54,891 bases of DNA, from positions 3,342,086 to 3,396,976 of the forward strand of contig LS998015.1 of the NCBI GenBank assembly GCA_900498245.1, written 5' to 3'. Both the position numbers and the translations under genes were made by a program. This document shows positions 1 to 54,891 of the stretch, one piece after another (position 1 is the first letter of the stretch; each line of letters begins with the position of its first letter). The DNA comes from Candidatus Zixiibacteriota bacterium (GTDB taxonomy: Bacteria; Zixibacteria; MSB-5A5; GN15; PGXB01). The notes under the pieces are model-generated. The model was not told the origin of the DNA. It worked only from the letters and a program-made list of their open reading frames with translations, and did no database searches.

Positions 1-63
1 TCCCAGAAATCCGCCGATCATGCCGGCCGCCGCCGCCCCCAATATCATCAGGAAGAGATTCAA
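1..63 (-). CDS. N-terminus of an unidentified membrane protein (cut by window edge)
   Basis: Only about 21 residues are visible. Reading the minus strand, a TTG codon overlaps the TGA stop of the S41 protease gene as TTGA and opens a frame running to the window edge. It encodes a hydrophobic, glycine- and alanine-rich stretch (starting MNLFLMILGAAAAG) that would make a first membrane helix. An ATG five codons downstream is an alternative start. The four-base overlap suggests translational coupling with the protease. The family cannot be named from so few residues. Confidence 0.4.
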   Translation of the reverse strand, partial: MNLFLMILGAAAAGMIGGFLG

Positions 64-1676
64 TTCTTTTTGCTCTCCTTAAAAATCTGTTCGGCCAGCG
101 CGATATCCCATCTATATGGTACAATGGCCCGGCGGTACGATTCTGCCACGCCGAATTTGGTCTCCAGCGCGACCTGAAATAACCGTTGCCGGATATATTC
201 CTTATATCCGGTAAACTGCGACGAGTCCTCACGGCGGGATACATTATAGAGCCGGTTGGCGGCCGCGATGGTTTCCTCTTTGGCGCTGTCCAGATGGGCC
301 TCGATTACGGCGGCTCCTATTTCCCGGCTCAATTGTGACTCATAATCGAAACCATGCTGATACATATAGTTCCTGAAATCATCCAGCCAGCCCGGATTTG
401 TCGAGATAACCCCGGAGTCGGCCGCGATCCGGTCCTGATTCTCAATGGCATATTCCCGCATCAACAGCGAACTCTCCAGTTCCAGAGGAAACGGCTCATA
501 TTCGGTCGCCTGATAATAGTAATCTGGCGGGATCCCCGGGGCACTGTCTTTCACCGCCGCCTTGGGATCGTTAAGAAATATATTTCCCTCGAAATAATAA
601 CGGGCGGTCGTGATCCGCAGCCCGGAGCCGTCGCCCAAATCATCGAATTCCTGCACCAGCCCCTTGCCGAAAGTCGTGTCCCCGACCAGAAAAGCCCGTC
701 CGGCATATCGTAAGGAGCCCGCCAATATCTCCGATGATGACGCCGATCCCTTGTCCACCAGAAGAGCAATTGGCAATCCATCGGCGATATCATCCCCCTG
801 GGCGCGAAAGACAGTATTATTCCAGCGCGAGCGTCCCTTCATGCCGACCACAATCTTTCCCTTTTTCATAAACAAACCGGCAATTGAGACCGCCTCCGTC
901 AAGAGCCCACCCGGATTGCCGCGAAGATCGAATATTATGCCCCGGATCGAATCGGGATTCCGAAGATAAAGTGAATCGAGAGCCGCAAAGACTTCCATGG
1001 CCGAGCCGGCCTCAAAATCAAGGAGACGAATATAGAGACTCCCGCCGGGGGTGATACCGGCGTAGGGAACATGAATCAGCGGTAATCTTTGACGTGTCAA
1101 CTCAAATTGCAGCGTATCCGCGATATTATTGAATTTCCGTAAAACGCCCAGTTCAACCGGGCTACCTTCCGACCCGCGCAGAAGAAAAGTGGCCCGATAG
1201 GCGTTAACCCCCTTCACATTGGTGCTGTCAACCTTATATATGATATCTCCCGATTTCATCCCCGCCCTGGCCGCCGGCCCGTCTTCCCGCACCGACATCA
1301 CCATCAACCCCTGATCCTGACTGACTATTGTTATCCCAATACCCCCGTACGAACCGCTGAATTCTTCCGTGACCCGCCCCAGTTCCTTCGGCTCCAGATA
1401 ACCGGAATAGCGATCCAATTGACCGAATAGAGCGTCGCGCGCCAGTTCCATCATCTTTGAAGGATTGTATGATTCGGGATAAAGAAACTTGATAAGTTCC
1501 ATGGTCGATGTCAGCCGGTAGGGAAGATATATTTCCTTATCGGAAAGTAAATACAGGGAAAAACCGCTCATGATTATGATTAGAATCAGAAACAGGATCG
1601 CCGACCAGATTATCATCCGTCTTTTTTCCGACGGATTTGAGGCCTCTACTTGATATGCAATTTCGTCTTCAGACAA
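60..1676 (-). CDS. S41 family C-terminal processing peptidase (PDZ protease)
   Basis: A 538-residue serine protease of the tail-specific (Ctp/Prc) family, which cleaves C-termini of envelope proteins. It has a short cytoplasmic tail, one membrane anchor at residues 21-44, a PDZ domain at about 110-180 (GGIGITI, then AARAGMKSGDII), and an S41 catalytic domain. The nucleophile lies in GSASSSEI near residue 313 and the general-base lysine in TTFGKG at about 338, the spacing expected for the Ser-Lys dyad. The start is TTG, preceded by GAGGTG about 7 bases upstream, and it overlaps the end of the thymidylate kinase gene by 31 bases. An internal ATG at residue 21 would remove the overlap but would truncate the cytoplasmic tail. 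Family assignment is secure; the substrate is unknown. Confidence 0.92.
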   Translation of the reverse strand: MSEDEIAYQVEASNPSEKRRMIIWSAILFLILIIIMSGFSLYLLSDKEIYLPYRLTSTMELIKFLYPESYNPSKMMELARDALFGQLDRYSGYLEPKELGRVTEEFSGSYGGIGITIVSQDQGLMVMSVREDGPAARAGMKSGDIIYKVDSTNVKGVNAYRATFLLRGSEGSPVELGVLRKFNNIADTLQFELTRQRLPLIHVPYAGITPGGSLYIRLLDFEAGSAMEVFAALDSLYLRNPDSIRGIIFDLRGNPGGLLTEAVSIAGLFMKKGKIVVGMKGRSRWNNTVFRAQGDDIADGLPIALLVDKGSASSSEILAGSLRYAGRAFLVGDTTFGKGLVQEFDDLGDGSGLRITTARYYFEGNIFLNDPKAAVKDSAPGIPPDYYYQATEYEPFPLELESSLLMREYAIENQDRIAADSGVISTNPGWLDDFRNYMYQHGFDYESQLSREIGAAVIEAHLDSAKEETIAAANRLYNVSRREDSSQFTGYKEYIRQRLFQVALETKFGVAESYRRAIVPYRWDIALAEQIFKESKKN

Positions 1677-2269
1677 CTTTTCACCTCGGCAAACACCTCC
1701 CCTGCCCCCCGGCGGCCGTCAAGCACAACAGTTCTTCTTTTTTCCCGCCGTGCAATCTGCAGAAAACCGTTCCTGACCCGGTTGAAGAACAGCCTTGATT
1801 CCGATTCCAGCCGATCGGTTTGCTTTTTCCTTCTTTTCAGAGAAGTTTTATAATCTACATCGACCAGAAACGTAATATCCGGCTCATACCGGCCGACCGC
1901 CAATTTATTCAATTTTCGGATCAAATCGATATCGAGCCCCCGCCCGTAACCTTGATAGGCCGTGGTCGAATCGAAAAATCTATCGCAGAGAATTATCATT
2001 CCTTTATCGATCGCGGGAGCAATCACCTTTCTGACCAGGTCGGCCCGCGCCGCCAGATACAAGAATAGTTCCGCTTCCGGAGGTATTTGATTTTTCTTAT
2101 CCAGAAGTATTTTGCGGGTCTTTTCGGCAACCGGGGTCGAGCCGGGCTCGCGAAGCACCAACACCTGGAAATGATGTTTCCGTAACATCGCCGCTGTCAA
2201 TTTCAACTGCGTCGTTTTTCCGGAACCGTCAATTCCCTCGAAAGTTATGAACCAGCCGCGTTTTCTCAT
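1646..2269 (-). CDS. tmk: Thymidylate kinase
   Basis: Phosphorylates dTMP to dTDP in the cytoplasm. The 207-residue product has the P-loop GIDGSGKT at residues 12-19 and the family motif DRFFDSTTAYQGYGR in the middle, with a typical length of about 205-215. I chose the ATG giving MRKRGWFITFEG, because family members begin a few residues before FITFEG. This ATG lies directly against the T-tract of an intrinsic terminator and has no visible ribosome binding site. A TTG 33 bases upstream (position 2302) would add 11 residues encoded by the terminator hairpin itself. The gene overlaps the downstream protease gene by 31 bases. Confidence 0.93.
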   Translation of the reverse strand: MRKRGWFITFEGIDGSGKTTQLKLTAAMLRKHHFQVLVLREPGSTPVAEKTRKILLDKKNQIPPEAELFLYLAARADLVRKVIAPAIDKGMIILCDRFFDSTTAYQGYGRGLDIDLIRKLNKLAVGRYEPDITFLVDVDYKTSLKRRKKQTDRLESESRLFFNRVRNGFLQIARREKRRTVVLDGRRGAGEVFAEVKSCLKTKLHIK

Positions 2270-2297
2270 AAAAAAAGGCGAACATTTTTTGTTCGCC
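2270..2297 (-). terminator. Intrinsic terminator after inositol-3-phosphate synthase
   Basis: On the minus strand an 8-base-pair perfect stem (GGCGAACA paired with TGTTCGCC) with a 5-base loop is followed by seven T residues. It lies 32 bases after the stop of the synthase gene. The T-tract ends exactly where the tmk ATG begins, so it separates, or attenuates between, the two genes. Confidence 0.8.
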
Positions 2298-2329
2298 TTC
2301 AATCTACCACTTTCCGGACGGTTTGAAAA

Positions 2330-3508
2330 CTACTTTTTCAGGAGAGTTTTCCGCGCCACTTTCCGCGTGGATGAGCCTCTTGAACCTCCGGCTTTCGCGG
2401 CGGTCGGCCGTCTATCCTTTTTCCCGTCCCCTTTCCAGCCGTACTTCAGAATATATTCTTCCGTCATGTGACGCGCTTCTTCGTCGGTGTACTGAACCGG
2501 CGGTGATTTCATGAAATATGACGCCGGCGCCTTCATCGTCCCGGAAAGACCGTTATCAAGACCCAGTTTGCAGCACCGGACGGCGTCGATAACCACCCCG
2601 GCCGAGTTGGGCGAATCCCAAACTTCCAGTTTCATCTCGACATTCAGGGGAACGTTGCCGAAAGTGGTACCTTCCATCCGTATATAGGCCCACTTCCGAT
2701 CCAACAGCCAGGCGACATAGTCCGACGGCCCGATATGGCAGTTGTCTTTGCCGATATCGTAATCCAACTGGCTGGTGACGGCATTGGTCTTGGAGATTTT
2801 TTTCGATTCCAGACGGGAACGTTCCAGCATGTTCAAAAAGTCGGTATTGCCCCCGACATTCAACTGGCTGGTGCGATCGAGACGAACCCCGCGGTCGCGG
2901 AACAGGCGGGTCATTACCCGGTGCACGATGGTCGCGCCGACCTGCGATTTGATATCATCGCCTATGACCGGCAATCCTCTTTCCGCAAAACGGTTCTGCC
3001 AGTACGGCTCGCGGCCGATAAAAACCGGAATGCAGTTGACAAATCCGCACCCGGCATCGAGAATCTGTTCCACATACCACTTGGTCGCCTCTTCGGAGCC
3101 GACCGGAAGGTAATTAACGACGACATCCGTCTTGGTCTCCTTCAATAGTTTCACGATATCGACCGTATCGCCCGGGGCCTTCTCGATGATTTCCGAAAGA
3201 TATTTCCCCAGCCCATCGTGGGTCATTCCCCGCTGAACAATGATCCCGGTTTTGGAAACGTTGCTGAATTTATAGGTATTATTCGGCTTGGTAAAAACCG
3301 CTTCGGCCAGATCCTTGCCGACTTTGTTTTTATCGATATCGATAGCGGCCGAAAATTCGATATCACTGATATGATAGCCGCCGAGATTCACATGCATGAT
3401 TCCGGGGATCGATTCATTCTCCCGGGCTTTTTTATAGAATTCCACTCCCTGGACGAATGATGAGGCGCAGTTGCCGACCCCAATAATTGCTACTCTGACT
3501 TTTGCCAT
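2330..3508 (-). CDS. ino1: Inositol-3-phosphate synthase
   Basis: Converts glucose 6-phosphate to 1D-myo-inositol 3-phosphate, the first step of inositol-lipid or inositol-osmolyte synthesis. The 392-residue protein opens with the NAD-binding turn [16 protein letters not shown], has the insertion [17 protein letters not shown], and carries the conserved segment [10 protein letters not shown] before the catalytic core. This matches the prokaryotic short form (about 360-400 residues). The C-terminal 30 residues are basic and rich in Lys, Arg, Ser and Gly. The ATG has AAGGA 6 bases upstream. It is divergent from a TetR gene and near a CDP-alcohol phosphatidyltransferase, which suggests its product feeds an inositol phospholipid. 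Confidence 0.93.
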
Positions 3509-3533
3509 AAGATTCCTTTCAGTTTGATGCCCC

Positions 3534-3562
3534 TATTTATGAAAATTCCGGCGAACCGTCAA
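3534..3562 (-). promoter_or_regulatory. Probable sigma-70 promoter of ino1
   Basis: Minus strand TTGACG and TAAATA are separated by 17 bases, placing the start of transcription about 20 bases before the ino1 ATG. The -10 match is moderate. Confidence 0.5.
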
Positions 3563-3570
3563 GAAAAATG

Positions 3571-3600
3571 TTGACAAATTATATCATTAATATATATATT
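3571..3600 (+). promoter_or_regulatory. Probable promoter of the TetR gene
   Basis: A perfect TTGACA at 3571-3576 and TATATT at 3595-3600 are separated by 18 bases, within a very A+T-rich stretch between the divergent ino1 and tetR genes. Confidence 0.55.
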
Positions 3601-3616
3601 ATGACCATATAGTCAT
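3601..3616 (+). promoter_or_regulatory. Palindromic candidate operator for the TetR protein
   Basis: The 16-base near-palindrome ATGACCATATAGTCAT has perfect 5-base arms (ATGAC/GTCAT) around an A+T core. It sits immediately after the predicted -10 box of the TetR gene, where a bound repressor would block transcription. Autoregulation by the adjacent TetR protein is an inference from position and symmetry. Confidence 0.45.
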
Positions 3617-3636
3617 TATTTATATATAATAATTAT

Positions 3637-4296
3637 ATGGATGAAAACATAATCGTCACCCTCGAAAAGGACGGCGTCGTCACCCCGACCTTCCGCAAAC
3701 TCGCCCCGGCGAAAAAAACGCAGATATATGAAACCGCCCTCGGGGCCTTTGGGGAGAATATTTTTGAAAACGTATCTCTCGATCTGGTTGCCGCAGCGAG
3801 TCGATTTTCCAAGGGTTCCCTGATTCAGTACTTCACGAAAAAAGAAAACCTGCTCCGCTTCGTCCAGGAAATCTTTGTCGATAGTTTTCACCGCCGGTGG
3901 GGAGAACATTTTTCCCGCGACATTGCGGTTCGCTTCCCCGACCGGCTCCAGAATTATTTCCGGGGCCTGATGGAACTGTGGAATAGTGACATCACCGGTT
4001 TCCGTTTCTTCATGAAAATGCGATATGAGAACGACCTCCGGCTCAGCGCCCCATTTATCAAAAAAATCCGCCAGATTCAAACCGATTATCTGAGAAGCAT
4101 CGTTAATCGAAGTATCGAAACGGGCGAAATCCGGCGTGATATCGAACCGGAAGCGATTCTGTTCAATCTCAACGGCGCCGCCGGCAATTTGGAGTCGGCT
4201 TGTCTGGAAGGGTTGTCATCGGCGAAGGGAAGACAGAACCTCGCCGTCCTTCCGGCGAAAATTACGGCCCTGCTTGTCGATGGCATTAAGGTTTAA
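3637..4296 (+). CDS. TetR/AcrR family transcriptional regulator
   Basis: A 219-residue one-component repressor. The N-terminal helix-turn-helix spans about residues 28-70, with the characteristic run FSKGSLIQYFTKKENLL matching the family signature in which the recognition helix precedes a Tyr-Phe and a Lys-(Asp/Glu)-Leu. The rest is a variable helical ligand domain. About 20 extra residues precede the DNA-binding domain. It is divergent from ino1 with a palindromic site between them, so ino1 and itself are the likeliest targets. The ligand cannot be read from the sequence. Its stop is one base from the end of the convergent PfkB gene. Confidence 0.88.
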   Translation: MDENIIVTLEKDGVVTPTFRKLAPAKKTQIYETALGAFGENIFENVSLDLVAAASRFSKGSLIQYFTKKENLLRFVQEIFVDSFHRRWGEHFSRDIAVRFPDRLQNYFRGLMELWNSDITGFRFFMKMRYENDLRLSAPFIKKIRQIQTDYLRSIVNRSIETGEIRRDIEPEAILFNLNGAAGNLESACLEGLSSAKGRQNLAVLPAKITALLVDGIKV

Positions 4297-4297
4297 T

Positions 4298-5233
4298 TCA
4301 GGTGGCGATTGGAGCCAGTTCTACCCGGAAATTGGTCAGTTTGAGAAGCGATTCCTGGCGGGTGCGCACATCCTTTTCGGTCAATTTGAAATCGGGCCCC
4401 ACCTGCTCGATCATAATCGATGACACGCACGAGGCAAAACAGCCGGCCCGGCGCAGATCCCCGCTTTTGAGATATTCGTAGGTGAAACCGGCCATATACG
4501 TATCGCCCGCCCCGGTGGCATCGACCAGATCGATTTTGTACGGCGGAATATCGATGAAATCGGCCCCGTCATATATTATAGACCCCAGCTCCGCCAGCGT
4601 CACAATAACTATTTCCGGTCCCCAACTTTTTATGATTTCGGCGGCCTTATACGGATTTTTCCGGCAATCAACGCCGGTCAGGACTTTCGCCTCCAGTTCA
4701 TTCGGCTTAACCACATCAAATAATCCCAGGGTTTCTTCGATGCCGTCGATCTTGCCATGCTGTATCCGCCCTTTGTTGTCGGCGCTCCTGAGCAGTCCCT
4801 GAGGATCGCAGAAGAAAAGGCCGTCAAATGTATCCCGGATGTTCGCGATATCATCCAGACTTACTTCACCCAGAATCGGCCCGATAAGCACCGCCTTGGC
4901 GTCGGCATAAACTTCCGGATCGATTTCTTCGATAGGATTGGCGCGTCCCAGAAGATCCAGAGTGCGGTTGCCGAAATCATCGTAATAAATCAGCGAAAAA
5001 CCGCCGGTTTCCCGCGACGGTGTTATTACCGGTTCAATACCGTAGCCGGCCAGTTTTTTCCGGAAATTATCCCTGAAATCATTGCCCACCGCCCCGACCA
5101 GACGGACCTTCTCCCCCAATTTTGCCAGGGCCAGGGCCGCATTGGTACTGCATCCCGAAAGAACTCTGCCTTCGGTCTCTATTTTTTGGGTCTTGATATA
5201 ATCGTAAACCGGGTTGCCGATCGCCGTGATCAT
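4298..5233 (-). CDS. PfkB family carbohydrate kinase
   Basis: A 311-residue ribokinase-like kinase that phosphorylates a hydroxyl group of a sugar, nucleoside or cyclitol using ATP. The N-terminal substrate lid has GCSTNAALALAKLG and GAVGNDF, and the C-terminal signature DATGAGDTYMAGF carries the catalytic aspartate and anion hole. The start is the ATG giving MITAIGN; it overlaps the TAA of the upstream phosphatidyltransferase gene as TAATG, so the two are probably translationally coupled. A longer open frame upstream is only the shadow of that gene. The substrate is unknown; given the inositol neighbours, an inositol or related polyol is possible because archaeal PfkB inositol kinases exist, but this is inference. 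Confidence 0.88.
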   Translation of the reverse strand: MITAIGNPVYDYIKTQKIETEGRVLSGCSTNAALALAKLGEKVRLVGAVGNDFRDNFRKKLAGYGIEPVITPSRETGGFSLIYYDDFGNRTLDLLGRANPIEEIDPEVYADAKAVLIGPILGEVSLDDIANIRDTFDGLFFCDPQGLLRSADNKGRIQHGKIDGIEETLGLFDVVKPNELEAKVLTGVDCRKNPYKAAEIIKSWGPEIVIVTLAELGSIIYDGADFIDIPPYKIDLVDATGAGDTYMAGFTYEYLKSGDLRRAGCFASCVSSIMIEQVGPDFKLTEKDVRTRQESLLKLTNFRVELAPIAT

Positions 5234-5847
5234 TATTGATTGTTGCCTTTCCGCTCGCTTAGAACTTTGTGAGCATAAAACATACGTTGAACGGAGGTAA
5301 TATATGAAGTCAATCCGACAATAATTAATGCCGTTTCCAGCATCCGTAATTTCGGATAATATAATTCGAGAATGGAACCCAATATAATAAGAGTGAATTT
5401 CTCCAGCCGCCCCATTATGCCGACCGCGCAATTTTCAATCTTGCCGATCGATTCGGCCGCCGCCCTCGTGTAACTGGCAATAATCATTCCAAACAGGGCG
5501 AAAAGCCCCCAGCCCGGATGCGCCATTCCCGACATCGTGATTCCGGCCAGAATGAAAAATTCGCCGTAGCGATCCGAAACATGATCGAGAATCCCGCCAA
5601 ACGCCGTTCCCAGATTCCCCGCCCGCGCCGTGGCCCCGTCGAGCATATCGGTGAACGATGTCAGGAGCATCCACAGAATCCCCATCCAGACATTGGCTTT
5701 CCAGAAATATATCCCCGAAATAATTGCGCAGACCAGCGATGCGGCCGTCAAAATATTGGGGGTAAGGCGAAGTTTCAGGCAGATTTTCCCCAGACCGATA
5801 GAGTACTTTTCGTAGAAGGCCCTTTTGACTTTGTTTATTTCTGCCAT
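5233..5847 (-). CDS. CDP-alcohol phosphatidyltransferase (candidate phosphatidylinositol-phosphate synthase)
   Basis: A 204-residue integral membrane enzyme that transfers a phosphatidyl group from CDP-diacylglycerol to an alcohol. The complete family signature is visible: DGATAR, eight residues, G, three residues, D, three residues, D (residues about 68-90). The remainder forms about five or six hydrophobic segments. Family members include PgsA, PssA and the inositol-phosphate-using PIP synthases; sequence inspection alone does not fix the alcohol. Its proximity to inositol-3-phosphate synthase makes inositol phosphate the favoured acceptor. It is divergent from lepA and coupled to the PfkB kinase gene. 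Confidence 0.9.
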   Translation of the reverse strand: MAEINKVKRAFYEKYSIGLGKICLKLRLTPNILTAASLVCAIISGIYFWKANVWMGILWMLLTSFTDMLDGATARAGNLGTAFGGILDHVSDRYGEFFILAGITMSGMAHPGWGLFALFGMIIASYTRAAAESIGKIENCAVGIMGRLEKFTLIILGSILELYYPKLRMLETALIIVGLTSYITSVQRMFYAHKVLSERKGNNQ

Positions 5848-5931
5848 AAATGATTCTAATTAATTGAAGCGCAATATATTTATACGACTCTCATTGTCAA
5901 GAGGTATCGAAAAAGTCGCCTATCTCGTTGG

Positions 5932-5960
5932 TTGACAAAACGGTCTAACGAGCGTATTTT
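5932..5960 (+). promoter_or_regulatory. Sigma-70 type promoter of lepA
   Basis: TTGACA at 5932-5937 and TATTTT at 5955-5960 have a 17-base spacer, giving a leader of about 18 bases before the lepA ATG. This is one of the best promoter matches in the window. Confidence 0.65.
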
Positions 5961-5984
5961 CCCTGCCGATTTAATAGAGTTATT

Positions 5985-7787
5985 ATGTCCGATTTGAAAT
6001 ATATAAGAAATTTTTCGATTATTGCCCATATCGACCATGGCAAATCGACCCTCGCCGACCGGCTCCTGGAACTTACCGAAGCCGTCAGCCAGCGGCAGAT
6101 GCGCGCTCAGGTCCTCGATGATATGGATCTGGAACGGGAACGAGGCATTACCATCAAGGCCCATGCCATCCGGCTCGATTATCATGCACACGACGGCAAT
6201 CTCTATGAATTGAATCTCATCGATACCCCGGGGCATGTCGATTTTACTTATGAAGTGAGCCGCGCTCTTTCGGCCTGCGAGGGGGTCCTGCTGGTGGTCG
6301 ACGCTTCACAGGGGGTCGAGGCGCAAACTGTCTCCAACCTTTTCCTGGCGATTGAAAACGGCCTTGAAGTTATTCCGGTCATCAATAAAATTGACCTCCC
6401 CTCGGCGCGTCCCGATGAAGTCTCTCAGCAGATTATCGATCTCATCGGCTGCAAAAAAGAGGAAATCCTGCACTGCTCGGCCAAAACCGGTCTCGGCGTG
6501 GAGCAGGTCCTGGAGCAGATAGTCAAAAAAATTCCGTCGCCGTCGGGCCATCCCGATCGCCCTTTGAAGGCCCTCACCTTTGATTCCCTGTATGATTCCT
6601 ACCGCGGCGCCTCGGTCTATTTGAAAGTGGTCGATGGTTCCGTCAGGAAAGGGGACAAAATAAAATTCTTCTCGCACGGGAAGGAATTCGAGGTCGATGA
6701 AGTCGGCTACCGCCGTCTGACCAATATCCCTCAGGAATCCCTTTCCGCCGGGCAGGTCGGATATTTGTACGCCGGTGTCAAGGAAGTTGCCGATACCCGT
6801 GTCGGGGACACCATAACTAATTCGGTCAGTCCCGCCGATTCTCCTCTCCCCGGCTTTGTCGCCGTCAAACCGATGGTCTTCTCCGGCATCTATCCCGCCA
6901 TCGCCGAGGATTACTCGGAGATGCGCGAGGCCCTCGAAAAATTAAAATTGAATGACGCCTCCCTTTCTTTCACTCCGGAAACATCGTCGGCTCTGGGTTT
7001 CGGCTTCCGCTGCGGATTTCTCGGCATGCTCCATATGGAGATCATCACGGAACGGCTCTCCCGCGAATACAATCAAACCATCATCAACACCGTTCCCAAT
7101 GTCGAATACTGGGTCTTTATGACCGACCAGACCAAAATTATCGTCGACTCCCCGACCGAGATGCCGGACGCCGGAAAAATCGAATATGTCGAGGAACCGT
7201 ATGTCGATTCGCAGATTATTACGCCGCCCGATTACCTCGGTTCCATCATGCGCCTCTGCACCGATCGCCGCGGCATTTATAAAAATACCGAATACCCGAC
7301 CCCCTCACGCGCTGTGCTGAGTTATTCCTTTCCTCTTTCGGAAATCATCTTTGATTTTTATGACAAATTGAAATCGATCTCGCGCGGTTACGCCTCGCTC
7401 GATTACGGTGTGCCGTTTTATATGAAATCGAATCTGGTCAAACTCGATATCCTGATAAACACCGAATCGGTCGATGCTCTCTCCGTTATCATTCATCGGG
7501 ATAAGGCCTATAAATATGGTCTGAATTTGACCGAGAAATTACGGACCTTGATTCCCCGCCAGATGTTCGAAGTGGTCATTCAGGCCGCTATCGGCAGCCG
7601 CATCATCGCCCGGGCCACGGTCAAACCGTTGCGGAAGAATGTCACCGCCAAATGTTACGGCGGCGATATCACCCGCAAGCGCAAACTTCTCGAACGTCAG
7701 AAGGAAGGCAAGAAGCGTCTCAAACAGATCGGCCATGTCGAAATTCCGCAGGAGGCCTTCCTGGCGGCACTGAAAATCGAATCATAA
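5985..7787 (+). CDS. lepA: Elongation factor 4
   Basis: A 600-residue translational GTPase that binds stalled or mistranslocated ribosomes. The G domain shows [14 protein letters not shown] (G1), RGITIKA (G2), DTPGHVDF (G3), NKIDLP (G4) and CSAKTG (G5). The EF-G-like domains follow, and the C-terminal LepA-specific domain is intact, including the [20 protein letters not shown] segment near residue 565. Length is exactly that of the family. A strong promoter lies just upstream; no marked ribosome binding site is visible, and the leader is short. Confidence 0.98.
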
Positions 7788-7840
7788 TTGAGCCGAAATA
7801 GCCATGTCAAAAATCCAGCCGCATCTTTAAGTAACATCTT

Positions 7841-9082
7841 ATGCCCCTGCAAATAATAATCCTTCTGGCGGTCTTCCTTCTTATCGCCGTCCGCAAAATA
7901 GGCAATATCCGCTTTCAAATCTGGCAAATCATGCTTCTGGGCGCTCTCGCCGTCCTGATTACCGGAAAGATCTCCATCCCTGCCGCCATAAAGGCCGTCG
8001 ATTATGATGTCATCCTTTTCCTGTTCGGGATGTTTGTAGTCGGTGAGGCGCTCGACCGCAGCGGCTATCTGGCTCACCTCACCCATATCGTTTTCAGCCG
8101 TACCAAAAACACCGAACAACTTCTTCTGGCCATTCTTGTCATATTCGGAGTCGCCTCGGCCTTTCTCATGAACGACACCCTGGCCATAATAGGAACACCG
8201 GTGGTTTTGACTCTGGCCAAAAAGCATGACGTCTCCCCCAAATTGCTCCTTCTGGCGCTGGCTTTCGGCGTCACCATCGGCTCGGTTGTCAGCCCGATCG
8301 GCAATCCTCAAAATCTCCTCATCGCCGTCAACGGCATCAAAGGGAATCCCTTTGTCTCGTTCGCCCGCTATCTGGCCATTCCAACCATCCTCTGCCTTCT
8401 GGTCGCATTTCTGGTGTTGAGATTTTTCTACAAAAAGGAGTTTCATCCCGATGGACTCAACCATCTCGAGGAACCGATACTCGATACCCATTTGGCGTCA
8501 TTATCCAAATTGTCCATTTTCATTATTCTGGCGCTGGTCGGTCTTAAAATTCTGAGCGTCTTCTGGGGCATCGGCGCCTATTTCCATCTTACCTATATCG
8601 CTCTGGCCGGGGCCGTCCCGCTTCTTTTGCTTTCGAAAAAGAGAATTGAATTATTGAGAAGTATCGACTGGACCACCCTCATATTTTTCGCCGCCATGTT
8701 TGTCCTGATGGCGGCCGTCTGGGACTCCGGCTTTTTCCAGTCCCTTCTGGAGCGGATGCATCTCGATATCACCAAGTTGACCGTGGTCCTGTCCGTCAGC
8801 GTCATTCTGAGCCAGTTCATCTCCAATGTCCCTCTGGTGGCGCTCTGTCTGCCGATCTTGCATCACGCCGGGGCGGCCAATAACGAGATGATTGCCCTGG
8901 CCGCCGGAAGTACCATCGCCGGCAATCTTTTCATTCTCGGCGCCGCCAGTAATGTCATCATCATTCAAAACGCCGAAAAACGGGCCGGTCAAACCCTGAC
9001 TTTCTGGGAATTCGCCCGGGTCGGTATTCCCCTGACCGCGGCCAATGTAACCATATACTGGCTTTTCCTGCGGTTGATGTGA
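7841..9082 (+). CDS. ArsB/NhaD/citrate-transporter superfamily permease
   Basis: A 413-residue inner-membrane protein with about eleven hydrophobic segments, of the ion transporter superfamily that includes SLC13, ArsB and NhaD. Two inverted halves each carry the typical hairpin: FLMNDTLAIIGTPVVLTLA in the first half and QFISNVPLVALCLPIL in the second, each holding the Asn-(Asp/Val)-Pro or Thr-type substrate loop. GSVVSPIGNPQNLLIA is also characteristic. The substrate (anion, dicarboxylate or Na+/H+ exchange) cannot be assigned. It lies in the same direction between lepA and dprA. The family is sure, the transported ion is not. Confidence 0.85.
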   Translation: MPLQIIILLAVFLLIAVRKIGNIRFQIWQIMLLGALAVLITGKISIPAAIKAVDYDVILFLFGMFVVGEALDRSGYLAHLTHIVFSRTKNTEQLLLAILVIFGVASAFLMNDTLAIIGTPVVLTLAKKHDVSPKLLLLALAFGVTIGSVVSPIGNPQNLLIAVNGIKGNPFVSFARYLAIPTILCLLVAFLVLRFFYKKEFHPDGLNHLEEPILDTHLASLSKLSIFIILALVGLKILSVFWGIGAYFHLTYIALAGAVPLLLLSKKRIELLRSIDWTTLIFFAAMFVLMAAVWDSGFFQSLLERMHLDITKLTVVLSVSVILSQFISNVPLVALCLPILHHAGAANNEMIALAAGSTIAGNLFILGAASNVIIIQNAEKRAGQTLTFWEFARVGIPLTAANVTIYWLFLRLM

Positions 9083-9118
9083 TTTGACAACCCTCTCCGA
9101 TTAAATTAACTTCCTTTT

Positions 9119-10024
9119 ATGAAACGCGCCGCGGAATATTCAATCGCCGCTCAGGTCTGGGCCCTGCGCGAACATGGCGAAGTCGGCCCGAGGACTTTCC
9201 GTGCCCTAATGGCCCGGTTCGGGAACCTTGCCGCCATTCTTGAAGCCGAAATGGAGGATCTGCTAAGAATCGAAGGGCTCGCCGAAAAACGGGCGCACAA
9301 AATCATGCAGTCGTTCCACTCCCTGAATAAATCGGAGAAATTTGTCACCACCCTGAAAGACCGGGAAATCGGATATAGCACGGTGTTCGACGACGATTAT
9401 CCGCGACTCTTCACCGAACTGAATGACCCGCCCCCCATCATTTTCTATCGCGGCACTCTGCCCGCCCTCGATGAAAAAGCAGTCGCTCTGGTCGGATCCC
9501 ATAAGGCCACCGGCGACGGCATCGCGCTGGCGGTCGAATTGGCGTCGCGTCTCGCTTCCCGCTCCGTTGCGGTTGTTTCGGGACTGGCGCGCGGGATCGA
9601 TACCGCCGCTCATATCGGCGCTGTCAAAGGGGGCGGAAAAACCTATGCCCTTATCGGCTCCGGATTGGATCATATCTACCCCGAAGAAAATATCACGCTC
9701 GTCTCCGAAATCGTAAGACAGGGAGCGGTCATTTCCGAATATCCTCCCGACACGACCTATTCCGACGGCCGCCTGATATCCCGCAACCGCCTGACTGTCG
9801 GCCTCTCCCAGGCCGTGATAGTCGGCGAGATTTTCGGCGATTCGGCCGGGACCCTTGATTCCGCCGCCTTCTGCCATGAACTGGGTAAATTGATGTTCAT
9901 CCTCGTCGACGGTTGCGACACCCCGGGCAAAGATAACGCCGGGGTCGAGAAGGTCCTGGCGATGGGCGCCATACCTATCACGCTCGACAACGGCCTCGAC
10001 ATTATATTAAAATCCCTGGTCTGA
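9119..10024 (+). CDS. dprA: DNA-processing protein DprA
   Basis: A 301-residue protein that binds incoming single-stranded DNA and loads RecA during natural transformation. An N-terminal helix-hairpin-helix-like region (residues 1-70, with a RIEGLAEKRAHKI segment) precedes the Rossmann fold. Within it are VSGLARGIDTAAHIGAV, YPEENITL and LISRNRLTVGLSQAVIVGE, equivalent to the family's SGxAxGID, YPxxN and RNRxIAGLS motifs. The usual GxR near the start of the Rossmann fold is VGSHKATGDG here, so one conserved arginine is replaced. There is no C-terminal winged-helix extension. Its presence suggests competence potential, but no com genes lie in the window. Confidence 0.93.
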   Translation: MKRAAEYSIAAQVWALREHGEVGPRTFRALMARFGNLAAILEAEMEDLLRIEGLAEKRAHKIMQSFHSLNKSEKFVTTLKDREIGYSTVFDDDYPRLFTELNDPPPIIFYRGTLPALDEKAVALVGSHKATGDGIALAVELASRLASRSVAVVSGLARGIDTAAHIGAVKGGGKTYALIGSGLDHIYPEENITLVSEIVRQGAVISEYPPDTTYSDGRLISRNRLTVGLSQAVIVGEIFGDSAGTLDSAAFCHELGKLMFILVDGCDTPGKDNAGVEKVLAMGAIPITLDNGLDIILKSLV

Positions 10025-10027
10025 ACC

Positions 10028-10651
10028 GTGACAAACAGCACCGACAGCTTTTTCACTATCAAAACGGTATCGGAAATTGAAATCAAAATAAAGGGCTCCA
10101 AATTTTTCGGACGGGCCTTTCCGGTCAAGTCCGAAACCGAATCAGACGACGCCCTTAATCTCCTGCGCAAAAAGTATTACGATGCCACCCATCATTGTTT
10201 CGCCTATCGTATTGGCCTCGGCAACGAGACAAAATTCCGCTACAGCGACGCCGGCGAACCGTCGGGTACCGCCGGTAAACCGATTTACGATCAGATTACG
10301 GGACAAAATCTGACCAATATCCTCGTCGTCATCACCCGCTATTTTGGCGGGACCAAACTGGGCACCGGCGGCCTGACTCATGCTTACTCCGAATCGGCGG
10401 CCGAAGCAATCAAAAAAGCCGGGGTCATCCAGGAGTTTCTGACCGAACAATTATTGTTGATTGTGGATTTTCACGATTATAATATCATGGAACGATTGAT
10501 ATATAAATTTCAGGGGAAGATCCTGGCCCGGGGTGTCGCCGAACAAAATCCGACCCTCGCCGTAGAATTGAGAAAATCACTTGTCTCGGAATTCAAGAAT
10601 AATGCCATGGAAAGCACTTCCGGAAGGATCAAAATTGAAAGTGTCGTTTGA
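10028..10651 (+). CDS. YigZ/IMPACT family protein
   Basis: A 207-residue protein of the UPF0029 family. The N-terminal IMPACT domain holds the diagnostic segments KYYDATHHCFAYR, SDAGEPSGTAGKPI and VVITRYFGGTKLGTGGL. The C-terminal domain is the DUF1949 ferredoxin-like fold (from about residue 138). The bacterial role is unclear; eukaryotic relatives affect the Gcn2 translational stress response. The start is GTG, three bases after the dprA stop. The 3' end overlaps the next kinase gene by 17 bases. Confidence 0.92.
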   Translation: MTNSTDSFFTIKTVSEIEIKIKGSKFFGRAFPVKSETESDDALNLLRKKYYDATHHCFAYRIGLGNETKFRYSDAGEPSGTAGKPIYDQITGQNLTNILVVITRYFGGTKLGTGGLTHAYSESAAEAIKKAGVIQEFLTEQLLLIVDFHDYNIMERLIYKFQGKILARGVAEQNPTLAVELRKSLVSEFKNNAMESTSGRIKIESVV

Positions 10652-11549
10652 TTGTCTCGGCCTCGGCATCGCTCCTATCGATATACTCTATCAAATTGGT
10701 GCCTTTCCGAAACCGGGATCCAAAATCGACGCCCTCGATATTACCATTCAGGGCGGCGGACCGATCCCGACCGCCATGGTGACACTGTCCCGGCTGGGAA
10801 TGAAAGCGGCGCTTCTGGCCGCGGTCGGCGGCGATTTATTCGGACAATTCGTCATCGACCAACTGCGCCGCGAAAAAGTCGATACTTCACATATAATTAT
10901 TAAGAAAAAACCGACCGCCGTCGCCTGCGGCTGGTTCGAGAAAGGGAGCGGGCGGCGGACCATCGCTTTGAACTTGAAAATAAAAATCTCTCCCGGTGAT
11001 ATTAACCTGGCCCGACTGCCTCACATGAAAATGATCCATCTCGACGGCCGCGATCTGAACGCATGTATGAAACTGGCCCGTTACGCAAAAAAAATAAAAA
11101 TTCCCGTCGTTTTCGATATCGGTTCTATTCGCAACGATGTTTCCCCGATTTTTCCTCTCGTCGATCATCTGGTTTGTTCCTCTGATTATGCTCTCCCGTT
11201 CACACAGACGAAGACTATTTTGGATTCCATAAGTAGGTTAAGGCGCCTTTGTCCCGGCACGATTGTTGTCACCGCCGGGATCGACGGCTCAATCGGATAC
11301 AGCCGTCATGACGGTCTGGCTTTCGCGCGGGCATACAAAGTAAAGACGGTTGATACCACCGGGGCGGGCGATGTCTATCACGGCGCCTATATATATGGAC
11401 TTCTGAAAAACTGGCCCCTGGAAAAAAGGATGCAATTCGCTTCGGCGGCCGCCGCCTTGAAATGCACCAGACCGGGCGGGCGGCTCGGTATCCCCGATCT
11501 GAAGCAGGTAAAGAAATTTATGGGCGGGAGAAGGACGCTTTATGCTTGA
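10635..11549 (+). CDS. PfkB family carbohydrate kinase (second copy in window)
   Basis: A 304-residue ribokinase-like kinase. It shows the N-terminal GGGPIPTAMVTLSRLG and AAVGGDLFGQFVID segments and the C-terminal signature DTTGAGDVYHGAYIYG with the catalytic aspartate. The start is TTG at 10635: GGAAGG lies 7 bases upstream, better placed than for the GTG two codons later. An open frame extending further upstream is within yigZ and is not real. It differs clearly from the other PfkB kinase in the window; the AAxxLxRLG and sugar-contact regions do not identify the substrate. It overlaps the PAP2 gene by 8 bases, so the two are likely cotranslated. Confidence 0.88.
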   Translation: MKVSFDCLGLGIAPIDILYQIGAFPKPGSKIDALDITIQGGGPIPTAMVTLSRLGMKAALLAAVGGDLFGQFVIDQLRREKVDTSHIIIKKKPTAVACGWFEKGSGRRTIALNLKIKISPGDINLARLPHMKMIHLDGRDLNACMKLARYAKKIKIPVVFDIGSIRNDVSPIFPLVDHLVCSSDYALPFTQTKTILDSISRLRRLCPGTIVVTAGIDGSIGYSRHDGLAFARAYKVKTVDTTGAGDVYHGAYIYGLLKNWPLEKRMQFASAAAALKCTRPGGRLGIPDLKQVKKFMGGRRTLYA

Positions 11550-12114
11550 TATAATCCAGGCGCTCATCTCGGCCGATCATTCCGTATTTTTCTTCATCAA
11601 CAAAACTCTGGCCAACCCGGTGACCGACTTTATCATGCCGCTCGTGACCATCGATTTGCATCTCAAAATATTTTATGGCTTCTGTCTCGCTCTGCTTCTC
11701 TGGAAAGGGGATCGGCGCCTTCGCTACGCCATCATATTCTCGCTTATCACCGTCGCCGCGACCGATTTGACAACCAGCGCCTTCTTAAAACACCTCTTTG
11801 AACGGCCGCGCCCCTGCCACACCTTCGATGTTCGACTTCTGGTGCCGTGCGGAGCCGGATTTTCTATGCCGTCGTCCCACGCTGCCAATCTCTTCGGCCA
11901 GGCCTTTTTCTTCCATCAAATCGCCCGAAAAATTTCATGGTTCCTGATACCCTTTGCTATCATCGTCGCTCTCTCCCGCATATTTGTCGGGGTTCATTAT
12001 CCGGCCGATGTTTTGGTCGGGGCGGCTCTCGGGACCGTCATTGGATTTCTCTTAGCGAAAATATTTTGCCGACTCTTACCGGATAAAAAGCAATCAATAT
12101 CGATGGGTAGTTGA
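11542..12114 (+). CDS. PAP2 family membrane phosphatase
   Basis: A 190-residue membrane protein with the complete three-part phosphatase signature: KHLFERPRP (C1), PSSHAAN (C2) and SRIFVGVHYPAD (C3), containing the catalytic histidines. Five or six membrane helices carry these motifs at the periplasmic face. Family members dephosphorylate undecaprenyl diphosphate, phosphatidic acid or phosphatidylglycerol phosphate, and in Bacteroides an analogous enzyme removes phosphate from phosphatidylinositol phosphate. The substrate here is undetermined. It is translationally coupled on both sides, to the kinase gene (8-base overlap) and to the macrodomain gene (TGATG). Confidence 0.9.
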   Translation: MLDIIQALISADHSVFFFINKTLANPVTDFIMPLVTIDLHLKIFYGFCLALLLWKGDRRLRYAIIFSLITVAATDLTTSAFLKHLFERPRPCHTFDVRLLVPCGAGFSMPSSHAANLFGQAFFFHQIARKISWFLIPFAIIVALSRIFVGVHYPADVLVGAALGTVIGFLLAKIFCRLLPDKKQSISMGS

Positions 12115-12623
12115 TGCCGATAACGATTGAAATCGTTCAAGGGGACATTACCGAAGCCGAAACTGAGGCCATTGTCAATGCCGCCAATAATCATCTCTGG
12201 ATGGGCTCGGGTGTTGCCGGAGCCATCAAAAGAAAGGGGGGAAGCGAAATTGAGCGCGACGCCATGGCCAAAGGTCCCATTGAAATCGGCCGGGCGATTG
12301 CCTCAACCGCCGGAAAACTGCCCTATAAATATGTCATCCATGCCGCCGGAATGGGACAGGACTTAAGAACCAACCGCGATATTGTGCATGATTCGACCCT
12401 CAATTCTCTTATGCTGGCCGATTCCCTCAAATTGAAATCGCTGGCTTTTCCCGCCATCGGCACCGGTGTCGGCGGCCTCTCTCTAAAGACCTGTGCCGAA
12501 GCCATGTTTTCGGCGGTGCGACAAATGGAACACCAATTCAAATATCTGGAGAAAATTGTCTTTGTTCTCTTCGATAAAGATAGTTATGATATATTTCGCG
12601 AGGAGGGGACAAAGCCGGTTTAG
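12114..12623 (+). CDS. Macrodomain protein (ADP-ribose/O-acetyl-ADP-ribose hydrolase type)
   Basis: A 169-residue stand-alone macrodomain. It has VQGDITEAETEAIVNAANN at the N-terminus (binding Asp and Asn residues), the loop GSGVAGAIKRKGG, and AFPAIGTGVGGLS, the glycine-rich phosphate-binding loop. Members bind ADP-ribose and often deacetylate O-acetyl-ADP-ribose or remove ADP-ribose from proteins. The ATG overlaps the PAP2 stop as TGATG; a TTG one codon earlier is possible. It sits in an apparent operon of housekeeping genes, not beside a toxin or an ADP-ribosyltransferase, so a DarTG-type role is not supported. Confidence 0.92.
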   Translation: MPITIEIVQGDITEAETEAIVNAANNHLWMGSGVAGAIKRKGGSEIERDAMAKGPIEIGRAIASTAGKLPYKYVIHAAGMGQDLRTNRDIVHDSTLNSLMLADSLKLKSLAFPAIGTGVGGLSLKTCAEAMFSAVRQMEHQFKYLEKIVFVLFDKDSYDIFREEGTKPV

Positions 12624-12653
12624 GTAATTAATTACGGGGAGGATGATAGACTT

Positions 12654-14768
12654 ATGGCTACTTCAGATTCGACGATTGACCAAACCGTTACCCGCGGCCA
12701 TTGTCGTGAGACGATTCCTTATGTCATTGTTGCTCCCCTGATCGCATTTGTATTCTATTTTTTGACCGCCTTCCGTACTATTACCTGGTGGGACAATGGC
12801 GAATATTCTCTCGCGGCCCTGACCCTTGGCATCCCGCATCCGCCCGGTTCCCTGATGGCAACCATATTGGGATGGCTGGTGACCTGGCTCCCGCTCGGAA
12901 TTCCGAAGATTTTTCTTCTTAACCTGTTTGCCGGATTTCTTGCCGCCTGCACGGTGGCGCTGGTCATACAAATTGGTTTGCGCCTGTACCACAAATATTT
13001 TTCGGATAACTCAGAAAGGATCGGCCGGAGCGGAACTATCATTATATATGCCCTGGCCGCCCTCTCCGGGCTGGGCCTGGGGCTCGGCGAAACCATGTGG
13101 CTCTACGCCGTCAAATTTACTCCCTACGTCATCACACCGCTCTTTACGGCGTTGATACTATGGGCGATGTTCCGCTGGTGGGAAGAGGCCCGTGGTCCGA
13201 ATCAGATAAAATGGTTGTTCCTTATCATGCTTCTGTTCGGACTTGATTTCAGCGTTCATCGCACCAATATCCTGCTTCTGCCCGGATTTTTGGTCTGGCT
13301 CATCATCGGTAATTACAGGGTTCTGGCGCATATGAAATCCCGCGGCGCCATTGTTCTTGGCTTTTTGCTCGGATTATGTTTCCATCTGCTCATTATTCCG
13401 ATGGCGGCGCGCAAACCGTTCCTTAACGTCAATGACCCGTCCAATCTCTCCCGTTTCTGGGATTATATCACTCTCAAGCAGTACGGCGGGAAGATGCTTT
13501 TCACTCTCTTCCCCCGGAAAGGCGATTTCTGGCACTTTCAGGTTCCCGACTATATCAACACCTTCAGCGCCAATTTTCTTTCTTTCCGGGGCGAACTGGG
13601 CATCTTTGGAATTCTTCCCTTTATCTTCGGGCTGATCGGACTGATTGCTCTCATCAAGAAAAATGCCCGTCTCGGCATAAGTTTGTTAATACTTTTTCTC
13701 TTCACCAGCGCCGGAGCGATCATCTATTTCAATGTCCCGGCCGATTTTTTCCGCTCCATGGATCGCCATTACCTGCCGTCGCTGGTGATCTTTTCGGTGT
13801 GGACTATTTTCGGCGTCGCCGCCGTGTTCCATTGGCTCCTTGGGCTCCATCCTTTGAGAAGGACTATTCTGCTCGTCCCGGCCATTTTTCTTGTCTCCAT
13901 GATTCCCATATCTCAAACCGTGCGGAACTATTCCCGCGTCGACGGCTCCCGCGATTATTTCGCCTGTGATGTCTCCACCAATTTATTGAATACGGTCGCC
14001 AATGATGGCATCCTCTTTGTCGGCGGCGACAACGAAACCTGGCCCTTGTGGTTCCTTCAGAAGGCGGAAAAGGTCCGGCCCGATATTACCGTAATCAATA
14101 TGAACCTGATGAACACCGATTGGTACATGCCGCAGGTTTTCGAGACCTATCCCGGCTTTCCCTTTCCGCCGCTTCCCGATAGTATAAGGTGGAACGTTAA
14201 GCCGTGGCATGATACCGCCATTACAATCCCGGGCGACAGAAATCCTGCCAAATATGAACTGCCGGACAACACCCCTATGCCGGATTCTGTGGTTTTCGAT
14301 ATCAAGCCGAATATCGCCGGCAAATATCTCCTCGGCGCCGACTGGATACTTCTGCAAATAATTCAGGAAAATAATTGGAAACGCCCCCTCTATTTTTCCG
14401 CCGCTCTTCCCGGGCAGTCGACAGTCTGGATAGGCGAGTATCTTCGCCCTGAGGGGACCGCCGCGCGGCTGATTCCTGTCAAAAAGCCGCCCATCAATCT
14501 CTCTATCTTACGAAACAATCTTTTGGAGAAATACCGTTACCGCGGCTTCAATGATTTCTCTCTTCCGCTGGAAAAGGCCACCGTATGGTCCGGACAAAAT
14601 TATCTGTCGCTCTTTTCGACCCTGTTCAATCTGGAATCACAGTCCGGCGATACGGTGCAGTTGCGGAATGATATCTCGGAAATGCGGGAACGTCTGATAT
14701 ACGAGCGGCTCGATCTTCCCGAAAATGCGCAATATTATTATCGGTATTTAATGAAGATGGCGGAGTAG
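12654..14768 (+). CDS. DUF2723 family membrane protein (glycosyltransferase-like, TMEM260-related)
   Basis: A 704-residue polytopic membrane protein. The DUF2723 hallmark is near the N-terminus: TITWWDNGEYSLAALTLGIPHPPG, with the acidic residues typical of the first periplasmic loop of GT-C fold glycosyltransferases (fewer than 20 residues are essential: WDNGEY and GIPHPPG). About ten to twelve helices are followed by a soluble C-terminal region of roughly 280 residues. Eukaryotic TMEM260 is a protein O-mannosyltransferase, so protein or lipid glycosylation is a reasonable guess, but the bacterial substrate is unknown. GGAGG lies about 11 bases before the ATG. It ends five bases from a convergent lipoprotein gene. 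Confidence 0.86.
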   Translation: MATSDSTIDQTVTRGHCRETIPYVIVAPLIAFVFYFLTAFRTITWWDNGEYSLAALTLGIPHPPGSLMATILGWLVTWLPLGIPKIFLLNLFAGFLAACTVALVIQIGLRLYHKYFSDNSERIGRSGTIIIYALAALSGLGLGLGETMWLYAVKFTPYVITPLFTALILWAMFRWWEEARGPNQIKWLFLIMLLFGLDFSVHRTNILLLPGFLVWLIIGNYRVLAHMKSRGAIVLGFLLGLCFHLLIIPMAARKPFLNVNDPSNLSRFWDYITLKQYGGKMLFTLFPRKGDFWHFQVPDYINTFSANFLSFRGELGIFGILPFIFGLIGLIALIKKNARLGISLLILFLFTSAGAIIYFNVPADFFRSMDRHYLPSLVIFSVWTIFGVAAVFHWLLGLHPLRRTILLVPAIFLVSMIPISQTVRNYSRVDGSRDYFACDVSTNLLNTVANDGILFVGGDNETWPLWFLQKAEKVRPDITVINMNLMNTDWYMPQVFETYPGFPFPPLPDSIRWNVKPWHDTAITIPGDRNPAKYELPDNTPMPDSVVFDIKPNIAGKYLLGADWILLQIIQENNWKRPLYFSAALPGQSTVWIGEYLRPEGTAARLIPVKKPPINLSILRNNLLEKYRYRGFNDFSLPLEKATVWSGQNYLSLFSTLFNLESQSGDTVQLRNDISEMRERLIYERLDLPENAQYYYRYLMKMAE

Positions 14769-14773
14769 GCCAT

Positions 14774-15310
14774 TTATTTCTTCTCGCGCGGTTTCATCTC
14801 GCCCTGGAAAACTAGGGAGTCTTTCTCGATATTGAAATACTTGCCCGAAAGGGAAGCGAAAAACTTATTCGATTTCACCGAGTCAATCAGGATAAACCCT
14901 TCCGTGCAGTCGAAAATTTTGAGCGACTCGGCGCGGTTATATTGACCGACAATCTGGCAGATCGAATTCCCCGCCAGATTCAGGGAATCATTTTTCAAAT
15001 CGGCCGGCAACTGCGCGAAAATCCGGAAATTGATTTTACCGGAAGTCGTCAGTAGCCCCGACGGGATATCTTCCATTTCCGGGTCGGTCATGCTTTGATC
15101 GGTGATCAGCATGGTACCCCGCCCGGCGGTAATAATATTTTCGGATCCCGCCTTCGCCAGAACGTACCCTTTGAGGAAATAAGTCTTTTCGTTCTGGAGT
15201 TCCAGTTTTTTTCCCGGATCGATTTTGTAAAAATGAAGTTTGTACTTGGTGTTGCAGGAAATTGAAGTGAGGATCAATAGAGCCAGTATGACTGAAATCG
15301 GCTTGCGCAT
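14774..15310 (-). CDS. Hypothetical lipoprotein
   Basis: A 178-residue protein that I do not recognise. A signal peptide of about 18 residues (MRKPISVILALLILTSIS) is followed by Cys, a plausible though non-ideal lipobox. The mature part is soluble, without repeats, and ends in a charged tail (MKPREKK). The ATG follows the TAA of the GNAT gene with no gap, making it the third gene of the serine-palmitoyltransferase-like operon. A role in trafficking or handling the lipid product is conceivable but unsupported by any motif. Confidence 0.75.
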   Translation of the reverse strand: MRKPISVILALLILTSISCNTKYKLHFYKIDPGKKLELQNEKTYFLKGYVLAKAGSENIITAGRGTMLITDQSMTDPEMEDIPSGLLTTSGKINFRIFAQLPADLKNDSLNLAGNSICQIVGQYNRAESLKIFDCTEGFILIDSVKSNKFFASLSGKYFNIEKDSLVFQGEMKPREKK

Positions 15311-16441
15311 TTAAATCGGCATTTCGACCAGACGGTACTTCTTGTATAACTTGCCGCTCATGTTCGCCGCGGCCCGGCACATCAATTCGTTGGTTTCCAG
15401 GATCCAGGACAGTTCCGCCCAATCGTAACCTTTCGCCACCCCTTTGAGATATGTATCAACATAGAAAATATTATCGATCCCCCGCTTCTGGAATTTCGCA
15501 ACCACGCCCATCGTCAGCATTCGCACCCCGTTGATATTGTACCGTATCTTGGTGTTCCAGAGAAGGGTGAAAATGCCGAACGGGAAAAGCCGCCCTTTCA
15601 TTTTTATCAGCACCTGATTTATATCCGGTACCGCCAGCGAGAATCCGGCCGGTTCCCCCCCGACAAACGCGATCAAAGCCATATCCGGGTCGACGATCTG
15701 CTTCAGGTCCCTGGCCATATATTCGAATTCATCTTCCGGCATCGGCACAAAACCCCAGTTCCGGCTCCAGGCCTGATTATAGATGCCGTTGATAAGTTTC
15801 ACTTCCTCGTCGAATTTCGACATGTTGACCGAGCGGATCTCAACTTTGTGGCGCTCGCGGATCTTGTTGACCAGCGCCACCTGTCGTTCGGAAATCGGAA
15901 CCTCCTTGGATATCAAATAACCGTGCAGATCCATCACTTTTTTCAGACCGAATTTTTCCGCGAGTTTCGGCAGATATGGTTCGTTGTACGGGTTCATCAC
16001 CGTCGGCGGCAGATCGAACCCCTCGATCAAAAAACCGATCTCATGATTGGTGGAAAAATTGGTCGGCCCCCGCATCTTGTCCATTCCCTCGGCCTTGAGC
16101 GTGATCATCGCCACTTTGAAAAGCATCGAGGCCGCCTCGAAATCGTCGATACACTCGAAAAATCCGAAAAACCCGGTCTTCTCCTGATGATATTCGTTAT
16201 GATTGAAATTGACACAGGTCCCGATCCGCCCGATAACTTCCCTGTCCTTTACGGCCAGAAAAAGTTTTGTCTTGGCGCCTCGATAGAATGGGTTTTTATC
16301 TTTATTGAAAAACGCTTTCCGCTCCATTATGAGGGGCGGCACCCAATGCGGCTGGTTCTTGTACAGCCGGTAGGGAAGCATGATGAAGTCTTTCAGCCGC
16401 GACGGCGAGTCAACTTCGATTACTTCTAACCCCTGCGCCAT
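15311..16441 (-). CDS. GNAT-like acyltransferase (candidate ceramide-forming N-acyltransferase)
   Basis: A 376-residue protein of a GNAT-related family recognised by the N-terminal motif FIMLPYRLYKNQPHWVPPL and the following basic substrate-facing segment, then GFFGFFECIDD and MRGPTNFSTNHEIGFLI. The C-terminal GNAT half contains MLTMGVVAKFQKRGID, in the place of the acyl-CoA binding loop, and AELSWILETN. Proteins of this general type are annotated only as acetyltransferases. The bacterial ceramide synthase described in Caulobacter is, from memory, also a GNAT-like protein. Position 10 bases after a serine-palmitoyltransferase-like gene supports N-acylation of a sphingoid base. Function is inferred, the family resemblance is seen. 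Confidence 0.75.
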   Translation of the reverse strand: MAQGLEVIEVDSPSRLKDFIMLPYRLYKNQPHWVPPLIMERKAFFNKDKNPFYRGAKTKLFLAVKDREVIGRIGTCVNFNHNEYHQEKTGFFGFFECIDDFEAASMLFKVAMITLKAEGMDKMRGPTNFSTNHEIGFLIEGFDLPPTVMNPYNEPYLPKLAEKFGLKKVMDLHGYLISKEVPISERQVALVNKIRERHKVEIRSVNMSKFDEEVKLINGIYNQAWSRNWGFVPMPEDEFEYMARDLKQIVDPDMALIAFVGGEPAGFSLAVPDINQVLIKMKGRLFPFGIFTLLWNTKIRYNINGVRMLTMGVVAKFQKRGIDNIFYVDTYLKGVAKGYDWAELSWILETNELMCRAAANMSGKLYKKYRLVEMPI

Positions 16442-16451
16442 ATATATCTTG

Positions 16452-17672
16452 TCAGGAAATAATGCCCATCTGCTTGCCGACCTTCTCGAACACTTCCAGA
16501 ACCCGGTCGAGATGCTGCTCGGTATGGGTCGCGGTGTACGACGTCCGTATCAGGGCCTGTCCCGGCGGCACCGCCGGCGAGATAGTCGGATTGGCGAAAA
16601 CGCCGTCATCGTACAGTGCTTTCCAGAAACGGAACGTATCCAGATCCTCGCCGATGACAACCGGAATAATCGGCGTTTCGGAATGAAGAGTATTGAAGCC
16701 CAGACCCTGCAGTTCCTTTTTCATCCGGCGGGCAATCCTCCAGAGATTTTCCCGGCGCTCCGGCTCGGTCTCGATAATGTCGAGAGCCGCCAGGGCCGCC
16801 GCCGCCGCTGAGGGTGGAATCGACGCCGAAAAAATAAATTCCCGCGAAAAATGCTTTATATAATTAATAACTTCCTTATCGGCGACAATAAATCCCCCCA
16901 GCGAGGCGAATGATTTGGAGAAGGTCCCCATCGTGATATCGACATCCAGATGGAAATGCTCGGCCGTGCCGCGTCCACCCTCACCCAGCACCCCGATCGC
17001 ATGGGCGTCGTCGATCATTACCCGCGCCCCATACTTCCTCGCCAGTCTTACCAGTTCGGGAAGTTTGATGATATCTCCTTCCATCGAGAAAACACCGTCG
17101 GCGACTATGAACAAACCGCCCCGCAACCTGTTCTCGGTAACATTTTTGAGCACCCGCTCCAGATCCTGCATGTCGTTGTGGCCGAATTTGACAATCTTCC
17201 CGAACGACAACCGGCAGGCGTCGACAATCGACGCATGATCGCCGCGGTCGATGACCACCACATCGTTCTTCCCGACCACACAGGAAACCGTCCCGAGATT
17301 GGTCTGGAAACCGGTCGAAAAGACAATCGCTCCGTCCCGTTTCATGAACTTCGCCAGCCGGTCTTCCAACTCGATATGAAGATCCAGCGTGCCGTTCAAG
17401 AACCGTGAACCGGTACAGCCCGACCCGTACTTGCGAACCGCCTCGGCCGCCGCGTTTTTGACCCGCGGGTCATCGGTCAACCCCAGATAATTGTTGGAGC
17501 CGACCATGATTACCTTTTTGCCGTCGACTACGACTTCATTGCCGGGCGCGGATGATATCGGGTGAAAATAGGGGTAGATCCCCATGGCCTTAACTTCATC
17601 GGCCGTTTTGAATTGGTAGCATTTTTCGAAGAGGTCCGTCTTCCTGCTGACAGTCTTTTCCTCAGTTTCCAA
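16452..17672 (-). CDS. spt: Alpha-oxoamine synthase, probable serine palmitoyltransferase
   Basis: A 406-residue PLP-dependent enzyme of the alpha-oxoamine synthase family (Spt, KBL, BioF). [13 protein letters not shown], the glycine-rich [17 protein letters not shown], the PLP-site segment [16 protein letters not shown] and the Schiff-base lysine in [12 protein letters not shown] are all present. The N-terminal extension (about 45 residues before [11 protein letters not shown]) resembles bacterial serine palmitoyltransferases more than BioF or Kbl. No biotin genes are near. It condenses serine with an acyl thioester in that reading. The start is TTG with AAGGA 8 bases upstream. BioF or Kbl activity remains possible without testing. 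Confidence 0.85.
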
Positions 17673-17705
17673 AATCTGTATCCTTTTAGTTCTAATTAAA
17701 CTCCA

Positions 17706-17734
17706 AGGTTAATTATTTATCAACCCAAAGTCAA
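17706..17734 (-). promoter_or_regulatory. Probable promoter of the spt operon
   Basis: Minus strand TTGACT and TAACCT are separated by 17 bases, about 33 bases before the TTG start of the oxoamine synthase. The -35 is good, the -10 is weak. Confidence 0.45.
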
Positions 17735-17850
17735 GGGAAAACAGACTGACCTCACCTCCCGTAAATCCCCCCTTCCCCTGCAATTTACGGCAAATTTCCT
17801 GAAGACAAAACCATCTTTATTTATCATATTGTCACATCATTATTTAAGCG

Positions 17851-18738
17851 ATGAGGGCAGTCTTGCACGCCAAACAAAAATCGGCCCTTCTGGCCGACCT
17901 GGGTCTATTCTACGCCGCCGCCATCTGGGGCTCGACCTTCTTTCTGGTAAAATATGCCCTCTCCGGCATCGACCCGGTCATCATGGTCGGATACCGTTTC
18001 CTTCTGGCCGGGGGGATTCTCGCCGTCTATCTTCTGATTCGAAGACAAAATCTGCTTTTGGACCTCAAAAAGGGACTGTTTCTGGCGATTATCCTCTGGT
18101 CACTCTATATCCCGCAAACCATCGGCTTGAAATACACCACCGCCTCGAATTCCGGCTTTATTACCGGCCTCTTTGTCGCTTTCGTGCCGATATTCATGAA
18201 AACCCTTTTCCGGAAATCCCCGACCGTTATGGAAATTATCGCTTCGGTTGTGGCCCTGGCCGGGCTCTGGATTTTGACCGGCGGAATGAAAGAAATTAAC
18301 ACCGGCGACCTGCTGACTTTGATCGCCGCCATGACTTACGCCCTCCATCTCCTCTTATCCGATAAATATATGAAACAGCAAATCGAGCCGCTCCGTCTGG
18401 CCTGCCAGCAGTTTCTGATTGTCGGCCTATTGAGTCTTGTAACCGCGCTGATTTTCCGCCTTCCCTTCGGCATCACCACCACAGCCGCCCTCAATATCAC
18501 CATATTTCTCGCCCTTTTCCCGACCATGACCGCCTTCGTCATACAACTTCTGGCACAGAAGATAACTTCGCCTTTGCGGGTGTCATTGATATTTGCGCTT
18601 GAGCCGGTCTTCGCCGGGCTTTTTGCCTGGACCCTGGGAGGCGAGATCGTTCAACTGCACGGTCTCATCGGGGGACTCTTGATTTTCGCCGCTCTGATTC
18701 TTTCCGGCCTCCCCTCCAAACCGCTCGCCAAAAACTGA
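17851..18738 (+). CDS. EamA/DMT family transporter
   Basis: A 295-residue inner-membrane protein with ten predicted helices formed by two tandem EamA domains (about residues 15-140 and 150-290). The first repeat begins AAAIWGSTFFLVKYAL, and the typical membrane-embedded prolines and GLKYTTASNSGFI segment are present. Drug/metabolite transporters export amino acids, metabolites or nucleotide sugars; the substrate is not visible here. It stands alone, divergent from the spt operon. A second EamA protein lies at the other end of the window and is only distantly similar. Confidence 0.88.
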   Translation: MRAVLHAKQKSALLADLGLFYAAAIWGSTFFLVKYALSGIDPVIMVGYRFLLAGGILAVYLLIRRQNLLLDLKKGLFLAIILWSLYIPQTIGLKYTTASNSGFITGLFVAFVPIFMKTLFRKSPTVMEIIASVVALAGLWILTGGMKEINTGDLLTLIAAMTYALHLLLSDKYMKQQIEPLRLACQQFLIVGLLSLVTALIFRLPFGITTTAALNITIFLALFPTMTAFVIQLLAQKITSPLRVSLIFALEPVFAGLFAWTLGGEIVQLHGLIGGLLIFAALILSGLPSKPLAKN

Positions 18739-18915
18739 CTATCCGATCATGATGTGTAATGGACCCGATAATAATAGGCCGAGAAATGAGACATCCTCTC
18801 CTTCTATGCGGCGGACTCTTACGTCCCCACCCGAACAATCTGAAACATTTGCCCGTCTATCCAAGTCTAATAGGAAAGCGGGAGCGGGTTTAGCATTTGC
18901 ACTCGGAGGCGAACT

Positions 18916-19776
18916 GTGAGAATTTCAAAGCTGTTTTTCCTGACGATTATGCTTCTAATACTGGCGGGCGGGACGGTGCACGCCGAGTCCTTAGGACTGA
19001 CCTATAACAACTGCGGCATCAGTTTCGGCAATGCTCCGATCGTTCACGGGTTGAGAATCAATCTGGTGGATCGAAATGTCGAGTGGGTCGACGGTATCAA
19101 CGTAACCTTGTGGATGTCGATGGTAAAACACTCCAATCCCCGCTTTGAATTAAACGGCCTGGCGGTAGGCCTGATCGCTCCGTCGGTGCACGGGCTTCAG
19201 GGGGGCGGCATTGGCGGCTTTGCGGTGGCCGCGGATGAAATAACCGGGGTGGCGGTCGCCGGACTTGGTGTCGGCACCGACAGTATGACGGGAATCGGTA
19301 TCGGCGGTCTGGGTGTCGGCGGGGATCATCTAACCGGGCTGTACGCCGGTGGCCTCGGGGTTGGCAGCGATAGACTCCGGGGATTATCCATAGGCGGATT
19401 GGGCGTCGGGGGCGATGATATCAAAGGCGTATTTATTGGCGGGCTCGGCGTCGGCGGTGACCGACAGACCGGATTGAGCATCGGTGGCCTCGGTGTGGGC
19501 GGTGATCATCTCAAAGGTATTTATATCGGCGGCCTTGGAGTTGGAGGTAATGTGATCACAGGGACAGCTATTGCCGGTCTTCATATTAGGGCCAATGAAC
19601 TTCGGGGCGCCTACATCGCACCCTGGGTTCATGCTCAGCATGAGTCACACGGTTTATCGATTGCAGTATTTAATTTTTCGAAGGAACTTCACGGCTGTCA
19701 ACTCGGCGTTTTAAACTGGGCCGGCAACCAGACCGGGATTCTGAAACTACTACCGCTTATGAACTATCACAGGTAG
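18916..19776 (+). CDS. Secreted glycine-rich 15-residue repeat protein (LA_2272-like surface repeat family)
   Basis: A 286-residue protein with a signal peptide of about 23 residues (ending VHAES) and a core of perfect-period 15-residue repeats, core consensus GGLGVGGDxLxGxxI. The C-terminal part continues with less regular units of the GLSIAVFNFSKELHGCQLGVLN type, which resembles the LA_2272 family surface repeats. Such short Gly-rich repeats probably form a beta-solenoid or beta-sheet stack. The start is GTG, with GGAGG 6 bases upstream. No neighbour gives a functional clue. Family link is from motif resemblance only. Confidence 0.75.
   Translation: MRISKLFFLTIMLLILAGGTVHAESLGLTYNNCGISFGNAPIVHGLRINLVDRNVEWVDGINVTLWMSMVKHSNPRFELNGLAVGLIAPSVHGLQGGGIGGFAVAADEITGVAVAGLGVGTDSMTGIGIGGLGVGGDHLTGLYAGGLGVGSDRLRGLSIGGLGVGGDDIKGVFIGGLGVGGDRQTGLSIGGLGVGGDHLKGIYIGGLGVGGNVITGTAIAGLHIRANELRGAYIAPWVHAQHESHGLSIAVFNFSKELHGCQLGVLNWAGNQTGILKLLPLMNYHR
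19213..19617 (+). repeat. Nine tandem 45-base coding repeats
   Basis: Units begin at 19213, 19258, 19303, 19348, 19393, 19438, 19483, 19528 and 19573, always 45 bases apart. Six consecutive units are highly alike in protein (GGLGVG followed by G, S or T and D), while the DNA has diverged at third positions. This points to selection on protein structure rather than very recent expansion. Confidence 0.9.
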
Positions 19777-19887
19777 TGACAGCAGGCCGGGTTCCGAACC
19801 CCGGCAACCGCCGGGAGAGAAACCCAACATCTTCTCTTTCACCCCGCCGGCAGTCTTGACACCCTCACTCAATGGATATCCAAAGTT

Positions 19888-19930
19888 GCGTCGGTTCCTT
19901 AGCGAGCAGCCGCGAGCGATGAACCGACGC
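19888..19930. repeat. Perfect 10-bp inverted repeat with G+C-rich loop
   Basis: GCGTCGGTTC and its exact complement GAACCGACGC flank a 23-base loop containing AGCGAGCAGCCGCGAGCG. It has no T-tract, so it is not an obvious terminator. It looks like a small dispersed (REP-like) element, though only one copy is visible here. Confidence 0.55.
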
Positions 19931-20142
19931 CATTATCTTTGACAACAGCCGCCCTCTATCACAACTAAATTGTTGCGGAAGAAATCGCAATTTTCCCTGC
20001 GCTGTCAGGGATCCCTCCTGACGATATCGCTCTTTTCTATTAACGCATTTTTGCTACCAATTCGATGGTGATTGGTTCATCAGGCCTTTTATATAGAAGG
20101 CGATCTATAATTATGACCATAAAACACCATAAGCCGATTCCC

Positions 20143-20186
20143 TTTTGCCCCAATATTCCCCGACCTGTTTCTTGGCCGGGGCAAAA
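20143..20186. repeat. Nested inverted repeat TTTTGCCCC...GGGGCAAAA
   Basis: A 9-base-pair perfect outer stem encloses CCCCGACC and GGCCGGGG, which can also pair with one mismatch. The flanks lack a long U-tract. It lies between two convergent genes and could act as a weak bidirectional terminator. Confidence 0.4.
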
Positions 20187-20412
20187 TTACGTAATTCGCA
20201 CGCTTTCAACGGCTTGCCATAAAAATATTGACGGGGAAGACCCTTATTTTTCACCGACCGAACCCAAATTCCTCATTACCCCATACCCCCCTGTATCTTA
20301 CGGCGATTTTCAAAATGGCTTTGTTTTATACGCCCCTTGCGGGACAAAAGGTTACGTCTGTTGCAGGGGCGAACCTGCCTATCTGCACGTGGAGCGCTAC
20401 GCCGGTACAGCC

Positions 20413-21570
20413 CTACAAAAGCCGCAACTTTATCTGCATAATCTCGGGGCGGTTGCCGGTGCGAACCGGCGGACCCCAGGTCCCGAACCCCGACGAGACA
20501 TAAAAACTGGTGTTTTCGATTTTGCGGTAGCCGACACTCAATTGATAAATGGCGTCGGTCACATAGGTCAAGGGCCAGAGTTGCCCGTGATGCGTATGCC
20601 CGGAAATCTGCAGGTCGGCCCCGTGCTTCACCACATCACCCAGCTGGAACGGCTGATGATCCAGCACGATCACCGGCAGATCCGGCTCGACATCCGTCAT
20701 GAGCGCATCGAGCGTCCGGCGCGGGACCCCGGTGAAACGGGTCTTCTCCCGGTCCTCCCGGCCGATAAGATTGAAACTTTTGTTGACTTTAATTGTACTG
20801 TCGCGAAGCATCGTCACGCCGTGCTCGGTCAGGTACCGGCAGACCGCTTCGACTCCGGCGTAGTACTCATGGTTCCCGGTGATAGCATAAACTCCCAGCG
20901 GGGCCTGGAGCGTCCGGAGCATTTCGCCCAGATTGTCTCGTATGACCGGCCCGATATCCTCGTCGACCACATCTCCCGCCAGGATAATAATGTCGGGTTT
21001 AAGAGCGTTGATTTTCGCCACCATATCATTGAGCCTTCGCCGCCCGATAAGTGTCCCGAGATGAATATCCGAAACCGCGACCAGATTGACCTCTTTCATC
21101 TCCGCCGCTTTTCTGGGGATATCGATTGTCAAACGCCGCACGTGCGGAGTCAGGGCATTGACAAATCCGCCCGACACGGTCAGGAAAACTATTATGACGG
21201 CCACTATCGCGGTCATAAATTTCGCGCGGCCGTAATCGGCGGTCACGGCCGACGGATAAAACGGGAAGAAATGATTGACCAGACGGCTCAGATCGAGAAG
21301 CACCACGGCCAGGAAAAAATAAAGCATCGCCGCCAGCCAGAACGAGCCGATCCAGACCAGAATTTCGCTTCCGAGCGACGGATGCGCCCGCTCCAGAAAT
21401 CGCCCTGCGATAAACGAGAGCGCCACAAAGAGAAAGATGGCAAGATAATATATCCGTACAACCGACCCGCGCGGAATCGCCTGCCAGCCGCGGATGAAAA
21501 TATAAAAATTAACCAGGGCATATATGGTCAGAACAATGGCAAAAAATATCATGAAGCCGGGGTTTTTCAT
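20413..21570 (-). CDS. Membrane-anchored metallophosphoesterase
   Basis: A 385-residue protein with four hydrophobic segments in the first 150 residues, then a calcineurin-like phosphoesterase domain. The metal-binding motifs appear in order: SDIHLG (D-x-H), LAGDVVD (GDxxD), TGNHEYYAG (GNHE), and SGHTHHGQ (GHxH) near the C-terminus. This arrangement matches the YkuE/YaeI group of two-metal phosphoesterases acting on the inner membrane, several of which hydrolyse lipid A precursors or phospholipid head groups. The substrate is not defined. It follows the Nudix gene by 66 bases on the same strand. Confidence 0.9.
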   Translation of the reverse strand: MKNPGFMIFFAIVLTIYALVNFYIFIRGWQAIPRGSVVRIYYLAIFLFVALSFIAGRFLERAHPSLGSEILVWIGSFWLAAMLYFFLAVVLLDLSRLVNHFFPFYPSAVTADYGRAKFMTAIVAVIIVFLTVSGGFVNALTPHVRRLTIDIPRKAAEMKEVNLVAVSDIHLGTLIGRRRLNDMVAKINALKPDIIILAGDVVDEDIGPVIRDNLGEMLRTLQAPLGVYAITGNHEYYAGVEAVCRYLTEHGVTMLRDSTIKVNKSFNLIGREDREKTRFTGVPRRTLDALMTDVEPDLPVIVLDHQPFQLGDVVKHGADLQISGHTHHGQLWPLTYVTDAIYQLSVGYRKIENTSFYVSSGFGTWGPPVRTGNRPEIMQIKLRLL

Positions 21571-21636
21571 AATTTCCTATTCTCTATTTATCCGCAAAAT
21601 TACCAACTGAAACAAGCGAATTCCGAAATTGTGCCG

Positions 21637-22077
21637 TCACGCCTTAAAATTATCTATCAATTCAACAAGGCGGTCGGGATAGAGAATTTTCTTCCAATTA
21701 CGAAAATCGTCAATACTTATCCATTCAATCGCGTCCCATCCTTCGTCCTGGCTGAAAGAGATATTGTCGGAGGCATAAAAACGACTGTCGGTCAAGCGCC
21801 CCTCGAAAACCATCACCAGTTCGTGTCCCGGTTCGCCGTTATAGACAAAGATATTTTCAATCATATTGATATAATTCAAATCGGTGATTTCGGCCCCAAT
21901 TTCCTCTTTCAGTTCCCGGATAATACACTCCCGGCCGGTTTCGCCGAATTCAATCGCCCCGCCGAGCGGGCGGTAAAAAGTCTCGTTTTTTACTTCGTCA
22001 CGGGATCGCGCCACGAGGATTTTATTATTATGATGAATAATTGCGATAGCGATGGGGCGGATTCGGGGCTGGTTCAT
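21637..22077 (-). CDS. Nudix hydrolase
   Basis: A 146-residue Nudix protein that hydrolyses a nucleoside diphosphate linked to another group. The Nudix box is complete: GGAIEFGETGRECIIRELKEEIG, in which GE..RE.KEE carries the Mg2+-binding glutamates. The C-terminal WISIDDFRNWKKILYPDRL segment is typical of small pyrophosphohydrolases. The ATG lies 6 bases after the methyltransferase stop, so the two are probably cotranscribed. Substrate is unknown. Confidence 0.9.
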   Translation of the reverse strand: MNQPRIRPIAIAIIHHNNKILVARSRDEVKNETFYRPLGGAIEFGETGRECIIRELKEEIGAEITDLNYINMIENIFVYNGEPGHELVMVFEGRLTDSRFYASDNISFSQDEGWDAIEWISIDDFRNWKKILYPDRLVELIDNFKA

Positions 22078-22083
22078 ATCACC

Positions 22084-22842
22084 TTATATTTTCTCACAGA
22101 TAAAGCAGATCATTTGGCAATCTTCATTAAACGGCTTTTCTTCATAATCGGCAAATATTTTTGTCCTGAATCCGGCTTCTGCAAAAAGCTTCTTGTATTC
22201 ATCGGGTGCGAGATGCGGCGTCTCAAAGGGGCAGGATTGAATCTCTGTCAGATTATCCTTATCGGTCATTTCATAAATAATCGCGCCGCGGCGGATTTTC
22301 AAATCCTCCGACAGCCAAGTCCGTACTTTGCGCCGCACTTTGTTGCCTGTATGGGGATCCACAAACGGCTCGGTCCAGCGGGTTTCTTTCGGCTCCGGAC
22401 CAAATTCGTTCGGCTTATGATATCTTATAGTTATAAGAAAATTTCCGGAGGGGCGGAGACTGTTCCAAACAGACTTCAGGCAGGCCTTCTGCATTTCAGG
22501 CGTTTTCAATTCACAGATGGAATTATCGGCCAGAATCACTGTGCCGAATTGGGCGTCAAATTTGAAATTAGTCATGTCCATTTTGTGCCGACGAATTCTT
22601 TCTTTTTCCGCGGAGGAAAGGGTAGAAATATTCTTCTCGGCAATTTGATGCATTGCCTCGGACAGATCAATACCATCGACATGGAACCCCGCCTTCGCCA
22701 GGGCCATCATCAGCCGTCCGGTCCCGAAGGCCAACTCCAGCACCGGGTCGGAGACATGCTTGAGATACCAATCGACGGCTTTCGGATTGACTGGATTATA
22801 TATTTCATAATCCCTAGCAAATAAGTCGTAGCGTCTTAACAT
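22084..22842 (-). CDS. Class I SAM-dependent methyltransferase
   Basis: A 252-residue cytoplasmic enzyme. Motif I is LELAFGTGRLMMALAKAG (residues about 35-52), followed by the acidic ribose-binding end of strand 2 in GIDLSEAM, and ILADNSICEL in the motif IV position. The fold resembles the Methyltransf_25/11 group. The N-terminus (LFARDYEIYNP) is like small-molecule methyltransferases. The acceptor cannot be read. It is the first gene of a run with Nudix and phosphoesterase genes. Confidence 0.86.
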   Translation of the reverse strand: MLRRYDLFARDYEIYNPVNPKAVDWYLKHVSDPVLELAFGTGRLMMALAKAGFHVDGIDLSEAMHQIAEKNISTLSSAEKERIRRHKMDMTNFKFDAQFGTVILADNSICELKTPEMQKACLKSVWNSLRPSGNFLITIRYHKPNEFGPEPKETRWTEPFVDPHTGNKVRRKVRTWLSEDLKIRRGAIIYEMTDKDNLTEIQSCPFETPHLAPDEYKKLFAEAGFRTKIFADYEEKPFNEDCQMICFICEKI

Positions 22843-22977
22843 TTGGGCAATCTGATATAATCATTGAGATTTGGAATGGAATCTACTTTCTTCCTATGAT
22901 CGCGATTACAGAGTTCATTTGGCAAATTCCTTATACTAAGGGCCTAGCTTTAACATATCAGATAGACAATGCAGACC

Positions 22978-23802
22978 TTAATGTGAGGCAACACGTTTCG
23001 CATTATATCCACTGTCAATTACCATTAGATCACACCCTTCAATTTTGAGCTTTACCCATATTGTGCCGCCCATAGGCCAATTATCATGATCCCCGGGGCG
23101 GGCAATAAAAGACCAAGCGTATAGAGAATCTGGGTCAAATGATCCGATATGAGAAACTTTAAATTCCTCTTTTATTATTGGAGTAAATATTTTTTCAAAA
23201 GAAAAATCAAATTTCAACAAGCAGGGACAGTCACATTCATCATTCCATGTCCAATATTGCTCATCATAAAAAGCCCCTTGGCCCCCCAACCGCGTTTTTG
23301 AAATCAATATATCGTGTGAATCTACATGTGCAAGCTTTGACGCCTTTGGGAAAAAGTCCTCCATATCATCCAAGTAAACATAGATGGGCCGAAATTTGTC
23401 TTCAGCAGTTTCAATTAAAATAGTCTTGCCGACTAAATATTGCTTTCCCAAACCAATTTTGTAAATAATATCTAGAACCATATGCTTGTTAAAAATACCA
23501 GCGGTATCAATTTCGCATGACATACCCTCTTTAATTTCCGTCTCAAGATCCAGATTGAAAAAGTCGTTTCTTTTGTAATCTGTGCAAAGCGGCAGGCTAT
23601 CCATAAAAAAACCGAGAGGCTTTTCTCCGATTAATTCAAATTCAGTAGGCTCGAATCGATAATGCCAACATTTGCTGCATTCTTTGGCATTTATACCACT
23701 AAAACCAGTAATATAAATGACAACAGCAAACATAAATATTCTACTTGAATATTGCGACATGACTGGTAGAAAATTCATAAAATTGTTTGATAAATAGCCC
23801 AT
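22978..23802 (-). CDS. Hypothetical secreted protein, A+T-rich
   Basis: A 274-residue protein I do not recognise. It has a hydrophobic N-terminal segment (about residues 20-38, ending NAKECSKCWHY) that could be a signal peptide, and a CxxC at the mature start plus a CDCPC cluster in the middle. The rest is soluble, acidic and rich in Phe, Ile and Asp. A strong ribosome binding site (GGAGG, 5 bases before the ATG) supports this start. The gene is noticeably richer in A+T than its neighbours and uses different codons, which suggests recent acquisition. It lies between the methyltransferase gene and tRNA-Ser. Confidence 0.7.
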   Translation of the reverse strand: MGYLSNNFMNFLPVMSQYSSRIFMFAVVIYITGFSGINAKECSKCWHYRFEPTEFELIGEKPLGFFMDSLPLCTDYKRNDFFNLDLETEIKEGMSCEIDTAGIFNKHMVLDIIYKIGLGKQYLVGKTILIETAEDKFRPIYVYLDDMEDFFPKASKLAHVDSHDILISKTRLGGQGAFYDEQYWTWNDECDCPCLLKFDFSFEKIFTPIIKEEFKVSHIGSFDPDSLYAWSFIARPGDHDNWPMGGTIWVKLKIEGCDLMVIDSGYNAKRVASH

Positions 23803-23934
23803 TTACCCCTCCTATAAAGATTTCATAATGATTAGCCAAACCCTGCTTTCAATTATTACAGCCTTAAAATTAGGCCACATACAATTTTCAATGGATTTAC
23901 CACCTTAATTTTCAAGCGATTGTGTTTATATTAA

Positions 23935-24022
23935 TGGCGGAGGGAGTAGGATTCGAACCCACGGTACCTTGCGGTACAACGGTTTTCAAGACCGCCGCTT
24001 TCGACCACTCAGCCATCCCTCC
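23935..24022 (-). tRNA. tRNA-Ser (anticodon UGA)
   Basis: An 88-base cloverleaf on the minus strand. The acceptor stem GGAGGGA pairs with TCCCTCC. The anticodon loop CTTGAAA lies between GGCGGT and ACCGTTG arms, giving anticodon UGA, and a long variable arm follows (GTACCGCAAGGTAC region), as in serine tRNAs. The T arm has GGTTCGAATCC. The discriminator is G and the 3' CCA is encoded. A promoter lies 20-48 bases upstream. Confidence 0.96.
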
Positions 24023-24041
24023 GGCTCCATTTTCAGCCGGA

Positions 24042-24070
24042 ATTTAAGCCATTCACCCTTAAGGTGTCAA
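24042..24070 (-). promoter_or_regulatory. Promoter of tRNA-Ser
   Basis: Minus strand TTGACA and TTAAAT are separated by 17 bases, with the expected start of transcription about 13 bases before the mature tRNA 5' end. Confidence 0.55.
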
Positions 24071-24099
24071 GTGGATAGTAACCGGGCGGTGAGTGCGAT

Positions 24100-25155
24100 T
24101 CAAGCCGTTGTGAAATACTTTTTCCTGAAATATAGGGAGACATTGACCAGCCCGATCATCACCGGAACCTCCACCAAGGGGCCGATGACAGCGGCGAAAG
24201 CCACCCCGGAATTTATCCCAAAAACCGCCACCGCGACCGCAATCGCCAGTTCGAAATTATTGGAGGCGGCCGTAAATGAAAGAGTCGCGGCGCGGCCGTA
24301 ATCGGCGCCCGCCTTTTTGCTTAAGAAGAAACTGACCAAGAACATAATAACGAAATATATCAATAGCGGGAGCGCAATCCGAACTACATCGAAAGGAATC
24401 CTTATAATATTTTCGCCCTTGAGGGAAAACATGACAATTATGGTAAAGAGAAGGGCTATCAATGTAATCGGAGAAATTTTGGGAATAAATTTGCTATGAT
24501 ACCAGGTTTTGCCTTTCAATTTGATCAGAGTAAAACGGGTAATAATACCGGCAAGGAAAGGAATACCCAGATATATAAAAACGGATTTGGCAATCTGCCC
24601 GATTGTAATTTTGACAATTGTGCCGGAAAGACCGAACAAGGGCGGCAGAAGGGTCACAAAAACCCAGGCATAGACTGAGAAGAAAAGAATTTGGAATATG
24701 GAATTAAAGGCGACCAGCCCGGCGGCGTACTCGGGGTCGCCCGAAGCCAGATCGTTCCAGACAATCACCATAGCGATACACCGTGCCAGACCGATTATAA
24801 TCAGCCCCACCATATATTCCGGGTGCGACGGCAGGAATATAATTGCCAGGAAAAACATCAATACGGGGCCGATTATCCAGTTCTGCAGCAGACTCAAGCC
24901 CAAGATTTTGAAATCACGGAAAACCCTGCCCATCTCTTCATAGCGAACCTTGGCCAAAGGCGGGTACATCATCAGAATCAAGCCAAGGGCAATGGGAATA
25001 TTGGTGGTGCCCGAATTGAACTGGTTCCAGAAAGCAGGTATATCGGGAACAAGGTACCCCATCGCCACCCCTGCTCCCATAGCCAGAAATATCCAGAGGG
25101 TCAAGTAGCGGTCCAGAAACGATAACCGTTTTTTCGCTGTTCTATCAAAAGTCAT
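24100..25155 (-). CDS. acr3: Acr3 family arsenite efflux transporter
   Basis: A 351-residue membrane protein with ten helices that extrudes As(III) (and possibly Sb(III)) from the cytoplasm. The family signature is present: [21 protein letters not shown], whose Cys is essential for arsenite transport, and the second-half helix [21 protein letters not shown] chose the ATG at 25155 ([10 protein letters not shown]), with AGGA 8 bases upstream; a longer open frame upstream is spurious. It is the last gene of the arsenic operon, 10 bases after arsC. Confidence 0.94.
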
Positions 25156-25165
25156 TTTCACGGTC

Positions 25166-25600
25166 CTAATTAACAGTCCCCGGCAGGTCAATTATAAAAT
25201 CTCTGATTTCATCCCGAACCCGGCGATAGATATTAATGGCTTCTTCCTCACTTTTGGCTTTCTGTGCGAGACGAGGCGGATCGTCAAAACCGCGATGGAG
25301 TCTTTTTGTCCGGCCGGGAAAGGCCGGGCAATGCTCCTCGGCATCCCCGCAAACGGTAATTACATAATCAAAATTGATATCGCTCAATTCATTGACACGT
25401 TTGGAATAATGTTTGGAAATATCCACCCCGACCTCGGCCATGACTTTGACAGCAATCATATTTAATCCTTGCGTTTCAATACCGGCGGAGTACGGCTCAA
25501 TCGAATCGCCGAGGAGGTGCCCCGCCCAACCTTCGGCCATCTGGCTTCGACAGGAATTCCCCGTGCACAGAAAAAGAATCTTCAGTTTGTCTTGGCTCAT
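25166..25600 (-). CDS. arsC: Arsenate reductase, thioredoxin-coupled (LMW-PTP fold)
   Basis: A 144-residue reductase that converts arsenate to arsenite for export by Acr3. The phosphatase-like loop [14 protein letters not shown] holds the nucleophilic Cys and invariant Arg, and [15 protein letters not shown] holds the redox cysteines (the C-x6-C pair). This is the thioredoxin-linked type, as in Bacillus subtilis and Staphylococcus, not the glutaredoxin type. The ATG overlaps the ArsG stop as ATGA. A much longer open frame upstream is a shadow of the ArsG gene. Confidence 0.94.
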
Positions 25601-26289
25601 ATCGGCAGTTTGAAAATGTAAATCAACGAATAATAAATTCCGACTAAAATAAAAACGATAGCCGTCAGGTAGCGAAGCCATTTTTCCAGCCGGCTCAATT
25701 GGCGGAAGGCCCTGGCGACAACCTGAGTCCCGAAGGCAAAAAGGAAACCGAAAATGACCACTGGAAGGCCTGTACCAATGCCATAGATCGACGGGAGTAA
25801 TACTCTGGAATTGTGATTCAAAGACAGCGGCACAAGACTTCCAAAAAACAGGGCGGCGGAGACAGGGCATAAGGACAGGGCAAAGATGAAACCGATGGCG
25901 CAAGCGCCGAGGATCCCGCCGCGGGTGGCTAACCGTTCCGTCCTTTTTCCCGCAGACATCCCCCCCATGGAGAAGGAGAACCATCCAAAAAGTATAAAGC
26001 CGGCAACAATTAAAACCGGACCGAGTAACAAATTCATGTACCTCTGCAGAAAATTGGAAATTCCCGGTATGGAGAGAAGTCCCTCGATAACCAGTATCGC
26101 CAGAACGAGATAGGCGATCATTCTTCCGAAAGTATAAGAGAGGCCCGAAAGAAGGATATTCGAAGATTTCTCTGCCTGCCTTCCTATAAATGAAATAGCG
26201 GCGATATTGGTGGCCAGCGGGCAGGGAGATATTGAGGTCAAGATGCCAAGCCAGAGGGCCGAACCCGACGCGATTATTAACGAATCCAT
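25597..26289 (-). CDS. ArsG-type membrane protein (DsbD/CcdA-like)
   Basis: A 230-residue protein with six helices of the DsbD/cytochrome c biogenesis fold. It shows the signature SISPCPLATNIAAISFIG near the N-terminus and FALSLCPVSAALFFG in the second half, so each half contributes one Cys-Pro. Proteins with this SPCP signature in arsenic loci are named ArsG-type aromatic aminobenzylarsenical efflux permeases in reference annotation, but a thiol-redox relay role is equally compatible. It overlaps the ArsF gene (TGATG) and the arsC gene (ATGA). A TTG one codon earlier is an alternative start. Confidence 0.82.
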   Translation of the reverse strand: MDSLIIASGSALWLGILTSISPCPLATNIAAISFIGRQAEKSSNILLSGLSYTFGRMIAYLVLAILVIEGLLSIPGISNFLQRYMNLLLGPVLIVAGFILFGWFSFSMGGMSAGKRTERLATRGGILGACAIGFIFALSLCPVSAALFFGSLVPLSLNHNSRVLLPSIYGIGTGLPVVIFGFLFAFGTQVVARAFRQLSRLEKWLRYLTAIVFILVGIYYSLIYIFKLPI

Positions 26290-26762
26290 CAATCTATTTT
26301 TAGAAAGAGAGCCGCTTCATCACGAATATATTGCTTGAACGCGGATTCATCATCAAGATGCTCCCAGACCTTTTCCAGATTTTTCCAGCGAACCTGCTTA
26401 CCGTGATGCAAATCGACGAGAACGACCGATTTCGTGTAAAGTTGATAATCATCGACAAAGTGGGCGTTGGAATCTTCGTCAGTATTAAGTACCCTCCAGA
26501 CCAGATGACCGTCCTTCAAAGCATCGGAAAAAGCCGAGTCGATAGCTTCATGGGTATATTTTTCAATCTTAATGCAATTGGAACAACGACGGGTGCCATG
26601 AAAATAATAGGCAATCACCTGATGGGCCGAATCGGGGGTAATGGCCTGTACGGCCTGAGGCGATGAGGCAGCGGCTTCAGTTGAATCGGCGGCAATTGCG
26701 CAATTGGCCATCGCCAGCATCATCCCCGTCACAAGCAGCGATAGATTCAATTTGATCTTCAT
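26289..26762 (-). CDS. ArsF-type periplasmic thioredoxin-like protein
   Basis: A 157-residue secreted protein. The signal peptide is residues 1-24 (MKIKLNLSLLVTGMMLAMAN, cleaved near AIA-A). The mature domain begins VIAYYFHGTRRCSNCIKIEKYT, where the CSNC redox pair has the thioredoxin-like position. It matches the ArsF-type family found in arsenic operons next to ArsG. The start was chosen for the signal peptide and GGGAG 8 bases upstream; a longer open frame is antisense-shadow. It may pass electrons to or from the ArsG membrane protein. Confidence 0.82.
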   Translation of the reverse strand: MKIKLNLSLLVTGMMLAMANCAIAADSTEAAASSPQAVQAITPDSAHQVIAYYFHGTRRCSNCIKIEKYTHEAIDSAFSDALKDGHLVWRVLNTDEDSNAHFVDDYQLYTKSVVLVDLHHGKQVRWKNLEKVWEHLDDESAFKQYIRDEAALFLKID

Positions 26763-26784
26763 TAAAAGCACTCCCTGAGTCAGA

Positions 26785-27018
26785 TTAGGAAATAAATTTT
26801 TTAATGTCGTCCACCGGCGGGACTTTGCCGGAGAACATGACTTTGCCGTCGACCACCAGAGCCGGCGTGGCCATGACTCCGTAAGCCATGATTTTTTGAA
26901 TATCGGTAACTTTTTCCAAAGTATATTCCATTCCCAGCGATTTGGCGGCGGCATCAGTCAATTCCGCCAATTTCACGCACCGGGCGCAGCCGGCGCCAAG
27001 AATTTCTAATTTTTTCAT
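26785..27018 (-). CDS. Thioredoxin-like small redox protein
   Basis: A 77-residue cytoplasmic protein of the redox-active disulfide protein 2 family. The active site is GAGCARCVKL near the N-terminus (CxxC), and ATPALVVDGKV holds the conserved cis-proline. There is no signal peptide. Position second in the arsenic operon suggests it regenerates the thioredoxin-dependent ArsC or delivers reductant to the ArsG/ArsF pair; that is inference from context. Confidence 0.9.
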   Translation of the reverse strand: MKKLEILGAGCARCVKLAELTDAAAKSLGMEYTLEKVTDIQKIMAYGVMATPALVVDGKVMFSGKVPPVDDIKKFIS

Positions 27019-27040
27019 ATACTCCTTAATAATTGATATG

Positions 27041-27373
27041 TCATTTAATGATCGGCAATAAATGCCGTTTTTGATCCTTAACAGAGGTTTTTATCACTTC
27101 CTCGACACAGCCGAAGAAATTCAAAATGCACGGGACCTTGAGCCGGTAATAAACCTGGGCGCCGCGCTTTTCCGTCCCGACAATTCCAGCCGCTTTGAGG
27201 ACCGATAAATGTCTGGAAACAGTGGAAATATCGGCGCCAATCATACTGGTTAACTCGTTGACACACATCTCATTCTTGGATAGGATTTCGACCAAAAAGA
27301 GCCGGGTGGGATGAGCCAGGGCTTTAATAATGCCGGCTCGGGCCTCCAGTCGGGCTTGGGTTCGGGAATCCAT
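27041..27373 (-). CDS. arsR: ArsR/SmtB family repressor
   Basis: A 110-residue winged-helix repressor that leaves DNA on binding As(III) or a related metalloid. The HTH contains ADISTVSRHLSVLKAAGIV. Candidate metal ligands are the Cys in NEMCVNEL (the position of the classical alpha-3 site) and C-terminal cysteines in KVPCILNFFGCVEE, so a dispersed three-cysteine site is likely. The start giving MDSRTQARLEARAG has AAGGAG 5-6 bases upstream; the longer open frame begins inside the operator. It is first gene of the operon, divergent from the permease gene. Confidence 0.92.
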   Translation of the reverse strand: MDSRTQARLEARAGIIKALAHPTRLFLVEILSKNEMCVNELTSMIGADISTVSRHLSVLKAAGIVGTEKRGAQVYYRLKVPCILNFFGCVEEVIKTSVKDQKRHLLPIIK

Positions 27374-27394
27374 CAATTCTCCTTCAGCATATAA

Positions 27395-27410
27395 TTGGCC
27401 ATTTGGCCAA
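27395..27410. promoter_or_regulatory. ArsR operator 1 (palindrome)
   Basis: TTGGCCATTTGGCCAA, an inverted repeat TTGGCC-N4-GGCCAA. It lies just after the predicted arsR start of transcription and 22 bases before the arsR ATG, so binding would block the arsR operon. The same 16 bases recur 80 bases away. Confidence 0.75.
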
Positions 27411-27418
27411 TTTACCAA

Positions 27419-27446
27419 AAAATAAAAGATTTTCGCGGCGCGTCAA
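27419..27446 (-). promoter_or_regulatory. Promoter of the arsR operon
   Basis: Minus strand TTGACG and TATTTT are separated by 16 bases, directly upstream of operator 1. Confidence 0.5.
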
Positions 27447-27474
27447 GAAAAATCTCATGGCACCGAAAATATAT

Positions 27475-27490
27475 TTGGCCATTTGGCCAA
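27475..27490. promoter_or_regulatory. ArsR operator 2 (palindrome)
   Basis: A second perfect TTGGCCATTTGGCCAA, identical to operator 1 and 80 bases (centre to centre) from it. It overlaps the -35 region of the permease promoter. Identity of both sites argues that one regulator controls both divergent units. Confidence 0.75.
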
Positions 27491-27504
27491 ATTGCCATTA
27501 TATT
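27475..27504 (+). promoter_or_regulatory. Probable promoter of the ArsP-type permease
   Basis: TATATT at 27499-27504 is a good -10 box. The base run 18 upstream is TTGGCC, a -35 that lies within operator 2, so repressor and polymerase would compete. Confidence 0.45.
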
Positions 27505-27523
27505 AGGACCCGGTTTTAATTAT

Positions 27524-28471
27524 ATGCTGAAGCAATTTGCCGATTTTCTGGTCTTTACCGTTCTGGGGCTTACACCCGGCAGTCGTCTGGGTGAGGCGCT
27601 CGACTTCTTTATCTATGATACCATCAAGATATTTCTGCTTCTCATTACTATAATTTTTGCGGTCGCGGTTATTCGTTCTCTATTTCCACCTGAAAAAACC
27701 CGCCGTCTTCTTTCCCACCGCCGGGTATATATAGGCAATGTGCTCGCGGCGCTTCTGGGGGTTGTCACGCCCTTTTGTTCCTGCTCGGCGGTGCCGCTGT
27801 TTATCGGTTTTGTGGAATCGGGGGTGCCCTTGGGCGTCACAATTTCCTTTTTGATTTCATCACCGATGGTCAATGAAGTCGCCCTGATCCTTCTCTGGGG
27901 GCTGTTCGGCTGGAAAATCGCCCTGATTTATATCGGGACCGGTCTATTTGTGGCGATAACGTCGGGTATCGTAATTGGACGATTAAAAATGGAGCGGTAT
28001 GTGCAGGATTATGTCTATCAAATAAAAGTCGGGAACGGGAACGAAGAAAAATTAGGATGGAAGGCAAGGATTACCTACGCCCGGGAGTACACCCAAACAC
28101 TCTTCAAAAAAATATGGTTGTATGTCATAATCGGGATCGGGATCGGCGGATTTATTCATGGATACGCGCCGGAAGGATTTCTTCTCAAATATGCCGGGCC
28201 GGACAATCCCTTGGGGGTGCCGATAGCAGTCCTGATCGGGGTTCCCCTTTACAGCAATGCCGCTGGGATTATTCCGATTGTTCATGCTCTGATGGAGAAA
28301 GGGATGGCATTCGGGACGGTCTTGGCTTTCATGATGGCGGTCACGGCGCTTTCCCTGCCGGAAGCAATAATTCTCAAAAACGTATTGAAGACCAGGCTTT
28401 TGGCAACTTTTTTCGGAATTGTCGCCGTAGCGATTATAGTTGTAGGTTACCTGTTCAACGCCATCATCTGA
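27524..28471 (+). CDS. DUF318/ArsP-type permease
   Basis: A 315-residue membrane protein with about eight helices, of the YraQ/ArsP (DUF318) family, proposed to export trivalent organoarsenicals or other thiol-reactive metals. Its family hallmark VTPFCSCSAVPLFIGF, with three cysteines (CSC), is followed by GVTISFLISSPMVNEVAL, and the second half repeats the theme in GVPLYSNAAGIIP. The ATG at 27524 gives MLKQFADFLV; the longer open frame starts in operator DNA. It is divergent from arsR and shares its operators, and ends 10 bases from the convergent ettA. Confidence 0.88.
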   Translation: MLKQFADFLVFTVLGLTPGSRLGEALDFFIYDTIKIFLLLITIIFAVAVIRSLFPPEKTRRLLSHRRVYIGNVLAALLGVVTPFCSCSAVPLFIGFVESGVPLGVTISFLISSPMVNEVALILLWGLFGWKIALIYIGTGLFVAITSGIVIGRLKMERYVQDYVYQIKVGNGNEEKLGWKARITYAREYTQTLFKKIWLYVIIGIGIGGFIHGYAPEGFLLKYAGPDNPLGVPIAVLIGVPLYSNAAGIIPIVHALMEKGMAFGTVLAFMMAVTALSLPEAIILKNVLKTRLLATFFGIVAVAIIVVGYLFNAII

Positions 28472-28480
28472 CAGAGTAAT

Positions 28481-30160
28481 TCACGCTTTAATAAGTTTTC
28501 GATAGCGATTGCGTCGATTATCCAGCAGTTTCCCGCCCAATTCCTTGACCCGCCATTCTTCATATTCCTGATAGTTGCCCTCGAAGAAGCGAACCTTGCC
28601 CTCGCCTTCGAAAACCAGCACATGGGTACAAATGCGGTTGAGAAAAAACCGATCGTGGCTTATAACCATCACCGAGCCCCCGAAGTTGAGCACCGCCTCT
28701 TCGAGCATGCGCAGCGTATTGACATCGAGATCGTTGGTCGGTTCATCGAGGAGAAGCAGATTGCCGCCGACTTTCAGGACCTTGGCCAGATGGGCGCGGT
28801 TTCTTTCGCCGCCGGAGAGTTCCGCAATGGTTTTTTGCTGATCGGGGCCCTTGAATCCGAAGCGGGCCAGATATTGCCGCACCGGGACGGCTCTTTTTCC
28901 CAGCATGATCTCATCGAGTCCCTCACCAATTTCGGCCACCAGTGACTTATCCCCCTCCAGAAAAGAACGATCTTGATCGACATAGGCCAGTTTGACGGTT
29001 TGTCCGACAACGGCGTCTCCCTTGTCAGGCTTTTCCTCGCCGACAATCATACGGAAAAGGGTTGTTTTTCCGGTGCCGTTCGGTCCGATGACACCGACAA
29101 TTGCGGAACGAGGAATAATGAAACTTAAATTTTCAAAGAGAAGATTATTTCCCAATTGCTTGGAAACATTTTTAAATTCCACCACCTGGTGGCCCAGTTC
29201 CGGGCCGGGGGCAATCTGAATTACCGTTCCGTCATCTTTGTCCGCGGCCGCTTCCCGCGCTATCAATTGTTCATATTCTATCAAGCGGTTGCGGGAAAGT
29301 TCGTGCCGTTCCTTGTTGCTCATTCTTATCCAGGCCAATTCGCGTCCCAGGGCCCGGGCGCGGGGTGAATCTTTCTTTTCGTCTTTTGATAATTTTTCCA
29401 GTTTTTGTTCCAGCCAGGAGGAGTAGTTCCCCTCGTACGGTATCCCCCGTCCGCTCTCCAGTTCCAGAATCCATCGCGTGATATTATCCAGAAAATAGCG
29501 GTCGTGGGTCACGATAATTACGGTGCCGGGGTAATCTTTCAACTGATTTTCCAGCCAATCGACCGTCTCGGCGTCGAGATGGTTGGTCGGCTCATCGAGA
29601 AGAAGCAGATCCGGCTGCTCCAGAAGTGCCTTGCAGAGCGCCACGCGCCTTTTCTCGCCACCGCTGAGAGTCTTTATTAGACGATCATCATCAGGAAGAC
29701 AGAGAGCATCACTGGCCAATTTTAATTTCTGATCCAGGTTCCAGGCGTCGGAAGCATCAAGTTTGTCCTGCAACTCACCCATCCGATCCATGGCCTTCTG
29801 CATCTCATCATCGGATAACGGCTCCGCCAGTTTTTCCGTGAGTGAATTATACTCGTCAAGAAGCGCCATGGTTTTGGAAAAGGCCCCTTCCAGGGTTTGA
29901 CGGACCGTCAGGTCCATGTCCAGCAGAGGGTCCTGATTGACAATTCCGGAGCGGTACCCCTGACTCAACTCGGCCTTTCCCTGAAAATTATCATCGAGTC
30001 CCCCCATAATCTTAAGGACGGTCGATTTTCCCGATCCGTTTTCCCCGACAATGCCGATCTTGGCGCCGGGAAAGAAGGAAAGATAAATATCTTTGAGGAC
30101 CTGTTTCTGCCCGTAAAATTTATTCAGACCGAGCATCGTAAAAATATATTGTTCCGCCAT
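28481..30160 (-). CDS. ettA: Energy-dependent translational throttle protein EttA
   Basis: A 559-residue ABC-F ATPase that binds the ribosomal E site and gates entry into elongation according to ATP:ADP ratio. There are two ABC domains: Walker A GENGSGKST and GPNGTGKTT, signature LSGGEKRRVAL and LSGGERNRAHL, Walker B LLLLDEPTNHLD and LLLLDEPTNDLD. The linker between the domains (about residues 240-320) is the PtIM domain typical of EttA. No transmembrane region. Length equals the family's. Confidence 0.97.
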   Translation of the reverse strand: MAEQYIFTMLGLNKFYGQKQVLKDIYLSFFPGAKIGIVGENGSGKSTVLKIMGGLDDNFQGKAELSQGYRSGIVNQDPLLDMDLTVRQTLEGAFSKTMALLDEYNSLTEKLAEPLSDDEMQKAMDRMGELQDKLDASDAWNLDQKLKLASDALCLPDDDRLIKTLSGGEKRRVALCKALLEQPDLLLLDEPTNHLDAETVDWLENQLKDYPGTVIIVTHDRYFLDNITRWILELESGRGIPYEGNYSSWLEQKLEKLSKDEKKDSPRARALGRELAWIRMSNKERHELSRNRLIEYEQLIAREAAADKDDGTVIQIAPGPELGHQVVEFKNVSKQLGNNLLFENLSFIIPRSAIVGVIGPNGTGKTTLFRMIVGEEKPDKGDAVVGQTVKLAYVDQDRSFLEGDKSLVAEIGEGLDEIMLGKRAVPVRQYLARFGFKGPDQQKTIAELSGGERNRAHLAKVLKVGGNLLLLDEPTNDLDVNTLRMLEEAVLNFGGSVMVISHDRFFLNRICTHVLVFEGEGKVRFFEGNYQEYEEWRVKELGGKLLDNRRNRYRKLIKA

Positions 30161-30193
30161 ATTCTATCCCATTTAAAATTGGTTTGGGATGCT

Positions 30194-30222
30194 AATTTAA
30201 ATCAATATCCGGTATGATTCAA
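30194..30222 (-). promoter_or_regulatory. Possible promoter of ettA
   Basis: Minus strand TTGAAT and TAAATT are separated by 17 bases, about 35 bases before the ettA ATG. Both boxes are imperfect. Confidence 0.35.
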
Positions 30223-30440
30223 GTTCTTTGTGAGATAGAAAAGCTCCGCTTTATTAATCGCTTTTCGGAGAAATAACCGGTTGATATGAGTTGAATTGCA
30301 GTGATCGCCGAGGAAATAAGCGGTTGACATAATGGATTCCATTTACTTTCTTCAAAAAAAGAACTGCCATCGCGATTTTAAGCGCTCCATCGTTTTTGGT
30401 TCGCTGGGCTAAATCAAATCGTATAACATTTGAGTTTGAA

Positions 30441-32642
30441 ATGCGATTAATTATTGCTTCCAACAGATTACCCGTCACGGTCCTGGAACAAAACGGGCGG
30501 CTCCAATATAAAGAGAGCGCCGGCGGTCTCATATCCGGCCTGCGATCCTATCTGGATTCGCTGGGGAAAAATCCGTCAGGACCGACCGAATATATCTGGA
30601 TCGGCTGGCCGGGGGGTACGATATCGGAGCCATCAATGCCCAAAGTCAGGGAGAGACTGCGGTCCGAAAATAATTCCTATCCGGTTTTCTTGTCTAATGT
30701 AGCGATGGACAAATTCTACCATGGGTTCTGCAATAAGACGATCTGGCCGCTCTTCCACTATTTCCCCACTTACGCCGAACACGAACCGGAATACTGGGAA
30801 AGTTACCGAATTGTAAATGAGGCTTTTTGCCGGGCCATTCTCGAGGTGGTTCAGCCCGATGACGTGGTTTGGATTCATGACTATCATTTGATGCTTCTAC
30901 CCAAATTGCTTCGAGAGCGCCTGCCGCAATTGGCGATCGGTTTTTTCCTTCATATACCTTTTCCTTCATTTGAAATTTATCGCCTTCTCCCTCCAAGCTG
31001 GCGGCGCGAAATACTGGAGGGCCTTCTGGGTGCCGACCTGCTGGGTTTTCACACGCATGATTACACCCAATATTTCCTTCGCTGCGTCCTAAGAATTATC
31101 GGGCATGAACCTCAGATCGGCCGCATTATCACTGAAGATCGAGTCATTCGCGCCGACACTTTTCCTATGGGTATTGATTTCCAGAAATATCGAGAGACCG
31201 CCCTTTCATCCGAAGTGCAAACCGAAAAGACGGCCTTCAGGCAAGCCATGAAAGATGCCAAAGTGATTTTATCGATCGATCGCCTTGACTACAGCAAAGG
31301 GATAATTAATAGATTGCTCGGATACGAGATCTTTTTGAAAAATTATCCGCAGTGGCGGGAAAAAGTCGTTTTGCTGTTGGTTGTAGTTCCCTCCCGCATC
31401 GGCGTTGTTCAATACCAAAACATGAAGAATGATATCGATAAGGCCGTCGGGAAAATTAACGGCCGTTTCGGGACGGTCAGCTGGACGCCGATCAATTACT
31501 TATATCGGAGTCTTCCGCTGGAACCGCTTCTGGCTACTTACGGAGTCAGCGATATAATTCTCGTAACCCCCTTGAGAGACGGAATGAATTTAATCGCCAA
31601 GGAATATATCGCTTCGCGGACAGACGGCAAAGGCGTTCTCATATTGAGCGAAATGGCCGGCGCCGCGAAAGAACTTCGCGAGGCAATTATCATGAATCCC
31701 AATAATGCCGAAGAAATAGCGGCGGCAATCTCCGAAGCCCTGGATATGCCCGAAAGCGAACAGGTGCGGAGGAACTCTATCATGCAGCATCGCCTGGCTC
31801 GTTATGATATCACTCGCTGGGCGGAAGAATTCATCAAGACGCTGTTTCAGGTAAAAGAAACCCAAAAGCAATTCGACGCCCGTCTGTTGCGCCGCACCGC
31901 CGGCGAGAAACTTGTGGGCGATTACAAATCCGGACGGCGCCGCCTTATTTTTCTCGATTATGACGGGACACTGGTTCCGTTCGCCGCCAGCCCGGAGATG
32001 GCTGCCCCCGATCAGCAGCTCTTGAATTCCCTGCGGTCGCTGACAGGGGAGAGCAAAAATGAAGTGGTGTTGATCACGGGCCGTGACAGAAATCATCTGG
32101 AAAAATGGTTCAGCGATATTCCTCTGAATCTCGCCACCGAGCACGGCGCCTGGCTCAAGGAAAAGGACGGCGACTGGAAAACACCGATGCCCTTGAACAA
32201 TGACTGGAAAATCTGGCTCCTGCCCATTCTGGAAACCTATGCCGATCGCCTGCCCGGGGCCTTCATCGAAGAAAAAGAGTTTTCAATCGCCTGGCACTAT
32301 CGGAACAGCGACCCCGAACAGAGCGGCAGTCTGGCCAATGAACTGCTCGATGACCTCATCAACCTGACCGCCAACATCAATGTGCAGATCCTTCAGGGGA
32401 AAAAGGTCCTCGAAGTTCGCAACGCCGGTATCAACAAGGGTTCGATAGTACCGTACTGGATAAACAAAGACAATTTTGATTTTATAATGGCAATCGGCGA
32501 CGACTGGACCGATGAGGATCTTTTCCGCGCCCTGCCGGAAACAGCCTATTCCATTCGCGTCGGCATGACGCAGTCTTTCGCCAAATTCAACCTTCACAAT
32601 TATCGTGAAGTTCGCGAACTGATCGAAGGAATGATAAAATGA
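30441..32642 (+). CDS. otsAB: Bifunctional trehalose-6-phosphate synthase/phosphatase
   Basis: A 733-residue fusion of OtsA (GT20) at residues about 1-475 and OtsB (HAD phosphatase) at about 495-730. OtsA joins UDP-glucose to glucose 6-phosphate; visible segments include SNRLPVTV, AGGLISGL, WIHDYHLMLLP, RLDYSKGI and TPLRDGMNLIAKEY. OtsB has FLDYDGTLVPFA with the catalytic aspartates, then ITGRDR and GDDWTDEDLF. The start giving MRLIIASNRLP fits the family; a 15-codon extension upstream has no support. It is the first gene of a three-gene operon with an ATGA overlap at its end. Product is trehalose, an osmolyte and desiccation or cold protectant. Confidence 0.94.
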   Translation: MRLIIASNRLPVTVLEQNGRLQYKESAGGLISGLRSYLDSLGKNPSGPTEYIWIGWPGGTISEPSMPKVRERLRSENNSYPVFLSNVAMDKFYHGFCNKTIWPLFHYFPTYAEHEPEYWESYRIVNEAFCRAILEVVQPDDVVWIHDYHLMLLPKLLRERLPQLAIGFFLHIPFPSFEIYRLLPPSWRREILEGLLGADLLGFHTHDYTQYFLRCVLRIIGHEPQIGRIITEDRVIRADTFPMGIDFQKYRETALSSEVQTEKTAFRQAMKDAKVILSIDRLDYSKGIINRLLGYEIFLKNYPQWREKVVLLLVVVPSRIGVVQYQNMKNDIDKAVGKINGRFGTVSWTPINYLYRSLPLEPLLATYGVSDIILVTPLRDGMNLIAKEYIASRTDGKGVLILSEMAGAAKELREAIIMNPNNAEEIAAAISEALDMPESEQVRRNSIMQHRLARYDITRWAEEFIKTLFQVKETQKQFDARLLRRTAGEKLVGDYKSGRRRLIFLDYDGTLVPFAASPEMAAPDQQLLNSLRSLTGESKNEVVLITGRDRNHLEKWFSDIPLNLATEHGAWLKEKDGDWKTPMPLNNDWKIWLLPILETYADRLPGAFIEEKEFSIAWHYRNSDPEQSGSLANELLDDLINLTANINVQILQGKKVLEVRNAGINKGSIVPYWINKDNFDFIMAIGDDWTDEDLFRALPETAYSIRVGMTQSFAKFNLHNYREVRELIEGMIK

Positions 32643-33277
32643 CGGCCCCATTCAATTTTTACACTCAGGCGCACCTCGTTCGCCTGCTGGGAACAAAAGC
32701 CAAAAATGCCGCGGAACTGACCGAGGGAATCAGAAAAGTTCCGACCTCCTCAATATATTATCATACCCATCATTTCTTGCGCCAGCATAACTACCTGTCG
32801 CCGGAGCCGACCAATGATTTCGCTTATTGGGTATCCAATATTCTGGGCCGAAGGGAATTGGGGGAGGCTCTGGCCAGCGTTGATATTATCACATTCAAGG
32901 ATTTGGAAGATTTGCGGAGCGAATTTATTCGCAAATTGGAGAAATATAACGGCCGCAACGGCCCGGTCTCCGAAGTTCCCGAAGGGCATGAATTTCATTT
33001 CATGAGCTGCATAACCGTCGTTACCCCGACACACTGTCACGCGGCAAGCGTTCCCGAATTCGTCGACTGCCTTAAAAATATAAGCGTGAATTCCCTTTAT
33101 TATCACGTTTTTGAGGCTCGTATGCGCCTGACCAACGGCGCCAATGACTTTGCCATATGGTTGAGAAGCAATGGCCTGGAAAAGGCGGCTCTGAATATCT
33201 CCCGCCTCGATCCCTATACCATGACCCTCGAGGGTCTGCGCGAACGCATTATTGAAATCGTGGGGAAATATGTCTGA
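32639..33277 (+). CDS. DUF5752 family protein of unknown function, internally duplicated
   Basis: A 212-residue soluble protein with no signal or membrane segment, matching the DUF5752 type. It is built of two similar halves: the first has SSIYYHTHHFL, NDFAYWVS and LEDLRSEFIRKL, the second NSLYYHVFEARM, NDFAIWLR and LEGLRERIIEIV, in the same order. The repeated Tyr-Tyr-His and Asn-Asp-Phe-Ala motifs are candidate functional sites. The gene overlaps otsAB by four bases (ATGA) and the glycosyltransferase gene by eight. Three-way coupling points to a role in trehalose metabolism, perhaps as a regulator or partner. No catalytic function is known to me. Confidence 0.85.
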   Translation: MTAPFNFYTQAHLVRLLGTKAKNAAELTEGIRKVPTSSIYYHTHHFLRQHNYLSPEPTNDFAYWVSNILGRRELGEALASVDIITFKDLEDLRSEFIRKLEKYNGRNGPVSEVPEGHEFHFMSCITVVTPTHCHAASVPEFVDCLKNISVNSLYYHVFEARMRLTNGANDFAIWLRSNGLEKAALNISRLDPYTMTLEGLRERIIEIVGKYV

Positions 33278-34490
33278 AATTAATGAATATGTCGATATCG
33301 TGGGGCAGAGTGTAATTGATGAATTATATATTTTTGCGGGGCATCTTCGCGACAAAGTCGTTCAGAATATCAATTCGACCCCGGTCGGGGGCGGCGTGGC
33401 GGAAATTCTTACCCGCATGGTGCCGTTGCTGCGTCAACTGGGAGTGGATGCCCGGTGGGATGTCATTAAGGGTAATGAGAGATTTTTCAGTATAACAAAG
33501 AGCATGCACAATGCGTTGCACGGCGCCGATGTCCAGATTTCGCAAGAAGATCTGGAATATTTCGCGCAAGTTAATCGCGAGAACGCCTCGGAAATAAATT
33601 TCGTGGGAGATATTGTCTTTGTGCATGACCCTCAGCCGATAATTCTAATTGAAAAAAGGCAAGAACTGGGGAAAAAATGGATCTGGCGATGTCATATCGA
33701 TTTCACCGAGCCGGAACCGGGGGTTATGAATTTTCTGAAAAATTATATCGAGCAGTATGATTCAGCGGTCTTTTCCGCTCCCTCGTTTTCGAGGGAACTT
33801 TCGATTCCGCAGATGCTTATTTCACCATCGATTGATCCCTTAAGCGACAAAAACAAGGAACTCTCGGAGGAGCAGATCCAGGAGGTCCTGGACCGCTTTC
33901 AATTGGATAGATCGCGCCCCATAATAACGCAAATTTCGCGCTTCGATTATCTTAAAGACCCGGTCGGGGTCATTAAGGTATTTAAAATGGTCAAAAAGTA
34001 CACCGATTGTCAACTGATTCTGGCGGGTGGTGGTGCCACCGATGACCCGGAAGGAGCGAAAGTCCTGGAAGAAGTCCATGCGGCGGCGGCCGACGATCCC
34101 GATATTCATGTTATCTTTCTTCCGCCCTCGAGCGATATCGAAATCAATGCCCTGCAACGGGCGTCGGCGGTGGTTCTCCAGAAATCTCTGAAAGAAGGTT
34201 TCGGACTGACCGTTGCCGAAGCCCTCTGGAAAGGACGGCCGGTCATTGCCTCGGCGGTCGGGGGAATTCCGCTTCAGATAACACACAAGTATTCCGGCAT
34301 CTTGACATATTCCATAGAGGGAACGGCCTACTATTTAAAGCAACTTTTAAATGAACCTGAGTATGCGGAAAAATTGGGGGCCAACGGCCGCGAACATATC
34401 AGGAATAATTTCCTGATCACCAGACATATTCGTGATTACTTGATGCTCTTCATCTCGTTGTATCACGATGAAGACATTATTCATTTGTGA
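33270..34490 (+). CDS. GT4 glycosyltransferase, trehalose synthase (TreT)-like
   Basis: A 406-residue GT-B fold enzyme. Its N-terminal half has INSTPVGGGVAEILTRMVPLL, the acceptor and glycine loop typical of TreT, and the C-terminal half has QKSLKEGFGLTVAEALWKGRPVIASAVGGIP, with the E-x7-E motif of GT4. TreT makes trehalose from NDP-glucose and glucose in one step. The ATG giving MSEINEY overlaps the DUF5752 stop (ATGTCTGA). With otsAB it would give two independent trehalose routes. Direction (synthesis or degradation) depends on concentrations and is not decided here. Confidence 0.88.
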   Translation: MSEINEYVDIVGQSVIDELYIFAGHLRDKVVQNINSTPVGGGVAEILTRMVPLLRQLGVDARWDVIKGNERFFSITKSMHNALHGADVQISQEDLEYFAQVNRENASEINFVGDIVFVHDPQPIILIEKRQELGKKWIWRCHIDFTEPEPGVMNFLKNYIEQYDSAVFSAPSFSRELSIPQMLISPSIDPLSDKNKELSEEQIQEVLDRFQLDRSRPIITQISRFDYLKDPVGVIKVFKMVKKYTDCQLILAGGGATDDPEGAKVLEEVHAAAADDPDIHVIFLPPSSDIEINALQRASAVVLQKSLKEGFGLTVAEALWKGRPVIASAVGGIPLQITHKYSGILTYSIEGTAYYLKQLLNEPEYAEKLGANGREHIRNNFLITRHIRDYLMLFISLYHDEDIIHL

Positions 34491-34492
34491 TT

Positions 34493-34508
34493 GTCGCCGG
34501 GCGGCGAC
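34493..34508. terminator. Hairpin between convergent genes, possible bidirectional terminator
   Basis: GTCGCC-GGGC-GGCGAC, a 6-base-pair stem with a 4-base loop, starts 2 bases after the glycosyltransferase stop and reaches into the stop codon of the convergent reductase gene. T-rich sequence follows 9 bases later on the plus strand, so termination may be weak. Confidence 0.4.
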
Positions 34509-35074
34509 TATTGGGTCTTTGATTTTTGCACGGCCACGGCTTCGGTCAACCACAGCAATTCCTCAATAAAGGCCGCGGCCGATTTGTTGTAGCGCTCATC
34601 ATTAGGCGTGCCGTCATCATTAAAACTCTCCCGAATATTCATCACCGGAAAGCGCAGAGGGAGCGGAATCGCGCCCATCATCAATAGAACCAAGCGCAAC
34701 TGGGCCAGGGCGTTTAAACCGCCGAAGGGCCCTCCGGAGACGGATATAATCCCGATCGGCTTTCGCTTGAACTCCGGCAGAAGATAATCGAGGGCGTTTT
34801 TCAAAGGAGCCGGGTAACCGTTGTTGTACTCCGGGGTCACAATCACCAGTCCGTCGGCGCTGTTAACTTTGTCGGCGAATTCCTGAAGACGCGGCGGCGG
34901 ATCATCGCGTAACCGAAGCCTTTCTTCCATCATGGGGAAATTATATTCCTGAAGATCCAAAATTTCGGTCGTGACCCGGCCGGTTTGAGACAGATGTTTA
35001 TAAATAAACCGGGCTACTTTGGGGCTTTGTCTTCCCCGGCGGGTGCTACCCAGTATGATTGGCAGATAAAACAT
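34508..35074 (-). CDS. NADPH-dependent FMN reductase family protein
   Basis: A 188-residue flavodoxin-fold oxidoreductase. GSTRRGRQSPKVA binds the FMN phosphate, and TPEYNNGYPAPLKNALDYL is the family signature; VSGGPFGGLNA is the second flavin loop. Such proteins reduce FMN, quinones, azo dyes or chromate using NAD(P)H. The start at 35074 has GTGGAG 5-8 bases upstream; an ATG five codons earlier lies within that binding site. It is convergent with the trehalose operon and alone in its unit. Confidence 0.9.
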   Translation of the reverse strand: MFYLPIILGSTRRGRQSPKVARFIYKHLSQTGRVTTEILDLQEYNFPMMEERLRLRDDPPPRLQEFADKVNSADGLVIVTPEYNNGYPAPLKNALDYLLPEFKRKPIGIISVSGGPFGGLNALAQLRLVLLMMGAIPLPLRFPVMNIRESFNDDGTPNDERYNKSAAAFIEELLWLTEAVAVQKSKTQ

Positions 35075-35173
35075 TATGGCTCCACTCATCTACGTTTTCC
35101 GTCATAACACCGCCCGAGTCAAATGGTTCCTCTTTTTCTTCCTCAAAAAAATGAACCCGATAACCGCAAGCGG

Positions 35174-37480
35174 CTAAAATTCATATTTTATTCCCGCGAT
35201 CGGGAGGAACCCGATCTGATAATTTATTTTGACGCATTCCTCATCGACATCCCAGGAATAGGCCAGCACATTTTTTCTGTTATAAACATTCCACACTGAG
35301 GCATACAGAATTAAATTGGATCCATGGAAATTGAAATATCGGTCGACCCGCACATTTAGGGAATGATAATCGGGATAGTCAAGAGTATTGACATTATTGC
35401 GATCAATAATTTCACCACCATATCGTTCTGACAGATTCTCATCAAAAGGAGTATAGGGAGGGCCACCGGCGAAAATCCAACGCAAACTGATTTCCCACTT
35501 GTCGTTGGGGCGATATCCGCCTTCGACCCCGAAAAGTATTCCGTTTTCGACAACTCTTCGCCTCCAGACGCCATCGTAGCCGCGATATCTGGACCGTGAT
35601 AGAGCCGCGCTGGCCAATCCATATAGACCCCGCGCCATCTTTTTTTGAAGAGTCAATTCGCATCCATATGCCCGGGCGCGACCATTATCCCTGATAACCT
35701 GGTGGATCGACGGGTAATTCCGATATAGGACTTCATCGAGAATATATAACTCCGGCTGTGTCGGGTCGAGCGGCATATTGTGATAATCTTTGTAGTAGGC
35801 CTCCAATTTCAATCTGGTATCGTCAGCCAGGCTCAGACCCAGCCCGAGAATATAATGGCGGGCCATCGGCTCCTTCAAATAGCGATGCCCGGGGGCCTGG
35901 ACAAGCAAGTCCAACGGCAAGGTCTGATAGTAATCGCCGAAAGCACCGTTCAAATTCAGTAAAGAAGAAAGAACCCAGTCGAATGATATTCGCGCGGACA
36001 GATGAGAATGGGAATTATATCTGAAATATTCGTACCGGCCCCCGGAAGTTAAGTTAAACTGATGACCCAATCGAATGGTCACACTGGCAAAAGCGGCATC
36101 CTTGCGGGTTTTTGCTTTTTCGTCTATCCTAATTTCCTGCACGGAATGGCCGAGGTAATCATAGTGACGACCAATGAAATACATATATCTGTTTTCAATA
36201 AACTTGGTGTCAAAGCCGCACTTCAGAAAAAGATGACTGCTTATGGCGAAGGCACTGCTGTTGCGAAACTGAAAAGCCCGCTCCGCTGAATTGGTTTCGG
36301 ACTCCAAATTACCGCTTTTTGTCCAGAAGAAGCGATTATTCAATTTCGTGGAGACCAGAGAAGCCGAAGTATTCGAGTATCCCATCCGCCCCCAAAGGGC
36401 TCTCCAATTCACGCCGGCCGTAAATTCATTTCCTTTCCAGTTCCCCCAATCCAGACCCTTTTCGGCGGCTTCATCACGGCTGATATCAAAATAATCCTTG
36501 CCGCCGACGCCGATGAATGAAAGGTTGTTGGATCGGGAAATGTCGTACGATATCTTCCATTGCATATCGCTGTAATCGGGCACAACGTCATATCCCAGGG
36601 CATGAGCCAGTATATCAATGGAACTGTGCCGTAAGGAGAGAAGCCATGAGCCCCGCCTTTTCGGCAGGGGCCCCTCGCTTTCAAGCGAAAAGCCGGACAA
36701 ATCCAGAGAAGCCTGACCGTTAAATTCATCCCGATTGCCTTCGCGAAATTCCAGATCCGTCTCCGACGACAGCCGATCCCCGTACTCTGCGGGGAATCCC
36801 CCGGCCGAGAAATTGACGGCTTTCAGAAAATCGATATTAATTAAATTTATAGGTCCGCCGGAACTCCCTTTAATCGGGAAATGATTGATATTGGGAATTT
36901 CTATATTGTCCAGATAGTAGCCGTTCTCCAGGGCCGATCCGCCTCGAACCAGCAAGGCATTGTAAATATCATCCACTTTGGAAACACTGGTCAGGACGTT
37001 GACTATTCTGGAAATGTCGCCGAAAGATCCGGGCGACCGCCTGATTTCTTCTTTGGAGAAAGAAATATTGTTTCCGATCTCATCGGCATTCGATGAAAAA
37101 TAATCGGTCCGAACGACCATCCCTTTCAGCTTTATAGTGGTGGACTTCATTTCGGCATCGACAAAAACGGTTCTACCCGGTTTGACGACTATATCGGGAA
37201 TGGCCACCGGCTCATAGGCAATACTCCGGAAAAGCAGGACGACATTCCCGACTTTGATATCCCGCAAATGGAATTCTCCGTTTTTATCGGTGGCCGCGCC
37301 AATTTTCGTCCCGGATATCAGAACCGAGACCCCTTCAATCGGAGCTTTGGTTTGAATATCGATTACCTTTCCTCGGATGGCACCTCTCGATGATTCTCTT
37401 TTTGATTCGATCTGCGACCAGGTCGTGCATACCAAGAGAAATGAAATAAATATTGCGAAGAAGATTACTTTGAAGGACAC
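35174..37480 (-). CDS. TonB-dependent receptor with N-terminal carboxypeptidase-like domain
   Basis: A 768-residue outer-membrane receptor. The signal peptide is residues 1-22 (ending TTWSQ), followed by a CarboxypepD_reg-like Ig domain (about 33-115, with GAIRGKVIDIQTKAPIEGVSV), a plug (about 130-260, with LLVRGGSALENGYYLDNIEI), and a beta-barrel ending in the aromatic residue Phe (KYEF). This form is common in FCB-group bacteria. The ligand is unknown and no siderophore or SusD gene is adjacent. The start is GTG with GGGAG 9 bases upstream. It follows a MacB-type ABC exporter on the same strand by 145 bases, with its own promoter. Confidence 0.92.
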   Translation of the reverse strand: MSFKVIFFAIFISFLLVCTTWSQIESKRESSRGAIRGKVIDIQTKAPIEGVSVLISGTKIGAATDKNGEFHLRDIKVGNVVLLFRSIAYEPVAIPDIVVKPGRTVFVDAEMKSTTIKLKGMVVRTDYFSSNADEIGNNISFSKEEIRRSPGSFGDISRIVNVLTSVSKVDDIYNALLVRGGSALENGYYLDNIEIPNINHFPIKGSSGGPINLINIDFLKAVNFSAGGFPAEYGDRLSSETDLEFREGNRDEFNGQASLDLSGFSLESEGPLPKRRGSWLLSLRHSSIDILAHALGYDVVPDYSDMQWKISYDISRSNNLSFIGVGGKDYFDISRDEAAEKGLDWGNWKGNEFTAGVNWRALWGRMGYSNTSASLVSTKLNNRFFWTKSGNLESETNSAERAFQFRNSSAFAISSHLFLKCGFDTKFIENRYMYFIGRHYDYLGHSVQEIRIDEKAKTRKDAAFASVTIRLGHQFNLTSGGRYEYFRYNSHSHLSARISFDWVLSSLLNLNGAFGDYYQTLPLDLLVQAPGHRYLKEPMARHYILGLGLSLADDTRLKLEAYYKDYHNMPLDPTQPELYILDEVLYRNYPSIHQVIRDNGRARAYGCELTLQKKMARGLYGLASAALSRSRYRGYDGVWRRRVVENGILFGVEGGYRPNDKWEISLRWIFAGGPPYTPFDENLSERYGGEIIDRNNVNTLDYPDYHSLNVRVDRYFNFHGSNLILYASVWNVYNRKNVLAYSWDVDEECVKINYQIGFLPIAGIKYEF

Positions 37481-37530
37481 ACCCTCATGCTCCCAGCTAT
37501 TGACACGGAAACTTGGACTTTCTCCATTTC

Positions 37531-37559
37531 AATCTATATAACAGGACGAAAATTGGCAA
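37531..37559 (-). promoter_or_regulatory. Probable promoter of the TonB-dependent receptor
   Basis: Minus strand TTGCCA and TAGATT have a 17-base spacer, leaving a leader of about 44 bases. Confidence 0.45.
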
Positions 37560-37625
37560 GCGAATGTTGAAGAATTAGTGAATCGGCCGGCTATGTCGTA
37601 TGGCGGTACAAAACGGCCAATATGA

Positions 37626-39086
37626 CTATTCGGCGCGCAGGGCTTCGACCGGATCGACATGGGCCGCCCGCGCCGCCGGGTACAACCCCGCCAGGACACT
37701 TACCACAATCCCGATCGACAGAGCAATCAGTATGAGCCAGGGTGGTAGAGCAAATAATTCGGCCGCCGGTACGCCCTCTTTAATCATATAATACTGGGCC
37801 ACTCCGGAGGCGGCCCGGCTAATCAGCCATCCCAGTATGATCCCGGCGATTGCTCCGATCTCCCCGATAACGCCCGATTCCACCAGGAAGAGCAATCGAA
37901 TATCGTTATCATCGGCACCAAGCGATTTTAAGACGCCGATTTCTTTTTTTCTTTCTAAGATGGACATTACCATGGTATTAACGATCCCCAGCGAAGCGGT
38001 AGTCAGGGCAATCAGACCTATCAAGGCGAGAGCCATATCGAAATAGACAAACATCTTGCGGATCTGGTCAAATTGCTCGGCAAAGCTGAAGGCCCGGAAA
38101 CCCATTGCTTCCACTGAATCTTTTATCGGCTTGTACGGCATATGGGCGTCAAGGTCCAGGGTCACTTCGGGAAAACTTCGTCCTGCGGAATCTCCGGCCG
38201 CGGCAAAAATGGTTCCACTGCTCATGGCCTGGAAAAGTTGCGTTGGGTCGCTCGAAAATCCGGCGGAGTTGAAACGGAGGGCGGTTTTTGTCGGGACGAC
38301 AATCGATTCGATTTTTATTCTCCCCATTCTTTTCTGGGAAAGAATCCCGCATATCGTGAGCGTATCCGAAATCGTTTCCCGGGCATTCAGGAAGCCGTTC
38401 ATGAATTGCCTGGCGACTCCGTTGACCTCGGTTTGAATAAGACGATTTCTATATTTCGCGATAAGTAACGAATCAAAGTCGATAGTGTCGAAAAGGGCTC
38501 TTCCCCTCTCTCGCAATCCTTTGATGACATATCCAAGTCCGCTGTCAATCGTAGAAATCTTCATGGAAATTATCAACTGCTTGCCAAGCGCCGAGTCCGG
38601 GTCAGCAATGCCGATCTTTTTCAAAAATGATTCACTCAACATCGCCTGCGAAGTAGTATCACCGGAGAAGGAAACTCCGGCGCGAAGTTGCGAGAAGAGT
38701 TTGGTCTTAATCGCCCCGGCCGGCAAGGCCTGGGCTTTGACATCCACTATGGAATCACCCATCCGGGCCGAGACCGAAAAAGCATCATAGGGATAGGCCA
38801 GATTGACCCCGGGCAACTGGGCCAGACGTTCTATAGCGGCATAATCAAGGTTTTTTCCGTTGGCGGCGGCCGTATCGCTTTTTGATTTGGGATAAACTTG
38901 CATGGTGTTGAAAAGGCCCAGTTCGTCAAACTGTTTTGAAACGTACGCCTGATTGCCCGCCCCGAACGAAAGCATCGAAACAAAGGCCGCAATGGCGATC
39001 AAAACGCCCGAGACGGTAAGGAAGGTCCGCAACTTCATGCGCGTCAGGTTTCCCAGGGATACAATGATCAGGTCACGGAAGGTCAT
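37626..39086 (-). CDS. MacB/FtsX-type ABC transporter permease
   Basis: A 486-residue membrane protein of the mechanotransmission (MacB/LolCE) type: one N-terminal helix (about 20-40), a periplasmic domain of about 310 residues, then three C-terminal helices carrying the FtsX domain, with LERKKEIGVLKSLGADDNDI before the second last helix. Such permeases export macrolides, peptides or lipoproteins. Its ATG overlaps the stop of the ATPase gene as ATGA. Only one permease and no periplasmic adaptor lies here, unlike classical MacAB. Substrate is unknown. Confidence 0.9.
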   Translation of the reverse strand: MTFRDLIIVSLGNLTRMKLRTFLTVSGVLIAIAAFVSMLSFGAGNQAYVSKQFDELGLFNTMQVYPKSKSDTAAANGKNLDYAAIERLAQLPGVNLAYPYDAFSVSARMGDSIVDVKAQALPAGAIKTKLFSQLRAGVSFSGDTTSQAMLSESFLKKIGIADPDSALGKQLIISMKISTIDSGLGYVIKGLRERGRALFDTIDFDSLLIAKYRNRLIQTEVNGVARQFMNGFLNARETISDTLTICGILSQKRMGRIKIESIVVPTKTALRFNSAGFSSDPTQLFQAMSSGTIFAAAGDSAGRSFPEVTLDLDAHMPYKPIKDSVEAMGFRAFSFAEQFDQIRKMFVYFDMALALIGLIALTTASLGIVNTMVMSILERKKEIGVLKSLGADDNDIRLLFLVESGVIGEIGAIAGIILGWLISRAASGVAQYYMIKEGVPAAELFALPPWLILIALSIGIVVSVLAGLYPAARAAHVDPVEALRAE

Positions 39087-39787
39087 TGCCTTATTCCCTC
39101 TTCCGTTATTTTGCCGTAGTGCATTCGCATGACCGTATGAGCAAATTCCCCGGCCATTTCCAAATTGTGGGTCACCATGACAATGGTCAACCCGTCCCGG
39201 TTCAGATCCGCCAGCAACTGCGTAATCTGAAGAGTATTATCTATATCGAGATTGCCGGTAGGCTCGTCGGCAAAGAGAATTTCCGGGTCCTTAACAATGG
39301 CGCGGGCAATTGCCACCCGCTGTTGTTCCCCTCCGGACAAATCGGCCGGGCGATGCGAGATCCTGTCAGCCAGGCCCAATTTTTCCAGGACGGCTGAGGC
39401 CCGGTTTCGTCTCTCACGAGGGGATGTCCCATTGAAATAGAGAGCTGTTTCCACATTCTGCAGGGCCGAATAATGAGAGATGAGATTGAAAGATTGAAAA
39501 ATCATCCCCACTTTATGCCCCCGATAGGCGGCTAATTCTTTGCGCGACATCGAAGAAAGCCGTCGCCCCTCCAGCTCAACAGAACCGGAGGTGGGGGTGT
39601 CCAACCCGGCCATTAGGTTCAGAAGAGTCGATTTGCCCGACCCCGAGGAACCGACGATTGCCGCAAAATCGCCGCGATTCAGCCCCAGACTGACACCGTC
39701 AAGAGCCTTGACTTCATAATGCCCGCGACGATAATATCGCCGCAGGTCAACGGTTTTCATCCAGTAATCATCAGACATCCCGTCCAT
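39083..39787 (-). CDS. LolD/MacB-type ABC transporter ATP-binding protein
   Basis: A 234-residue ABC ATPase with Walker [10 protein letters not shown] (near residue 47), Q-loop FQSFNLI, signature [15 protein letters not shown], Walker [13 protein letters not shown] and H-loop VTHN, as in the LolD/MacB clade. In-frame ATG codons at 39787, 39778 and 39760 are possible starts; GAGG is two bases before the first and eleven before the second. It forms a translationally coupled pair with the following FtsX-type permease. Confidence 0.92.
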
Positions 39788-40056
39788 GACCTCAAAGTCG
39801 GAAAACTAAAGCCTTTCAAATTTAATACAGGCGGCACGATTTTCATAATAGTTTATAAGACGAATTGGCCATGTAATGGTTGCATTTTGAATTAGGGAAA
39901 TTCGAATTATTATTATAATGTCCCTTTTAAATCCATAATCCCAACAATTTGCTTTTCTTTTAAATAAAAAATCCTAAATTAGGGGAAGAGTTTACCCGAT
40001 AACTGCAGCATACTTTTAATTTTTATATCGAATTGATGGCAAAATACAGGTTGTCA

Positions 40057-41313
40057 ATGACAAAAAACGAGCGGCAAAGGTCATATCTGCTGAAACCTAC
40101 AATATTAGCCATTATTATTGCAGTAGTGTTATCTATGCATCCGGCCGGCTCCGCACGGGCTATGGATTTGCGGGGGAGTATTTTTTCCGAATTTTATGGC
40201 TATAAGGAACCGGGGTTGAATCATTACCGTCCTTATGCCGGATTGAACGCCGATTTTGGCCTCTGGCGCGGAAAGAGAAGCCGTACTCTTGATTTATATA
40301 CCAATTTCCGCTGGACCACCGATCTGAAAACCAAGCTGGCCACCGACCCGCAGATTTTCTTTTATAATACTTACCTTCATCTCGCCAATGTTCCATCGCG
40401 AAGCCATTTTTACCTGGGTCGGCAATTCGTATATAACGGGGCCGGGAGTCTCCTGATGGATGGAATCAGGGCCAAGTATGTCATTGTTCCGCAGGCTCAA
40501 ATCGAACTGTTCGGAGGCAGCGCGGTTTCTTCGGCGGAACCGAAAAAAATTCGAAAAATCGCCGATTTCGGCTCGTTCGGCGGAAGACTTTCCATAAATC
40601 CGGACCGATCAACGAGAATCGGCTTAAATTTGCTCAGCCGCCGACTTGACGGATACAGTGAAATAAAACGGGCGGCTGTCGATATCGAACAAGTTGTCGC
40701 ACAATGGCGTTTTTTCGGGCGAGCCGCTTACAATCTCAATCGCTCCAGTATGGCGGAACTTCTGGGGAGAATTTCCTTTCAGCCGTATCGCTGGTATTTT
40801 GAGGGGGAATTCCTCTGGCGTGAACCGTCCGTTTCGGACAATACTATATTCGGCATAATCAATTACAATCGATATCGCGAATTCCGACTGAACGGCCGGC
40901 GTACCATAATAAAAAATTTGAATTTTGACGCCCGCTTAATGGGAACAATATTTGATAACGATAACGCCTGGAATCTCCAAATCGGATTTATCGGGGCCTG
41001 GTACAACATTGGCTGGCGTCATCAAACCGGTTACGCCGGCATCAATGACGGCCTCTTTCTCTTATTGAACCTTCGACTCAATGCCCGATGGGAAACCTAT
41101 GCCTCGGCCAATCTCGGTCGCTATAAGGTTCAGAAAGAACAGCCGGACCGAAACGACTCTTATTCTTCACAGGCCGGAATTCTTTGGCGGCCGGCAAACG
41201 GACTTACGGCCCGAGTCGAAGGGCAGTATCTCAAAAATGCCGTCATGACCGAGGAAACCCGTATCTATGTCAAACTCGCCAAGGATTTTTCATTTGGTCG
41301 CGGGGGGAGATAA
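40057..41313 (+). CDS. Outer-membrane beta-barrel protein preceding multiheme cytochromes
   Basis: A protein of about 418 residues with a signal peptide (hydrophobic LAIIIAVVLSM, cleaved near SARA-M) and then alternating aromatic and polar strands, such as SRTLDLYTNFRW, YWEGEFLWRE-like and FLLLNLRLNARWETYA, typical of a barrel of 16 or more strands. It ends DFSFGRGGR without the usual C-terminal Phe. AGG lies 6 bases before the chosen ATG; an ATG 21 bases upstream is possible. The cytochrome gene starts 6 bases after the stop, so it is likely the porin sheath of a cytochrome conduit. Homology to MtrB or Ext proteins is not evident by eye. Confidence 0.78.
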   Translation: MTKNERQRSYLLKPTILAIIIAVVLSMHPAGSARAMDLRGSIFSEFYGYKEPGLNHYRPYAGLNADFGLWRGKRSRTLDLYTNFRWTTDLKTKLATDPQIFFYNTYLHLANVPSRSHFYLGRQFVYNGAGSLLMDGIRAKYVIVPQAQIELFGGSAVSSAEPKKIRKIADFGSFGGRLSINPDRSTRIGLNLLSRRLDGYSEIKRAAVDIEQVVAQWRFFGRAAYNLNRSSMAELLGRISFQPYRWYFEGEFLWREPSVSDNTIFGIINYNRYREFRLNGRRTIIKNLNFDARLMGTIFDNDNAWNLQIGFIGAWYNIGWRHQTGYAGINDGLFLLLNLRLNARWETYASANLGRYKVQKEQPDRNDSYSSQAGILWRPANGLTARVEGQYLKNAVMTEETRIYVKLAKDFSFGRGGR

Positions 41314-41319
41314 TTTGCG

Positions 41320-42375
41320 ATGATAACAGGTATTCTGCTCAGTATATGGCTCGTAGCGGGGACCTCCGCCTTTCCCGTATATAATACGCCTGCCAATTTG
41401 GCGTCTCTCGATGATATAATTTTCTCCCACTCCCTGCACGCCGACAGCGCCGGAGTTGATTGTGAATTGTGCCACGGTACGGTATATAACAGCACGGCCG
41501 CCGCGGATGTCAATCTGCCGAAGATGAGCGTTTGCGGCAGTTGTCATGATGCCGTCAAAGACAGCACCCGTTGCGGCATGTGCCACCATAACGTGAAAAA
41601 ACCGTTTGGGTTCGGAAAAGTCGAGCGTTTACTAATTTTCAGCCACAAAGCACATCTATCCCGCGGTCAGGATTGTTCCCGTTGTCACTCTGATCTCGGC
41701 AAGCCGGGAACCGCCTTTCTGGAGCATTTGCCGGACATGAATAGATGCTACGATTGTCATGATGGCAAAAAATACCGCAACGAATGCTCCTTGTGCCATG
41801 CCGACAAAATAACCCTGAGCGATATTCACCCCTCCGACTGGCGCCACAACCACGGCGATCGGGCCACAAACAACCGCGAGTGGTGCAATATTTGCCACCG
41901 GCAGGAGTCGTATTGCACCGATTGCCATCGCGGCGATAATATCACAGGTCGAATTCATGATTTGAATTATCAATTCACTCACGGCCTCGACGCCCAGAGC
42001 AAATCGGCCGATTGCCGCAAGTGCCACGAAACAAAATCATTCTGCGATAATTGCCATAATGCCGGTCTGCGGATGCCCTTGAATCATTCCACCGTTTCCT
42101 GGCGCATTGAACACGGCGCGGCCGCCCGGAACGATGTCGAAAACTGCGCCTCCTGCCATGACAATTCCGACCCGACCTGCGCCCGGGGAGGGTGCCACCG
42201 CGATTTTGATGGTATCAAAGGAACCGATCCGCGAATACATATTGACAGCGGTCCCCTATCATCGCATGGGCCGTGGCATGAAGATGAGAATTACTATTGC
42301 TATCAATGTCATCTGAACACCCACCAGGCCGGACAGGGCTTCTGCGGCTACTGCCACGGCGCCGAGAGACGCTGA
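41320..42375 (+). CDS. Periplasmic multiheme c-type cytochrome (about 14 hemes)
   Basis: A 351-residue protein with a short signal peptide (MITGILLSIWLVAGTSAF) and thirteen CxxCH motifs plus one CX4CH (CARGGCH near residue 289). Covalent heme at each would give about one heme per 25 residues, at the dense end for the class. Many distal histidines precede the motifs (FSHSLHAD, FSHKAHL, FTHGLD), as in bis-His hemes. It is one base from the following cytochrome gene and 6 from the barrel gene. GGGGGGAG lies 9 bases before the ATG. Role: electron relay, probably across the periplasm or through the barrel. Confidence 0.93.
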   Translation: MITGILLSIWLVAGTSAFPVYNTPANLASLDDIIFSHSLHADSAGVDCELCHGTVYNSTAAADVNLPKMSVCGSCHDAVKDSTRCGMCHHNVKKPFGFGKVERLLIFSHKAHLSRGQDCSRCHSDLGKPGTAFLEHLPDMNRCYDCHDGKKYRNECSLCHADKITLSDIHPSDWRHNHGDRATNNREWCNICHRQESYCTDCHRGDNITGRIHDLNYQFTHGLDAQSKSADCRKCHETKSFCDNCHNAGLRMPLNHSTVSWRIEHGAAARNDVENCASCHDNSDPTCARGGCHRDFDGIKGTDPRIHIDSGPLSSHGPWHEDENYYCYQCHLNTHQAGQGFCGYCHGAERR

Positions 42376-42376
42376 C

Positions 42377-43909
42377 ATGAGAAAAGCAAAAATGATCATT
42401 TCGGCCAAGAAAGCACTCCGATTCGGCGGGCTCGTCATTCTCGGGCTCATTATTGCCGCTATCGCCGGCTGCAGCAATGACCGCAACCCCTCCTCTCTTC
42501 CCAGCACTCACCCTGCCGCCTGGATGGAAATATCATCGCAGGACTTTCACGGTAAAGTGGTTCTGACCAACGGCACGCAAAGTTGCATAAAATGTCATGG
42601 AAGCGATTTCAACGGCGGATTGGTCAATGTCTCCTGCATTTATTGTCATCAGAACAGCACCGATATGTGTGTTCACTGTCACGGCGGATATAACGCCAAT
42701 GATAAATCCGGTGCTCCGCCCTATGGCCTAAGAGGAGAAATCTCGGATAGTACCCTTGCGGTCGGCGCCCATACTATTCACCTGCACGGTTCCTGGATGG
42801 CCGGCGGTATGCCCTGCAATAGTTGCCACCATGTTCCGATATTTGTTTCCGACTCCGCCCATCTGGATTATGCTCCGAACGATGCTCATCCGCACACCGA
42901 TTCCATTGCGGAAATAACCTGGGGAGGTATAAGTGATTTGAGCGGGGGTGCCTCCTGGAGCCGTTCCGACAGCAGTTGCGCCGCCACTTATTGTCACGGC
43001 AATTTTGCCGGGGGCAAAAGCGGCAACAAACCCAATTGGACGAAGAAGAATCAGGCCAATTGCGGCTCCTGCCATGACTTCGGCGCCGACCCGGCCCAGC
43101 TTCTCTGGAAGCATTATTTTCATGTGGCCGCGGCGAGTCTGAATTGCGCCGACTGCCATGCCGCCACGGTTGATACATTTCTCAATTTTATCGACTCATC
43201 TTTACATGTCAACGGCGTTCCCGACACGCTCACGAGGGATGTCTCTATCTGCAATAAGTGCCACGGGCAAGGTGCCAATCAGTGCGTTTATTGCCACGGC
43301 GGTGTCGATAATCAGACCGGGGCTCCGCCCAAGGGTTTGCGGGGTGAAATTGCGACCACTACCCTGGCCGTGGGAACGCATACCGTTCATCTGGAGGGAC
43401 GAGTCATTTCTGACGGTATTCCGTGCGCCAGTTGTCATATTGTTCCGGCGACCGTCACATCACCCGGTCATTATGATGTTGACTCCGTTGCCGAAATTAC
43501 CTGGGGCGGGTTCAGCAATTTGAACGGCGGAGCCGCCTGGGACAGGAATTCGGCCGCCTGCGCTTCCACATATTGTCACGGCAATTTCTCCGGTGGTATC
43601 AGCACTACCCCTCATTGGGACACAAATGAGCAGGCGACGTGCGGGTCGTGCCACGATATCGGCAGTAACCCGGCGGCGCTTCTGGGTCGCCATCAGCAAC
43701 ATGTCACCGAAGAAAGCATCGCCTGCTATCAATGTCATGCCGCCACGGTCAATAGTTCAAATGCTATTACCGGGCCGGGGGCTCATATCGACGGCGTCTT
43801 TACCGTATCCTTCTGGAACGGCCAGGGATCATACAATAATACCACTCACCAGTGCTCCGGCCCCGGCGGGTGCCACGGTTCGGAAAACTGGTATTCCGGC
43901 GGCGATTAG
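42377..43909 (+). CDS. Multiheme cytochrome lipoprotein with internal duplication (Geobacter CxxxxCH/CxxCH type)
   Basis: A 510-residue lipoprotein with a clear lipobox (IAAIAGCSN, Cys at about residue 32). It has eleven CxxCH, two CX4CH (CAATYCH and CASTYCH) and one possible CX5CH (CSGPGGCH) at the C-terminus. Residues about 95-260 and 310-480 are a tandem duplication, each containing GAPP.GLRGEI, TLAVG.HT.HL, AEITWGG, TYCHGNF and CGSCHD. The CX4CH/CX2CH pattern matches the family first described in Geobacter sulfurreducens. Lipid anchoring suggests the outer membrane and perhaps surface exposure, as for OmcB-like terminal cytochromes. Confidence 0.92.
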   Translation: MRKAKMIISAKKALRFGGLVILGLIIAAIAGCSNDRNPSSLPSTHPAAWMEISSQDFHGKVVLTNGTQSCIKCHGSDFNGGLVNVSCIYCHQNSTDMCVHCHGGYNANDKSGAPPYGLRGEISDSTLAVGAHTIHLHGSWMAGGMPCNSCHHVPIFVSDSAHLDYAPNDAHPHTDSIAEITWGGISDLSGGASWSRSDSSCAATYCHGNFAGGKSGNKPNWTKKNQANCGSCHDFGADPAQLLWKHYFHVAAASLNCADCHAATVDTFLNFIDSSLHVNGVPDTLTRDVSICNKCHGQGANQCVYCHGGVDNQTGAPPKGLRGEIATTTLAVGTHTVHLEGRVISDGIPCASCHIVPATVTSPGHYDVDSVAEITWGGFSNLNGGAAWDRNSAACASTYCHGNFSGGISTTPHWDTNEQATCGSCHDIGSNPAALLGRHQQHVTEESIACYQCHAATVNSSNAITGPGAHIDGVFTVSFWNGQGSYNNTTHQCSGPGGCHGSENWYSGGD

Positions 43910-43972
43910 GCGCCCGCAACAATTCTGGCTGAATAATCTGAATTAATCGCTGGATTATTTTGGAATCGACGG

Positions 43973-44296
43973 CTATTCTTTTGCACGGCGCGGCCGCCAG
44001 AGAAATCTTTCCAGATCAATGGTGTCATTCAGACCGAAGACTATTCCCTCTTTCTCCAGTAAGGCCCGCTGAAGTTCGTACCCGTTTCCTCGCGGCAAGG
44101 ATAATTTCCCCCGGCTGTTGATGACCCGGTGCCACGGCAGTCTCTCCTTGTCGCTTGAAGTGTGCAAAATTCTGACGACCTGTCGCGCTCCCCGGGGATC
44201 CCCGGCCAGGGCGGCGATGTGACCATAGGTGGCAATTTTCCCGCGAGGAATTCTCTTGATAATTTTAATGATGCGTTCACTATAAGCGGCAGGCAT
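43973..44296 (-). CDS. Alkyltransferase-like protein (MGMT fold, active-site Cys replaced)
   Basis: A 107-residue protein with the MGMT C-terminal DNA-binding fold. RGKIATYGHIAALAGDPRGARQV is the helix-turn-helix with the Arg finger, and the active-site motif PCHRV is PWHRV here. Loss of the acceptor Cys defines alkyltransferase-like (ATL) proteins, which bind O6-alkylguanine and hand it to nucleotide excision repair. Length is typical for ATLs. It ends 16 bases from the LolA-like gene upstream on the same strand. Confidence 0.92.
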   Translation of the reverse strand: MPAAYSERIIKIIKRIPRGKIATYGHIAALAGDPRGARQVVRILHTSSDKERLPWHRVINSRGKLSLPRGNGYELQRALLEKEGIVFGLNDTIDLERFLWRPRRAKE

Positions 44297-44312
44297 AACA
44301 ACCGATACGAAT

Positions 44313-45092
44313 TCACTTTTTTACATTCATGAGAGCGCGAACATCCGATGGCAGAGAGAACAGGCTGTCGGGGATATTTGTATTTTGTTTTACGCTATCC
44401 ACGATCATCACGCGCTCCTCATCCATCATGCGCAAGCGGGTTTCAAAGGCCGTGAGAATACCGTCAACCCTCCGGTAATCACTCATGGTCAGCGATACCG
44501 ACACGGGGCCGGACTTGGGATTGACAGCAAAATCAATTTCCCGGATAAGCCCCGAGGTCTGATCGAAATGTACTGTGAGAGGATCGCCGATTCGAGGCGT
44601 CATAATGGCGATATAGCAGGGATGGCCGTCGACTGTATCCGCTCCGGCATATTTTACGTCATCGAAGGCTTTCCGCCAATAGGCGAATTTATCGAAAAGG
44701 GCATCACGAAGGCCTTCTTGCATTTCGCGTCCGGTTTTTATTGCCGCCCCTTTGGGGGTTCGCTCCCAGACAACGCCTTCACTCATACCTCGTTCCACTT
44801 TCCCCACCCCCGGAATATCCATGACAATCAATATCTTGTTGGGCTTGGCGGCATATGTAGTAATAGCTATCTTCATTCCCTGATCCTCAATATCCAGGGT
44901 CGACCAGGTAATGCGGTTGCTGATTTTGTCATAGGCCGCCTGCCCGCCGGTCCCTTCGATAAATTTAGCCATGATTTCCGGCCCTGAAAGATGGTTTGTT
45001 GTCTGGGCCAAAGGGTGCATGTTATCGATAAAGAAACCAATTGCCGCGACATAGATAAGAATTAGAAAGTTCAGATTTGCTTTTAATCTCAC
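44313..45092 (-). CDS. LolA/LppX-like periplasmic outer-membrane lipoprotein-sorting protein
   Basis: A 259-residue protein with an N-terminal hydrophobic segment (residues 8-27) and a domain of repeated beta strands of the LolA/LolB/LppX type, which carry lipids or lipoproteins between membranes. Supporting segments are KFIEGTGGQAAYDKI, a start typical of this fold family, and the antiparallel run VHFDQTSGLIREIDF. The family link is by pattern, not by a decisive motif. A good promoter lies 60-90 bases upstream. Confidence 0.6.
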   Translation of the reverse strand: MRLKANLNFLILIYVAAIGFFIDNMHPLAQTTNHLSGPEIMAKFIEGTGGQAAYDKISNRITWSTLDIEDQGMKIAITTYAAKPNKILIVMDIPGVGKVERGMSEGVVWERTPKGAAIKTGREMQEGLRDALFDKFAYWRKAFDDVKYAGADTVDGHPCYIAIMTPRIGDPLTVHFDQTSGLIREIDFAVNPKSGPVSVSLTMSDYRRVDGILTAFETRLRMMDEERVMIVDSVKQNTNIPDSLFSLPSDVRALMNVKK

Positions 45093-45151
45093 AATATTCC
45101 CCGTATTACTCTACCTAATTTTAAATATTCCCTCCGAATTGCCGCAATCGA

Positions 45152-45181
45152 ATTATAAATCTTTTGATTGCCGTTTGTCAC
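45152..45181 (-). promoter_or_regulatory. Promoter of the LolA-like gene
   Basis: Minus strand GTGACA and a perfect TATAAT are separated by 18 bases, 60 bases before the ATG. Confidence 0.55.
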
Positions 45182-45236
45182 CCCAATTTTGTCTATTTCC
45201 GCTATTAAAGGAAGTTGACCTTATAATGAAGGCCAC

Positions 45237-45272
45237 AAAAAAAGACCCGGTCGGGAGCATATCCGACCGGGT
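45237..45272 (-). terminator. Intrinsic terminator of the DUF5916 gene
   Basis: A perfect 10-base-pair stem ACCCGGTCGG/CCGACCGGGT with an 8-base loop is followed on the minus strand by seven T residues. It lies 56 bases after the DUF5916 stop codon. Confidence 0.85.
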
Positions 45273-45328
45273 AAAGTTCCTTGTTGCTGATAATCCTGTT
45301 AAACAAAATCTATTCCAACCATTCCTCC

Positions 45329-47647
45329 CTAGGTTCGAAACAGGTATTGGAGTTTCATAAAATACTGGCGCGAAGTCATCTTCCAGGTGGTCGGAATATC
45401 ATTCTGGCTCAGGGCCCTTCTCTGCATCGGGGCGATATCGCCATAGTCATAGGTCGAGCCGAGGTAAAAAACCGAGAAAGAGTTAACGCGGAAGGTCAAC
45501 AAGGGGTCAACATCCCAACTGCGGCCGAAATCATTGTACTGGGTCACCAGGCGGAACGACAATTCTTTGGTGACCTGACATTGAACTCGGGTCCGAGTGA
45601 TATAGCCGTTGTAGTAGCGGGCCTTATTATCAATGGCGACCATTCGGGTGAAATCGAAATTGGGCTCGATCGTTATTCTGTCAATCGGCTTGAGACTGAG
45701 AGAGACCCCGCCATTGACATAGTCTCCTTTTTTCAGACGGCTGTAATTTATATCCCGTCCCCAGTTGTAATATAAACCGAGATTTATGCGGTTCCTTAGA
45801 CTACCGGAAAGAAATATCGAAGCATCGCGCAGTCCGTCGAATCTCTGATAATTGTAGGCGCGCGAAGCGACATTATAATTGACATCGAACGACGCCTGCA
45901 TGACGTTCAGAATCCCGTCGACACCAAAACCCAGCCCGTCATTTTCCATGCGCCCGTCGAAATCCCAGCGGTTGAATTTCGATATATGCGGAACCAGTCT
46001 CTGCAGGAGACCTTTACTGAAATAAAGGGTATACGACGCCGAGGGATTAAAGGTCCGTTGATTGATAACCGGGTCATACCCAGTCTCGGTCCGATAGGTT
46101 CGATCCAATTGATTATAATCGAGCATCCAGTTCAGGTGCCTGGCCCGGCTATATAGCCGGGTGATGAACGCCGAACCGAAGTATGATTCGCCGTCAAGGG
46201 CAATGGTGTTTTTGCCATGATTGAAAGTGGTATCGAAACCGTAATAAGCGAAGGCGCCCATATCGTCGGCGGTCAGGCCGGGATTATTCTGTTCTTTGGT
46301 ATGAGTGCCGATAAATTGAAAATCAAAGGCATATTTCCGGGACAAGCGAAGCAGGCCATCAAGACTCAATACGGTATTGGAGCCCCCGCCGTCAAAGCGG
46401 CGGTCGTTCAGCATAAAACCAAAACGCGAACTCTGGCCGAAGGAATGCGAAGCCCGCAGGATATTGGCCGTGCTTTTGCCGGCGTTATATAGCAGACTGC
46501 TTTGGTCGAGCGGAATCATGTAGGGAGAATTGTCGTCGCGGGCGAAAAGAAACCCAACGGTATTCCTCCCCATCCGGCCTGTCATTTTGGCGGTATATTG
46601 CGGGTCATTTATCGTTCGGGTATAGAAGGAGTTAAACATGGTCCGAAAGATGTCGCTTCCTTCCTGGAAATAAGGTCGCCGTTCCGGATACATCAGGGCG
46701 ATGGTCGAATTTATGTCAATCTGGGCGGCATCGGCTTCGATCTGACTGAAATCGGGATTATAGGCGGCTTCAGCGGTCACATCGGACGAAATTGTATATT
46801 TCCCATTAAGGGCCAACTCTCCCTTGGCATCATGATTTTCAAAATTCAGATCTTTCCCCGGGAGACCATTCAACTCCCCGGTCTGATTGGCCACATAGGC
46901 CGGGAGAATCTCGATCCCTTTGCCGGGATGAACATTTTCGATCCCCTCGACTGTACCCCACTGGCACGGCCAGCACTGCTCGTTGCGGTCATACGCGGCC
47001 CAGGAATACTGATGGCTCACTTCCCGCGGCCGATTTCTCCAAAAATCCATTCTCCAGGACTGAACATCCTTATCAGGGAAGCGCATGCTGGCAAAAGGAA
47101 TGGCCATCTCCACGGTATATCCGGATGCCGTGCGCTGGGCCGCCGATTCCCAGATCAAATCATATCCGCTATCCTCCATCCCCATCACGCTCGACCACAG
47201 AAGATCTTTTTGTATCCCGTAGGGATTCACGAAAAATTCATACGCCCATCCGGCGTTGCCATAGGTATCAAGCAGGACGATAACACCGTCGTTCCCGCTC
47301 CATTGATCCCGCTGGCTCATTGTAGCCCGAACTTCATTGGGGTCATCTTGACAGATAAATGCCACATATAGTTTAGCCTCATCGTAAGTGACATAGACCT
47401 CGGTGGCCACGTCGGGCGGAATATTATCCCCCGGATTGCGTTCCACGAAGTTATCGATTTTTGCCGCCGTCCTCCAACCTGGATCATTGATATTGCCGTC
47501 AATATTGATAGCCCCAACGGTTCTGGAAATATCAAGATTGGGGCGAAATACCGGCTGCGATTTGATGCCGGCCAAGGCTGAGAGTGATAAAGCCAACATC
47601 ATCACCACTGCCATCAGGCATCTTTTTCTTATTTTTTGTGCACGCAT
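45329..47647 (-). CDS. DUF5916 protein with CBM9-like N-terminal domain and C-terminal barrel
   Basis: A 772-residue secreted or outer-membrane protein. After a signal peptide (residues 1-28) comes a CBM9-like beta-sandwich (about 45-240, with INIDGNINDPGWRTAAKI and VYVTYDEAKLYVAF), then DUF5916 with strands typical of a beta-barrel to the C-terminus, which ends in FRT. Such proteins occur widely in FCB-group bacteria and are guessed to bind or process extracellular carbohydrate, but no activity is proven. AAGG lies 7 bases before the ATG, and a strong terminator follows the stop codon. Confidence 0.9.
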   Translation of the reverse strand: MRAQKIRKRCLMAVVMMLALSLSALAGIKSQPVFRPNLDISRTVGAINIDGNINDPGWRTAAKIDNFVERNPGDNIPPDVATEVYVTYDEAKLYVAFICQDDPNEVRATMSQRDQWSGNDGVIVLLDTYGNAGWAYEFFVNPYGIQKDLLWSSVMGMEDSGYDLIWESAAQRTASGYTVEMAIPFASMRFPDKDVQSWRMDFWRNRPREVSHQYSWAAYDRNEQCWPCQWGTVEGIENVHPGKGIEILPAYVANQTGELNGLPGKDLNFENHDAKGELALNGKYTISSDVTAEAAYNPDFSQIEADAAQIDINSTIALMYPERRPYFQEGSDIFRTMFNSFYTRTINDPQYTAKMTGRMGRNTVGFLFARDDNSPYMIPLDQSSLLYNAGKSTANILRASHSFGQSSRFGFMLNDRRFDGGGSNTVLSLDGLLRLSRKYAFDFQFIGTHTKEQNNPGLTADDMGAFAYYGFDTTFNHGKNTIALDGESYFGSAFITRLYSRARHLNWMLDYNQLDRTYRTETGYDPVINQRTFNPSASYTLYFSKGLLQRLVPHISKFNRWDFDGRMENDGLGFGVDGILNVMQASFDVNYNVASRAYNYQRFDGLRDASIFLSGSLRNRINLGLYYNWGRDINYSRLKKGDYVNGGVSLSLKPIDRITIEPNFDFTRMVAIDNKARYYNGYITRTRVQCQVTKELSFRLVTQYNDFGRSWDVDPLLTFRVNSFSVFYLGSTYDYGDIAPMQRRALSQNDIPTTWKMTSRQYFMKLQYLFRT

Positions 47648-47712
47648 AGAAAGACCTTTCTATAAATATCCAAATCGATATGAGAATATCCTATGTGAGG
47701 GTGGGCGATATC

Positions 47713-47750
47713 GGTCCTATGAGGACCAAACCACGAATACAGGCCTGTAT
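47713..47750. repeat. Two adjacent inverted repeats (GGTCCT hairpin and 14-base palindrome)
   Basis: GGTCCT-ATG-AGGACC at 47713-47727 is a short hairpin. ATACAGGCCTGTAT at 47737-47750 is a perfect 14-base palindrome. They lie between the stop of the EamA gene and the start of the DUF5916 gene, and could be a regulator site or a weak terminator. No poly-T tract follows on either strand. Confidence 0.5.
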
Positions 47751-47843
47751 CCTGAGCCCCTGATCAATTTCTACTATGGATTACGAAAAGATACAATTCA
47801 GGTTTCAAAAAATAAGGGCATTTTGGCACGGGATTATGGGGAA

Positions 47844-48758
47844 TTAATCATAAATTTTTTGGCCCGAAAGTTCTCTGTTAATGGCCAAAAGGTATAGCCC
47901 GGCAATTATTGGAACAGTGCTGAAAATCATGAGAGAGGTAATCCCTTCCCCAAAAAAAACAAGGGCCAGAATTGCGACAAATATCGGCACGAGACTATAG
48001 GTAAAGCTCGAGGTTCGAGTCGGGCCAATAGCGGCAATCGATAAATTGAACAATAGATACCCTATTCCCGACGCAACCACGCCCATGTAAAGAAGAGCCC
48101 ATATAGCGGCGCCGGATATGTGGGCCATCTGCTCGGGCAAATTTTCGGATAACGCCAGAAGAGATAGTTGTCCCACCCCAAAAAGGGCGGCGTAAAATGT
48201 AATAGTCAGGCCGGAATATTTCGAAGAAATGGTCTTCACGATAAGCGAATAAATGACCCAGCAAACGACGGCGGCCAACATCAGCAGGTCGCCCAAATTA
48301 AAATTGAGATACAAAAGATTGGCGGCATGCCCTCTGGTTACGAGGAGAATCACACCGGCCATGGCCACGACCAGGCCCATATAATTTTTCCCGTTGAGCC
48401 GTTCTTTTATAAAGATGCCGGCCATCAGGGCGGTCACGGCCGGATTGAAGGCATTGATGATGGCGCTATTGGCGACGGCGGTATATTTCAGACTCGAGAA
48501 GAAGAAAAAATGGTATCCGACAATTCCGAACAGGCCGAGTAAGAAAAATTTAATCAAGTCCCTGCGGAAAACCCGCAGCAATGAACGCTTTTGATAAAAT
48601 AGTGCCATTACCCATAATGTCAGGAGAGCGATTATATACCGAAAAAGGGTTGTGGTAAGGGGCTCCAGGTATAAAGTGGTATATTTGGCCGCGATGAAAC
48701 TCCCGGAAAACGACAGGGCTGTCAGGACCGGCAGAGATACATTTTTTATCGTCGCCAT
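47844..48758 (-). CDS. EamA/DMT family transporter (second copy)
   Basis: A 304-residue inner-membrane transporter with ten helices in two EamA repeats. The opening is LTALSFSGSFIAAKYTTLYL, and the second half has VVASGIGYLLFNLSIAAIGPTRTSSFTYSLVPIFV, the conserved GPxxxSxxxxLxP signature (residues about 235-255; individual residues, not a full run, are diagnostic). Unlike the other DMT protein in the window it has a long basic loop after helix 2 (YQKRSLLRVFRRD). Substrate is unknown. Confidence 0.88.
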   Translation of the reverse strand: MATIKNVSLPVLTALSFSGSFIAAKYTTLYLEPLTTTLFRYIIALLTLWVMALFYQKRSLLRVFRRDLIKFFLLGLFGIVGYHFFFFSSLKYTAVANSAIINAFNPAVTALMAGIFIKERLNGKNYMGLVVAMAGVILLVTRGHAANLLYLNFNLGDLLMLAAVVCWVIYSLIVKTISSKYSGLTITFYAALFGVGQLSLLALSENLPEQMAHISGAAIWALLYMGVVASGIGYLLFNLSIAAIGPTRTSSFTYSLVPIFVAILALVFFGEGITSLMIFSTVPIIAGLYLLAINRELSGQKIYD

Positions 48759-48882
48759 AGAACTGGAATAAATAGCATCGAATTTTCAATAACGCAACTT
48801 TCAAATTTATGCCGGATTTGTTCCCTGAGTCAATTCTATCACTTTTCCGCCGATAAACCGAATAATCAAAGGAGTATGAGGC

Positions 48883-49485
48883 ATGACATCTTCTATGGAC
48901 CAGATGACGGCCGATTCCATGGCCAATTTTATCGCCCAACAGTCGCTCCTCCCTTTTCTGGCGCCGGGGGAGCATCTGATTTGGTCCGGCCGGCCCCGCC
49001 AGGGGTTCTTCCTTCAGCCCCAGGATTTTTTCATGATCCCCTTCAGTTTGGCCTTTGCCGGTTTCGCTGTCTTCTGGACATTCGGGGCCTGGAAAAGCGG
49101 CGCACCGTGGTTCTTCGTTTTGTTCGGGGTACCTTTTATAATAATCGGTTTTTTGATGCTGATTGGGCGATTCTTTTCAGACTCCCGCAACAGGACCAAT
49201 ACGGCGTACGGACTGACGGATCGGAGGGTCTTGATCGTGCGGGGCGGGAAAAATCAATCGGTCTTAAGTTATGATCTTAAAAAGCTGGGCAATGTCTCGT
49301 TCTTTCAAAATGCCGCCGGCCGGGGTTCCATATTTTTCGAATCCGAGATACAGTCATCTCCCCAGGCCAAAGCCGCCCTGATGTTCAACAAAGGGAATTT
49401 GAATCTTCCGGTATTCTTCCAGATTGAACGGGTCAAAGAGGTCTATGACCAAATAATGCGGGCCAAAGAAAATTCCACGCAATAG
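48883..49485 (+). CDS. PH-domain (bPH2/YdbS-like) membrane protein
   Basis: A 200-residue protein with two membrane helices (about residues 48-95), flanked by HLIWSGRPRQGFF before them and a PH-like domain after, beginning NTAYGLTDRRVLIVRGG, which is the YdbS/YdbT pattern. The PH-like domain runs to the C-terminus. The function of these proteins is not well defined; some aid membrane protein or secretion processes. The ATG is preceded by GGAG at 10 bases and GAGGC just upstream. It is divergent from the second EamA gene. Confidence 0.75.
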   Translation: MTSSMDQMTADSMANFIAQQSLLPFLAPGEHLIWSGRPRQGFFLQPQDFFMIPFSLAFAGFAVFWTFGAWKSGAPWFFVLFGVPFIIIGFLMLIGRFFSDSRNRTNTAYGLTDRRVLIVRGGKNQSVLSYDLKKLGNVSFFQNAAGRGSIFFESEIQSSPQAKAALMFNKGNLNLPVFFQIERVKEVYDQIMRAKENSTQ

Positions 49486-49567
49486 TCCAAAGCGCACTTC
49501 TTGGACTTGGTATTATGCCGGTCGAAAGAGAAATGCCAATTTTTGGAGAGACCGTATTATTCGGCGG

Positions 49568-50563
49568 TCAAAACCGCTTCTGATATATATGGCAGTAGGG
49601 CTGCTTTCCGGTGTGCTCGTAATAATCCTGATGATATTTTTCGGCGTCCCAAAATTTTCCCGCCGGGGCCAGTTTGGTGACCACTTTGTAGCCCTTATCT
49701 TTTAATATCGAAATAAGTTTCTCGGCCGTCTGTTTCTGGGCCTCGCTGGCATAGAAAATTTCCGAACGGTACTGATCGCCGACATCCGGGCCCTGACGAT
49801 CCAGCTGGGTTGGGTCATGAATTTCGAAAAAGCGCCGGGCCAGAGTTTCATAACTCGTCTGAGCGGGGTCAAAAATCAGTTCGACGGTTTCCGCGTAGCC
49901 GGTAGTATCGCTGCAGACCTGCTCATAGGTGGGATTAGGTATATGCCCCCCCATATAACCGACCTTGGCCGAAATCACTCCCTTCTCATTTTGAAGCATA
50001 TATTCCGTTCCCCAGAAACATCCCCCGGCAAAATAGGCCGTCTCGGTTTTCACTTCTGCAGAAGCCGGAATGAAATTCAGTGAAATTGAATTGGCGCAAT
50101 AGCGGGTATTTTTCGATGTCAGATGCTCCCCGACAAAAACGTGTCCGATATGAGCCCCGCAGCGGGCACAGGTTATCTCCATTCGTTCACCATCGGCATC
50201 AAGGGTCCTCTTTATTGCCCCGGGGATTTCATCGTCAAAACTGGGCCAACCGCAGCCGGCGTCAAATTTATCACTGGAACGAAACAGTGGCGCCCCGCAC
50301 TGTTTGCAGACATAGGTCCCGGCGGCGGTGGTTTTGTAATATTTGCCCGTGAAAGGCGCCTCCGTTCCCTTATAGATAATTACCCGTTCTTCTTCAGGAG
50401 TCAGTTTATTCAGTGTCATACCGCTTTCCTTATTGGATTCTGTTTTATTCTGTACTGTAGCACTTTTCGACATCATTACGCTCGGAAAGAAACCGAGCCA
50501 CAGCGCCAAGATGGATACTACAGGAAGTACTGCATAAATTACGGATTTTCTCCGGAATGTCAT
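49568..50563 (-). CDS. msrBA: Bifunctional peptide methionine sulfoxide reductase MsrB-MsrA with membrane anchor
   Basis: A 331-residue fusion in the order MsrB (about 60-180) then MsrA (about 185-331). MsrB has the zinc pairs CKQC and CARC, GWPSF, and the catalytic Cys in RYCANSISLNF. MsrA has GGCFWGTEY with its nucleophile and DPTQLDRQG. The N-terminus is a hydrophobic segment (about residues 9-29), so the enzyme faces the periplasm or is secreted. It repairs both methionine sulfoxide epimers in oxidised proteins. The ATG at 50563 has GAGGAG 10 bases upstream; a longer open frame is not supported. Confidence 0.93.
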   Translation of the reverse strand: MTFRRKSVIYAVLPVVSILALWLGFFPSVMMSKSATVQNKTESNKESGMTLNKLTPEEERVIIYKGTEAPFTGKYYKTTAAGTYVCKQCGAPLFRSSDKFDAGCGWPSFDDEIPGAIKRTLDADGERMEITCARCGAHIGHVFVGEHLTSKNTRYCANSISLNFIPASAEVKTETAYFAGGCFWGTEYMLQNEKGVISAKVGYMGGHIPNPTYEQVCSDTTGYAETVELIFDPAQTSYETLARRFFEIHDPTQLDRQGPDVGDQYRSEIFYASEAQKQTAEKLISILKDKGYKVVTKLAPAGKFWDAEKYHQDYYEHTGKQPYCHIYQKRF

Positions 50564-50690
50564 GGGGCCTTTTCTCCTCAAGTACGGTGTTACCCGGTTT
50601 AAAACCGATTTTATTATGCAAAACACCGATCGCCGGGCCGGAGTTCCCTTGCCTGAGAGGCGGCGATTTGCCGCTTTATTCCCTGATTAT

Positions 50691-50719
50691 TTGCCTCCGA
50701 GGGGAGTTTTGTATATATT
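50691..50719 (+). promoter_or_regulatory. Probable promoter of the RND efflux operon
   Basis: TTGCCT and TATATT are separated by 17 bases; the first gene's ATG is about 90 bases downstream, leaving a leader that could hold an operator. Confidence 0.45.
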
Positions 50720-50816
50720 TTGTAACAAAATGAGTTTATGGAGATAAAGGTGTTGGTGAATCGGTCGCAGGCGATTATTTTTTCGTAACAGACAATTTGG
50801 ATTAATAAGGTTTTAT

Positions 50817-51896
50817 ATGGCAACGAAGCGCGGGTCAATAATTGAGATAGCATTTCTCTCTGCAATATTGCTTTTGGATATTTTATCCGGATGCCGGAGC
50901 GGCAATGGAAACAGCAAAGCGACGGGTCGCGGCGTAAGCGGCGATCGAGGAACCGTTTCCGTGGAAGCCATGGTTATCCGTCCCCGGATTTTCCTGAACA
51001 AAATCTATTCCACTGGGACACTCTTGGCCAACGAGGAAGTTGAACTGCGGCCGGAGATCGCCGGCCTGATAACCGGAATTTACTTTGAAGAGGGGAAAAA
51101 AGTCAATAAGGGCGAGTTGCTCCTAAAAATAAATGACCGGGAATTGCAGGCTCAACTGCAGGGGAAAGAGGTTCAGGAGAAACAGGCTTCCGATGAAGAG
51201 GGGCGAAATCGGAAACTGCTCGAAATCAAAGTCATCAGCCAGGAAGATTATGATAGGGTCTTCAACAACCTAAAAATGATCCAGTCCGAAAAAGAGGCCC
51301 TGAAAGCCCAAATTGCGGAAACGGAAATCAGGGCTCCCTTCGACGGAATCGTCGGTTTGCGTTATGTCAGCAAAGGAGGTTATGTAACGTCCGGAACCCT
51401 CGTGGCTGTCATGCAGGATACCGACCCGATGAAAATCCAATTTTCTTTGCCTGAAAAATATGCCGGGCAGTTGAAACGGGGAACCGATGTCATCATCAGG
51501 GTCGGCGAAAATCAAAATGAGTATCACGGCACCGTCTATGCCACCGAATCAAGAATCGATACTGAAACCCGCACCATCAAGGTCCGGGCAGCGATCCCCA
51601 ATCCGGAGGGCCGGCTGATACCGGGCGCTTTTGCCAAAATCGAAATCATTCTGGAAAAGGTTCCGGATGCCGTCATCATTCCTTCGGAAGCGGTCATTCC
51701 GCAAATTGACGGTGAAATGGTTTATACCTGCAAGAATGGCCTGGCCAGGGGCACCTCAATTCAAACCGGGGTCAGAACCGACAAAGATATTCAAATCCTT
51801 GGCGGCCTTGCTTCCGAGGACACTTTAATCGTCTCGGGGATATTACAGCTTTCCGATGGAAAGCCGGTAACCATAATGAATCTCAGGGCGGACTGA
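50817..51896 (+). CDS. RND efflux periplasmic adaptor (membrane fusion lipoprotein)
   Basis: A 359-residue periplasmic adaptor of the HlyD/AcrA type. A lipobox (ILSGC, Cys at about residue 25) anchors it. The biotinyl-lipoyl half-motifs are VELRPEIAGLITGIYFEEGKKVNKGELLLKI before a short coiled coil (residues about 115-160), then GIVGLRYVSKGGYVTSGTLV after it. The beta-barrel and membrane-proximal domains follow. It starts at ATG with AAGG 7 bases upstream, and the pump gene begins 13 bases after its stop. Confidence 0.93.
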   Translation: MATKRGSIIEIAFLSAILLLDILSGCRSGNGNSKATGRGVSGDRGTVSVEAMVIRPRIFLNKIYSTGTLLANEEVELRPEIAGLITGIYFEEGKKVNKGELLLKINDRELQAQLQGKEVQEKQASDEEGRNRKLLEIKVISQEDYDRVFNNLKMIQSEKEALKAQIAETEIRAPFDGIVGLRYVSKGGYVTSGTLVAVMQDTDPMKIQFSLPEKYAGQLKRGTDVIIRVGENQNEYHGTVYATESRIDTETRTIKVRAAIPNPEGRLIPGAFAKIEIILEKVPDAVIIPSEAVIPQIDGEMVYTCKNGLARGTSIQTGVRTDKDIQILGGLASEDTLIVSGILQLSDGKPVTIMNLRAD

Positions 51897-51909
51897 CGGC
51901 AAGACATAA

Positions 51910-54891
51910 ATGAATATCTCTTCGCTCAGCATCAATCGCCCAGTTCTCTCGATAGTTCTATCGATACTTATCGTCCTTTTCGGCGGCATCGGCTTTTACT
52001 TTTTGGGTATTCGGGAATATCCCAGTGTTGATCCGCCGATCATATCGGTCAGTACCAGTTATACCGGCGCCAACGCCGATATTATTGAATCTCAGATTAC
52101 CGAGCCGCTCGAAGAATCAATCAATGGTATCGCCGGGGTACGTTCGCTGACATCATCCAGTAGCGACGGGCGGAGCCGAATTACGGTCGAATTCGAACTG
52201 GGCGTTGATATGGATGTCGCGGCCAATGATGTTCGGGACAAAGTCTCGCGGGCGGTTCATGACCTTCCTCCTGACGCCGACCCGCCGACAATATCCAAGG
52301 CCGACGCCGATGCCAGCCCGATTTTGGGAATGACGCTCCAGAGCGATAAGCGGAATATGCTGGAATTGACTTCCATCGCGAACGATATCTTCAAAGAGCG
52401 CCTGCAGACTATCCCGGGGGTTGGCGAAGTCGGTGTCTGGGGCGAGAAAAAGTATGCCATAAAACTGATGATTGATCCGTCCCGCCTGGCCGCGCATGAC
52501 TTAACCCCTCTGGATATCAGGGACGCTTTGAACCGCGAAAATGTGGAATTGCCGTCGGGCCGGATTGAGGGTTATGGGACGGAGCTTTCGATTCGTACCT
52601 TCGGCCGTTTGTCAACCCCGGAGGAATTCAACAATCTTATCATCAGGGAGGCCGACGGCGCCGTCGTCAAATTTCAGGATGTGGGCCAGGCGGTCCTGGC
52701 GCCGGAGAACGAGCGATCCATCCTGCGCGGAAACGGCGGCATACCGATGGTTTCAGTGAATCTTATCCCGCAGCCGGGATCGAATCATATTCTTATCGCC
52801 AATGAATTTTATCGCCGGGTAAATCAACTGAAAAGAGAATTGCCGGAAGATATCAAGGTCAATATCGCCATGGATACGACCACCAATATCCGGCGGGCCA
52901 TCACGGAAGTCGTGGAAACGATCCTGATAGCCTTCATGCTGGTTCTTCTGGTGATATTCGCGTTCCTGCGCCACTGGAGGACAACCATTATTCCGATGCT
53001 GGCCATTCCGATTTCCCTCGTTGGTTCGTTTTTCATCATGTATTTGGCGGGATTCTCGATCAATATTCTTACCCTGCTCGCGATTGTTCTTTCGACCGGG
53101 ATCGTGGTCGATGATGCCATCGTGGTGCTGGAAAATATCTACAAGAGAATCGAAAGGGGCGTCAACCCCATTCAGGCGGGGCACGACGGTTCCAGGGAGA
53201 TTTTCTTTGCCATAATTTCGACAACAATAACGCTGGCGTCGGTCTTCTTACCCATAATGTTTTTGCAGGGATTGACCGGACGCCTATTCCGCGAGTTCGG
53301 CGTGGTGGTGGCGGGTTCGGTTCTGATTTCGGCCTTCGTATCGCTCACCCTGACGCCGATGATGAGCGCCCGGATATTGCACAAGCCGGCCCATGAAAAT
53401 AAGCTTTTTCTATTGAGTGAACGATGGTTCACGGGATTGATTAATCGATATAACACCACCCTTCGCCGCTTTGTTGATCATCGCTGGCTGGCGCTGGCGA
53501 TAATGGGTATCTCGGTGGCCGTCATATTGGGACTGGGTTCATTGATACGCTCGGAACTCGCCCCGATGGAAGATAAGAGCCGGTTAATGATAAGTGCCAC
53601 GGCTCCGGAAGGAACTTCGTACGAAGCGATGTCCGGTTACATGACCAAAATCCTGGCCCTGGCCGATACAATTCCGGAAAAGGATGTTATCGTATCGGTC
53701 ACCGGGATGGGTGGCGTAAACAGCGGTTTTGTACGTATCAGCCTCCAACCGCCTGACAGTCGCAAACGGACCCAGCAGCAAATTGCCGATGCGCTCAGTG
53801 CGCAATTAAAAGATTACACTTTTGCCCGGGCCTACGTGACCCAGGAACAGACAATCGGGGGAAGCAGGCGCGGCGGGGGCCTGCCGATTCAATTTGTCAT
53901 ACAGGCCCCGTCGTTTGAGAAATTGAGAGATGTCATTCCGGCCTTCATGGAAAGGGTCCAGACCGATTCCGTTTTTCAGGTGACGGATCTGGATCTCAAG
54001 TTCAATAAACCGGAACTGACCATTCAGATCGATCGGGAGCGCGCCCGTGATTTGGGCGTGACCGTGAAAGATATAGCGGAAACGCTCCAGTTGTTTTACA
54101 GCGGTCAGCGCTACGGTTATTTCATCATGAACGGTAAACAATATTCGGTTATTGCTCAGGCCGATCGGGTCAACCGCGATGAGCCGCTCGATTTGAGTTC
54201 CATATATATCAGGAACAGTCGCGGCGATTTGATTCAGATGGATAATCTGGTGACAATGTCATACCGCAGCAATCCGCCCCAGTTGTACCGCTATAACCGG
54301 TATGTTTCGGCCACGGTCCTGGCATCGCCGGCCGCCGGCTTTACGCTCGGAGATGGTATCGCTGAAATGAGAAAAATCTCATCTGATGTCCTTGACGAGT
54401 CTTTTTCGACCAGTCTGGCCGGGACGGCAAAGGAATATGCCGAAAGTTCCAACACGCTGATTTTTGCCTTCATCCTGGCGCTGGTTTTGGTCTATCTGAT
54501 TCTATCGGCCCAGTTTGAGAGTTTTCGTGACCCCCTCATTATCATGTTCACCGTGCCGCTGGCCCTGGCCGGGGCGATATTATCACTTTGGCTTTTCGGG
54601 CAAACCTTCAATATTTTCAGTCAAATCGGAATTATTGCGTTGATAGGAATTGTCACCAAAAATGGAATCCTGATAGTGGAATTTGCCAACCAGCGCAAAG
54701 GGCATGGTCTCTCGATACGGGAGGCGGTTATCGATGCCGCCACCCAGCGTTTCCGCCCCATTCTTATGACCAGTCTGGCGACAGTGTTCGGGGTCCTGCC
54801 AATCGCCCTCGCCCTCGGGGCGGCATCCAAGAGCCGGGTTTCGATGGGAATTGTCATTATCGGAGGTTTGCTCTTTTCATTGGGGTTGACA
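51910..54891 (+). CDS. RND multidrug efflux permease (cut by window edge)
   Basis: 994 residues are visible, uninterrupted to the last base; a full AcrB/MexB-like pump is about 1,020-1,060. It pairs with the preceding adaptor. Visible landmarks are the N-terminal SINRPVLSIVLSIL helix, the proton-relay aspartates in STGIVVDDAIVVLENI (helix 4), the lysine in TKNGILIVEFANQ (helix 10), GLPIQFVIQAP in the porter domain, and a truncated helix 12. The HAE-1 type of hydrophobic and amphiphilic drug efflux is the closest class. An outer-membrane TolC-type gene is not in view and would lie beyond the window or elsewhere. Confidence 0.95.
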   Translation, partial: MNISSLSINRPVLSIVLSILIVLFGGIGFYFLGIREYPSVDPPIISVSTSYTGANADIIESQITEPLEESINGIAGVRSLTSSSSDGRSRITVEFELGVDMDVAANDVRDKVSRAVHDLPPDADPPTISKADADASPILGMTLQSDKRNMLELTSIANDIFKERLQTIPGVGEVGVWGEKKYAIKLMIDPSRLAAHDLTPLDIRDALNRENVELPSGRIEGYGTELSIRTFGRLSTPEEFNNLIIREADGAVVKFQDVGQAVLAPENERSILRGNGGIPMVSVNLIPQPGSNHILIANEFYRRVNQLKRELPEDIKVNIAMDTTTNIRRAITEVVETILIAFMLVLLVIFAFLRHWRTTIIPMLAIPISLVGSFFIMYLAGFSINILTLLAIVLSTGIVVDDAIVVLENIYKRIERGVNPIQAGHDGSREIFFAIISTTITLASVFLPIMFLQGLTGRLFREFGVVVAGSVLISAFVSLTLTPMMSARILHKPAHENKLFLLSERWFTGLINRYNTTLRRFVDHRWLALAIMGISVAVILGLGSLIRSELAPMEDKSRLMISATAPEGTSYEAMSGYMTKILALADTIPEKDVIVSVTGMGGVNSGFVRISLQPPDSRKRTQQQIADALSAQLKDYTFARAYVTQEQTIGGSRRGGGLPIQFVIQAPSFEKLRDVIPAFMERVQTDSVFQVTDLDLKFNKPELTIQIDRERARDLGVTVKDIAETLQLFYSGQRYGYFIMNGKQYSVIAQADRVNRDEPLDLSSIYIRNSRGDLIQMDNLVTMSYRSNPPQLYRYNRYVSATVLASPAAGFTLGDGIAEMRKISSDVLDESFSTSLAGTAKEYAESSNTLIFAFILALVLVYLILSAQFESFRDPLIIMFTVPLALAGAILSLWLFGQTFNIFSQIGIIALIGIVTKNGILIVEFANQRKGHGLSIREAVIDAATQRFRPILMTSLATVFGVLPIALALGAASKSRVSMGIVIIGGLLFSLGLT

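Follow-up and report, generated by a model that had tools for sequence, protein, structure and literature searches.

Zixibacteria carry an inseparable barrel and 14-heme cytochrome gene pair that, with a modular lipoprotein cytochrome, very probably forms an outer-membrane electron conduit

Three consecutive genes of a zixibacterial genome very probably encode an outer-membrane electron conduit, in which a fixed core of a beta-barrel and a 14-heme cytochrome is joined by an exchangeable, modular surface cytochrome. We base this reading on the phylum-wide linkage of the barrel to the 14-heme cytochrome, on the lipoprotein cytochrome that is encoded downstream, and on a quinol-oxidising complex that stands in the same gene row in some relatives; these lines of evidence support the conduit that a first-pass annotation of this DNA had proposed, with function inferred from gene content. 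The arrangement that marks a porin-cytochrome conduit, a barrel gene beside the gene of a secreted multiheme cytochrome, is present here and is kept in 30 genomes. The three genes lie in a window of 54,891 nucleotides (the whole stretch of DNA that we analysed; positions 3342086-3396976 of a single-contig 3.5-Mb genome), in which they run head to tail on the + strand, from barrel to 14-heme cytochrome to lipoprotein, separated by 6 bases and by 1 base:

40033, + strand: TTG, alternative upstream start of the barrel gene (in place of the ATG at 40057; open reading frame list)
40057..41313, + strand: outer-membrane beta-barrel gene, proposed sheath; 418 aa with signal peptide (open reading frame, AlphaFold2)
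41320..42375, + strand: secreted 14-heme c-type cytochrome, proposed to be the wire within or beneath the barrel; 351 aa (motif count, Cytochrome_C7)
42377..43909, + strand: lipoprotein multiheme cytochrome, proposed cell-surface terminal; 510 aa (lipobox C32, TIGR01904)
42584..43159, + strand: lipoprotein, module 1 with seven motifs (2222422; motifs at protein positions 70-261)
43250..43738, + strand: lipoprotein, module 2 with six motifs (222422; motifs at protein positions 292-454)

The open reading frame coordinates reproduce the gene order and both gaps of the first-pass annotation, and a script count agrees with its heme motifs: 13 CxxCH and one CX4CH in the 351-residue cytochrome, and 11 CxxCH, two CX4CH and one CX5CH in the lipoprotein, in the order 2222422-222422-5. 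Neither count is due to chance, since 5,000 shuffles of each protein gave at most three CxxCH for the 351-residue cytochrome (mean 0.18) and at most two for the lipoprotein (mean 0.11). No fourth linked gene was seen in the window or in most of the relatives' loci. Promoter and terminator matches at the locus barely exceeded those in shuffled controls, and were left unused.

The reading of the first gene as a barrel is borne out by structure prediction: AlphaFold2 models the protein, which has a signal peptide, as an empty 22-strand barrel (mean pLDDT 84). The top matches of this model in a structure search are outer-membrane barrels generally (TonB receptors, ushers and porins), the best being VIA (Z 20.6, rmsd 3.3, 324 residues); MtrB is absent among the matches listed, which does not exclude it. 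We regard such generic matches of a predicted structure as neutral, neither for nor against a role in a conduit. The modelled barrel has the size of TonB-receptor barrels, but has no plug domain, and a plugless barrel of this size would leave room for a slender wire. Among its 44 most conserved residues, 26 face the lumen and 8 face the lipid; overall, the excess of lumen-facing over lipid-facing conservation is marginal (permutation p 0.06), and hence no more than suggestive. Neither Pfam nor NCBIfam, libraries that are not known to include an OmbB model, contains a match to the barrel; 13 relatives scanned singly against curated families yielded only stray weak matches, one relative matching an Opr porin at 8e-4, and the barrel profile found nothing meaningful among the sequences of solved structures. 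The closest relative in the named genome collection is encoded by an uncultured Zixibacteria MAG (81% identical); one scan of that collection returned only a sister-genus Zixibacteria contig, and nothing outside Zixibacteria.

The middle protein carries a signal peptide but lacks a lipobox. It matches Cytochrome_C7 in Pfam (3.7e-16), and its profile finds GSU1996-type c7 wires among solved structures, 3ouq and, nearest, 3ov0 (2.6e-27), which is the dodecaheme wire GSU1996; as judged from these sequence matches, the protein is a member of the cytochrome c7/c3 superfamily. Its full-length relatives retain 12 to 14 motifs. An AlphaFold2 model built from 25 sequences and with no hemes was of too low quality for use (pLDDT 50).

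The barrel and this cytochrome are an inseparable pair among the 132 Zixibacteria genomes that we searched. The barrel profile is positive in 34 of these (23 of the 78 high-quality ones), and full-length relatives of the 14-heme cytochrome, a few of which are truncated at contig ends, occur in 30, every one of which also has the barrel; in no genome was a full-length cytochrome found without a barrel. Of the four barrel-positive genomes that lack the cytochrome, G027 has the barrel at a contig end, G012 has only a fragment of it, and G035 and G120 match weakly. The cytochrome profile was derived from barrel-linked loci, and the genome search was open to unlinked full-length relatives, none of which turned up. 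In all 30 fetched loci with sequence beyond the barrel, the barrel is followed directly, on its own strand, by the cytochrome gene, mostly within tens of bases; at two loci (L065 and L068) genes are interrupted by stops or runs of N. The genes that flank the cassette in the window recur only in the sister genome G001 and differ elsewhere, and this variation between families argues that the linkage is selected. Zixibacteria are uncultured organisms that are met repeatedly in sediments and the subsurface; a part in iron cycling is suspected from gene lists drawn from Geobacter and Shewanella models. The fixed-core cassette would offer a marker that might escape those models.

The core cytochrome stays near 14 motifs throughout, and the lipoprotein varies. 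The latter has a lipobox (IAG-C32, with Ser at +2), from which we infer that it may be exposed at the cell surface. It matches TIGR01904 in two stretches (1.1e-19; 70 bits, above the curated cut-off of 27) and is the only protein with this domain in the home genome, which encodes many other multiheme cytochromes; its profile found nothing meaningful among solved-structure sequences. All complete homologues obey one motif rule, 2222422, then n copies of 222422, then a terminal CX4-7CH, which gives 7 + 6n + 1 motifs with a repeating unit of about 192 residues. The totals are 14 for n=1 (G000, G001, G034, G072, G085), 20 for n=2 (G018, G053, G080), 26 for n=3 (G011, G033, G042) and 68 for n=10, the last in a 2,252-aa open reading frame of genome G130 (locus L060). 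In that array the units are spaced by 192 residues (191 once) and are only 58 to 80% identical, so that a fresh duplication introduced in assembly is not its source. A short relative with 8 to 9 motifs is present in G067 and G068. Sixty-eight motifs are not a record, since 85 (PMC5566968) and 86 (PMC12133095) are known from other bacteria; the stepwise series in units of six hemes is the notable part, rather than the count. Lipoproteins with one, two, three or ten such units would make a natural length series in which wire length could be set against extracellular electron transfer.

We propose that the 22-strand barrel, the fold of which is predicted, acts as an insulating sheath; that the exported 14-heme cytochrome would thread or dock into it and move electrons across the membrane; and that the outer-membrane-anchored lipoprotein, presumably facing outwards, would exchange electrons with acceptors outside the cell, such as minerals or partner cells. 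The quinone pool would supply these electrons through inner-membrane quinol oxidases whose genes lie elsewhere in the genome (a Rieske cluster and a NapC/NirT-type seven-heme cytochrome), and periplasmic cytochromes may relay them to the conduit. Barrel and 14-heme cytochrome would thus be the fixed core, to which surface cytochromes could be fitted by exchange or by enlargement with six-heme modules. Candidates for the quinone-pool link are found in two settings. In family f19 (L071, L074, L075) the genes upstream of the barrel encode a nine-heme cytochrome together with a Rieske protein and a cytochrome b, which score 2.2e-14 and 1.8e-56, respectively, in the Pfam run on the L071 set. The home genome has the NapC/NirT-type seven-heme protein in one cluster with a Rieske protein and a nine-heme cytochrome, near 1.42 Mb and away from the conduit. 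The direction of flow is most likely outward, as in respiration, and uptake may be possible too.

This architecture recalls MtrCAB, MtoAB and PioAB, whose adjoining genes likewise encode a barrel and a multiheme wire of the periplasm, to which MtrCAB adds a multiheme cytochrome with a lipid anchor. MtrB is a protein of about 730 aa (PF11854) with 26 strands in Shewanella, whereas the barrel described here has 418 aa and 22 predicted strands, and its wire has 14 hemes rather than 10. The first-pass annotation saw no evident resemblance to MtrB by eye, and we agree: PF11854 is absent from the home genome, a positive control found a true MtrB in G067 at 4e-112, and hhalign aligned the barrel profile to three true Zixibacteria MtrB proteins with a probability of only 0.7%. 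Nor is the middle cytochrome a decaheme MtrA/DmsE, given its 14 motifs and a match to Zixibacteria MtrA of only 46 columns around two heme motifs. In G067, G068 and G069 true MtrB genes adjoin genes for a ten-heme MtrA, and the first two of these genomes also hold the present cassette; mtrAB has been listed in Zixibacteria before (PMC9769843). We infer a conduit that works like those of the Mtr, Pcc and Ext types and is outside the MtrB family.

The Geobacter Pcc conduit (OmbB-OmaB-OmcB) has an identical order of porin, periplasmic cytochrome and outer-membrane cytochrome, and we set the present cassette apart from it by heme numbers, 14 and 14 motifs against 8 in OmaB and 12 in OmcB (PMC4245776). 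The ExtABCD, ExtEFG and ExtHIJKL systems of Geobacter likewise have a barrel together with multiheme cytochromes of the periplasmic and the lipoprotein kind, but differ in gene number and order; ExtA and ExtG have 12 hemes (PMC6148476). The PCC3 conduits of Fe(II) oxidisers share a porin with periplasmic and extracellular cytochromes of widely varying heme count, built of repeats with up to 85 sites, but as many as 42 strands are predicted for their porins (He et al. 2017, PMC5566968), compared with 22 here, and their clusters include a conserved inner-membrane protein encoded next to the others, of which there is none in the window or at most loci. The GSU1996-type c7 wires (3ov0, 3ouq) resemble the core cytochrome, and TIGR01904 (GSu_C4xC__C2xCH) cytochromes resemble the lipoprotein, but both are cytochrome domain families that are not tied to the barrel family found here. 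No published description of the cassette or of the repeat ladder was found in the literature that we searched.

The first-pass annotation had suggested a new type of conduit. The part of this suggestion that holds is that the barrel is not MtrB; novelty is put in question by the authors of FeGenie, who reported porin-cytochrome operons in Zixibacteria that are homologous to those of Geobacter (PMC7005843). It is quite possible, if short of probable, that the cassette is a diverged member of a described Geobacter-type conduit, with a porin of the OmbB, ExtB/ExtE or ExtI family. These porins, too, are barrels that adjoin multiheme cytochromes (PMC6148476), and the TIGR01904 domain of the lipoprotein is the Geobacter CxxxxCH...CxxCH domain; the heme numbers speak against such membership, as does the barrel's failure to match a curated family, in libraries that are not known to include OmbB. 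Only tentatively, then, do we advance the bolder proposal of a separate conduit type, in which the barrel family has no kinship with MtrB, OmbB or Ext and the surface cytochrome is a tethered heme wire made of a single chain whose length can be adjusted. If that is correct, an invariant seven-heme head and one-heme tail, with 1, 2, 3 or 10 units between them (six hemes and about 192 residues each), would build wires of 14, 20, 26 or 68 hemes, and a single polypeptide, not a polymer, would span the gap to the acceptor.

Two further readings concern function. The barrel could be an ordinary solute porin, with the cytochromes serving as electron stores in the periplasm or outer membrane, or contributing to a reductase in the periplasm. 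The barrel's best structural matches are indeed to ordinary porins, ushers and TonB receptors, and the weak Opr-porin match of one relative points the same way; we nevertheless consider this reading very improbable, since the barrel lacks its cytochrome only at a contig end, as a fragment or in weak matches, and the reverse was not found, since the cassette encodes no catalytic reductase domain, and since the core cytochrome holds steady near 14 motifs while the lipoprotein varies. A conduit that carries electrons inward, from Fe(II) or a partner cell, is somewhat easier to envisage and still unlikely. Pairs that lack the modular lipoprotein, which are those of family f16 and part of f19, resemble MtoAB and PioAB, which have no extracellular cytochrome (PMC5566968). 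On the other hand, a surface lipoprotein cytochrome is present in most full cassettes of the window's own order, and the NapC/NirT-type cytochrome and Rieske cluster of the home genome suit quinol oxidation.

Beside the conduit's fixed pair, the third slot may hold the modular lipoprotein, an unrelated lipoprotein cytochrome of 8 to 10 motifs, or nothing. Unrelated lipoprotein cytochromes adjoin the pair in families f12 and f19 (10 motifs, upstream, at L063; 8 motifs, downstream, at L072), and at the f16 loci no lipoprotein cytochrome was seen beside the pair. We rejected an origin of the cassette in phages or plasmids, where the barrel has no matches; the lipoprotein had no match in plasmids, the 14-heme cytochrome had only partial c3-type matches there, and no relatives of the latter were found in viral contigs. 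Movement between Zixibacteria is another matter. Genome G130, a member of f19, has a cassette of its own family and a second three-gene copy, the one with the 68-motif lipoprotein, and in both the barrel and the cytochrome trees this second copy falls inside the f1/f2/f4 clade, which belongs to another order (support 99/95 with its barrel neighbours and 87/91 for the cytochrome clade). As both trees group it with that other order, the cassette has probably moved as a unit.

Genuine MtrA-MtrB gene pairs occur in three Zixibacteria genomes, G067, G068 and G069 (loci L098, L099 and L100, respectively), where MtrA carries 10 heme-binding motifs and MtrB, at 732-736 aa, matches the MtrB_PioB barrel family (PF11854) down to 4e-112; no MtrC lies beside these pairs within the stretch seen. 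Further cytochrome loci are as follows:

L060:255-7013, minus strand, genome G130: 2,252-aa lipoprotein ORF with 68 motifs by heme-motif count
L078:6621-12055, genome G035: cytochromes with 27 and 20 motifs, adjoining a 527-aa protein
L122:4295-13904, own genome, ~966-976 kb: second multiheme cluster
L119:570-4999, own genome, ~1.4185-1.4229 Mb: Rieske protein, nine-heme cytochrome and 504-aa NapC/NirT seven-heme protein

The G130 lipoprotein ORF, which adjoins the barrel and 14-heme cytochrome genes of the cassette found in the window, contains ten six-heme units of 192 aa each, 58 to 80% identical. In G035, the 527-aa protein matches the barrel profile weakly (1.5e-5), and this locus is possibly a different type of conduit.

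The second cluster of the own genome encodes cytochromes with 7, 16 and 26 motifs and an exported protein of 714 aa, possibly a further barrel. Immediately 5' of the conduit in G011 (L018) are 7-, 17- and 16-motif genes that resemble those of this cluster in look. The L119 products are candidate quinol oxidases that would supply the conduit; the NapC/NirT protein is reminiscent of Geobacter ImcH.

Two other window ORFs were judged by eye:

43973-44296, minus strand: small ORF, candidate alkyltransferase-like DNA repair protein
49568-50626, minus strand: candidate fused MsrB-MsrA methionine sulfoxide reductase

The former and the window's lipoprotein cytochrome gene converge, with 63 bases between them; this small ORF is also present in the sister genome (L015).
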